Shown here: piece after piece, positions 1 to 37,853 of the stretch
Numbering within the stretch: position 1 is the stretch's first letter
Layout of the letters: each line of letters opens with the position of its first letter
Made by a program: the position numbers and the translations under genes
Source: Candidatus Angelobacter sp. Gp1-AA117
Lineage (GTDB): Bacteria > Acidobacteriota > Terriglobia > Terriglobales > Acidobacteriaceae
DNA: 37,853 bases
Direction of reading: 5' to 3'
Assembly: GCA_003223515.1 (NCBI GenBank)
Contig: QHVI01000049.1
Coordinates: 1 to 37,853, forward strand
Notes under the pieces: generated by a model
Seen by the model: the letters and a program-made list of their open reading frames with translations, nothing else
Databases searched by the model: none
What the model was told of the DNA's origin: nothing

Positions 1-563
1 AGCCCTAGTGTAAGTTCGCTGTTGGCCGTCTGCGCAGTCAATGGCTTGGAAAGCAGCAGCGCCAGAAACAAGACGGGCACTGCAACCACGAAGCCGGCAA
101 TCGGGCCGGCAATGCCGATATCAAAAAGATCGGTGCGGCTGCGAATGGGAGATTTGATCCGGATGAACGCGCCTAAAGTTCCAATCAATGTGGGAGCGGG
201 AATAAAAAAGGGCAAGGTGGCGAAAACCCTGCGGCGCACGCAGAGCACGTAATGTCCAAGCTCATGGGCGGTGAGAATGCCGAGCAGGGAAGTTGCAAAG
301 GGTATTCCCAGGGCCAGCCGGCGCCAATCTGACAATGCCCACTTCCAGGGGAAGAAATCATCGGCGCCAAATGCAGGGAGATTGTTATTGAAGTTGTATT
401 GCAGCTTTGATCCGATGCAGAGCGTGCTCAGCAGAGTAAGAACGAACAACAGCGCGTGAACCCAGTACCGCCGCCGGGGAGGATGGATGACTACAACTCT
501 GATCTCCTGGCGTTCAGGATCAAAAAAGTGGAACTCCTGCGGGGGCAGAGGATTCTCTGACAT
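1..563 (-). CDS. M50-family site-2-type membrane metalloprotease, N-terminal part (truncated by window edge)
   Basis: Only the first 187 codons are present; the gene runs off the left end. The ATG at 563 opens a frame without stops to position 1. Residues 100-104 read HELGH, the zinc-binding HExxH of M50 proteases, preceded by a hydrophobic stretch (LGIPFATSLLGILTA). A second conserved stretch, DIGIAGPIAGF, follows in a later helix. One more hydrophobic segment lies near residues 35-52. The pattern matches the Slr1821/EGY1-like branch of intramembrane M50 proteases, which cut substrates within or next to the membrane. The second zinc-binding block (NxxPxxxLDG) would lie beyond the window edge. 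The substrate is unknown. It is followed upstream, on the same strand, by the HU gene 20 bp away, so the two may be co-transcribed. Confidence 0.85.
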   Translation of the reverse strand, partial: MSENPLPPQEFHFFDPERQEIRVVVIHPPRRRYWVHALLFVLTLLSTLCIGSKLQYNFNNNLPAFGADDFFPWKWALSDWRRLALGIPFATSLLGILTAHELGHYVLCVRRRVFATLPFFIPAPTLIGTLGAFIRIKSPIRSRTDLFDIGIAGPIAGFVVAVPVLFLALLLSKPLTAQTANSELTLG

Positions 564-582
564 GAAAAACTGTCAGTCCAGA

Positions 583-852
583 TTAGTCTATGGACTGCAA
601 CTCCTTGCCCGGCTTGAACCGCACAGCTTTTCCGGGAGGGATATTCACTTCGGCCCCGGTACGGGGATTGCGGCCGATGCCGGTCTTGCGCGGGCGCACA
701 TTAAAAACCCCAAAGCCGCGCAATTCAATGCGTTCGCCCTTGGCCAGCGCTTTCTTCATGCTTTCGAATACGGTCTCCACCGCCATCTCGGCTTTGGTTT
801 TAGTGATGCCGGTCTTGGTTACTACTTCGTTGATGATGTCGAGCTTAATCAC
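583..852 (-). CDS. hup: HU family nucleoid DNA-binding protein
   Basis: A protein of 89 residues, the usual HU/IHF length. It begins with the alpha-helical dimerisation part (KLDIINEVVTKTGITKTKAE) and continues into the HU signature GFGVFNVRPRKTGIGRNPRT, whose RNPRTG loop ends in the DNA-intercalating beta-arm (NIPPGKAVRFKPG). The start codon is GTG at 852: a GAGGAG Shine-Dalgarno lies about 8 nt upstream and no ATG is available. It bends and compacts DNA as a dimer; whether it is HU or an IHF-like homodimer cannot be told from sequence alone. A -35/-10 pair (943-914) faces this gene and overlaps the dcd promoter on the other strand. Confidence 0.95.
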   Translation of the reverse strand: MIKLDIINEVVTKTGITKTKAEMAVETVFESMKKALAKGERIELRGFGVFNVRPRKTGIGRNPRTGAEVNIPPGKAVRFKPGKELQSID

Positions 853-913
853 TTGGCGGCTCCTCGAAAGTGTACTGAAGAAGCTGTATTGGGGAAAGAA
901 GCGTAACTTGCAG

Positions 914-943
914 ATAATACGGGACTTTTGCGTATGTTGTCAA
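914..943 (-). promoter_or_regulatory. hup promoter
   Basis: On the minus strand a perfect -35 TTGACA (943-938) is followed, after 18 nt, by a -10 TATTAT (919-914). Transcription would start near 906, giving a leader of about 55 nt. The -35 overlaps the -35 of the oppositely directed dcd promoter. Confidence 0.65.
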
Positions 944-966
944 TTGCAGCGATCTGTCTGTAAGAT
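937..966 (+). promoter_or_regulatory. dcd promoter
   Basis: TTGTCA (937-942), an 18-nt spacer and TAAGAT (961-966) face dcd; transcription would start near 973, about 64 nt before the ATG. The -35 hexamer shares bases 938-942 with the -35 of the divergent hup promoter. Confidence 0.5.
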
Positions 967-1036
967 GGCCTCTTTGCCGTCGCAGCAACCGCCCCGGCCC
1001 AGGGGAAACAAACCACGTAAATAAGGAACCCATTGC

Positions 1037-1591
1037 ATGGCTATTAAGAGTGACCGCTGGATTCGCAGAATGGCCCGCGAATACGGAATGATTGATCCTT
1101 TCAATGACCGCCAGGTGCGTGAAGGCGTGATCTCCTATGGCGTTTCGTCGTATGGATACGACCTGCGCGTAGCCGACGAATTCAAGATCTTCACCAACGT
1201 GAACTCCGCCATCGTCGATCCTAAGAATTTTGATCCCAAAGGATTCGTTGACGTGCGCGCCGAATCGGTCCTCATCCCGCCCAACTCTTTTGCGCTGGCG
1301 CGTTCGGTGGAATATTTCAAAATTCCGCGCGACGTGCTGACGATTTGTGTGGGTAAATCCACGTATGCGCGCTGCGGCATCATCGTCAACGTTACCCCGT
1401 TTGAGCCGGAGTGGGAAGGTTTTGTCACTCTCGAAATCTCCAACACTACACCGTTGCCCGCAAAGGTGTATTCCAATGAAGGACTCTGCCAGATTCTGTT
1501 CTTCCAGTCCGACGAGCCTTGTGAAGTCAGCTACAAAGATAAGAGCGGCAAATACCAGAAGCAGACAGGAATCGTTCTGCCGAAGTTATGA
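1037..1591 (+). CDS. dcd: dCTP deaminase
   Basis: A protein of 184 residues, typical for Dcd. It contains the signatures [12 protein letters not shown] near the N-terminus, a central [23 protein letters not shown] block (serine and arginine of the active site, and the glutamate of the FEPEWEG segment that activates water), and a C-terminal [13 protein letters not shown] tail that closes over the bound triphosphate. The enzyme deaminates dCTP to dUTP, which feeds dTMP synthesis; the trimer acts in the cytoplasm. Some relatives are bifunctional (DCD-DUT) and also hydrolyse dUTP; that distinction is not certain here. The ATG at 1037 follows a TAAGGAA ribosome-binding site. It is divergent from hup. 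Confidence 0.95.
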
Positions 1592-1739
1592 AGGAAACCG
1601 TGAATGACGCGAATAGCGCGAATGAACGCAAATAAAATCACAAATGAAGGTCGCTGGATTTTCAATAAGCAAAAACAAGAATCTAATAGTTTTACAAGAA
1701 ACCAGATGTGAGAATTCTTCCGCGTAGCCGAGGGTGGCC
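1592..1739. repeat. Gap with a degenerate dispersed repeat
   Basis: No gene seen. Positions 1600-1640 hold an imperfect series built on GAATGACGCGAAT / GCGAATGAACGC, related to the copy near 36530-36570. Positions 1726-1739 (AGCCGAGGGTGGCC) form the left flank of the MITE and nearly repeat 1922-1935. Confidence 0.5.
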
Positions 1740-1921
1740 AATGTCACTTACTTTGCACATTCGAGCATGAATTTAAGAGAATTTTCGCATGGGCGGGCGG
1801 CAGCGGGGCAGATTCCTCCACCCTACTCACGCGCTGAAGAAAACGCGCGTGAGCTTAACGGGCGTTCGGAATGACATCTCTCATTGGGATACAGCATGGT
1901 GTCCCTAAAGTAAGTGACATT
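1740..1921. mobile_element. Probable MITE (182 bp, non-coding, 15-bp terminal inverted repeats)
   Basis: The ends are a perfect 15-bp inverted repeat: AATGTCACTTACTTT at 1740-1754 and AAAGTAAGTGACATT at 1907-1921. Directly outside lie AGCCGAGGGTGGCC (1726-1739) and AGCCGAGGGCGGCT (1922-1935), identical at 12 of 14 positions, which could be a target-site duplication or two copies of a dispersed palindrome. Inside there is a 9-bp hairpin (CTCACGCGC 1826-1834 with GCGCGTGAG 1845-1853). No transposase is encoded, so it would need one in trans. The parent insertion sequence was not identified. Confidence 0.55.
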
Positions 1922-1962
1922 AGCCGAGGGCGGCTGCGCTCCATAAGGATTTTCGGTCGATC

Positions 1963-2391
1963 CTACAGATTCCTGCTGGTATTTTCCCCGGCCTTGTAGA
2001 TGTAGCGTATGGAAGGCTTATAGATCAGCAGGTTGGAGCCGCCATTGCGGTGCAGTTTGATGCAGTTCTTGTCGTACCACTCAATGGTGCCCTGCACCTG
2101 TTCGCCGTCTTTCATCATGACAATTACGGGCGTTTTGCTCTGCATCTGTTTCTGGTAATAAAAGTTTTCAGCGTGGGTCTGGTCAGGGGGCGTCACTCTT
2201 TTCATTGAGGGCATGCGGTCGGTACGCTCCAGGCGCTCGCGACGTTCAGAGACGGGTTCAGTGCGGGGGACTGGCGCACTCAAAGAAGGCCGGATCAATT
2301 TCCGGTTAATGAATTCTTCCTGGGTGGGATCGGGCGCCTGGCGTGCCGCTGTAGATTCCATTCCGTCTTTCATGGCTGTTTTGTACTCCAT
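1963..2391 (-). CDS. hfq: Hfq-like RNA chaperone with N-terminal extension
   Basis: The protein has 142 residues. Residues 1-70 are polar and low in recognisable structure; residues 72-133 form an Sm-like fold. The Sm1 motif is seen as PVIVMMKDGEQVQGTIEWYDKNCIKL with the typical GxIxxxD pattern. The Sm2 motif reads LLIYKPSIRYI where classical Hfq has YKHA, so the RNA-contacting histidine is replaced by proline. Hfq hexamers bind U-rich RNA 3' ends and help small RNAs pair with mRNAs. The ATG at 2391 gives the full frame; the ATG at residue 63 (MKRVTPP) would give an 80-residue, classical-size Hfq and cannot be excluded, since neither start has a strong Shine-Dalgarno. It stands alone; no miaA or hflX is adjacent. 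Confidence 0.8.
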   Translation of the reverse strand: MEYKTAMKDGMESTAARQAPDPTQEEFINRKLIRPSLSAPVPRTEPVSERRERLERTDRMPSMKRVTPPDQTHAENFYYQKQMQSKTPVIVMMKDGEQVQGTIEWYDKNCIKLHRNGGSNLLIYKPSIRYIYKAGENTSRNL

Positions 2392-2754
2392 GTATATGCC
2401 CGCGTGGGAAACAACCTTGGCGCATAGAGCACCGAATAGGGAAGCTAAAAGGCTGGACCCAAATTTCGCGGGTTTTATTCGAGTTGCAGGTTGCTAGTTA
2501 CCGTATCACAGCATCGCTGTGGATTCAAACACTTACTGTGAATATCCGGAATCCGGAACAGTTCGGCCCTTCCCTTTACTCTTCTTTAAGTTAGCATTGC
2601 CAGTCTGCGCGATTTGTGGACTGAACACTTTATGCATTTCTGCCGGTTCCTGGAATGTTTATTCAGGTCGCGCAATTCAGCCGCCAAAGCACCAATCCGG
2701 GCTGTTTACGCTGATCCAGGGTAACTATCATCGGTCATCAGTTGTCGGCATTGT
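2392..2754. other. Intergenic gap between holB and hfq
   Basis: About 360 bp without a convincing gene; forward frames here lack codon structure and run into holB. The only structure noticed is a small hairpin, CACAGC-atc-GCTGTG at 2507-2521. The hfq promoter (leftward) should lie in the first 100 bp, but no clear -35/-10 pair was recognised. Confidence 0.4.
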
Positions 2755-3849
2755 TCATCGTTCGAGCGCCAGCGAAAATGCATCCAGCGATAGAGAGCGC
2801 AGGACGTTGCGGTGCATCCCGCTCTGCAATTGCCCAAGCTGCTGGGTGGCCTGGGTTATCCATCGAAAGTCCAGAGTGGAGGCCAAACCCCGCAGCTCAG
2901 CGGCAATATCAGTGTTGCGCACCAGATCAGGAGTGCCGGAGTTAATCGCCAGCAAGTCGCGCAAGAGGGAATAGACAGAGGCCATCAATTGGTCGGTCTT
3001 TTCCTTGCCTTCAGCCCCGGCGCGATAGGTCTCAGTGGTGCGAAAAAGATTAGAGTGATCATTGGAGTGGGCAGCGGCATTTAACAGGGTAAGCGCATCC
3101 TTGCGCGAGGCCATGTATTCTTCCACATTGAAGGATCGCGCACGGCCCACGCCGCCACCGCTCAGCCGCGCCACAAGCTGCCGCTGACGGGCATTCCACT
3201 CCGGATGATGTTGGGCGAGATGATCCTCAATTTCCTGCTGGGAGAGCGGCGCCAGGGAAAACGTGATGCAGCGCGAGCGAATGGTGGCCAGCAGGTCCCC
3301 GGGATTCCTGGCGAGAAGAAAAATGGTGGCAAACTCCGGAGGCTCTTCCAGGATTTTCAGCAGGGCGTTGGCTGCCTCTTTCATGAAAGCCGAGTCAGCA
3401 AAGATAAAGACCCGTTGCCGCGCCTCTGCCGGTTTGTAGTGGATGGTCTCGATCACATGCCGCACCTGGTCCACCTTGATCATCATTTGCGGAGGATCGG
3501 GCGGTATCACCAGGACGTCTGGATGGGTCTGGACAAGAATGCGCGTCTCCCGCTTGTCTGTATCGCGCAGCCCCTCGCGGGTTTCCACCGCTTCAGCACA
3601 TCTGGCCTCCAGGTCTTCGGCTTCACCAATGCGGCGGCAATTCTCACAGGCACCACAGTAGTCCGGCAGGCCATCGGTTGCGGGCCGCTGCAGGCAATTC
3701 ATGGCGCGCGCCAGCATCAGGCCCAGCGTGTATTTGCCCGAGCCTTCGGGACCGGCAATGATCACTGCATGGGGAAAGCGGTCACGCGCCAGCATCTCGC
3801 GCAGGCGGTGAACCGTTTCAGAGTTGCCGTGAAAACCTGCAAAGCCCAT
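2755..3849 (-). CDS. holB: DNA polymerase III subunit delta' (clamp loader)
   Basis: The protein has 364 residues. A Walker-A-like loop GPEGSGKYT sits at 33-41; E. coli delta' has lost ATP binding, whereas this one keeps the P-loop. A zinc module follows (cysteine of AMNC, then YCGACENC). The AAA+ core continues with VRHVIETIHYKP, ADSAFMKEAANALLKILEEPP and the SRC sensor motif (ATIRSRCITF), which supplies the arginine finger to the neighbouring clamp-loader subunit. The C-terminal part is the helical collar domain. The SRC motif and Zn module could also suggest DnaX, but the length and the absence of a C-terminal extension favour delta'. ATG at 3849; it lies 81 bp downstream of moeZ on the same strand and may end that operon. 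Confidence 0.9.
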   Translation of the reverse strand: MGFAGFHGNSETVHRLREMLARDRFPHAVIIAGPEGSGKYTLGLMLARAMNCLQRPATDGLPDYCGACENCRRIGEAEDLEARCAEAVETREGLRDTDKRETRILVQTHPDVLVIPPDPPQMMIKVDQVRHVIETIHYKPAEARQRVFIFADSAFMKEAANALLKILEEPPEFATIFLLARNPGDLLATIRSRCITFSLAPLSQQEIEDHLAQHHPEWNARQRQLVARLSGGGVGRARSFNVEEYMASRKDALTLLNAAAHSNDHSNLFRTTETYRAGAEGKEKTDQLMASVYSLLRDLLAINSGTPDLVRNTDIAAELRGLASTLDFRWITQATQQLGQLQSGMHRNVLRSLSLDAFSLALER

Positions 3850-3930
3850 GAGCTTATTGTAACGGCAGATACGGGCCTTACACTTCGTGCAGGCGAGGGT
3901 GCCTGCAATCCATCGCCAGTACTTCGGCAG

Positions 3931-5100
3931 TTAATACTTCGGCATCTTGGGATCGATCTTGTCTGACCAGGCCAGAACGCCGCCGGCGAGATTTTTGGCC
4001 TTTGTGAATCCAGCCTGCTGCAGGAATTCCACGGCCTTGGCGCTGCGTCCTCCGGAGCGGCAATGCACGACCATGTCTTTGCCGGGGTCGAGCTCGTGCA
4101 CGCGCTTGGGCAGATCGTTCAAAGGAATAAGATAGCCGTTGAGGTTGCAAATCTGGTATTCGTGGGGCTCACGGACATCCAGAATAAACAGGTCTTCTTT
4201 GGCATCGAGCCGCCGTTTTAATTCTTCCACACTGATTTCAGGCACGCCATTGCTCACGGGTTTCTCCTGTCCGCGCAGTCCGCAGAATTCGTCGTAATCA
4301 ATCAGTTTAGTTACCGTAGGGTTCTTTCCGCAAACTACGCAGTCAGGATTCTTCCTGAGTTTGAGTTCGCGGAAATGCATGCCGAGCGCGTCCACCAGCA
4401 GTAGGCGGCCGATCAGCGGCTGGCCCACGCCCAGGATCAGCTTGATGGCTTCTGTGGCCTGGATCAGCCCCACCAGTCCGGGCAGAATGCCGAGCACGCC
4501 ACCTTCAGCGCAGGAGGGAACCAGTCCGGGCGGCGGAGGTTCAGGGTAGAGGCAGCGATAGCAGGGGCCATCTTTAGCGGCAAAGACGCTGGCCTGTCCT
4601 TCAAAACGGAAGATTGAGCCATAGACATTGGGTTTGCCGGTGAAGACGCAGGCATCGTTGACCAGGAAGCGCGTAGGGAAATTGTCGGTGCCGTCAACAA
4701 TGATGTCGAAATCAGAAAAAATCTGGAGAGCGTTTTCGCTGGTCAGCCGCGTTTCAAACGTCTTGACGTTGACGAATGGATTGATGGCCGCGATCTTCTC
4801 TCTGGCTGATTCCAGCTTTGGCCGGCCTACATCGCCGGTAAAGTGGATAACCTGGCGCTGCAGGTTGGTGAAGTCCACCACGTCAAAATCCACCAGCCCC
4901 AGCGTTCCCACGCCTGCCGCAGCGAGATAAAGAGCAAGCGGCGAGCCCAGGCCGCCAGTACCGATGCAGAGCACGCGCGCGGCTTTGAGCTTCTGCTGTC
5001 CCTGCATACCGACTTCGGGCATGATCAGGTGACGCGAGTATCGCAGAACTTCGTCTTTAGAAAGCGTGGGGGCTGGCTCGGGGGAGGGCATCCTCTTCAT
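3931..5100 (-). CDS. moeZ: MoeB/ThiF-type adenylyltransferase fused to a rhodanese domain (MoeZ-like)
   Basis: The protein has 389 residues. The N-terminal E1-like domain (about 15-270) has the nucleotide loop GTGGLGS at 47-53, the DFTNLQRQ segment, two CxxC zinc pairs (CYRC and CVVC) and the SCAEGGVLG cysteine region. The C-terminal rhodanese domain (about 285-389) has the persulfide-carrying cysteine in CRSGGRS (C347). Such proteins adenylate the C-terminal GG of ubiquitin-like sulfur carriers (MoaD, ThiS, CysO) and then load sulfur from the rhodanese cysteine. The gene starts 14 bp after the JAMM peptidase gene, so they are very likely co-transcribed. This is the CysO/Mec-like logic (activation plus peptidase), but no carrier protein or cysteine synthase is encoded nearby. 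Its exact carrier is therefore unknown. Confidence 0.9.
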   Translation of the reverse strand: MKRMPSPEPAPTLSKDEVLRYSRHLIMPEVGMQGQQKLKAARVLCIGTGGLGSPLALYLAAAGVGTLGLVDFDVVDFTNLQRQVIHFTGDVGRPKLESAREKIAAINPFVNVKTFETRLTSENALQIFSDFDIIVDGTDNFPTRFLVNDACVFTGKPNVYGSIFRFEGQASVFAAKDGPCYRCLYPEPPPPGLVPSCAEGGVLGILPGLVGLIQATEAIKLILGVGQPLIGRLLLVDALGMHFRELKLRKNPDCVVCGKNPTVTKLIDYDEFCGLRGQEKPVSNGVPEISVEELKRRLDAKEDLFILDVREPHEYQICNLNGYLIPLNDLPKRVHELDPGKDMVVHCRSGGRSAKAVEFLQQAGFTKAKNLAGGVLAWSDKIDPKMPKY

Positions 5101-5114
5101 TATAGTTCGTCCGG

Positions 5115-5570
5115 CTACAGGGGCGGGTGCAGCGGACGCTGATCGAGAATCTCCATCTCCTCCTGATCAAACGACTTGGCTTCTTCGGTTCCGAGAAGGA
5201 CAAAAGATTCGGTTACGGTGGCGCGTCCCTGCTCAACGCTGGTAATCACATAAGAACAATCGAACCAGTGCGCCTCGATCAGGTCGGTCTTGGAGTAGTG
5301 CGCCGGATGGTCAGGATGGGAGTGATAGAAGCCGACGATGTTCTCCCCCCGGCTGCGGGCCAGCTTGAAGGCGGCAATTACCTGCTCGGGCCGGATGCTG
5401 TAGCGCCGCTGGGCATCGTCAGTGCGGACGTTGTCACAGGTCAGGGTCAGGTTCACAGTGCGGCCATTCATGCCCATGGTGCCCAGGAGGATTCCACAGC
5501 ATTCGCGAGGGTAACTGCGTTCTGCCTCCCAGCGCAGCAGGGTATAGTCGGCTTGGCCGATCCTTAACAT
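5115..5570 (-). CDS. M67 (JAMM/MPN+) family metallopeptidase
   Basis: The protein has 151 residues. The JAMM zinc site is complete: glutamate in PRECCGILLG (E23), then HSHPDHPAHYSKTD with H83, H85, S93 and D96. Bacterial JAMM proteins of this size release cysteine or other groups from ubiquitin-like sulfur carriers (Mec type) or trim carriers before activation. The moeZ gene follows 14 bp downstream, which supports a sulfur-carrier role. The N-terminus at the ATG of 5570 fits the family length well, but there is no Shine-Dalgarno: the start codon directly abuts an AT-rich inverted repeat (5571-5646). The specific substrate is not known. Confidence 0.88.
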   Translation of the reverse strand: MLRIGQADYTLLRWEAERSYPRECCGILLGTMGMNGRTVNLTLTCDNVRTDDAQRRYSIRPEQVIAAFKLARSRGENIVGFYHSHPDHPAHYSKTDLIEAHWFDCSYVITSVEQGRATVTESFVLLGTEEAKSFDQEEMEILDQRPLHPPL

Positions 5571-5646
5571 TTGGTAAATGGGTAATTCAGTAAATGGGTA
5601 AATGACCCAGGAATATTCGGGGCTAATTCATTTACCCATTTACCAA
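5571..5646. repeat. Inverted repeat built from GGTAAAT units, abutting the JAMM gene start
   Basis: Two overlapping inverted repeats are present: TTGGTAAATGGGTAA (5571-5585) with TTACCCATTTACCAA (5632-5646), and a 16-bp pair GTAAATGGGTAAATGA (5590-5605) with TCATTTACCCATTTAC (5628-5643). Both would fold into hairpins in the leader of the leftward JAMM-moeZ transcript. The unit looks like a low-complexity intergenic repeat. Confidence 0.7.
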
Positions 5647-5815
5647 TTTTCTCATTTACCTATTCCACTGTGGATGACACCAGCCTTATTTGCTTATGAA
5701 TCAGCAGGTTAGCTGATTACCCGCATTTTACCTCCAGTTGTGCCGGTGTGCATTGCCCGTGGAGCGCATACGCAGGCAATGTGGTGACAGAACCGAACAC
5801 CATTGGGAGGAAAAC

Positions 5816-6556
5816 ATGGCAACCAATCAACAGCTTCGCTTCAGGGAAGCAAAACGAATTCAGCAGGCCTTTACCGCCGGTCTGGAAAAAAAGACCTTGA
5901 TGTGGCTGGCCGCGCGCACGCCGCTCTGGATCAACTCCGACCACCTGACCGTGCTTGGGCTGGTGGCAATGGCCGGAGCTGGGGCGAGCTACTGGTGGGC
6001 GCGAACGAACCCGCTGGGGCTGATTGCCGTGGCTCTATGCCTGGCGGTGAACTGGCTGGGTGACAGCCTGGATGGCACACTGGCCCGCTATCGCAATCAC
6101 TGTCGCCCTCGCTATGGGTTCTATGTCGATCACATCGTGGACGCCTTTGGCGCTCTTTTTTTGCTGGGTGGGCTGGCGCTTTCCGGTTACATGTCGCCCC
6201 TGGTCGCCATGAGCTTACTGGTGGCTTATCTCATACTCTCGATCGAGGTCTACCTGGCCAGCTACACCCTCGGGGATTTCAATATCTCCTATTTCAAAAT
6301 GGGGCCGACGGAGCTGCGTATCCTGCTCTCGGTTGGCAATCTGTTCCTGGTCTATAAATCAGTGGTGCACCTGTTCGGGCGAGCCTACAAGCTATTTGAT
6401 GTGGCCGGCACTGTAGGATTTTCCGGCATGATGCTGGTGGCGTTTGTCTCGATCGTGCAGCACACCATAAAGCTGTATCAACGGGAGCCAATCCCGGATA
6501 CAGCTTTGCCGAAAACACACACGAGGGCAGAAATGGCCTTGGAGATTCCTAAATAG
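5816..6556 (+). CDS. CDP-alcohol phosphatidyltransferase family membrane protein
   Basis: The protein has 246 residues with about six hydrophobic segments. The family motif is complete: DSLDGTLARYRNHCRPRYG then FYVDHIVD, that is DxxDGxxAR...GxxxDxxxD, whose four aspartates bind the metal and CDP. The enzyme joins a CDP-linked lipid to an alcohol in phospholipid synthesis; the alcohol cannot be read from sequence. The frame is open upstream to 5738, but the ATG at 5816 is preceded by GGGAGG (5805-5810) with 5-nt spacing, which settles the start. The gene stands alone between a leftward JAMM operon and a leftward MFS gene. The C-terminal tail is polar. Confidence 0.88.
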   Translation: MATNQQLRFREAKRIQQAFTAGLEKKTLMWLAARTPLWINSDHLTVLGLVAMAGAGASYWWARTNPLGLIAVALCLAVNWLGDSLDGTLARYRNHCRPRYGFYVDHIVDAFGALFLLGGLALSGYMSPLVAMSLLVAYLILSIEVYLASYTLGDFNISYFKMGPTELRILLSVGNLFLVYKSVVHLFGRAYKLFDVAGTVGFSGMMLVAFVSIVQHTIKLYQREPIPDTALPKTHTRAEMALEIPK

Positions 6557-6652
6557 CCCATACCTTCAAATCAGCGTCATCAGCGGTAAGGGTTACTTTC
6601 TCCAGCCGGCGCGGCGCAGCCATTCCAGATGTTGCTGTTTGTGCGCAACTCA

Positions 6653-6681
6653 TTGTTCAAAGGCATTGACTGCTTTATTCT
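6653..6681 (+). promoter_or_regulatory. Possible sigma70-type promoter in convergent gap
   Basis: TTGTTC (6653-6658), 17-nt spacer, TATTCT (6676-6681). There is no gene downstream on this strand before the terminator at 6832-6861, so it would serve an untranslated RNA or be fortuitous. The CRP-type site at 6696-6711 would lie just after its start point and block it. Confidence 0.3.
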
Positions 6682-6695
6682 AGCTGCATCACAGG

Positions 6696-6711
6696 TGTGA
6701 TGTACGTCACA
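6696..6711. promoter_or_regulatory. CRP/FNR-superfamily binding site
   Basis: TGTGATGTACGTCACA is a perfect TGTGA-N6-TCACA palindrome, the consensus of CRP-type regulators. Its centre is 41.5 bp before about 6745, and TATCTT (6733-6738) sits where a -10 would be for a start at 6745: the geometry of a class II activated promoter. It overlaps a second small palindrome, ATCACA-gg-TGTGAT (6688-6701). Which regulator binds is not shown. Confidence 0.55.
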
Positions 6712-6744
6712 GCAGCAGTCACTCGGGATTGATATCTTCATTGC

Positions 6745-6863
6745 ACATAGGGAAGTTTCAGTTGCTCTCATGTTTTCTGATGATGAGTTACTGGAGGCGA
6801 GGGACCTTTAGGAAAACGTCATCAGAAATGCAAAAAGGCCTGTTGGGGGACAGGCCTTTTTCT
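6745..6863 (+). ncRNA. Candidate small RNA (about 118 nt), CRP-type controlled
   Basis: Between the end of the CDP-alcohol transferase gene and the MFS gene lies a possible transcription unit: CRP-type site, -10 TATCTT (6733-6738), a long-range stem TTTCTGATGA (6774-6783) with TCATCAGAAA (6819-6828), and a perfect intrinsic terminator with U-tract (6832-6861). No protein of reasonable size is encoded; a 13-codon frame starts at 6770 (MFSDDELLEARDL) without a Shine-Dalgarno. It could instead be the 3' UTR of the upstream gene. No known RNA family was recognised. Confidence 0.35.
6832..6861. terminator. Bidirectional Rho-independent terminator
   Basis: AAAAAGGCCTGT (6832-6843), a 6-nt loop, ACAGGCCTTTTT (6850-6861): a perfect 12-bp stem with T-tracts on both sides. 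It lies 8 bp past the stop of the leftward MFS gene and also ends rightward transcription. Confidence 0.88.
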
Positions 6864-6869
6864 TTATGG

Positions 6870-8213
6870 CTAGCTTGCTTCCTCACCCCGCTTCGAAAAC
6901 ACTCGCGCTGTAATCTCCTGGGCTGGAGTACCGCCGGACATCTGTTGAGCAACAATCAATTGGCGCGCCACGGGGCGCAATGCTGAGAGACGCGAGCCGA
7001 AGACCGTTCCACTGATGAGAGCGATCACACCGCCCATGGCAACCGTCATGGGAGCGCCGATGCCGTGGGCGAGGCTGCCGGCGAGTAGTGCTCCCAGGGG
7101 GGCCATGCCCATGAACATCATTGAATAGACCGCCATCACGCGTCCGCGCAGGTGGTCGGGAACCATGCTTTGAATCAGCGTGTTCGATGAGGCCATCTGC
7201 AGCATGATGAAGAATCCTACCGGTATGAGCAGCGCTACCGAGAGCCAAAAATGCCTGGAGATGGAGAAGAGAATGAGAGAGACACCAAAGCAACTGGCGG
7301 CCACTGCAACCCATTGTCCTAATCCGGTCACAGTTTTTTTGTTGGCAAGCGTAATGGCAGCGCTGAGAGCACCCAGGCCTGAGGCGCCCATCAGCAATCC
7401 TAATCCTTGGGCGCCGCCATGCAGAATCTGGTCGGCAAAAACGGGCATGAGCACTGCATAAGGCATTCCGGTAAAGCTGATCATGCCCAGCAGCAGCATG
7501 AGCGCGCGAATAGGGCCGGTTCCCGCCACAAAGCGAAAGCCTTCAATGATGTTCTCAAGCGGAGAACCTTCAAGGCTGCGCCGGGGTATAACCAATTGCA
7601 TCATCAGCAATCCGGCAATGACTGCAAGGAAACTTACGCCGTTGGCAAAGAAACACCAGCCCTCGCCCACCGCTGCAACCACGATTCCGGCCAGCGCCGG
7701 GCCAACTACGCGCGCGCCGTTGAACATGGAAGAGTTCAGGGCGATGGCATTGAGCAGGTCTTCGCGGGAGACCATGTCCACAATGAAAGCCTGCCGCGCG
7801 GGAATATCAAAGGCATTGACTATGCCGGTAAGCGCAGCCAGCAGCACCACGTGCCATACTTGCACCACGTGTGCCAGCGTAATTCCGGCAAGAACAAACG
7901 TGATCACCATCATGCTGGATTGCGTGATCACCAGGATGGTGCGGCGGTTGTAACGATCGGCGACAATGCCGCCGATAGGAGCCAGCAGAAAAACGGGAAT
8001 CTGGCTGGCAAACGCCACAGTGCCCAGCAGCAGGGCAGACCCGGTCAGACGATAGACCAGCCACGATTCTGCGACCTGGTCCATCCATGTGCCCACCAGA
8101 GAGATAAGCTGTCCGCCGAAGAAAAGCTGGTAATTGCGGTGCCGCAAAGAACGCAGTGCGGCGGGCAGTTTGCGTGATGATCTGGGTTTTTCCGGAGGCC
8201 GGGTATCGTTCAT
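6870..8213 (-). CDS. MFS transporter, EntS/MFS_3-type exporter
   Basis: The protein has 447 residues and 12 predicted membrane segments. The N-terminus carries the motif LRHRNYQLFFGGQLISLVGTW typical of the EntS-like (PF05977) branch, followed by the MFS motif A (GGIVADRYNRRTILV). The second half repeats this as a weaker motif, and VPDHLRGRVMAVYSMMF lies between helices 10 and 11. Relatives export siderophores or drugs by proton antiport across the inner membrane. The substrate here is unknown. The ATG at 8213 is preferred over an in-frame TTG two codons earlier; neither has a good Shine-Dalgarno. It is transcribed leftward and ends at the terminator of 6832-6861. Confidence 0.88.
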   Translation of the reverse strand: MNDTRPPEKPRSSRKLPAALRSLRHRNYQLFFGGQLISLVGTWMDQVAESWLVYRLTGSALLLGTVAFASQIPVFLLAPIGGIVADRYNRRTILVITQSSMMVITFVLAGITLAHVVQVWHVVLLAALTGIVNAFDIPARQAFIVDMVSREDLLNAIALNSSMFNGARVVGPALAGIVVAAVGEGWCFFANGVSFLAVIAGLLMMQLVIPRRSLEGSPLENIIEGFRFVAGTGPIRALMLLLGMISFTGMPYAVLMPVFADQILHGGAQGLGLLMGASGLGALSAAITLANKKTVTGLGQWVAVAASCFGVSLILFSISRHFWLSVALLIPVGFFIMLQMASSNTLIQSMVPDHLRGRVMAVYSMMFMGMAPLGALLAGSLAHGIGAPMTVAMGGVIALISGTVFGSRLSALRPVARQLIVAQQMSGGTPAQEITARVFSKRGEEAS

Positions 8214-8423
8214 GGGCAATGAGTTAGATGCATTGTAAGAACCTTCCTGATCTTAATCTTCTCTGCGTCCGCTGCAGTTCCTTTATGACCCATCATCCAC
8301 AAAACTGTTCATGAAGCATGATGAGTTCAGCGCCTGATCCACATGAGATTCCTTCGCATCCTTCGCACCCGTAGCGTCCTTTGCGGTCATTCTCGGCGGT
8401 ACTGCGGTTCATCCAAAAGTAAT

Positions 8424-8466
8424 TTGCATCCTCAACATCCTGCCTGTTAATCTAACTAACTGGTTA
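8424..8466 (+). promoter_or_regulatory. Candidate efflux-operon promoter with palindromic operator
   Basis: TTGCAT (8424-8429), 17 nt, TTAATC (8447-8452) form a weak promoter, immediately followed by TAAC-TG-GTTA (8457-8466) embedded in CTAACTAACTGGTTAATTAA, which resembles a TetR-type operator. The tolC ATG is at 8705, so the leader would be about 245 nt, without a convincing gene. The rest of 8214-8423 shows no gene. Confidence 0.35.
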
Positions 8467-8704
8467 ATTAATTCGGAACTCCCGGTTGCCAGGGACGCCC
8501 GGAGCGAAACAGGTACGCATGATCAGCAAGAGCACAGCAGGCCAGCAGCAGGGTAGGTCCAGAGATCATGTGTGCCCGCAGCACGGTTTCTGGTTTCGGT
8601 TGTACGCCTTGACGCGCCAGCGCTACTGCCCGGCTTTTCCCGGGGAGAACCCACTTATTACGAGCGCATCTAATCGTATTTATTCGAAAGAAGAGACAGC
8701 CATA

Positions 8705-10159
8705 ATGAGGACGCAAGCAGTCCTGCTCGTTTTGTTGTTGTTCGCCGCCATGATTCCAGCGAAGGCCCAAACCACGCCGGGCCGTCCTGCCAACGATAGC
8801 AACTCTGATCAGCAGCCAGGCTTCACTCAAACCATGCAGCTACCTCCGGCGCTCGAGCAGTTCAACGGCAGCGGAACTGTCGACAAACTGGTTCCGGGCG
8901 TGATCAAGCTGCCAGTGCTGGATGCGATTGACCGTGGGTTGAAACACAACCTGGGGCTGCTGCTCTCCCAGGAGCAGACAGGAACCGCGCGGGCGCAACA
9001 CTGGCGCAGCCTGAGTTCGCTTTTGCCCAATGCCTCGTTCAGAAGTACGGAAACGATTCAAAGGATCAACCTGGCCGCTTTCGGCATTCCTTTTACAGTG
9101 AATGGCAGCACCGTGGTGGGTCCATTCAGCGTCTTTGATGCGCGCTCCTCAGTGACTCAGCGGGTTCTGGATTTCAGCGCGATCAACCGGCTGCGTGCAG
9201 CCAGTGAGGGAGAAAAGGCGGCCCAGTTCAATGTGCAGGACGCGCGCGAGCTCGTCGTGCTGGTGGTGGGCAACGAATACCTGCTGACCATTGCCAGCGC
9301 CAGCCGTCTGCAAACGGCGCGCGCGCAGTTTGCGACCGCGCAGACCATTTTCCAGCAGACCCAGGATCTGAAGAGAGCCGGTGTAGTCGCGGGCATCGAT
9401 GTATTACGGGCGCAGGTACAGATGCAACAGCAGCAGCAGCGGGTGCTCGCGGCTGAGAACCAGGTCGAGCGCCAGAAGATGACGCTGGCGCGCACCATTG
9501 GGCTTCCGGTAGGCCAGCAGTTCGAACTTACAGACAGCGTGCCTTACACGCCATTGCCGCCAATCAATTTCGAAGAATCTCTGGCGCGCGCGTACCAGCG
9601 GCGTCCTGAATACCTGGCGGCAGAGGCGCGTATGCGTGCTGCGGAGATGCAGGTGAAGGCCGCCAGGCAGGAACGCTTGCCCACGGTGGAAATGAACGGC
9701 GACTATGGCGCGCTGGGACGCTCTCCGGGTGATTCGCGCGCCACATATACAGTTGCCGGCGCGGTACGCGTGCCGATTTTCCAGGGAGGCCGTGTGCGCG
9801 CAGACATCCTGGATGCGCAGAGCGCATTGAACAAGTTCAGGTCGCAGCTCAATGATCTGCGCAGCCGGATTGAATTCGAAGTCCGCTCGGCCATGCTGGA
9901 TGTGAATACTTCGAATGAACAGGTTGCCGTGGCGCAGCAGTCGGTCTCTTTGGCCGGTGATGAACTGAAACAGGCGCAGGATCGCTTCACCGCCGGGATT
10001 TCAAACAGCCTGGAAGTAGTACAGGCGCAGGAATCTGTGGCTATCGCGAATGAAACATATATTCAAGCCTTATACCTGAACAATGTAGCCAAGCTCACGC
10101 TGGCTCGTGCCCTGGGAGTGGCAGAGCAGCAGACGCGGGCATTTTTGACCGGCAGGTAG
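8705..10159 (+). CDS. TolC-family outer-membrane efflux protein
   Basis: The protein has 484 residues. A Sec signal peptide (MRTQAVLLVLLLFAAM...AKA) is followed by the two repeats of the OEP domain, rich in long helices (for example FNVQDARELVVLVVGNEYL and the QAQDRFTAGISNSLEVVQAQ repeat near the C-terminus, with the conserved YxxG-like turn). Trimers form a channel through the outer membrane and periplasm. The frame is open back to 8486, but the ATG at 8705 begins the signal peptide and has a purine-rich AAGAAGAGA stretch upstream. It is the first gene of an operon with emrA (11-bp gap) and emrB, supplying the exit duct for that pump. Confidence 0.9.
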   Translation: MRTQAVLLVLLLFAAMIPAKAQTTPGRPANDSNSDQQPGFTQTMQLPPALEQFNGSGTVDKLVPGVIKLPVLDAIDRGLKHNLGLLLSQEQTGTARAQHWRSLSSLLPNASFRSTETIQRINLAAFGIPFTVNGSTVVGPFSVFDARSSVTQRVLDFSAINRLRAASEGEKAAQFNVQDARELVVLVVGNEYLLTIASASRLQTARAQFATAQTIFQQTQDLKRAGVVAGIDVLRAQVQMQQQQQRVLAAENQVERQKMTLARTIGLPVGQQFELTDSVPYTPLPPINFEESLARAYQRRPEYLAAEARMRAAEMQVKAARQERLPTVEMNGDYGALGRSPGDSRATYTVAGAVRVPIFQGGRVRADILDAQSALNKFRSQLNDLRSRIEFEVRSAMLDVNTSNEQVAVAQQSVSLAGDELKQAQDRFTAGISNSLEVVQAQESVAIANETYIQALYLNNVAKLTLARALGVAEQQTRAFLTGR

Positions 10160-10170
10160 GGGAGGTAGGA

Positions 10171-11427
10171 TTGGCAAACCCAATGAGAACAACACCAGGA
10201 TACGAAAAAGAGGACGTGCAGGAAAAGGAACAGCTTCAGCCCAAACCGGTGGAGCGCAGGGTGGCGGAGCGGCGCTCAGGCCGGGAGCGGGCTGCCGGAT
10301 TTTTCCGGGAGCGTCCCTACGCAAAATGGATTCTGCTGGGCCTGCTGTTGCTCATTATCGGCGCTGGAATCTTTGTCTGGCATTACTACTCTGTACGTGA
10401 ATCGACTGACGATGCGCAGATTGACGGACACATCGATCCTATCAGCGCGCGGATTTCAGGCATGGTGTTGCGTGTTCATGCCGACGATAACCAGTTCGTG
10501 AAAGCGGGCGATCTGCTGGTGGAGCTTGATCCCAAAGACTATGACATTGCGGTGCAGCGCGCACGCGCCGATCTGGCCGATGCCGAAGCCAATGCCGCCG
10601 CCGCGAGTGTGAGCATCCCGCTGACCACTACCACAAGTTCCAGCCAGCTCACTGCTGCCAATGCAGCCGTGAAAGCCGCGGAAAAAGAAGTAGATGCCGC
10701 GCAGGCGCGAGTGCAGGAAGCCCAGGCAAACTACAACAAGCTGGAAGCGGACCTCAGGCGGATGGAAAGCCTGGTGAAAAAAGATGAGGTTTCCCAGCAG
10801 CAATACGATGCTGCCGTGGCCTCGGCTACAGCATCCCGCGCTACGCTCGATGCTGCACAATCCGCCGTGGCCACCGCCCAGAGCCGTGTGGCTCAGGCCA
10901 ATGCGCAGGCGGCTTCCGCAGGCACCGTGCCGGAGCAGATCAAGGTAATACGTTCACGCGCCAATGCTGCTCTTGCCCAGGTGGATCGGGCCCGCTCAGC
11001 TCTGGCACAGGCGGAATTGAACACTCAATATGCAAAGATTGTTGCGCCCGTTGCGGGCATCGTGAGCAAGAGAAATGTGGAGCCGGGGCAGGTCATCCAG
11101 GCCGGGCAGCCATTGCTTTCCATCGTGAATCTTGACGACCTTTATGTGACCGCCAATTTCAAGGAAACGCAGCTCAAGAATACCCATCCGGGTCAGAAGG
11201 TCAAATTCTCCGTGGATGCCTATGGGCGCGACTACAACGGCACAGTCGAATCCATCGGCGGCGCTACCGGAGCGCGTTTCAGCTTGTTGCCTCCGGAAAA
11301 TGCCACGGGCAATTACGTGAAAGTGGTGCAGCGCATTCCGGTGCGTATCCGAATTGATAAAGGCCAGGACCCGAACCATCAGTTAAGGCCGGGAATGTCA
11401 GTGGTGCCAACCGTCTTTGTGAAATAG
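10171..11427 (+). CDS. emrA: EmrA/HlyD-type membrane fusion protein
   Basis: The protein has 418 residues: a charged cytoplasmic N-terminus, one transmembrane helix (AKWILLGLLLLIIGAGIFVW), the EmrA signature STDDAQIDGHIDPISARISG, a lipoyl half-domain, a long alanine/glutamine-rich coiled-coil hairpin (about residues 115-265), the second lipoyl half (APVAGIVSKRNVEPGQVIQAG) and a beta-barrel domain. It bridges the inner-membrane transporter EmrB and TolC. The start is probably the TTG at 10171, which has GGAGG 5 nt upstream; the ATG at 10183 is four codons later and badly spaced. The stop TAG is directly followed by the emrB ATG. Confidence 0.92.
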   Translation: MANPMRTTPGYEKEDVQEKEQLQPKPVERRVAERRSGRERAAGFFRERPYAKWILLGLLLLIIGAGIFVWHYYSVRESTDDAQIDGHIDPISARISGMVLRVHADDNQFVKAGDLLVELDPKDYDIAVQRARADLADAEANAAAASVSIPLTTTTSSSQLTAANAAVKAAEKEVDAAQARVQEAQANYNKLEADLRRMESLVKKDEVSQQQYDAAVASATASRATLDAAQSAVATAQSRVAQANAQAASAGTVPEQIKVIRSRANAALAQVDRARSALAQAELNTQYAKIVAPVAGIVSKRNVEPGQVIQAGQPLLSIVNLDDLYVTANFKETQLKNTHPGQKVKFSVDAYGRDYNGTVESIGGATGARFSLLPPENATGNYVKVVQRIPVRIRIDKGQDPNHQLRPGMSVVPTVFVK

Positions 11428-12993
11428 ATGCCAGAGCGTTCCAGCATTCCGGTCATCAATCCGTGGATCATCGCTATTTCAGTGATGCTGGGCACCTTCA
11501 TGGAGGTGCTGGACACCACTGTGGTCAACGTCTCCCTGCCGCACATTGCGGGGAGCCTCTCGGCCAGCACCGACGAAGCGACCTGGGTGCTGACTTCTTA
11601 TCTGGTCTCCAACGCGATTGTGCTGCCGCTGACCGGATGGCTCTCCAGTCGCTTCGGACGCCGCCGCATTCTGCTGATGTCGGTGGCCGGCTTCACGGTG
11701 TTTTCCTTCCTGTGCGGCATTGCGCCGAACCTGCCTGCGCTCATTATCTTCCGCGTCTTTCAGGGAGCGACCGGCGGAGGACTGCAGCCGCTCTCGCAGG
11801 CCATCATGATGGAGGCGTTTCCTCCGGAGCAGCGCGGCAAAGCCATGGCCTTCTGGGCGCTCGGTATCGTCGTAGCTCCAATGCTGGGGCCGGTGCTCGG
11901 CGGCTGGATCACTGACAGCTATAGCTGGCGCTGGCTGTTCTACATCAATCTTCCTGTAGGCGCGGCCGCCATTACCATGGCGTCATTATTTATATGGGAT
12001 CCGCCGTACATCCGGCAGCAGGGACGGCGGGTGGATTACTGGGGCATTGGCTTCCTCGCCCTCGGTATTGGCGCATTGCAAGTGCTTCTCGATAAGGGCC
12101 AGGAAGAAGACTGGTTCGCCTCTCACTTCATGTTGATCCTTGCCATTCTGGCGGTGGCCGGGCTGATCTTCTTTGTGATCCGTGAGTTGATGACGCGCGA
12201 TCCGGTCGTCCACCTCAAGGTGTTCAAGATACGCACCTACAGTACAGGTGTGTTCCTGATGACGGTGCTCGGCTTTGTGCTCTATGGCAGCACCGTATTG
12301 ATTCCGGTATGGCTGCAGACGCTGATGGGATATTCCGCTCTTGAAGCAGGCATGGCTATGCTGCCGCGCGGTTTGGGATCGTTCCTGTTCATGCCGGTTG
12401 TGGGCATGCTCATGTCGAAGATCGAGCCGCGCAAACTTCTGGCGAGTGGCCTGATCGTCTGTTCTTACAGCCTGTACCTCTTGTCTAAGTTGAATCTGAA
12501 TGCCGGTTATTGGGACATCTTCTGGCCACAGTTGCTGCAGGGCTCGTCGATGGGACTGCTGTTTGTGCCACTGACTACCATCACCAACGATCCCATTCCG
12601 AAAGAAGAGATGGGCAATGCCACCAGCCTGTTCAATCTGATGCGCAACATCGGCGCGAGCATTGGCATTGCTGCCGTGACGACCACTGTCGCCCGCCACA
12701 TGCAGCAGCACACCCATGATCTCGGTGCTAATGTAAATCGCTTCAATCCGGCGGCAAATGCTACGTTCGAGTCGATGATTCGCGGTTTCATGGCGCGCGG
12801 CATGGATATGGCTACCGCTACCAGACAGGCGTATGCGGCGCTTTTTGGCATGGTGCAGCGGCAGGCGGCCATGATGTCTTATATCGATGCTTTCTTTCTT
12901 TTGTCGGTATTGTTTTTATGCATGTTGCCGCTGGTGCTTCTCATGAAGCGTCCCAAGCACACCCACGGAGCGGCCGAAGCGATGGCGCACTAA
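11428..12993 (+). CDS. emrB: EmrB/QacA-type (DHA2) multidrug MFS transporter
   Basis: The protein has 521 residues, the usual size for a 14-helix DHA2 exporter. Motif D1 (LDTTVVNVSLPHIAG) lies in helix 1, motif A (GWLSSRFGRRRIL) between helices 2 and 3, and motif C (PMLGPVLGGWI) in helix 5, the antiporter signature. It uses the proton gradient to export hydrophobic compounds through EmrA and TolC. The ATG follows the emrA stop with no gap, so translation is probably coupled. The substrate is unknown; the esterase and hydrolase genes downstream fit a detoxification role. Confidence 0.93.
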   Translation: MPERSSIPVINPWIIAISVMLGTFMEVLDTTVVNVSLPHIAGSLSASTDEATWVLTSYLVSNAIVLPLTGWLSSRFGRRRILLMSVAGFTVFSFLCGIAPNLPALIIFRVFQGATGGGLQPLSQAIMMEAFPPEQRGKAMAFWALGIVVAPMLGPVLGGWITDSYSWRWLFYINLPVGAAAITMASLFIWDPPYIRQQGRRVDYWGIGFLALGIGALQVLLDKGQEEDWFASHFMLILAILAVAGLIFFVIRELMTRDPVVHLKVFKIRTYSTGVFLMTVLGFVLYGSTVLIPVWLQTLMGYSALEAGMAMLPRGLGSFLFMPVVGMLMSKIEPRKLLASGLIVCSYSLYLLSKLNLNAGYWDIFWPQLLQGSSMGLLFVPLTTITNDPIPKEEMGNATSLFNLMRNIGASIGIAAVTTTVARHMQQHTHDLGANVNRFNPAANATFESMIRGFMARGMDMATATRQAYAALFGMVQRQAAMMSYIDAFFLLSVLFLCMLPLVLLMKRPKHTHGAAEAMAH

Positions 12994-13113
12994 AAAGCAG
13001 CCATTAGCTTTTGGCCATTGGCTCTTAGCTTTGTCTCGTGCTGCCGGCGGTCTTTCCCTGAATAACAGGCATACCGGTTGCCCGCAGCACTGCCTGTTTC
13101 TTCTATAAGCACC

Positions 13114-13168
13114 ATACGGTACCGTATTGACAATTCGTTCAGGATTGAACTACCATACGCTACCGTAT
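13114..13168 (+). promoter_or_regulatory. tetR promoter with two matching operators
   Basis: Operator 1 is ATACGGTACCGTAT (13114-13127), a perfect palindrome. Operator 2 is ATACGCTACCGTAT (13155-13168), one base different. Their centres are 41 bp apart, about four helical turns. Between them lies -35 TTGACA (13127-13132), an 18-nt spacer and a -10 TACCAT (13151-13156). The tetR ATG (13167) is inside operator 2, so the transcript would be leaderless or nearly so. Confidence 0.7.
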
Positions 13169-13817
13169 GGAAAATGACAGACGGCTTGGCCGGGAAGACT
13201 GGATGCGGGCGGCGCGGCTGGCCCTGCTGCACACAGGCCCGGACAGCGTGCGCGTGGAAAAGCTTGCGCGCACTTTGAATGTGACCAAGGGCAGCTTTTA
13301 CTGGCATTTCAAAGACCGCAATGAAATTCTGGAAGCCCTGCTGCGCGAGTGGGAAGAGGAGACGGCCACCCTGACCAGAGACGCACTCGCACATCCTGAT
13401 CCGCGGGAAGGCCTGCGCCACCTGCTCGAAATCATCAAGACCACTGTGGTGCTCAGCGAGAGGGGAGAAGCCCCTTCGGATGCGGCCATGTTCGCCTGGG
13501 CCTCGATGTCCGCAGACGTGGCGCGCAGGGTGAATCAGGTAGAGCGCCGGCGTTTGCAGTTCTTCACTCAACTGACCGGCAAACCAGATCGGGCGGAACT
13601 GGCTTATTATGCCTATCTGGGCTTTATCACCCGGCGGCGGCGTGTTCCCGCGGCAGCCGCGGGCTTCCCACTTCTGGCGGAGATGCTGTTTGACTTGCTG
13701 GCTGGCTCGTCCTCCGCTCGATTCCTGGCCAGATCAAAATCCAAATCCATATCCAAAGCAAAGGCAAAATCAAAGAGACGTCATGAAAAAACTTCTTTAT
13801 CTTCTTCTGTTCGTTAG
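13167..13817 (+). CDS. TetR/AcrR-family transcriptional regulator
   Basis: The protein has 216 residues. The N-terminal HTH is classical (VEKLARTLNVTKGSFYWHFKDRNE, about residues 31-54), followed by a ligand-binding helical domain. Residues about 185-206 form an unusual basic tail of alternating Ser, Lys and Ala (RSKSKSISKAKAKSKRR) encoded by a CCAAA-rich stretch. The ATG at 13167 lies inside the second of two near-identical operators, so autoregulation is very likely. The gene lies 173 bp after emrB and overlaps the start of the downstream hydrolase gene by 35 bp. It probably represses itself and the hydrolase; control of the efflux operon is possible, but no copy of this operator was seen before tolC. 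Confidence 0.9.
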   Translation: MENDRRLGREDWMRAARLALLHTGPDSVRVEKLARTLNVTKGSFYWHFKDRNEILEALLREWEEETATLTRDALAHPDPREGLRHLLEIIKTTVVLSERGEAPSDAAMFAWASMSADVARRVNQVERRRLQFFTQLTGKPDRAELAYYAYLGFITRRRRVPAAAAGFPLLAEMLFDLLAGSSSARFLARSKSKSISKAKAKSKRRHEKTSLSSSVR

Positions 13818-15549
13818 TCCGGCGCTGGCAGTTCAGCAATCTCCCTTTGATGCTCCGGCGGCTAAGCCAGAGTTTCAGGATGTCCAGGATTCTTCACTCT
13901 ACCTGCCGATGAAAGACGGTACGCGGATCGCCCTGGATGTGATCCTGCCGAAAGGTCTTGAGTCCGGCCGCAAGTTGCCGGCCGTGATGCGCATCACGCG
14001 TTATGGCCGCATGCCGGTGGATGGATCCATTCCACAGAACTTCAAGTTCTTTCCCGTGCATGGATTTGCCTATGTTCTTATGGATGAAAGAGGCACCGGC
14101 GCCTCTTTCGGGACTGTGCGCTATGGCAAAGCCACTGTGGGTGATATGCGCGAAGTCGTGGACTGGATCGTGAAGCAGCCATGGTCCAATGGGCGGGTAG
14201 GCGCTTTCGGTGGCTCCTACGATGGCACCACGGCAGAGTTGCTGGCCGCCAGCGGACATCCCGCAGTGCGCGCTGTCGCCCCGCTCTACAGCGACTTCAA
14301 CTACTACACCGACCTGCTGCATCCTGGAGGAGTCTTCAACGATTTATTGATCCGCCTGTGGGGCCAGGAGACGGCCGAGGAAGATGCGGGCGCAGCCGCA
14401 AAACGAGTGGAAACAGACAGTGATGGATCGTTGCTGAAATTGGCAGTGGCCGAACATAAGCAGAATTTCGATGTCTACGCAGCGGCCCGCAAAGCCGAGT
14501 TCTTTGATTCACAGGTTTCCGGCCTTACAGGTGCCTGGAATGATATGAGCGTCACGGGAGTAGTTGGGGAACTCAAGAAATCGCAGGTGCCTATGATGAT
14601 TTTTGCCAGTTGGTTCGATGCGGGCACGGTCCAGGGCACGCTGCGGCGCTTTCAGACAATCGATAACCAGCAGCGCGTCTTCATAGGAGCATGGAACCAT
14701 GGCGGGGGTATGGACGCAAACCCTTTCCTGCCTTCCGGTACTCCTCCGGTACCCGGACAACGCCAGCAGACGCTGGAACTGCTGCGCTTCTTTCAGCATT
14801 ACCTCAAGGATGCGCCTGACCAGGCAAGCTCTGATCGCCGTCTTTACTACTACACGGTTGGCGAAAATACATGGCATTCCACCACTGTGTGGCCTCCTTC
14901 CGGACTTTCACCTCTTACGTACTATCTTGAACCGGACCACACGCTGGGTCTGCACCCTGCCGCCGGTCGTGTTTCCGTGCAGTTGCCTGCGACTTCCACC
15001 GGAGATAAAAATCGCTGGAGCTCCCAGGTCACAGGCGGAAATATTTCCTACCGCGAGGTCATGGATAAATTTGAGGCCCTGCCACTATTTCTTGGTCCAG
15101 CTTTAGATACGCCGATAGAGATCACCGGACAGCCGCTGCTTCGTCTCCGTCTTTCCGGCAATATTCCAGACGCCGATGTGATGGCCTATCTCACCGCAGT
15201 CGATCCTCAGGGCAAAACCTACTACTTGACCGAGGGGTATCTTCGGCTCAAGCTGCGCAAAGTCGATCCATCGCAGCAGACACTGCATTCCTATCTGCAG
15301 CGCGACCTCGAAGAGATACCGCAGGGCAAGGAGTTCGAAGCAGACCTGACGCTCTTTCCGGTTTCTGCGCTTCTCCCCAGGGGATACCGATTGAGACTAT
15401 CGCTGGCCAGTGGCGATACCCCTCAATTCGCGAAGAGCAGTCCTTTTGAGGCAAATATTTTTTCAACATCAGAGCTGGAATTGCCCTCAAAACCGCGTCC
15501 TGATTTCACAAGATCTGTTCCCGATGCAGGCGGAAAGGAGCCGCACTAA
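13783..15549 (+). CDS. CocE/NonD-family serine hydrolase (peptidase S15-like), secreted
   Basis: The protein has 588 residues. The frame is open back to 13609, but the ATG at 13783 starts a clean signal peptide (MKKLLYLLLFVSPALA). The alpha/beta-hydrolase core shows DERGTGAS and the nucleophile elbow GGSYDG (S145). The C-terminal third is the beta-sandwich of X-Pro dipeptidyl-peptidase/cocaine-esterase enzymes (PF08530-like; RLRLSGNIPDADVMAYL and the late GYRLRLSLASGDTP segment). It hydrolyses ester or amide bonds, for example acylases of antibiotics or dipeptidases; the substrate is unknown. It overlaps tetR by 35 bp and is followed by the esterase-family gene 61 bp later, so it lies in an apparent resistance block. 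Confidence 0.88.
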   Translation: MKKLLYLLLFVSPALAVQQSPFDAPAAKPEFQDVQDSSLYLPMKDGTRIALDVILPKGLESGRKLPAVMRITRYGRMPVDGSIPQNFKFFPVHGFAYVLMDERGTGASFGTVRYGKATVGDMREVVDWIVKQPWSNGRVGAFGGSYDGTTAELLAASGHPAVRAVAPLYSDFNYYTDLLHPGGVFNDLLIRLWGQETAEEDAGAAAKRVETDSDGSLLKLAVAEHKQNFDVYAAARKAEFFDSQVSGLTGAWNDMSVTGVVGELKKSQVPMMIFASWFDAGTVQGTLRRFQTIDNQQRVFIGAWNHGGGMDANPFLPSGTPPVPGQRQQTLELLRFFQHYLKDAPDQASSDRRLYYYTVGENTWHSTTVWPPSGLSPLTYYLEPDHTLGLHPAAGRVSVQLPATSTGDKNRWSSQVTGGNISYREVMDKFEALPLFLGPALDTPIEITGQPLLRLRLSGNIPDADVMAYLTAVDPQGKTYYLTEGYLRLKLRKVDPSQQTLHSYLQRDLEEIPQGKEFEADLTLFPVSALLPRGYRLRLSLASGDTPQFAKSSPFEANIFSTSELELPSKPRPDFTRSVPDAGGKEPH

Positions 15550-15610
15550 ACTCATTGCTCCTCTGGATCTATGTAAAACTCCCGGAACGGCTCAGCGCAT
15601 CGCATCATAC

Positions 15611-16933
15611 ATGGCTACGAAAACCCTGCAGACCATCCGCAACTCTGCCATAGCGTTGCGCGGAGGAATGGACGATTACGATACGCTGCTTGAGTTTATT
15701 GGGAATGCCCGATTTGTCCTGATCGGCGAAGCCTCGCACGGCACGCATGAGTTCTACCGCAGGCGCGCGGAGATCACCAAAAGGTTGATTGCGGAAAAAG
15801 GTTTCCAGGGCGTTGCCGCTGAGGCCGACTGGCCGGATGCCTACCGGGTACACCGTTTTGTACACGCGCGTGGTCCTGATGCGAATGCCAACGAAGCGCT
15901 GGGAGAGTTCCGCCGCTTTCCCGCATGGATGTGGCGCAACGCCGACGTGCTGGATTTCGTCGGCTGGCTGCGCGATCACAATGACAATCTAGAAAAAGAC
16001 AAGCGCAAAGCCGGGTTCTTCGGTCTTGATCTCTACTCGCTGCATGCTTCCATGCAGGCAGTGCTGGTTTACCTGGATAAAGTGGATCCTGACGCAGCCC
16101 AGCGCGCCCGCTACCGCTATTCCTGCTTTGAACACATCGGAGACGATCCGCAATCTTACGGCTATGCGGCCAGCTTTGATCTGGAGTCGAGCTGTGAAAA
16201 CGAAGTCGTAGCCCAGTTGGTTGAAATGCGCCGCCGGGCCGCTGATCTGGCTACCCGCGATGGAAAAGTAGAACCGGATGAATTCTGGGCCGCCGAGCAG
16301 AACGCCCGCGTGGTCAAGAATGCAGAGCAGTATTATCGCAGCATGTTTCAGGGACGCATCTCTTCCTGGAACCTGCGCGATACGCACATGATGGAGACGC
16401 TCGAATCCATCGCACAGCATCTTGGCCCCGAGTCGAAACTGGTCGTTTGGGCACACAACTCGCATCTCGGTGATGCACGCGCCACGCAGATGGGCGAACA
16501 AGGCGAGCTGAACGTGGGGCAACTTGTCCGTCAAAGTTATGCAAATCAGGCTGTTTTTATCGGATTTTCGACATATCACGGCACGGTGACGGCCGCATCC
16601 GACTGGGGCGGCGATGCTGAGCGCAAGAATGTCCGCCCGGGTCTGCCGAAGAGTTACGAAGAGCTGTTTCATGAGACGGATATAAAAGAGTTCCTACTGT
16701 TGCTTCGTAACAATCCAGGGTTGAAATCGGCTCTAGGAGAGCGGCTGGAGCGCGCCATCGGCGTGATCTATGCGCCGCATTCAGAGCGCGTGAGCCATTA
16801 TTTTCATGCGTGCATAGGCGAGCAATTCGATGCGATCATTCACATTGACAGCACCCGCGCCCTCGAACCGCTGGAACGCAGCAGTATCTGGGAAGAAGGC
16901 GAGTTACCGGAAACATTCCCGTATGCAGTTTAA
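15611..16933 (+). CDS. Erythromycin-esterase family protein
   Basis: The protein has 440 residues. It carries the EreA/EreB family (PF05139) signatures: GEASHGTHEFYRRRAEITKRL with E40, H43 and H46, EADWPDAYRVHRFV, WNLRDTHMMETL, and VVWAHNSHLGDA, whose histidine belongs to the active site. Known members open the lactone of macrolides, but most relatives of this type have no demonstrated macrolide activity. No signal peptide. The frame is open back to 15410; the ATG at 15611 begins the conserved region with no clear Shine-Dalgarno. Neighbouring efflux and hydrolase genes make a detoxification function plausible, not proven. Confidence 0.85.
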   Translation: MATKTLQTIRNSAIALRGGMDDYDTLLEFIGNARFVLIGEASHGTHEFYRRRAEITKRLIAEKGFQGVAAEADWPDAYRVHRFVHARGPDANANEALGEFRRFPAWMWRNADVLDFVGWLRDHNDNLEKDKRKAGFFGLDLYSLHASMQAVLVYLDKVDPDAAQRARYRYSCFEHIGDDPQSYGYAASFDLESSCENEVVAQLVEMRRRAADLATRDGKVEPDEFWAAEQNARVVKNAEQYYRSMFQGRISSWNLRDTHMMETLESIAQHLGPESKLVVWAHNSHLGDARATQMGEQGELNVGQLVRQSYANQAVFIGFSTYHGTVTAASDWGGDAERKNVRPGLPKSYEELFHETDIKEFLLLLRNNPGLKSALGERLERAIGVIYAPHSERVSHYFHACIGEQFDAIIHIDSTRALEPLERSSIWEEGELPETFPYAV

Positions 16934-17070
16934 GTGCAAAGGCATACAGGATACCGAAGTGGTCCGCCTGAGCTCGCGGTATTGGGCTCTCGGGTGGTGT
17001 GGTTTTGCTAAATACTAAAAACTAAGTACAAAATACCTGTTGTCTTTGCGTCCGGCGCGCCCTTTGCGGT
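16934..17070. repeat. Short gap with dispersed TAAATACTAA-type repeat
   Basis: No gene. Positions 17003-17030 hold GGTTTTGCTAAATACTAAAA and its continuation; related copies occur at 31923-31959 and, inverted, at 31835-31850. A remnant of the CTTTGCGTCC repeat lies at 17043-17065. Confidence 0.5.
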
Positions 17071-17089
17071 AAAGATTTTGAGAATCTTT
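17071..17089. repeat. Small inverted repeat directly before the PPC-domain gene
   Basis: AAAGATT (17071-17077), 5-nt spacer, AATCTTT (17083-17089), ending 2 bp before the ATG at 17092. No separate Shine-Dalgarno is visible, so the hairpin would cover the ribosome site or be a protein-binding site. Confidence 0.5.
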
Positions 17090-17091
17090 CG

Positions 17092-17526
17092 ATGAAATAC
17101 ACGCTCCTGCACAATCACGATGGTCAGAGGACTTTTCTTCTGGTGTTTTCTACGGGTGATAATCTGACCGAAAGCATTGTCAGTTTTGCCACAGAGCACC
17201 ACATTCAGGCCGCGCAGCTTACCGCTATCGGCGGCCTCTCAGAGATAACGCTGGCTTTCTTCGATTGGAACACCAAAGAATACAACCCAATTCCGATTCG
17301 CGAGCAGGTTGAACTCGTGTCTCTGAATGGCAATCTCAGCATGCATGAAGGCAAGCCTAAGCTGCACGCTCACGTGGTGATCGGCAAATCTGACGGCAGC
17401 GCCTGGGCCGGACACCTGCTGAACGCGACTGTCAGACCCACGGTAGAGCTGTATCTGGCACAATGGCCTGTCGAGCTGCACCGCGTCAAAGATGAAGAAA
17501 GCGGCCTGCCATTGCTGGACGTCTAG
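17092..17526 (+). CDS. PPC (DUF296) domain protein
   Basis: The protein has 144 residues, the normal size for stand-alone bacterial PPC proteins. The fold is recognisable from the N-terminal FLLVFSTGDNLTESIVSFA segment, the central GGLSEITLAFFD, and the HEGKPKLHAHVVIGKSDG block with the histidines that coordinate metal in related structures, followed by GHLLNATVRPTVELYL. In plants the domain occurs in AT-hook DNA-binding proteins; bacterial copies form trimers and their role is not settled. No nucleic-acid function should be assumed. The gene is monocistronic in appearance, with repeats on both sides and a 7-bp inverted repeat just upstream of the start. Confidence 0.85.
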   Translation: MKYTLLHNHDGQRTFLLVFSTGDNLTESIVSFATEHHIQAAQLTAIGGLSEITLAFFDWNTKEYNPIPIREQVELVSLNGNLSMHEGKPKLHAHVVIGKSDGSAWAGHLLNATVRPTVELYLAQWPVELHRVKDEESGLPLLDV

Positions 17527-17585
17527 CAAGACCACATCCAAGGATTAACCACAGCTTGGCGGAGCCACAACCAAAAGACCTTTAA

Positions 17586-17636
17586 CCACAGCGTGGCGAG
17601 CCACAACCAAACCTTTTACCGTAGAGGACGCAAAGG
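17586..17636 (+). repeat. Dispersed repeat, left inverted copy around the diguanylate cyclase
   Basis: This 51-bp stretch (starting CCACAGCGTGGCGAGCCACA and ending GAGGACGCAAAGG) matches the reverse complement of 18965-19017 with a few mismatches. A partial second copy stands directly to its left at 17547-17575. The two arms bracket a receiver-domain remnant and the diguanylate cyclase gene. Confidence 0.65.
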
Positions 17637-17715
17637 TAACTGCGGTTGCAGGGCATCGCATGGAGAACGAATCCGATCCGGCTCTGGGGTCTGCTTCTGG
17701 ACCAGCGGCGACTCG

Positions 17716-17856
17716 CTGTACATTCTGATTACTGAAGACAATTACGTGAACCAGGTACTGGTTGTCAGTCTGTTGCAAAAACACGGACACCAGGTAGCTG
17801 TGGCCAATGATGGCCAGTAGGCGATTGATATGCTGGCGGCGAAAAAATATGTATAA
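17716..17856 (+). pseudogene. Receiver-domain remnant (broken response regulator or hybrid kinase tail)
   Basis: The frame reads YILITEDNYVNQVLVVSLL, then QKHGHQVAVANDGQ, an in-frame TAG (17818-17820), then AIDMLAAKKYV and TAA (17854-17856). This is the first 50 residues or so of a REC domain, with the acidic ED pair and the helix-1 NxVNQ pattern typical of hybrid histidine kinases. The phospho-acceptor aspartate and all the rest are missing. The stop replaces a glutamate codon by one change (GAG to TAG). No start codon with a ribosome site exists. It lies just before an intact REC-GGDEF gene but is of a different REC subtype, so it is not an upstream duplicate of that gene. Confidence 0.75.
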
Positions 17857-17919
17857 AAATCCATTACCGAATTGCCGATAAAGCAAGAGAAGAATGTTCT
17901 CGAAGGTGAAGCAACGACT

Positions 17920-18909
17920 ATGGGTACAAAAGTCCTGATTGCGGAAGATGGGGTGGTTTCACGCCGCCTCTTGCGGCGGTTGCTGGACGACTGGAAGTAT
18001 GACGTGATCGAGGTAGAGGACGGCACCGCAGCCCTCAAGGAACTACAGGCCCCCAACGCGCCGCGTATTGCGATTCTTGACTGGATGATGCCCGGCCTCA
18101 ATGGGACCGAGGTGGTGGAGCATCTGCGTGCCGCGCAAAACGAGATGTATACCTATGTGTTGCTTCTTACTGCCCGGACCGATAAAGCCGATGTCCTGTG
18201 CGGGCTGGACGGCGGTGCAGACGATTACCTTACCAAGCCTTTCGATCCCCAGGAACTCCGCGCGCGCCTGCGTATAGGAGAACGCATTGCCGACTTGCAG
18301 GAAAGACTGCTGGGCGCACTCACCGCGTCAGAGTTCCGGGCCAGCCATGATGGCCTTACCGGTCTCTACAACCGCAGCGCCATTCTGCGGTTGCTGCAAC
18401 GCGAGATGGAGAGATGTGCCCGCGAAAAAAACCGCCTGGGGGCCATACTCGTAGACGTAGACCATTTCAAGCGCATTAATGATAATTACGGCCATGCCGC
18501 AGGGGATGAAGTCCTGCTGGAAGTTGCCGGACGCATGAAAGCTGCCTTGCGTTCCTATGATTTTCTGGGACGTTATGGCGGCGAAGAGTTCCTGATCGTG
18601 GCGCCCGGTTGTGGACGGCAGGCGTTGCAGGACGTGGCCGAACGGGTGCGCCACTGCATCGCCGATGTGCCTATAAGCTGTGGGCAGGCAAAACTTGACA
18701 CCACCATCAGTCTGGGAGCAACTCTGGCCGATGGCAGCGCCGATATAGGGCGCTTGCTCCAGCGGGCTGATGGGGCCCTTTACGATGCCAAAAATAGCGG
18801 GCGCAACAACGTGAAGCTCGACGCCCTGGCCGCCGCCGACCATGAGGACATGCTGGTTGATCACGTGATGCTCCCGCAACCCGCCAGCTCACAAACTTGC
18901 GGTGCATAG
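17920..18909 (+). CDS. Response regulator diguanylate cyclase (REC-GGDEF, PleD/WspR-like)
   Basis: The protein has 329 residues. The REC domain (1-120) has the acidic pair ED (9-10), phospho-acceptor D54 in LDWMMPG, T84 and K106. The GGDEF domain (about 160-315) has the catalytic GGEEF at 220-224 and an RxxD inhibitory site (RSYD, 211-214) five residues before it, so product inhibition by c-di-GMP is expected. It condenses two GTP to c-di-GMP after phosphorylation by a partner kinase, which is not in the window. The ATG at 17920 is preferred (AAGGTGA upstream) over a TTG at 17872. The C-terminal 20 residues are unstructured. Dispersed repeats lie on both sides. Confidence 0.92.
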   Translation: MGTKVLIAEDGVVSRRLLRRLLDDWKYDVIEVEDGTAALKELQAPNAPRIAILDWMMPGLNGTEVVEHLRAAQNEMYTYVLLLTARTDKADVLCGLDGGADDYLTKPFDPQELRARLRIGERIADLQERLLGALTASEFRASHDGLTGLYNRSAILRLLQREMERCAREKNRLGAILVDVDHFKRINDNYGHAAGDEVLLEVAGRMKAALRSYDFLGRYGGEEFLIVAPGCGRQALQDVAERVRHCIADVPISCGQAKLDTTISLGATLADGSADIGRLLQRADGALYDAKNSGRNNVKLDALAAADHEDMLVDHVMLPQPASSQTCGA

Positions 18910-18913
18910 GGAG

Positions 18914-18980
18914 CAACACACCGCCAAATTCAATGCACATAAACTACTTTTGCTTCCTCTGCGTCCTTTGCGTCCTCTGC
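18914..18980 (+). repeat. Dispersed repeat, copy A (67 bp)
   Basis: Matches 33620-33686 in the same orientation at about 60 of 67 positions, including an identical 21-bp core that starts CAACACACCGCCAAATTC. It continues into the TTTGCGTCCTCTGCGG repeat. It begins 4 bp after the diguanylate cyclase stop. Confidence 0.75.
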
Positions 18981-19017
18981 GGTTAAAGCCTTTGGTTGTG
19001 GCTTCGCTACGCTGTGG
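18965..19017 (-). repeat. Dispersed repeat, right inverted copy around the diguanylate cyclase
   Basis: Reverse-complement match to 17586-17636. Reading the minus strand it starts CCACAGCGTAGCGAAGCCAC and ends GACGCAAAGG. A related, shorter copy (GGTTGTGGCTCCGCTACGCT) occurs at 33549-33568. Confidence 0.65.
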
Positions 19018-19028
19018 AAAAGCCTTTC

Positions 19029-20666
19029 TCAACTTCCCTTTTTAATCTTGCCGAGCCGCACCAGAATCCGCCGCACCTTCTTCGGTGAGATAGAAAGCCT
19101 CGTGGCCACCCGCGACACCTTTTTTCCTTCCTTCTCCCATACCTTCGGGATCACTAGTTCTGCAAACTGCTCCGCCAGTTCCTGAAAACTCTTGTCGCCG
19201 GTGATGCCCTGGGACCACGAGCGCAGTACCGGATCGATGTTGCCCTTGGGCACGATCTTCTGTTTCAGCAACTGCAGTTCTTCCCAAAGATCGTCATAAT
19301 CCACGGCCCGCAGCAGGGAGTTCGCTGCATCGGCACAGTGCTTGGCATCTTCGGTGTCATTGAAAAATGGATTGCATGAGGTCAGCCCCCGCCGGATATG
19401 AGCGCGGGCGATCAGGCGCTGGTTCTGCGTGTGCCGGGCAGCTTCCAGGGCCTCGCGCGCATACTCGCGGGCAGCATGGGCATGCTCCCATGATTGCGTG
19501 CTGCCCTCAAGTTCCTCTTCCAGCTTTGCGTTTTCAATGGTGCATTGCAGCAGGCGGGAACGTGCCATCAGGATGAAATCATCTTCTTCTTTACCCACGC
19601 TGTAAGCCAGAGCAGCCTGTGATCCGGCATTGTCGAGGTCGCCAATATCCAGATAAAGCAGCCCGCGATTTTCATAGATACTGCCGATGCCATGGTGGTG
19701 ATTGTGGTGGCGGTAAATTCGTTCGGCCTGCTCCAGGTTCGCGAATGCCTGCTCGCGCATGTGCTCATATATTTCCCGCTGCCGCTGCTTTTTGTTGCCT
19801 GAGGCTGAGACGTTGCCGGTCTTGCGGCGGCGCGCCGACTCCGCGTCAATTTCCTTGCTGATCTGCACCGCCACCAGGCGCTGCACATAGGCAATGTTGG
19901 CCAGGGAGCGCGCCAGGTTGCGGTGTTCAGAGCTGCGCTTGCGGAACTCGTCAATGGCGCGGGTGAAGAACTTCAGGGCTTCGTTATAGCGCCCCTGGCG
20001 GCGGATCATGCGCCCGTGCGCCGAATAGATATTGCCCAGCGTGATGTGATCGTCAGTATGACGCAGCACCTGTTCTGCCTGATCCAGAATCCGGGTAGCG
20101 TCGCGCAGATGCCCTTTTTGAAACAGGATCCAGCTTTCCAGCACCTGCATCACCGCCGCCATTTTGGGAAAGCCCAGGGAAGAAGCAAATTTGCGGGCTT
20201 TTTCCGCATGCTTCAGCGCCTCGTCATATTCCCCTTTCTTGCGGTGGCAGCGAGCATTCCAGAACTGGGCGATGGCCACCAGTTCCTTTTCCTCGATTTC
20301 GTCTTGCATCGAAAGGACGAGATCGAAGTGCGGCAGTGCCTCGTCAGGTTCGTCATGCAGCAGAGCGAGCAGCCCCTCAGCCATGCGCAGTTGCAGGTAG
20401 TCGCAAAGCGGCAGCCGGGCACGCGCCTGCCTGGGGAAACGCGCCAGGAGTCTCTCCAGCAGCGCCGGTTCGCGGTAGCCGATATCCACCCACTGCGCCA
20501 GGTAACCGGCGAAGGCAGCCGCATTGCGCTGCTCCGGATCGAGCGACTTAAACAGATGCGCATGACTGTCGAGCAGGGCAATGCCTTGGCTTACCTGCCT
20601 GGCCGCCACATGCTCTTTCAACTCATTCAGCAGCGCATCCGGAACCTCGGTTTTTCGTTGTGCCAT
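19029..20666 (-). CDS. TPR-repeat protein with C-terminal helix-turn-helix
   Basis: The protein has 545 residues and is mostly helical tetratricopeptide-like repeats (clear units near residues 100-140, 140-180, 205-240 and 320-360, for example NIYSAHGRMIRRQGRYNEAL and ENRGLLYLDIGDLDNAGSQA). Residues about 495-540 (FAELVIPKVWEKEGKKVSRV then ATRLSISPKKVRRILVRLG) look like a Fis-type HTH, which would place DNA binding at the C-terminus. No membrane segment or signal peptide. It is transcribed away from aceA with a 261-bp divergent gap, so it is a candidate regulator of isocitrate lyase, but this rests only on position. Family function not recognised beyond TPR-HTH. Confidence 0.8.
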   Translation of the reverse strand: MAQRKTEVPDALLNELKEHVAARQVSQGIALLDSHAHLFKSLDPEQRNAAAFAGYLAQWVDIGYREPALLERLLARFPRQARARLPLCDYLQLRMAEGLLALLHDEPDEALPHFDLVLSMQDEIEEKELVAIAQFWNARCHRKKGEYDEALKHAEKARKFASSLGFPKMAAVMQVLESWILFQKGHLRDATRILDQAEQVLRHTDDHITLGNIYSAHGRMIRRQGRYNEALKFFTRAIDEFRKRSSEHRNLARSLANIAYVQRLVAVQISKEIDAESARRRKTGNVSASGNKKQRQREIYEHMREQAFANLEQAERIYRHHNHHHGIGSIYENRGLLYLDIGDLDNAGSQAALAYSVGKEEDDFILMARSRLLQCTIENAKLEEELEGSTQSWEHAHAAREYAREALEAARHTQNQRLIARAHIRRGLTSCNPFFNDTEDAKHCADAANSLLRAVDYDDLWEELQLLKQKIVPKGNIDPVLRSWSQGITGDKSFQELAEQFAELVIPKVWEKEGKKVSRVATRLSISPKKVRRILVRLGKIKKGS

Positions 20667-20927
20667 GCAATGTAGTCATAGCAATTAGCAGCTAGCCAAA
20701 CCCAAATCTCAACAGGCTTTTAAAACCTGTGTTTATCTGTGTTCATCTGTGGTGAGCTTTTGGTTTACCAGATCACCCGATCTTCCGGTCACCAGATCAT
20801 CCATCTTTCCGCTTCGTCCGACTCGTCCGATTCGGACTACTCCGTTTGATGCATTGTACAGCCTGCACATCATAATAAAGTCGCATTCATACCTGCTGTA
20901 GATGCGAAATGGAACGGAGGCTTGATC
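20667..20927. promoter_or_regulatory. Divergent intergenic region TPR-HTH / aceA
   Basis: Holds low-complexity repeats (TTATCTGTGTTCATCTGTGG at 20732-20751, then GATCACCCGATC-type and TCGTCCGACTCGTCCGAT stretches). A weak aceA promoter could be TTGATG (20846-20851) with CATAAT (20871-20876), but the 19-nt spacer is long. GGAGG (20916-20920) is the aceA ribosome site. Confidence 0.4.
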
Positions 20928-22235
20928 GTGCAACTTACTGAGACTCAGCTCGAAACCCTATGGGCCAATGAATCCCGCTGGAAGGGCATAACCCGGCCTT
21001 ATTCAGCCAAGGAGGTGGTGCGGCTGCGCGGCACCCTCCACGTGGAATACAGCCTTGCCCGCCTGGGTGCGGAACGGTTATGGGAACTGCTCCATACGGA
21101 AGATTATGTCCACGCCCTCGGCGCATTAACCGGCAACCAGGCCGTGCAGCAGGTACAGGCCGGGTTGAAAGCCATTTATCTCAGCGGCTGGCAGGTCGCC
21201 GGTGATGCTAATCTCGCGGGACAGATGTACCCCGACCAGAGTCTTTATCCGGCCAACAGCGTCCCCGCTGTAGTGAAAGCCATCAACAATGCTTTTATGC
21301 GCGCCGACCAGATTCATCATGCCGAAGGCAAGAACGGCATCCACTGGTTTGCCCCCATCGTTGCCGATGCCGAAGCCGGCTTCGGCGGCTGCTTGAATGC
21401 CTTTGAACTCATGAAGGCCATGATCGAGGCCGGCGCCGCTGGCGTGCATTTTGAGGATCAGCTTGCCTCCGCCAAAAAATGCGGCCACATGGGCGGAAAA
21501 GTTCTGGTACCTGCGCATGAATTTGTCAGCAAACTCACTGCTGCCCGTCTGGCTGCCGATATCTGCGGCATCCCTACTGTCCTGATCGCCCGTACAGACG
21601 CGAATAGCGCCAAGCTGCTGACCATTGACAGTGACATTCGCGACGTGGATTTCCTGACCGGCGAGCGCACCAATGACGGCTTCCTGGGATACAAAGGCGG
21701 GCTGGATGCGGCCATTGCCCGCGGCCTGATCTATGCTCCGTATGCCGACATGATCTGGTGCGAGACCTCTGAGCCTGATATCGATGAGGCGCGGCGCTTT
21801 GCCGAAGCTATCCATGAAAGGTTCCCCGGCAAACTGCTGGCCTACAACTGCTCGCCCTCCTTCCACTGGAAGCGCAAGCTGGACGACACGACCATCGCCA
21901 AATTCCAGCGGGAACTGGGAGCCATGGGCTATAAGTTCCAGTTCGTGACCCTGGCAGGCTTCCATGCATTGAACTTCAGCATGTTCGAGCTGGCCCGCCA
22001 CTACGCCACCGAAGGCATGGCCGCCTACGCTCGCTTGCAGGAAAAGGAATTCCAGAGCGCCGAAACTGCTGGATATTCTGCCGTGCGCCACCAGCGCTTT
22101 GTTGGCACTGGATATTTCGACGAGATCGCCCAGACCATCGCCAATGGACAGTCTTCCACCGTGGCCCTCGCTGGCTCCACTGAAACAGAACAGTTCTATG
22201 CGGAAGAAAATGTGGAACGCAGCGAAGCTGCCTGA
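20928..22235 (+). CDS. aceA: Isocitrate lyase
   Basis: The protein has 435 residues, the normal size of bacterial ICL. The catalytic loop KKCGHMGGK is present (C185, with K183-K184), with the metal-binding region [16 protein letters not shown] and [15 protein letters not shown] before and after it, and [13 protein letters not shown] near the active-site lid. It splits isocitrate to glyoxylate and succinate, the first step of the glyoxylate shunt; malate synthase is not in the window. The start is GTG at 20928: GGAGG lies 7 nt upstream, whereas the in-frame TTG at 20922 is only 1 nt from it. A strong terminator follows. Divergent from the TPR-HTH gene. Confidence 0.96.
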
Positions 22236-22246
22236 TTCGTGTGCTG

Positions 22247-22279
22247 AAGCCTTCCCATCTGCAAAAGATGGGAAGGCTT
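22247..22279 (+). terminator. Rho-independent terminator of aceA
   Basis: AAGCCTTCCCATCT (22247-22260), 5-nt loop, AGATGGGAAGGCTT (22266-22279): a perfect 14-bp stem followed by GTTTCCTTTTC. Confidence 0.9.
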
Positions 22280-22291
22280 GTTTCCTTTTCG

Positions 22292-22429
22292 CTAATTCAT
22301 TCCCGCTGCGGTAGGACAGCCGCCACAGATCGTCCTGATCTGGGTGATAAAGAAGTGGTTGGTTTTATCGTTGGAAAGATTTCTCAATGTTTCCTGATTC
22401 AAGATTAACTTTTTCCTGTTCTCTTTCAC
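22292..22429 (-). CDS. Small peptide resembling a lanthipeptide-type RiPP precursor
   Basis: The peptide has 45 residues. The GTG at 22429 is preceded by AAGGGAG with 6-nt spacing (GGGAG at 22440-22436); a longer frame starts at ATG 22498 but has no ribosome site. A -10-like TAGAAT lies at 22470-22465. Residues 6-18 read KKLILNQETLRNL, the LxLxxETLRxL pattern of leader peptides seen in Bacteroidota and Acidobacteriota natural-product precursors. The C-terminus is TICGGCPTAAGMN, with two Cys and two Thr that could form thioether rings. The family assignment is by eye. No modifying enzyme (dehydratase, cyclase, YcaO, radical SAM) or peptidase-transporter is in the window, so any maturation would act in trans. 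It converges on the aceA terminator. Confidence 0.55.
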   Translation of the reverse strand: MKENRKKLILNQETLRNLSNDKTNHFFITQIRTICGGCPTAAGMN

Positions 22430-22756
22430 GGCAAGCTCCCTTCTTGAACGAGTAGCGCCTGCCAATTCTATGCTGCTTTTTAAACCAGGTTGCAGCATGG
22501 CTGAATCTGTGACATTTCCCGAAAGTCATCGTTTATCCCTTCATCAGTGTCATCAGCGGCAAGGTTTTTGCTTCTCTTCTGGGCTGCCTTTGTGTTCTTC
22601 AGCTTCAATCGGCAGGAATTCAGACAATTTGGTGATCTCCTACTGATCTGTGCTCGTCTGTGTAATCAGTGGTAAAGGGTTTTGATTTTTCAGCGTCATC
22701 AACGTTTATCAGCGGCTAAAGATTCCTTTGCGGTAAATAGCTCTTGGATGCTTATG
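22430..22756. repeat. Intergenic gap with dispersed CATCAGCGG repeats
   Basis: Contains the leader of the small peptide gene (22430-22470) and, beyond it, degenerate repeats TGTCATCAGCGGCAAGG (22548-22564), CTGTGTAATCAGTGGTAAAG (22658-22677) and GCGTCATCAACGTTTATCAG (22692-22711). A related copy is at 6577-6593. No further gene seen. Confidence 0.45.
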
Positions 22757-25252
22757 CTAAAACAACACATCGAAATCCAGCTTAAACCTTCTCCCATAAT
22801 TCCCGAAGAAAGCCCCAAACAGTGGGTCTGCGGTATTCGAATGTGCCAGGATGGCGTTGAAATGGTTGGTCAGGTTCAATCCTCGTACCGATAAACGCAG
22901 CGTGTACTTCTGATTCACCGGAAGGTCTTTCATCAGGCGCGCATCCAGTGAAAAATAGCTGCTGAAGCGCGTAGCGTTGGGTACGCCGATAAAATTCTGG
23001 TAAGCATCCATGATCGAAAATGGAAAGCCTGTGCGGTATTCCGCCATGGGAATGATGCGCATCTTCCATGGTAGACGCGAATCGCCCCAAATGATAAACC
23101 GGTTGGGCACATCGGTAGATGAGCGCACAAAAAAGTCAGGCCGAAAGACCGGGAATGACAGGTTCCCTACGTAGCTGTTCGACTCATTCAGGTCACTGAA
23201 ACTCTGGCTGCGCGTGTAAGTGAAGAACAGCTTCCGTCCATTTTCCTGGCCCACGTTAGCGGTGATCTGGAATTCGCGGTACTCGGCATTGCCGGAGTCC
23301 CTCTCCACCAGCGCGCTTCTTCCATTCTTCAAAGTTTCCGGAGAAACTTCCACCAGCCCATGAGAGTTCCTGAAGCTGTATTTCGCCAGCACTTTGAATT
23401 TGGAAGTGATGGCCCTCTCCACTTCCACGCTCGATCCAATGCTATACGGAGCGAAGTTGCCGGCGCGGTTCCTGCGGCTTACGGAATGCACATGATGCAT
23501 GGAAGACGCAATCACGTTCAGGAAAGTTGTTGGGCCGTCGATTACGTCGCCCTGCGAGCTGAACGTGGTGATCACCTCGCGTGGGTAATTATGGAAAGCA
23601 TACACATTCAGCGGTACCCGGTCATAGAACACGCCCATGCCGCCACGGATAACGGTCTTCTTCTGGTCAATGGGTGGAGTCCACACAAAACCGGCGCGCG
23701 GCGCAAATCGTGTTGTCCCGGTAATGCTCTGCTGCTCCAGGCGCAGGCCGCCATCCAGCGAGAAACTTTGTCTCAGTGACCAGTGATCCTGCACGAAGCC
23801 CGCCATGCCGAAGTCCGTCCTGCTAAAAGGACTCCCGCCGGTAAACTCGATCCGCTTCAGCAGGTTGCCATTCAAATCCTGAATGTTCACCGGACGCGCC
23901 AGAAAACTGCCTTCATCATCGCTGTAAGAAAAGATGCTTCCGGCCTGGAAATTATGCGTGCCGCTGAACTTTACTGGAGTGAAGCTGTAATTCTCCAGCC
24001 ACTCCACCCGCGAAGACTCCCGGCGATGATCGCTGAAGTAGCTGCCCTGGTTGCCTACCGGCGTGACAATCATCTCTCCAATGGCCTGCGGCGTAACCGC
24101 GGCATCAAACTTCTCGCCGGCAACGGTGCTCTGCAGAATGCCGCCCTTCAGCGTCACTCGATCGGTGACTGCCAGCGCCCGCGATTTCATATCGATATTG
24201 GGCGTGACCGCCTGCGGATTGTAGAAGCTCAGGTTCGCATAGCGCGTCTCCTGTGGCGCGAAATGGAATGTGCTGGTCAGCGTATGCGCAGGAGAAAAGA
24301 TGGTATCGAGTTGCGTGAACGAGTTCTCCGAAGTGGTCTTTGTCTCGTTCACCGGGAAAGGCAGGGTGCGCACCGGCGTTTTGTCGATCACCACCTCCGC
24401 CGCGTCGAAGAAGTAAAGCTTCTGGCTGATCAGCGGCCCGCCAAAATTGATATGGGGTGAAACCGATTGCACTCCTACCAGGTGCGCGCTCCGGATGCGG
24501 AAATCCGGGAATGGATCATTCAACTCAAAATCCCACTTCTCCCCACCGCCGCGCGTAACCGTAGAGACCACGCCTCCGGTGAAGCCGCCGTACTGGGAAA
24601 GATACGGTGATGTGGAAACGCTCAGGTTCTCCACCGCATCGATAGGCACAGTCATGCCAAACTGGCCTGTAGCCGGATCGGTCATATCGACGGAGTTCAC
24701 CAGCAGTGCGGAATGCTTTTCCTCTCCGCCTACCATCACCACACCCTGCGGCCCGCGCAGCACATCACCTAGGAGCGGCAGCGCATCAATCACGGTCGCC
24801 GGATGACTGGGAGCATTCTTCATCTGCTGCCGCCCCAGTTCCTGCGGCGCGCTGCCTGCCTGCTCTGCTGCCGCAGGCGCCTGCACCACCACGGTTTCCC
24901 GCTTTTCCAGCCGGGGAACCAGCACCACCTCAATCTCTACGCTTGAAACTCCGGCATCTGGAGTGATCTGCTTGCTGACCGGCTGGAAACCATCTTTGCT
25001 CACATTGAGTTTAAATCCCGCCACCGGCAAACTGGGAGCAGTCGCCTCTCCCTTGTCATTGGTTGTGAGCGAATGCGCTGTGTTATTGATGTTGAGAACG
25101 ACGGTTGCGCCTGCAACTGGGTGGCGATTGTTATCAAGGACGCTGATACGCATCGAGCGCAGGACTTCCGCAGCGTTGAGCACGCAGTTCATTGCGCCGG
25201 CCAGCACAACAAACAATAGCAGGCATCCGGGTCTGATAAACCTTAACTGCAT
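22757..25252 (-). CDS. TonB-dependent-receptor-like outer-membrane protein with carboxypeptidase-regulatory domain
   Basis: The protein has 831 residues. The frame extends to 25435, but the ATG at 25252 opens a signal peptide (MQLRFIRPGCLLLFVVLAGA). Residues about 35-110 are a CarboxypepD_reg beta-sandwich (ISVLDNNRHPVAGATVVLNI). Then comes a plug-like region (VIDALPLLGDVLRGPQGVVM, VENLSVSTSPYLSQYGGFTG) and a long beta-barrel ending in a terminal phenylalanine (FKLDFDVLF). This is the Oar/TonB-receptor architecture abundant in Acidobacteriota. A clear TonB box is not visible. The ligand is unknown; no transporter gene is adjacent. It is transcribed leftward, 323 bp after the next barrel gene. 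Confidence 0.85.
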   Translation of the reverse strand: MQLRFIRPGCLLLFVVLAGAMNCVLNAAEVLRSMRISVLDNNRHPVAGATVVLNINNTAHSLTTNDKGEATAPSLPVAGFKLNVSKDGFQPVSKQITPDAGVSSVEIEVVLVPRLEKRETVVVQAPAAAEQAGSAPQELGRQQMKNAPSHPATVIDALPLLGDVLRGPQGVVMVGGEEKHSALLVNSVDMTDPATGQFGMTVPIDAVENLSVSTSPYLSQYGGFTGGVVSTVTRGGGEKWDFELNDPFPDFRIRSAHLVGVQSVSPHINFGGPLISQKLYFFDAAEVVIDKTPVRTLPFPVNETKTTSENSFTQLDTIFSPAHTLTSTFHFAPQETRYANLSFYNPQAVTPNIDMKSRALAVTDRVTLKGGILQSTVAGEKFDAAVTPQAIGEMIVTPVGNQGSYFSDHRRESSRVEWLENYSFTPVKFSGTHNFQAGSIFSYSDDEGSFLARPVNIQDLNGNLLKRIEFTGGSPFSRTDFGMAGFVQDHWSLRQSFSLDGGLRLEQQSITGTTRFAPRAGFVWTPPIDQKKTVIRGGMGVFYDRVPLNVYAFHNYPREVITTFSSQGDVIDGPTTFLNVIASSMHHVHSVSRRNRAGNFAPYSIGSSVEVERAITSKFKVLAKYSFRNSHGLVEVSPETLKNGRSALVERDSGNAEYREFQITANVGQENGRKLFFTYTRSQSFSDLNESNSYVGNLSFPVFRPDFFVRSSTDVPNRFIIWGDSRLPWKMRIIPMAEYRTGFPFSIMDAYQNFIGVPNATRFSSYFSLDARLMKDLPVNQKYTLRLSVRGLNLTNHFNAILAHSNTADPLFGAFFGNYGRRFKLDFDVLF

Positions 25253-25575
25253 TGAACCGCAGGAGATGCGAGGATTGTACCAACTTTCCCCCGCACCATC
25301 AGCAATTAATCTGAAGTCCCGAAGAACGTCGATGAATGTCCCATGAATGTCAACTACACAAACCGACGTCATCCCGACAGTTTCTCGACGCCAGTGGAGG
25401 ATGGGAGGCCTTATGTTGATCCTGCAAAGCCACACCCAAATGAGAATCCTGATAGAGCGCAGCCGCCCTTGGCTGCGTGGATAAATCTTTCGTATAGGAT
25501 CTGCAAGTTACAAGAAAATGTCTGGGATCAAGATACTCAAGCCAGGAGCTAGCAGCTAAGAGCTGGAAGCTGCCT
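25253..25575. repeat. Intergenic gap with palindromic repeat
   Basis: Contains the promoter region of the receptor gene. A dispersed palindrome CGCAGCC-gccctt-GGCTGCG lies at 25458-25477; related sequences are at 1922-1940 and 33590-33604. A degenerate AGCTAGCAGCTAAGAGCTGG stretch occupies 25546-25565. No gene seen. Confidence 0.5.
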
Positions 25576-27270
25576 CTAGAATGTAAACGCCAGGCCGCCT
25601 CTTACTGCCCTCGCTGACTGCACCAGATAAAGAGTATGGCCATCCTGTCCCAGCACCGGCACATATCCCTGCGCCATCAGGTTGCGCACGTCTACCAGCG
25701 CTTCCATTTTGGCTGGAATGAATGATGTGGCGGGCAGTGGCTGGCGGATAAAGATGCTGAGGAAGGAATCCATCTGTCCGGGTGAGGCATTGAACTCATC
25801 CACCGGTGAGAGCGCATTGCCGCTGGTCCATTTATAAGAGGTAGTCCAGCGGGTGTGGGAGACGGGTATGTATCCGCTGAATTTCGCTCCCAGCGAATGC
25901 TGCCTGTCCGTGGTCACCGAGTGAGAAACATCCTGCCACGCGCTCACTGGCGTTCGCAACGCTGCAACGCCGCCTGTGGAATAGTCGAGCGTTGCTGTAA
26001 GGTCATCAGAAAATTTGTGCTGGAAGATGAAGCGTGTGCCGGTAGTGCTCAGCCGTCCGCCGCTGTAGGAGAACGTGCCTGAGTAAACATCGGAGAGCAC
26101 ATTATCTGAATAGCTGGAAGGATCGCCTGCTCCGGTAAGCACCATATTCAGAACCTGGTCGGCGTAATATGCCGCTGAAACCGTATTGCTGTTGCCTACG
26201 CGGCGCGAAACCGAAATCTCCTGATGCTGCGCGTGCTCTACGTCGGCTACGCCATTTCTGAGAACCATGCGCGGCCCGGACTCGCTGAGATCAGCCGGGG
26301 CCGTCACGAAGTCTTTTTCTCCCCGCGGATCAGGCTGGTTGGTCGTGTAGCGGTACTCCACCAGCATAGTGGGGGAGAGATGCACATCGACGGCGCCAAA
26401 AGGACGCACCGCCGTCACCCGCCGGGCAAACTGGATCGCCTGCACGTCCGTGCCATAATTCAAGTCAATAAAGCCCGCCACGGACATATGATCCGAAGCA
26501 GTCATTCCCATCGCCGAGTAGGCGGCGTTCTGCACTGCCATTCCGGGCGAAGCCAGATGCCGGTAGGTAACCGTAAACTGGGGCTTCGCGCCATTGCCGA
26601 AATCATGGCTGTAAGAAGCGCGCAACACTCCGCTGGGCGAGCCTGATGATCCTATATTGCCGTTAAATGACAACAGGTCAGAGCTGAACAGCGACTTTTC
26701 CAGCGAGAACCTGGTCGTAACTTCACCGGCGCTGCCGAATCCATCTGCTTCTGAGCCGGCAATAAAAGCTACGTGAGCCTTCAGCACCCGGTCATCAGGA
26801 TCATCGGATTCCGAAACGACCACCAGCGGCCCATTGTCAAACACGCGCAGCACAGAGCGGTTGGCGGCCGAACGCAACGTCCAGTGCCAGTCATCCGGGT
26901 CTGCGTTTGCCGGACGCTTCGGCGGAATCAGCTTCAAGGCGTCCGCCAGGGTATTGAGGGTCAGGTTCACCACTATGCGGGCACCCGCGCGCAGGTTCAC
27001 ATTTTGGCGTAAGGACGGAAGGAACGAGGCAGCCGTAACTTTAACAAAATAGACACCCGGTGTGAGGTTCTGGGCACTGTAATGTCCCTGGGCGTCTGTA
27101 TACACAGTGGTACCCAGCGCAGCGGCGGAGGTGAAGATCTCCACCGCAGCTCCTATCTGTGCCGTACCGGAGCTGTTCTTGATCGATCCGGAAATCTCTC
27201 CCGAGGCGACTGCGAATACTGGCGCGCTCGCCAGGAGGACAGCGATTAAGCATCCGAATTTACGGGCCAT
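25576..27270 (-). CDS. Carboxypeptidase-regulatory-domain outer-membrane beta-barrel protein
   Basis: The protein has 564 residues. A signal peptide (MARKFGCLIAVLLASAPVFA) is followed by a CarboxypepD_reg-type domain (SGSIKNSSGTAQIGAAVEIF, TDAQGHYSAQNLTPGVYFVK; about residues 22-105). The rest is beta-rich with aromatic alternation and ends GGLAFTF, a terminal phenylalanine typical of outer-membrane barrels. No plug domain is evident, so it is not a standard TonB receptor. The ATG at 27270 is preferred; a GTG three codons upstream is in frame. The GWxTD gene ends 36 bp upstream, which suggests one transcript. Function unknown; the pair is a recurrent arrangement in this phylum as far as I recall, which is not verified here. 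Confidence 0.75.
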   Translation of the reverse strand: MARKFGCLIAVLLASAPVFAVASGEISGSIKNSSGTAQIGAAVEIFTSAAALGTTVYTDAQGHYSAQNLTPGVYFVKVTAASFLPSLRQNVNLRAGARIVVNLTLNTLADALKLIPPKRPANADPDDWHWTLRSAANRSVLRVFDNGPLVVVSESDDPDDRVLKAHVAFIAGSEADGFGSAGEVTTRFSLEKSLFSSDLLSFNGNIGSSGSPSGVLRASYSHDFGNGAKPQFTVTYRHLASPGMAVQNAAYSAMGMTASDHMSVAGFIDLNYGTDVQAIQFARRVTAVRPFGAVDVHLSPTMLVEYRYTTNQPDPRGEKDFVTAPADLSESGPRMVLRNGVADVEHAQHQEISVSRRVGNSNTVSAAYYADQVLNMVLTGAGDPSSYSDNVLSDVYSGTFSYSGGRLSTTGTRFIFQHKFSDDLTATLDYSTGGVAALRTPVSAWQDVSHSVTTDRQHSLGAKFSGYIPVSHTRWTTSYKWTSGNALSPVDEFNASPGQMDSFLSIFIRQPLPATSFIPAKMEALVDVRNLMAQGYVPVLGQDGHTLYLVQSARAVRGGLAFTF

Positions 27271-27306
27271 ACCCACCACCCATGATGAGATGTGAGTCCC
27301 CTAGGT

Positions 27307-29043
27307 CTACTCGACTGCGAATTTGGCCGTGGGCGAAACAGTCTGCTTTGAAAGCAGATCATTTACCTTAATTGTAACCTGATAGACTCCCGGCGCCAGC
27401 GCATTAAGCGGCAGGCTTTTTTGCAAAGTAAGCTGGTCGCCGATGTTGCCCATCTGCTCGGTCTTCTCAGTGAAATCCACCACCGGCTGGTTTGTGGTGG
27501 CATTCACAACCTGGTATTCAATAGTAGCCGAGGGCTTTTTGGTCTTTTCGTCCAGAGTCAGATTATATACCTGCATCCAGAGATTTATCTTCTGGTCTTT
27601 TTTGAAGCTGGCCGGTTTGCCGTTCGAGGGCTGTACTTTAGGACGTACCTTGCTGGTGCCGATCACAAAGTTTCCAGTGCCTACCTCAGTCCTCGGCACC
27701 TGCTCCAGCACGTCTGCCAGAATCAACGACGAATTTGCCAGCTTGTCGTCGCTGTATTCCGGAACGATAATTCCCTGTCCAAAGGTTCCAATTTTGTCGC
27801 CGTTTACGTCCTTAATCACGATGTCGAGACGATAATGTCCCGGACGCACCGGCAGCGCCTTCCAGTACAGAGCTACGTTGCTCACGACTTTGTCCAGCAA
27901 CTCCGCCGGAACATCCAGCCGCAGGGTGTCTTCAAACGTCTGCGCCACCTTGCCGGTCAGAGTTGTCATGCGGCCGAAAATGTTTATCACACCGCGCTGT
28001 ATTCCATCTTTATTGATGAAGGTGAGTTCACGGTTCGGTACCTGCACCGTAATCGGCATCAGCACGGTATCTGTGGTGATCTTCACATAATCCACGCGGA
28101 CGTCAAAAGGCAGCAGGTTGTAACGAATTTTGGTATTGACCACCGCCTCCAGGTCTTTGAACTTGATCTCCGGAGCGCGGTTCAATTTCGCGAAGGTTTC
28201 CAGGCGGTCAAACTGCTTGGTCTGCGTGGAAGCATCGCTGTTGAAGAAGCCCTTGCCCAGCGCCTCTACTCCGCGGAAACGGTCAGCCTTGTTGGCCATT
28301 CCCATCGCTTCCATGTCGGTAAGACCGGCATTGGGAACGTGCGCGAGTGCGTCCTTTTCGGAGCGGTCAATCGTCATGTGGTACTCGCCGCAGCCGCACG
28401 TATCTACAAACTCAATCTCGATTTCCTGCCCAATACCGTCAAGATAGCGGTAGCGCCACACTTCAAACGGATAAGTTGAGGTCGAGCCTCCGCCTTCTTC
28501 CGCCGGACGCAAATAAGGACCGCCCGCCGGATGCGCGTCGATCGAATCGGGCTTGCCGTACATGACGTACATGCGGCCACGATCGGTGCGCCAGCCGGGG
28601 ACGCCGGCCGCAAAATGCTCGTTGGCATAGGCGATGCGCCTGTAGTGCTCTTCTTTATATTCGTTTTCTTCCGTATCCGGAGTGGGATCGCGGCGGAGCC
28701 AGAACTGCTCGATGAACTGGTCTCTCTCGGCGTTGGTGCTCAGCTTCTTGAAGGCCGACATCTCCTCATCGGTGATGATCCAGCGGACATCTTCATTGAG
28801 CCACCGCTTGTAATAATCGCCCATCTTTTCTTTGCGGCCCTGCTCCTTTTGCTCCTTGCTGAGCGGCCGCTTCAGTGGGTCCTGTTCCTGATCCTGCGAG
28901 TCCTGCTGGCCCTGTACGGCTTGCGTGCCGGTATCCTTCTGTTTCTGCTGCTTTGAATCTTGAGCGTGCAGCAGAACTCCACCGGAAACCAGCAATACAA
29001 CAGTAAAAATGAGAGATTGAAAACGAGAATAGACGGATAACAC
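27307..29043 (-). CDS. GWxTD-domain exported protein
   Basis: The protein has 578 residues. An N-terminal hydrophobic segment (FQSLIFTVVLLVSGGVLLHA) is probably a signal peptide, followed by a Gln/Asp/Lys-rich linker. The diagnostic GWxTD motif is present in GVPGWRTDRGRMYVMYGKPD, preceded by WLNEDVRWIITDEE and ERDQFIEQFWLRRDPTPDT. The C-terminal half has Ig-like beta-rich segments. Members are confined mostly to Acidobacteriota and relatives, and their role is unknown. The start is the GTG at 29043, with AAGGAG 8 nt upstream; no ATG is available nearby. It is upstream of the barrel gene on the same strand and divergent from the adaptor gene. Confidence 0.88.
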   Translation of the reverse strand: MLSVYSRFQSLIFTVVLLVSGGVLLHAQDSKQQKQKDTGTQAVQGQQDSQDQEQDPLKRPLSKEQKEQGRKEKMGDYYKRWLNEDVRWIITDEEMSAFKKLSTNAERDQFIEQFWLRRDPTPDTEENEYKEEHYRRIAYANEHFAAGVPGWRTDRGRMYVMYGKPDSIDAHPAGGPYLRPAEEGGGSTSTYPFEVWRYRYLDGIGQEIEIEFVDTCGCGEYHMTIDRSEKDALAHVPNAGLTDMEAMGMANKADRFRGVEALGKGFFNSDASTQTKQFDRLETFAKLNRAPEIKFKDLEAVVNTKIRYNLLPFDVRVDYVKITTDTVLMPITVQVPNRELTFINKDGIQRGVINIFGRMTTLTGKVAQTFEDTLRLDVPAELLDKVVSNVALYWKALPVRPGHYRLDIVIKDVNGDKIGTFGQGIIVPEYSDDKLANSSLILADVLEQVPRTEVGTGNFVIGTSKVRPKVQPSNGKPASFKKDQKINLWMQVYNLTLDEKTKKPSATIEYQVVNATTNQPVVDFTEKTEQMGNIGDQLTLQKSLPLNALAPGVYQVTIKVNDLLSKQTVSPTAKFAVE

Positions 29044-29201
29044 CGGGACAACTCCTTACAAGAGCAGACGTATTCAAATTCTATGTCTTTGCCGTTCAGG
29101 AATCAAGATAATCTGGTTAGAAACCCCATATATTTCCGTGCGGGCTTACGCCCGTAACCTGTTCGGCAACAGCATTTTACGGTAATTTCATTGAGAATCT
29201 C

Positions 29202-29231
29202 TTGGTTCCGGCAGGAGACACTCGCTATAAT
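29202..29231 (+). promoter_or_regulatory. Promoter of the MacA-like adaptor gene
   Basis: TTGGTT (29202-29207), 18-nt spacer, perfect -10 TATAAT (29226-29231). Transcription would start near 29238, about 107 nt before the ATG. The leader contains ACCTG (29262-29266) and CAGGT (29304-29308), able to pair, and an open frame ending in a TGA that overlaps the adaptor ATG. Confidence 0.65.
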
Positions 29232-29344
29232 CGTTTTAAGGACTCGCGAAATAGCAGTAATACCTGCCCAGGGGGAACCTTTTGGCAGCCTGTGGCGTAT
29301 AAACAGGTGTACCGCCCTCTACCAGTGAGTTTCAGAAGGCATTC

Positions 29345-30718
29345 ATGAAAGCAAAGAAGATCGCCATTATAGTGGGCATTATTGTGCTGGCCCTCGCCAT
29401 TGTTGGTTTTTCGGTCACCCAGACCCAGAAAAACGTAGTCGCCGTACAGACCGGCAAGGTAGTGGTCCAGGATATTTCCTCGTATGTCACCGCCTCCGGG
29501 GAAATCAAGCCCCTGACTTTTGTCAACGTGGGCGCCAATGCCATGGGCCGCATTGTCCGCCTCATGGTCAAGGAAGGCGACCATGTGAAGCGCGGACAAG
29601 TTGTCGCCCAGCTTGAAAATGTGCAATCAGCCGCCGATGTAGCTGCCATGAGAGCCGGCTTGGCAACCAATCAGACGGACGCCGTGGCCGCTGAGGCCGC
29701 CCTGAAGACCGGTCAGGCCCAGCTCAACAGCAGCATTGCCGATGCGGCCCGTACCAAGCTCGATTTTGACCGCGCCCAACAACTCTATGCCGGCAAGCTG
29801 ATTCCCAAGTCTGATTACGATACTAAGAAAGCAGCTTACGAAGTAGCGGCTGCCACGGTAAACCAGAACCAGGCGCGCGTGGCCCAGGCCCAGGCGGAGC
29901 TTGATTCTTCCAAAGGAAAAATCAATCAGGCCAAAGCCAATCTCACCCGCGCCAGTGACGTGCTGGGCAAGACCACCTACTCCGCTCCCTTTGACGGTGT
30001 AGTCACCAACCTGCCCGTACGCGAAGGTGAAACCGTGGTCATGGGCATCCAGAATTCTCCCGGCAGCACCCTGATGACGATTGCCGATCTCTCCGTGATC
30101 ACGGCTGAAGTTCACGTCGATGAGACCGATATCGTGAATGTGAAACTCGGCCAATCGGCAGATGTCACTATCGATGCCTTGCCCGGAAAGATTTTTAAAG
30201 GAACCGTGAGCCAGATCGGCGACAACGCCATCATCCGTTCCAGCGGTCTGGCTACCTCGCAGAGCACCTCCAGCAGCCAGGAAGCCAAAGACTTCAAAGT
30301 CATTGTGACTCTGAAAGATCCTCCGCAGAACCTGCGCCCCGGCCTTTCTGCCACGGCGAAAATTACCACCGGAACGGCCAACAACACGTTGACCATTCCG
30401 ATTCAGGCTCTGACCATCCGCGATAAGGAGGATCTGGAGGCCCAGAACAACAAACCCAGGATCGCGAACAGCCCGGCAACTCCGGTCAAGAAAGAAAAAG
30501 AAGAGATTCAGGGTGTATTCGTGATCAACAAGGGCAACCGGAAAGCCGAGTTCCGCAAAGTGGAGACCGGCATCACCGGCACCACAGACATCGAAGTAAA
30601 AAGCGGCCTGAAATCCGGCGAAGAGATCATCACCGGCAGTTACAAGGTGCTGCGTACATTGAAGAACGGCGCCGGAGTCAAGGTCGATAACTCCGTCGCC
30701 CCCAAAGAAGAGTCGTAG
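29345..30718 (+). CDS. MacA/HlyD-type periplasmic adaptor protein
   Basis: The protein has 457 residues: an N-terminal membrane anchor (KIAIIVGIIVLALAIVGFSV), lipoyl half-motif (ASGEIKPLTFVNVGANAMGR, VKEGDHVKRGQVVAQLEN), an Ala/Gln-rich coiled-coil (about 95-205), the second lipoyl half (YSAPFDGVVTNLPVREGETV), a beta-barrel and a membrane-proximal domain. Such adaptors link an ABC transporter such as MacB to TolC. The ATG at 29345 has GAAGG upstream. A MacB/LolD-type ATPase follows on the same strand, 239 bp later, but the FtsX-type permease that would complete a tripartite pump is absent from the window. Confidence 0.9.
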   Translation: MKAKKIAIIVGIIVLALAIVGFSVTQTQKNVVAVQTGKVVVQDISSYVTASGEIKPLTFVNVGANAMGRIVRLMVKEGDHVKRGQVVAQLENVQSAADVAAMRAGLATNQTDAVAAEAALKTGQAQLNSSIADAARTKLDFDRAQQLYAGKLIPKSDYDTKKAAYEVAAATVNQNQARVAQAQAELDSSKGKINQAKANLTRASDVLGKTTYSAPFDGVVTNLPVREGETVVMGIQNSPGSTLMTIADLSVITAEVHVDETDIVNVKLGQSADVTIDALPGKIFKGTVSQIGDNAIIRSSGLATSQSTSSSQEAKDFKVIVTLKDPPQNLRPGLSATAKITTGTANNTLTIPIQALTIRDKEDLEAQNNKPRIANSPATPVKKEKEEIQGVFVINKGNRKAEFRKVETGITGTTDIEVKSGLKSGEEIITGSYKVLRTLKNGAGVKVDNSVAPKEES

Positions 30719-30792
30719 TCAAGCGCCGCCGGGCCGCAGGAATTTATTGCACTACCGTTCACTTGAGGATTACCGAAGCTAAACGGGGTTCA

Positions 30793-30899
30793 GCGCCGCA
30801 GGGCGCAAGATTAGCCAGCGTAGCTGGCGAAATTCTTCTAGCCCACAGCGCAAGCTGTGGGGACGAGAAGCGATCTTAAAAAGAGCTGGCGAAGCCAGC
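30793..30899. repeat. Cluster of short hairpins between adaptor and ATPase genes
   Basis: Three perfect stems stand in series: GCCAGC-gta-GCTGGC (30814-30828), CCCACAGC-gcaa-GCTGTGGG (30842-30861) and GCTGGC-gaa-GCCAGC (30885-30899), the first and third mirroring each other. A further GCGCC-gca-GGGCGC region lies at about 30793-30806. They could attenuate transcription or protect mRNA ends; no U-tract follows, so they are not classical terminators. Confidence 0.65.
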
Positions 30900-30957
30900 G
30901 GCATAAGGCTGTAAACCTCGGCCCCTGTTTGACGTCTAAATAGTTGTAGGAGAATTC

Positions 30958-31698
30958 ATGGCAACTCACGTCGCCGACATTTCCGAAGGCGCAGTTAAAA
31001 CGCCTCCGGCGAACTGTATCATCTGCACTGAAAACCTGTGGAAGACCTATGAGATGGGTGCAGAGCAGGTGCACGCGCTTCGCGGCGTAAATATCAGCAT
31101 CGATCGCGGCGAATACGTTGCCATCATGGGCCCTTCCGGTTCCGGCAAATCTACGCTGATGAACCTGATCGGCTGCCTCGACACTCCCAGCCAAGGGCGC
31201 TACTGGCTCAACAGCAACCTGGTCAGCGAACTCGATGACGACGAACTGGCCCGCATCCGTAATAAAGAAATCGGATTCGTCTTCCAGACTTTCAATCTGC
31301 TGGCCCGCGCCACCGCCCTGCACAACGTGGAACTGCCCCTGATCTATAGCGGCACTCCGGCGGAACAAAGAATCGAGCGCGCCAAGGGTGCGCTGGCTGC
31401 CGTTGATCTCTCCGAGCGCATGAACCACAAGCCCAACGAGCTTTCCGGCGGACAACGCCAGCGCGTCGCCATCGCCCGCGCCCTGGTCAATAATCCGTCA
31501 ATTATCCTGGCCGACGAGCCTACCGGCAACCTCGATTCCCAGACCGGCAACGAAATCATGGCCCTGTTTGCCGAACTGCATAAGAAGGGCAACACCATCG
31601 TCCTGGTCACTCACGAACCAGACATCGCCGAAAACGCCCACCGCGTCATCTACATCAGGGATGGAGTAGTGGCGAGTGATGAGAGAAAAGTGAAGTAG
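30958..31698 (+). CDS. ABC transporter ATP-binding protein, MacB/LolD type
   Basis: The protein has 246 residues, an ATPase-only subunit. It has Walker [10 protein letters not shown] (58-66), the Q-loop region ([20 protein letters not shown]), the signature [15 protein letters not shown], Walker B with [11 protein letters not shown] and a switch histidine ([10 protein letters not shown]). The EPTGNLD sequence is typical of the MacB/LolD/FtsE group, which drive extrusion or lipoprotein release rather than import. It would energise a permease with FtsX-like domains, not found in the window. The ATG at 30958 has TAGGAG 5 nt upstream. No strong promoter lies directly before it; it may be read from the adaptor promoter. 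Confidence 0.92.
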
Positions 31699-31721
31699 TA
31701 GTACTTAGAAGCTATCTCATA

Positions 31722-31890
31722 TATGCGCTTTAGCGCATTTATGGGTGGAAGAGCGGGCCTTCAGGCCCGCGTTACAGCGAAAAAAATGAATGGGCTTCAG
31801 ATGGTGGATTTCGGCGCATTTATGAGATGGGTTGTAGTATTTAGCAAAACCTCTAACCACAAAGGTGACCAAGGGACACAAAGAAAATTG
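31722..31890. repeat. Hairpin-rich intergenic repeats
   Basis: ATGCGC-ttta-GCGCAT (31724-31739), GCGGGCCT-tc-AGGCCCGC (31753-31770), a repeated GGCGCATTTATG-like string (31733-31743 and 31813-31823), and an inverted copy of the TTTGCTAAATAC repeat (31835-31850) follow the ATPase gene. No gene seen. Confidence 0.55.
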
Positions 31891-31900
31891 CAACATATAA

Positions 31901-31920
31901 GGCGTCCCGTGCGGGACGCC
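31901..31920. terminator. Palindrome, possible terminator between convergent genes
   Basis: GGCGTCCCGTGCGGGACGCC is a perfect 20-bp palindrome followed by TCTGGTTTTGC. It lies between the rightward ATPase gene and the leftward transpeptidase gene. The U-tract is poor, so it may be a dispersed palindrome rather than a true terminator. Confidence 0.45.
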
Positions 31921-31959
31921 TCTGGTTTTGCTAAGGACTAAATACTAAATACTGAGTAC

Positions 31960-33159
31960 TCAGTTGCTCGTTCCCACCCCGCCCGTGGTCGCCGTCGTCG
32001 CCGGGGCCTCAAAAAACTTGTGGTCATACAGCGCCCGATAGAACCTGCCGGTAATCTCTGCCGCCTTCGGTCCATACGTCGGACGTCCACCGCGCAGGAA
32101 GACCACCGTTACGATGCGCCCTACCTGGGTGTTGGCATACGAGGCAAACCAGCCGAAGCGCGTGCCGTCTTTGGAGCAGGTGCCGGTCTTGCCCAGGATT
32201 TGCTCTTCGCTGAAGTTCAGGCGCAGGCTGCGGGCTGTGCCATATTGCACCGCTCCCATCATGCCGTAACTGATTTCAGGGATAAGCGTACCGATATCGA
32301 GGTGCCGCTTGATCCGCGGCTGGAAGCTCACGACCTCTTCCGGTGAATTCGGATGCTGCAGGTAATAGAGTGTACCGCCGTTGGCAATCGCTGAAACCAT
32401 CGCCCCAAGCTGCAGCGGGGTCATGGAGATGCTTTCGCCGAAGGAACACATCTTGCCTACGCCGCCCAGCTTGGCGTCCAACTCATGCGAGGGATAAACC
32501 CCGAGGTGCTCGCCCTCGATATTGAATCCTGCCAGCTCGCCCAGCCCAAACTGGTGGGCGTAATAGCTGACCTTGGCAAAGCCGAGCCGCCGTCCCAGGG
32601 CCTCAAAGTAGGCGTTATTGGAGTGCGCCAGCGCATCCGTCAGGTCCATCTTTGAGCGCCGTCCCAGGGCGACCATCGTCTCGCGGCTGATGATCTTTTC
32701 TTCTAGTGCCGCCAGCGCTACAGACAGCTTGATGGTGGAGCACGGCTGCGCGCCTTCCGAGAGCGCCAGCTTCTGGTTGACCATCGCCAGGATGCGTCCG
32801 CTGGTTGGGTCCATCGCCACGACCGTGCCGTTCATGTTGCCCAGGGCGTCAATCGCGGCCTGGCGCACCACCGGGTCTTCCCCGGCAGTATTGTCGCCGT
32901 CGACTATGTCGGTGGCAAACGAGCTGGTGTAGAACCGCTCATAATAACGATGCCGCCGCATCCGCGCATGGCGCCGCGTGTTCGTTGCGCGGCTGTGGCG
33001 CAACCGCGCAATATGTTTCTGCGCCCGCGGGCTTTCCGATACTCCGCCCTCACGCCGTGTAGATTTTGTGGTGGTGGAAGACGAACTGCGAGCAAACGAA
33101 ATGGTTGAAAGCAGAAGAGCTATCAGGAATACGACCAGGATTCGGAACCGTTGCACCAT
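31960..33159 (-). CDS. Stand-alone penicillin-binding transpeptidase-domain protein
   Basis: The protein has 399 residues. A signal peptide or anchor (MVQRFRILVVFLIALLLSTI) is followed by a Ser/Thr- and then Arg/His-rich linker (about 25-80). The transpeptidase domain carries all three motifs: SxxK as CSTIK (S141, K144), SNN (180-182) and KTG (about 324-326). There is no PBP2/FtsI dimerisation domain and no glycosyltransferase domain, so it is shorter than typical class B PBPs. It would cross-link or modify peptidoglycan in the periplasm; a class D beta-lactamase-like role is also possible. The ATG at 33159 is chosen over a GTG three codons upstream. Convergent with the ABC ATPase gene. Confidence 0.8.
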   Translation of the reverse strand: MVQRFRILVVFLIALLLSTISFARSSSSTTTKSTRREGGVSESPRAQKHIARLRHSRATNTRRHARMRRHRYYERFYTSSFATDIVDGDNTAGEDPVVRQAAIDALGNMNGTVVAMDPTSGRILAMVNQKLALSEGAQPCSTIKLSVALAALEEKIISRETMVALGRRSKMDLTDALAHSNNAYFEALGRRLGFAKVSYYAHQFGLGELAGFNIEGEHLGVYPSHELDAKLGGVGKMCSFGESISMTPLQLGAMVSAIANGGTLYYLQHPNSPEEVVSFQPRIKRHLDIGTLIPEISYGMMGAVQYGTARSLRLNFSEEQILGKTGTCSKDGTRFGWFASYANTQVGRIVTVVFLRGGRPTYGPKAAEITGRFYRALYDHKFFEAPATTATTGGVGTSN

Positions 33160-33690
33160 ACCTAACACCTAATGACCCGAAGAAACTTCCTTTGTTGCTG
33201 CTGTTTTTGTTGTTTACATCCCTAAGATCGGCAGATCATCGGGATAACTTTCGGGAGAATTGCTCGGTTTTTCGATAGTAAGTGACTTATGAATCAGGTG
33301 CAATCCCAAATTTACATAATGGTGCGGAAAACGTACCTTTTTCGTAATCATCTGTGTTACGGCAGTGCATGCACTTAGCCACACCGAGCCATCGCCATGG
33401 CTAATGTGCCCCATCAGGTAAAGATGCAGCTACTCTGGATTACGTTGGATACAGGTGTACGCCTTAGTCTGACTTTCGCAGTTAATGGCTGGTTTTCAAA
33501 TGATGGCAATTACAGATTATGGCAAGTTTGCCAATTCTGCGGGCTGCTTCGGTTGTGGCTCCGCTACGCTTGCGACGAATTTTCCCGCGCAGCCAAGGGC
33601 GGGTGAGGTCCCTAGGGCCCAACACACCGCCAAATTCAATACACATTAACTACTTTTGTTACCTTTGCCTCCTTTGCGTCCTCTGCATTG
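33160..33690. other. Long intergenic gap with dispersed repeats
   Basis: About 530 bp without a supported gene. It contains fragments of three dispersed repeats: GGTTGTGGCTCCGCTACGCT (33549-33568), CGCAGCCAAGGGCGGG (33590-33605) and copy B of the 67-bp repeat (33620-33686). The promoter of the leftward transpeptidase gene must lie in its first 150 bp; no clear -35/-10 was recognised. Confidence 0.45.
33620..33686 (+). repeat. Dispersed repeat, copy B (67 bp)
   Basis: Same-orientation match to 18914-18980 at about 60 of 67 positions. It ends 5 bp before the stop of the leftward AraC-type gene, as copy A lies between two convergent gene ends. Confidence 0.75.
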
Positions 33691-34104
33691 CTATCTTTCA
33701 AATTCTTCGCGACCTGAAAAGAATTTGGCGCTTTTTGTTAGCTTTTCTTGCGAATGGCCCTGCTCCCGGTAGCGTTGCGGCGTCATTCGGAATTGGCGCT
33801 GAAAGGCGCGCGCGAAGCTCGACGTGTGTTCATACCCGGCTTCATGCGCAATTTCCTTGATGCGAATATTGCTTTCCGCCAGCAGGCTGGCCGCCTGCAA
33901 CAACCGCTGCCTGGTCAACAGGTGGCCCAGAGAAATTCCCATCTGCTGTTTGAACAGGTGCAACAGGTGATAATGAGTGAGATTGAACCGGCGAGCCAGC
34001 CCCCGGATGGTGCAGGGCTTCCCTGATTCAACCATTTCCAGCAACTTGTTGCACTCGCTCATCCGCAGGCGTGGGCTGGCTGTTTGCAGCCGGCTGTGCA
34101 CCAT
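33691..34104 (-). CDS. AraC-family DNA-binding-domain protein (HTH only)
   Basis: The protein has 137 residues from the ATG at 34104. It contains both HTH motifs of the AraC domain: TIRGLARRFNLTHYHLLHLF and the second block IKEIAHEAGYEHTSSFARAF followed by FRMTPQRYRE, the family signature. There is no ligand or dimerisation domain, as in MarA/SoxS-type proteins. The frame runs upstream to a TTG at 34173 that would add a hydrophobic stretch (CLLFILVLG); no start has a well-placed Shine-Dalgarno, so the N-terminus is uncertain. Its targets are unknown; both flanks are long gaps. Confidence 0.78.
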   Translation of the reverse strand: MVHSRLQTASPRLRMSECNKLLEMVESGKPCTIRGLARRFNLTHYHLLHLFKQQMGISLGHLLTRQRLLQAASLLAESNIRIKEIAHEAGYEHTSSFARAFQRQFRMTPQRYREQGHSQEKLTKSAKFFSGREEFER

Positions 34105-34173
34105 GGGACGGTGCAGATTTTTCCGGTTTTTTATCTGACAGCCAAGGACCAGAATGAAGAGTAGACACGGCAA

Positions 34174-34684
34174 CCTCCGATAGTTGGGGTTAAATGTCTT
34201 TCCGGTTTAAGCATCGCGGATCATCTGTTACCGTCGACAAACGTCCGCTTGCTCTGGTCTCTTCTCATTATTCCTGGCAAAAAGCTGAAACTTATTTCCT
34301 GGCGTGGCGTGCGATCTGCCACAAGCCTCGAGTGATCGGATCCCGGTATGGGTTCGAAATAGCGTGGCTCAGGATTTCGCGGCAAGGCTGCCGGCGAAGA
34401 ATAACTATTTCTTTATTACACCGGGTCAAGGTTGTCAATAGAGAACAAGTACACACACAGCTTCAGTGCGCGAGTTGCTGCATGGCTACACTCTCAACCT
34501 GAGGTCGATTGTTGAAATAATAATGTTTCTAATAGCTGCTACTTTTAAAAAAGAAGTGTAACCCTATCCGGTTTAGCTAATACATCTATGTCAAGAAATG
34601 CTAAGCCAGCGAAGCCCGGCAATTTTTCTGTAAAAAAAATGCGAGAACCCGTAGAGCTCGTGGATGCGCCTCTTAAGTAGTGTT
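34174..34684. other. AT-rich intergenic gap
   Basis: About 510 bp. A rightward frame at 34194-34502 has no ribosome site and no recognisable composition or domain, so it is not called. No repeat or strong hairpin noticed; the sequence is clearly richer in A and T than the rest of the window, especially 34501-34640. Confidence 0.4.
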
Positions 34685-35293
34685 CTAGAGCGACTGGCCC
34701 AGCAACTCTTCGGTTTCCGGATCGAGGGCGTGGCAGAGGGCGAGGGCGGCATTGGCCATGCGCTCGTAGGCGGTGAGCAGATTGTAAGAGCCAAAGCTGG
34801 CCAGCGGAGCGAGGTGCAACACTTTTGCGAGTGGGAACATTGCCTTTTTCATCCGCCAGCGTAGGATTGCGAACTGAATGCTGCGGACTCCCCCGGCAGT
34901 CTCAATGCAGGCGCGGATCAGTTCGGTGCAGCCAGCTTCCAATTCCTGGTCGCCGTTCGTCCATGCAGTGAGACGCTCGTGATGGGCCCATTCGGAAAGA
35001 AAACGGCTGTTGTGGATCATGCGTCCCAGGTGCTCAAGGAATCTTGAAGTGCGCATTTTCTGCATGTCTTTGAACTTGTGAGCGGGAAGGTTCAATTCCA
35101 GATAAGTTTCGGTGGTGTGGTCCAGCACATCTTCCAGATCTTCAAGGTTCAGTGGGCGCAGGAATGAGATGGTGTCATAAAGGCTGCGGGCGCGCGGATG
35201 GGCGGCGCGCCGATAGTGCCTGAAGAAATAAGATGCAACAGCAATCAGGAAAACCGCGAGGCCGGTAAGGAAGAACTGAACGAGCAGGCTCAT
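34685..35293 (-). CDS. Conserved-looking hypothetical protein with one N-terminal membrane helix
   Basis: The protein has 202 residues. Residues 3-24 are a transmembrane helix (LLVQFFLTGLAVFLIAVASY) followed by an Arg/His-rich stop-transfer stretch. The rest is a soluble helical domain with a charged central part (LEDLEDVLDHTTETYLELNL). I do not recognise the family. Its ATG overlaps the stop of the preceding membrane protein by 4 bp (ATGA), so translation is coupled and the two probably act together. It ends the three-gene unit that starts at 36222. Confidence 0.75.
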   Translation of the reverse strand: MSLLVQFFLTGLAVFLIAVASYFFRHYRRAAHPRARSLYDTISFLRPLNLEDLEDVLDHTTETYLELNLPAHKFKDMQKMRTSRFLEHLGRMIHNSRFLSEWAHHERLTAWTNGDQELEAGCTELIRACIETAGGVRSIQFAILRWRMKKAMFPLAKVLHLAPLASFGSYNLLTAYERMANAALALCHALDPETEELLGQSL

Positions 35294-36045
35294 TTAAGAC
35301 CCTCCCGAATGCGTTTTAGAGCTTCCACTGTTCGCCTGACAACAGGCAGGGCCTCGGCGGGATGGAAAGATAGCTTGACTCTCATATCAGGTTCCGGCCT
35401 GCGGAATACATCAAGCCAGAAAACGACAGCGATTATATATGCCACAGGCGGTGTGTACTTCACAACAGTATTAAAGTTTTTTCCAAAATCGTAACGAAGC
35501 CAGTAAGGTACCCACCCTCCTATAGCCGCAACTCCAAAACCGAGCACGATTGCATAGGGATACGCCCGCCACCATAGCCTGAAGTGCCTTACCAGGAAGA
35601 AGAAGAGCAGGAACAGGCCTGACTGCATAAGATTCACCGCAAAGCCCAGCATCAGCAGGATGCTGATAGAACGATTAGCCTGCACCGAGGGATGCAGAAG
35701 ATCATATAAAACCGATAGACCGACCACCAGGATGGCTACACCGGGAAAGAGCCAGCGGGACCAGGGTAAAACCTCGTAATAGTCGGCAAAAACCTGGCGA
35801 AATACTTCGTAAAGCACCAGAACTATCAACAGGTGATATATGGGATAGGTGATCCAGAAGGCATAAAAGTAGTGCCGGGCACTTGCAGCAACTGCTCCCC
35901 GGATAAGACCCATGATGATGGAAGCAATGAAATAGAAAAAGAAGAATGGGAACCGGGAGTAGACCTGCCGCCGGACCAAAAGCGCAAGCAGAACTGCCTC
36001 CAAGCCGACTGCGAAAAAAAGGAGCGCGATGTCAGCTTTAGCCAT
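35290..36045 (-). CDS. Polytopic membrane protein of unknown function
   Basis: The protein has 251 residues with about seven hydrophobic segments, rich in Phe (for example FPFFFFYFIASIIMGLI and SGLFLLFFFLVRHF), and a polar C-terminal tail of about 35 residues. No enzymatic motif is recognised. It starts at the ATG of 36045, 48 bp after the small secreted peptide gene, and overlaps the downstream gene by 4 bp. The unit peptide - seven-helix protein - one-helix protein suggests a sensor or transport role for the peptide, but this is only inference. Confidence 0.75.
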   Translation of the reverse strand: MAKADIALLFFAVGLEAVLLALLVRRQVYSRFPFFFFYFIASIIMGLIRGAVAASARHYFYAFWITYPIYHLLIVLVLYEVFRQVFADYYEVLPWSRWLFPGVAILVVGLSVLYDLLHPSVQANRSISILLMLGFAVNLMQSGLFLLFFFLVRHFRLWWRAYPYAIVLGFGVAAIGGWVPYWLRYDFGKNFNTVVKYTPPVAYIIAVVFWLDVFRRPEPDMRVKLSFHPAEALPVVRRTVEALKRIREGLK

Positions 36046-36093
36046 ATTGGGTGCGAGTGGCTAGCTTAACCCAGCCACCCGCGTCCAACAAGA

Positions 36094-36222
36094 TTACCGG
36101 GAACAGGGGGGCTGGGGGCAAAGTGGGATCGTTCCTCCACCACCATCTGCCAGCAATGGGGTCGACGAAGAAACAACCAGCAGCAGAGTAATCAGCAGGA
36201 TGCGAATAACTGTCCTTTTCAT
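36094..36222 (-). CDS. Small secreted peptide (42 aa) heading a membrane-protein operon
   Basis: The ATG at 36222 is preceded by AAGGAG with 8-nt spacing, one of the best ribosome sites in the window. The N-terminus is a full signal peptide (MKRTVIRILLITLLLVVSSS, then TPLLA). The remaining mature part is about 17 residues, DGGGGTIPLCPQPPCSR, Gly- and Pro-rich with two Cys. The gene is too short for ordinary ORF calling. Another frame over the same bases (start near 36259) lacks a ribosome site. It lies 48 bp upstream of the seven-helix protein gene on the same strand. Function unknown; a secreted signal or a protein anchored by disulfide is possible. Confidence 0.6.
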   Translation of the reverse strand: MKRTVIRILLITLLLVVSSSTPLLADGGGGTIPLCPQPPCSR

Positions 36223-36693
36223 TTTCAAGCTCCTTCAGATTTAAATTGGGATTTGACAAGACCGGACGGCCAGAAACGGGCGTGTTATACGGTATGTCGG
36301 GGGCAGGATAGCGGGTTTGTCCGCACGCTGACAGTCATCCGCGAAGTTATTGATAAAACAAAGGAAAAACCGATTCTGAACAGCGATTCATTAGGCATTG
36401 CTGGGGGATTGCAGGGCAGAAAAATTGGAAGGCTGTACCACGTGAAATGAGTAGACGAATTCACCTTAGGTGCAATCCGAGCAGATGCAGCCTTTTGTTT
36501 ACCGCAGAACCACAACCCCAAAAAAAAGAAGCCGCGAATGACGCGAGTCAACGCCAAACGACGCGAATCACATAAACAAAAACCTTACCGCTGATTAATA
36601 CTGATCGATTTCATTGGAGGACAGCCGACGCACGAGAACTGTGGGACTCTGAGATTGGCATTTCGTTCAGGTGTAAGGGGGTGGTTAATTTCC
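36223..36693. repeat. Intergenic gap with degenerate GACGCGAAT repeats
   Basis: No gene supported on either strand. Positions 36532-36570 hold GCCGCGAATGACGCGAGTCA and further GACGCGAAT units related to 1600-1640. The promoter for the small-peptide operon should lie at 36223-36310; a TATAAC -10-like string is present on the minus strand near 36286 but no matching -35. Confidence 0.45.
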
Positions 36694-37218
36694 CTATTCA
36701 GGAAATAACTGGACGATGGTCGCCATCGGTAAAAAAGATCTGCGTTGGATTCTGCGGAATTCAATGAATCCATATTTTCTGTAAAACGCAGCCGCCTGCT
36801 CATCCTTTGCATCTACCACCACTACGGCAGATGCAATCTGCTTGCTTGATTGCAATGCGCGGTACAGTGCATCCATGAGCAGCTTCTCCCCCAGGCCTTG
36901 ACTGCGAAATTGCAAGCTGACTGCCAGGCGTCCCAGCAGTGTCGCTGAAACCAGTGGGTATCTTGGTAATTTTTTGGCAACATCCTCAGGTAACTCTCCC
37001 AGATCCACAGCGTGCTGCGAAAGCGTGTAAAAGCCGGCGATCGTCCTGTGGTCTGGCGTAATTACAAAGGGCACTGCAGCCCGCTTCTTCAAATCCTGCC
37101 CTGCCTGTGTTCGGAGATATGAATCCAATTCTTTGCTTCCACAAGAAAAAGCCGCCCGGCCATAGTTAGGGCCAAGCGGCTCAATCAGAAAATGGATTTC
37201 AGCGGGTTCGCCTGGCAA
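36694..37218 (-). CDS. GNAT acetyltransferase, probable TacT-type toxin
   Basis: The protein has 174 residues, typical of TacT/AtaT-like toxins. The acetyl-CoA binding motif is in FRSQGLGEKLL (QxxGxG) and the catalytic tyrosine lies in AAFYRKYGF, with SCGSKELDSYLRTQAGQDLK near the N-terminus, a hallmark of this toxin branch. Such toxins acetylate aminoacyl-tRNA and stop translation. The likely start is TTG at 37218, directly after the antitoxin stop with GGAGAGG upstream. It is the second gene of the DUF1778-GNAT pair. Specificity for a particular tRNA cannot be read here. Confidence 0.88.
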   Translation of the reverse strand: MPGEPAEIHFLIEPLGPNYGRAAFSCGSKELDSYLRTQAGQDLKKRAAVPFVITPDHRTIAGFYTLSQHAVDLGELPEDVAKKLPRYPLVSATLLGRLAVSLQFRSQGLGEKLLMDALYRALQSSKQIASAVVVVDAKDEQAAAFYRKYGFIEFRRIQRRSFLPMATIVQLFPE

Positions 37219-37521
37219 TTACCCTCTCCATGCCTTAAACCGGCGGGCAGCGGAACGGGCAGCCTGATTGGGAGCAGGCGGGTTGAGGATGGCATCCACA
37301 AATATCTTGCGGTCTTCATTCCGCAGCGTAAGCACCTCGAATTCTTTGATCGTCTCCGATGCAGCCTGCTGTGCGCTGGCAACCACGAATTCAGTTACGG
37401 TTGTGCCCCGCAATTCAGCGGCACGCTCTATCAACCGCTTTTGCTCCGGTGTGACTCTGGCCTCTAATCGCTGCTGTTTGCGGACGCGGGAATCTGTATG
37501 ATGCTTTAATGCCTGTCCCAT
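37219..37521 (-). CDS. DUF1778 ribbon-helix-helix antitoxin
   Basis: The protein has 100 residues. The N-terminal RHH reads RLEARVTPEQKRLIERAAEL then RGTTVTEFVVASAQQAASE, typical of DUF1778/TacA-type antitoxins; the C-terminal tail (ILNPPAPNQAARSAARRF) would bind and block the toxin. The frame is open to 37632, but the ATG at 37521 follows AGAGGA and matches the family length. The toxin gene begins directly after its stop, so translation is coupled. A promoter with embedded palindrome at 37540-37568 gives the expected autoregulation. Confidence 0.9.
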   Translation of the reverse strand: MGQALKHHTDSRVRKQQRLEARVTPEQKRLIERAAELRGTTVTEFVVASAQQAASETIKEFEVLTLRNEDRKIFVDAILNPPAPNQAARSAARRFKAWRG

Positions 37522-37539
37522 AAATCCTCTTTTATTCTC

Positions 37540-37568
37540 ATTGTACGGCTGATTGCCGTACACTTCAA
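37540..37568 (-). promoter_or_regulatory. Toxin-antitoxin promoter with embedded operator
   Basis: On the minus strand: -35 TTGAAG (37568-37563), 17-nt spacer, -10 TACAAT (37545-37540). The spacer holds a perfect palindrome TGTACGGC-tgatt-GCCGTACA (37542-37562), so RHH binding would block polymerase. Transcription would start near 37533, about 12 nt before the antitoxin ATG. Confidence 0.7.
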
Positions 37569-37706
37569 CATCCAAAGCAGTCCCTTGCAGAATTGCCGAA
37601 ATTGCCATAATTGAAAAATCCTGCAGAGTCAAAATAGCTAACTAGCAATTTCACGAAAAACACCATTTCAAAGTACCCAGTGGAACAAGGACTTATAGAT
37701 GAGAAC

Positions 37707-37728
37707 ACCCGGCTCTTCAGAGCCGGGT
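37707..37728. repeat. Palindromic hairpin
   Basis: ACCCGGCTCT (37707-37716), tc, AGAGCCGGGT (37719-37728): a perfect 10-bp stem, followed by CTGGAGTTTCTAC. Shape and composition match the other dispersed palindromes of this window (31753-31770, 31901-31920). The remaining 37633-37853 shows no supported gene. Confidence 0.65.
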
Positions 37729-37853
37729 CTGGAGTTTCTACATAATTTTATAAAGTTGATTCTCCCCCTGAGTAAACTCTTGATCCAGTTAACTGTTTGT
37801 TGTTTCATTGCTTAGAATGAAGCGCAAGAATGTTCTTCGCTCGCGGGAAAAGC

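Follow-up and report, generated by a model that had tools for sequence, protein, structure and literature searches.

The question raised by this locus is whether a short gene convergent with isocitrate lyase encodes a RiPP precursor and, if so, which enzymes may act on its product. The DNA comes from Candidatus Angelobacter sp. Gp1-AA117 of the Acidobacteriota, whose genome assembly (the source genome, G000) comprises 6.48 Mb in 206 contigs. The window, i.e. the whole stretch of 37,853 nucleotides that was analysed, is the entire contig C22 of this assembly.

The peptide gene and its surroundings

The gene occupies positions 22292-22429 of the minus strand and has 45 codons; the assignment is based on the sequence, the paralogues, and codon selection. 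Read directly from the sequence, the GTG start lies at 22429-22427, the TAG stop at 22294-22292, and the 45-residue product is VKENRKKLILNQETLRNLSNDKTNHFFITQIRTICGGCPTAAGMN. The leader covers approximately residues 1-18 (KLILNQETLRNL), and the core, SNDKTNHFFITQIRTICGGCPTAAGMN, is of a Cys/Thr type. A ribosome-binding site (AAGGGAG, 22436-22442, minus strand) could be read directly 6 nt before the GTG, and a -10-like box (TAGAAT, 22465-22470, minus strand) lies 41 nt before the start, and recurs in the paralogues. Neither a sigma-70 promoter (0, against 0.8 in shuffled sequences) nor a -35 element came out of the consensus scan. An alternative in-frame ATG at 22498 would extend the product to 68 aa; the paralogues, however, start at about the GTG position.

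The convergent neighbour is isocitrate lyase (20922-22235, plus strand; sequence and Pfam). The two genes converge on a 14-pair hairpin (22247-22279) that lies between their 3' ends and is terminator-like on the plus strand; by number it is not above chance, since one such site was found against 0.9 in shuffled sequences. On the other side, a TonB-receptor-like outer-membrane protein (CarboxypepD_reg and beta-barrel; 22757-25435, minus strand) is encoded 327 bp upstream of the peptide gene on the same strand. A functional tie to isocitrate lyase was rejected, as the gene is convergent and no RiPP link was seen. A structured RNA was also rejected: the best Rfam match in 22100-22800 reached 23.9 bits, where the gathering score is 105. 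Elsewhere in the window (13609-16933), an X-Pro dipeptidyl-peptidase-like (S15) frame is overlapped at its end by that of an Erythromycin-esterase-family protein; this pair is preceded by an MFS transporter and, by sequence reading, by TolC- and HlyD-like frames.

The 45-residue peptide itself has no Pfam match, and hence no Nif11-type leader match was seen for this one peptide scanned. No maturation enzyme was found on contig C22, either by the genome-wide PF04738 and PF05147 searches or by Pfam analysis of 13 window ORFs. The original prediction of a GTG-started 45-residue gene with AAGGGAG and TAGAAT elements was confirmed in its coordinates, and eight paralogues were found to share the leader. 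Its statement that no maturation enzyme is encoded nearby also held within the reach of these PF04738, PF05147, and Pfam searches. The gene had further been called an orphan; this is correct locally, but not genome-wide, as enzymes and sister precursors are present elsewhere in the genome.

A family of nine genes with a common leader

Searches with tblastn and then with leader profiles identified nine leader-sharing genes in the source genome, each on a separate contig. Besides the C22 gene, the leader profile gave C31:12484-12627, C173:38348-38491, C199:41941-42111, C185:45608-45769, C128:1199-1345, C148:82110-82262, C92:11421-11576, and C168:24221-24379. Profile A2 was built from seven paralogues and profile A3 from all nine. 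With A3, the nine matched in the source genome at E 4.6e-11 to 1.5e-7, values that are flattered because the nine are themselves in the profile; the next best match was at 0.005. The C92 and C168 peptides, which are outside A2, still scored 2.5e-4 and 9.3e-4 with that profile. Independent support for the family comes from the first tblastn search together with the selection, composition, and box data. Profile matches on C54 (in a 178-aa frame), C2, C3, C33, C79, C91, and C196, and a second match on C22, were left out because they are weak or lie within other frames; the tblastn matches on C44, C14, and C65 were dropped since they lack the leader.

All nine leaders contain the motif K-L-x-L-[NHS]-Q-E-T-[LI]-x-x-L, and the leader codons are under strong purifying selection (pS 0.925, pN 0.179; 12 codons, 36 pairs). 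The C22 peptide gene is thus more than a chance frame, because its eight same-leader paralogues show near-saturated synonymous differences and few amino-acid differences; a chance ORF was rejected on the same grounds of nine members with a leader under selection. The near saturation of synonymous sites also suggests that the copies are not recent duplicates. The gene family and the selection on its leader can be regarded as established.

The cores are of a different character. Across the nine peptides, Cys accounts for 28 of 292 core residues and for none of the 157 residues before the core, and Ser and Thr together make up 24% of the core residues. Each core has 2-4 Cys and 5-10 Ser/Thr. In an alignment of seven peptides the cores were unconserved, except for an AGMN tail common to the C22 and C31 peptides. 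A Gly-Gly at the end of the leader was found in none of the nine; the GG of the C22 peptide sits between its two Cys.

An individual promoter seems likely for most of the genes. In six of the nine, a TAnAAT box precedes the start at 39-46 nt. The interval used for counting, 36-48 nt, was picked after inspection of the data; the 5000 dinucleotide-shuffled sets gave 0.12 such genes on average, and none of them exceeded 3. The C92 gene has such a box at 25 nt, and the C128 and C168 genes have none. The C168 gene starts 30 bp past a tRNA-Ser gene. Judged from their ORFs, the genes flanking the paralogues appear mutually unrelated. No sign of dispersal by a mobile element was seen: apart from repeats of 31-50 bp that C173, C199, and C148 have in common, no flanks are shared, no plasmid match was found, and viral contigs gave 69 pattern matches, none of which was confirmed as a relative. 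A reading-frame segment beginning MNQSSNLYRAKCLCR was seen twice: near the C185 peptide, where it overlaps a tRNA-Ala gene (L046 9262-9564), and directly after the LanC part on contig C48 (L025 1032-1220).

Candidate enzymes and their relatives in other genomes

Contig C144 encodes a LanB and a LanC. The LanB (1089 aa) matches PF04738 at E 2.1e-155 and also PF14028, i.e. it has both dehydratase domains. The LanC (439 aa, PF05147) has WCYG and CHG zinc motifs that align with NisC, and its gene overlaps the LanB gene by four bases. No leader peptide of the nine's kind was found in the 19 kb examined around these enzymes. None of the nine precursors lies near the LanB-type genes of C144 or C180, and one, on C128, adjoins a LanC-like gene. 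Some 2 kb downstream of the C144 LanB gene, the C-terminal part of LanB recurs as a truncated copy with 81% identity and one stop (L021 5200-5415; C144:13202-13459).

Related LanB enzymes were surveyed in the phylum. A LanB match at E 1e-20 was obtained in 33 of 396 genomes, source genome included, and the LanB neighbourhoods of 10 of these 33 genomes were examined. A peptide that has the pattern KLxLx[K/R]ET[LIV]xxL, a Gly-Gly, and Cys in its tail was present in five of the ten neighbourhoods (G109, G430, G421, G309, and G176) and was not found in the other five (G007, G402, G307, G154, and a 6-kb contig of G301). Among LanB loci of genome_contigs from outside the phylum, KLxLxKxTLxSL or KLDVTKKTVRVL peptides were present in three of eight (two Hymenobacter, one deltaproteobacterial). 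This LanB type often, though not always, accompanies this leader type. The closest LanB is that of G007, of the same genus, which is sister to the source-genome LanB with 100/100 support; the LanB tree was used for this pair only, since 8 of its 16 inner branches are open and good resolution is limited to a few pairs. G007 has no peptide of this kind genome-wide at E 5. LanB alone therefore does not imply this substrate, given G007 and the five neighbourhoods that lack the peptide. The LanB of G007 stands alone (L098:9138-13110), preceded by a 213-aa frame that ends in ITKGNQQ repeats, and no QET leader peptide accompanies it. Three ETLRNL/ETLHNL peptides of G301, one of them without Gly-Gly, lie on two contigs away from LanB. 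Of the two GG peptides in G307, one is about 145 kb distant from the nearest LanB and the other is on a different contig (L129 at about 5690, L099, L127, and L128 cover the two genomes). G301 and G307 are milder cases of dispersal.

We consider it probable, at roughly two chances in three, that the C22 peptide is a lanthipeptide-type RiPP precursor modified in trans by the LanB and LanC of C144, as its eight scattered sisters would be. Homologues with the conserved leader and a Cys/Thr core do exist, those of the exact kind found in the source genome only, and the genome does encode RiPP enzymes, namely the C144 LanB and LanC. The RiPP assignment of the original prediction thus gains support from the nine homologous precursors, the LanB/LanC pair, and the LanB relatives that are encoded elsewhere close to leaders of this type; its suggestion of an enzyme acting in trans likewise gains from nine precursors and a complete pair on another contig. 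Resemblance to lanthipeptide precursor families was seen for the leader type, but not at the curated threshold, as the C22 peptide scored 13 of the 22 bits required by NF038153. The original prediction had also called for a look for sister peptides near modifying enzymes; one was found, on C128 beside a second cyclase, but none near the C144 LanB and LanC.

This second cyclase, an RRE-like LanC (RRE-LanC), lies at the ends of contigs C128 and C48 (L024:2-967, L025:2-700). Both open frames share the residues TIERLRSFGRESAAK, so that the contigs are probably adjacent, with the gene running on from one to the other. Residues 47-125 match Pfam ThcOx weakly (20.5 bits against a cut-off of 27.7), and this part of ThcOx is a leader-recognition (RRE) domain. 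The zinc motif is WCHG and CCG. The gene is divergent from that of the C128 peptide at a distance of 231 bp, and none of the other eight peptides shares its contig with a LanB- or LanC-type match (PF04738 and PF05147 searches). Matches to the RRE-LanC occur in six of 396 phylum genomes, source genome included. Its four full-length homologues (one in G272, two in G340, one in G438) have 760-821 residues and, according to the alignment, carry about 280 extra residues between the RRE-like and LanC parts; a Pfam protein kinase was found in both that were scanned. The lack of the kinase in the RRE-LanC is not a contig-end artefact, because the gap falls mid-frame on C128. No ETL-type leader was found near the RRE-kinase-LanC homologues of G272, G340, and G438. 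In G272 (L108:5919-9568), the gene for this synthetase overlaps one for a 407-aa partner with no Pfam match.

The source genome also encodes a class III LanKC on C109, and no LanM was seen among its PF05147 matches, which are the LanC, the split RRE-LanC, and the LanKC. On C180, two LanB_N-like proteins are encoded beside an NRPS-like protein (C180:23.7-33.9 kb, L022): an 883-aa protein, which matches PF04738 alone, and one in an 866-aa frame flank the 1766-aa NRPS-like protein. Neighbouring frames, named from sequence, are presumably halogenase-like, ABC-transporter-like, and monooxygenase-like. The locus might represent a LanB/NRPS hybrid pathway.

The nine could instead be RiPP precursors of other enzymes: the RRE-LanC with a separate dehydrating partner, the C180 LanB_N-like proteins, or a non-lanthionine enzyme of, for example, the YcaO or radical SAM type. 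The position of the C128 peptide, 231 bp from the RRE-LanC gene and alone in sharing a contig with a LanB/LanC-type match, speaks for this explanation, as does the absence of such a peptide near the C144 LanB. The CCG zinc motif of the RRE-LanC is also that of promiscuous LanMs (a passage of PMC10027976), although its relatives have CCG too. However, the RRE-LanC lacks the kinase of those relatives, so that dehydration must come from elsewhere, and this leader type adjoins relatives of LanB, not those of the RRE-LanC (G272, G340, G438). Modification by other enzymes is considered unlikely, and the C144 LanB and LanC are preferred.

It is still less probable that the conserved N-terminus is not a RiPP leader and that the nine are unmodified small peptides, for instance of a regulatory or metal-handling kind, that share a docking motif. 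The seemingly unrelated neighbour genes and the missing GG cleavage site would fit such peptides. But the motif equals the class I leader LxLxKx5L in all but one residue (PMC7268733) and occurs near LanB in other genomes, and the cores share little beyond Cys and Ser/Thr, the usual RiPP pattern.

The nine-member set was found in none of eight congeners. In the family survey, three of 397 other genomes gave single matches inside 568-661-aa frames, which were taken as chance, and in the phylum survey two of 395 other genomes gave single GG-type peptides; neither contained a counterpart set. The samples overlap, and those of the family and phylum were searched with the Gln-type profile at E 0.001 or 0.01. 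These surveys speak for close relatives of the nine only, because this profile misses K/R-type peptides: the G309 peptide was matched at E 2.8 and the G109 peptide was not found at E 5. A strict DNA pattern, which fits just six of the nine source-genome leaders, gave nothing in genome_contigs. The absence from the congeners, the truncated LanB copy near C144, and one decayed-looking leader at C54 might indicate relics of a lost system that is no longer made, but this is very improbable, as the reading frames are intact in all nine genes and the leader codons remain strongly purified at near-saturated synonymous divergence.

Proposed pathway and comparison with known systems

If the nine peptides are substrates of the C144 LanB and LanC, the leader KLILNQETLRNL would act as the recognition tag for both enzymes. 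The LanB, an enzyme type that uses glutamyl-tRNA, would dehydrate Ser/Thr of the core; such use is stated in the abstract of PMC9993889. Cys thiols would then be added by the LanC, which closes (methyl)lanthionine rings; in the C22 peptide T29 or T33 would be the likely ring partners of C35 or C38. We infer that the pair reaches all nine peptides through the shared leader. One enzyme set would thus make at least nine products, because eight further precursors have this leader in front of other cores. The RRE-LanC of C128/C48, without a kinase, may share or replace the cyclisation step. Leader removal would be due to an unlinked protease, since a GG site is absent, and the product would presumably be exported. 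As most genes seem to have their own promoter, piecemeal expression of the set is possible.

On the best reading, the C22 peptide may function in the manner of a class I lanthipeptide precursor, with the genes laid out as for the prochlorosins. The class I leader LxLxKx5L often ends in GG, according to a part of PMC7268733. In many members this Gly-Gly goes together with a C39 protease. The source-genome peptides resemble such precursors (Bacteroidetes type; NF038153 lant_leader_L1a) in the LxLx-x-x5L spacing, the KL front, the ETLRNL-like helix, and the Cys/Ser/Thr core, and a related LanB is present in the genome. They differ in that all nine leaders have Gln for Lys/Arg and no Gly-Gly end, and their genes are unclustered with LanB/LanC. 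The C22 leader reads L-I-L-N-Q-E-T-L-R-N-L, where the spacing is exact and the position of the motif Lys is Gln. None of the nine passes NF038153 or NF038158 (13 bits for the C22 peptide against a cut-off of 22 in NF038153). The nine were therefore left outside NF038153 and the LxLxKx5L subtype, because neither the motif Lys nor the curated cut-off score was found.

The class II prochlorosins and their ProcM are similar in that numerous precursors are scattered over the genome and combine a single conserved leader with different cores; a CCG-type cyclase is present there too, and the enzymes apparently act in trans. In contrast, separate LanB and LanC enzymes are present here in place of a single CCG-type LanM, the CCG motif occurs in the RRE-LanC, no Nif11-type leader was found (C22 peptide scanned), and the GG site is missing. 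The precursors number nine here, against 29 for ProcM and 79 for SyncM (a passage of PMC10027976). The RRE-kinase-LanC synthetases of G272, G340, and G438 share the N-terminal leader-binding-like domain and the CCG LanC domain with the C128/C48 protein (31-45% identity over aligned parts); the latter lacks the kinase of about 280 residues and is alone in being seen beside a QET leader peptide. More tentatively, and at somewhat less than even odds, the system may be a class I counterpart of the prochlorosins, which would consist of the LanB/LanC pair, a cyclase derived from an RRE-kinase-LanC by kinase deletion, and at least nine scattered, Gln-type, Gly-Gly-free precursors, a set unmatched in the sampled relatives.

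According to a passage of PMC10027976, a CCG-type LanM of high promiscuity that accepts diverse cores had been seen in prochlorosin-like clusters alone, to which that paper adds a freshwater cyanobacterial class II case. Scattered substrates are mentioned for the class II CCC type in a part of PMC11251773. In the relevant passages of PMC7268733, PMC10027976, PMC11251773, and PMC12328550, scattered or diversity-oriented precursors are named only for class II. No dispersed class I system was found among the matches listed from open-licence papers (including PMC12328550), which is no proof of absence. As described in passages of the two lanthipeptide surveys, one searched within seven genes of LanC (PMC7268733) and the other allowed gaps of up to 10 kb (PMC11251773); dispersed class I precursors would be missed, because both looked only near enzymes.

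If the proposal is true, trans-acting, substrate-tolerant lanthipeptide synthesis would also have arisen with a separate LanB and LanC. A new tolerant enzyme pair would be on offer, and a second system would be available for asking what dispersed lanthipeptides do.
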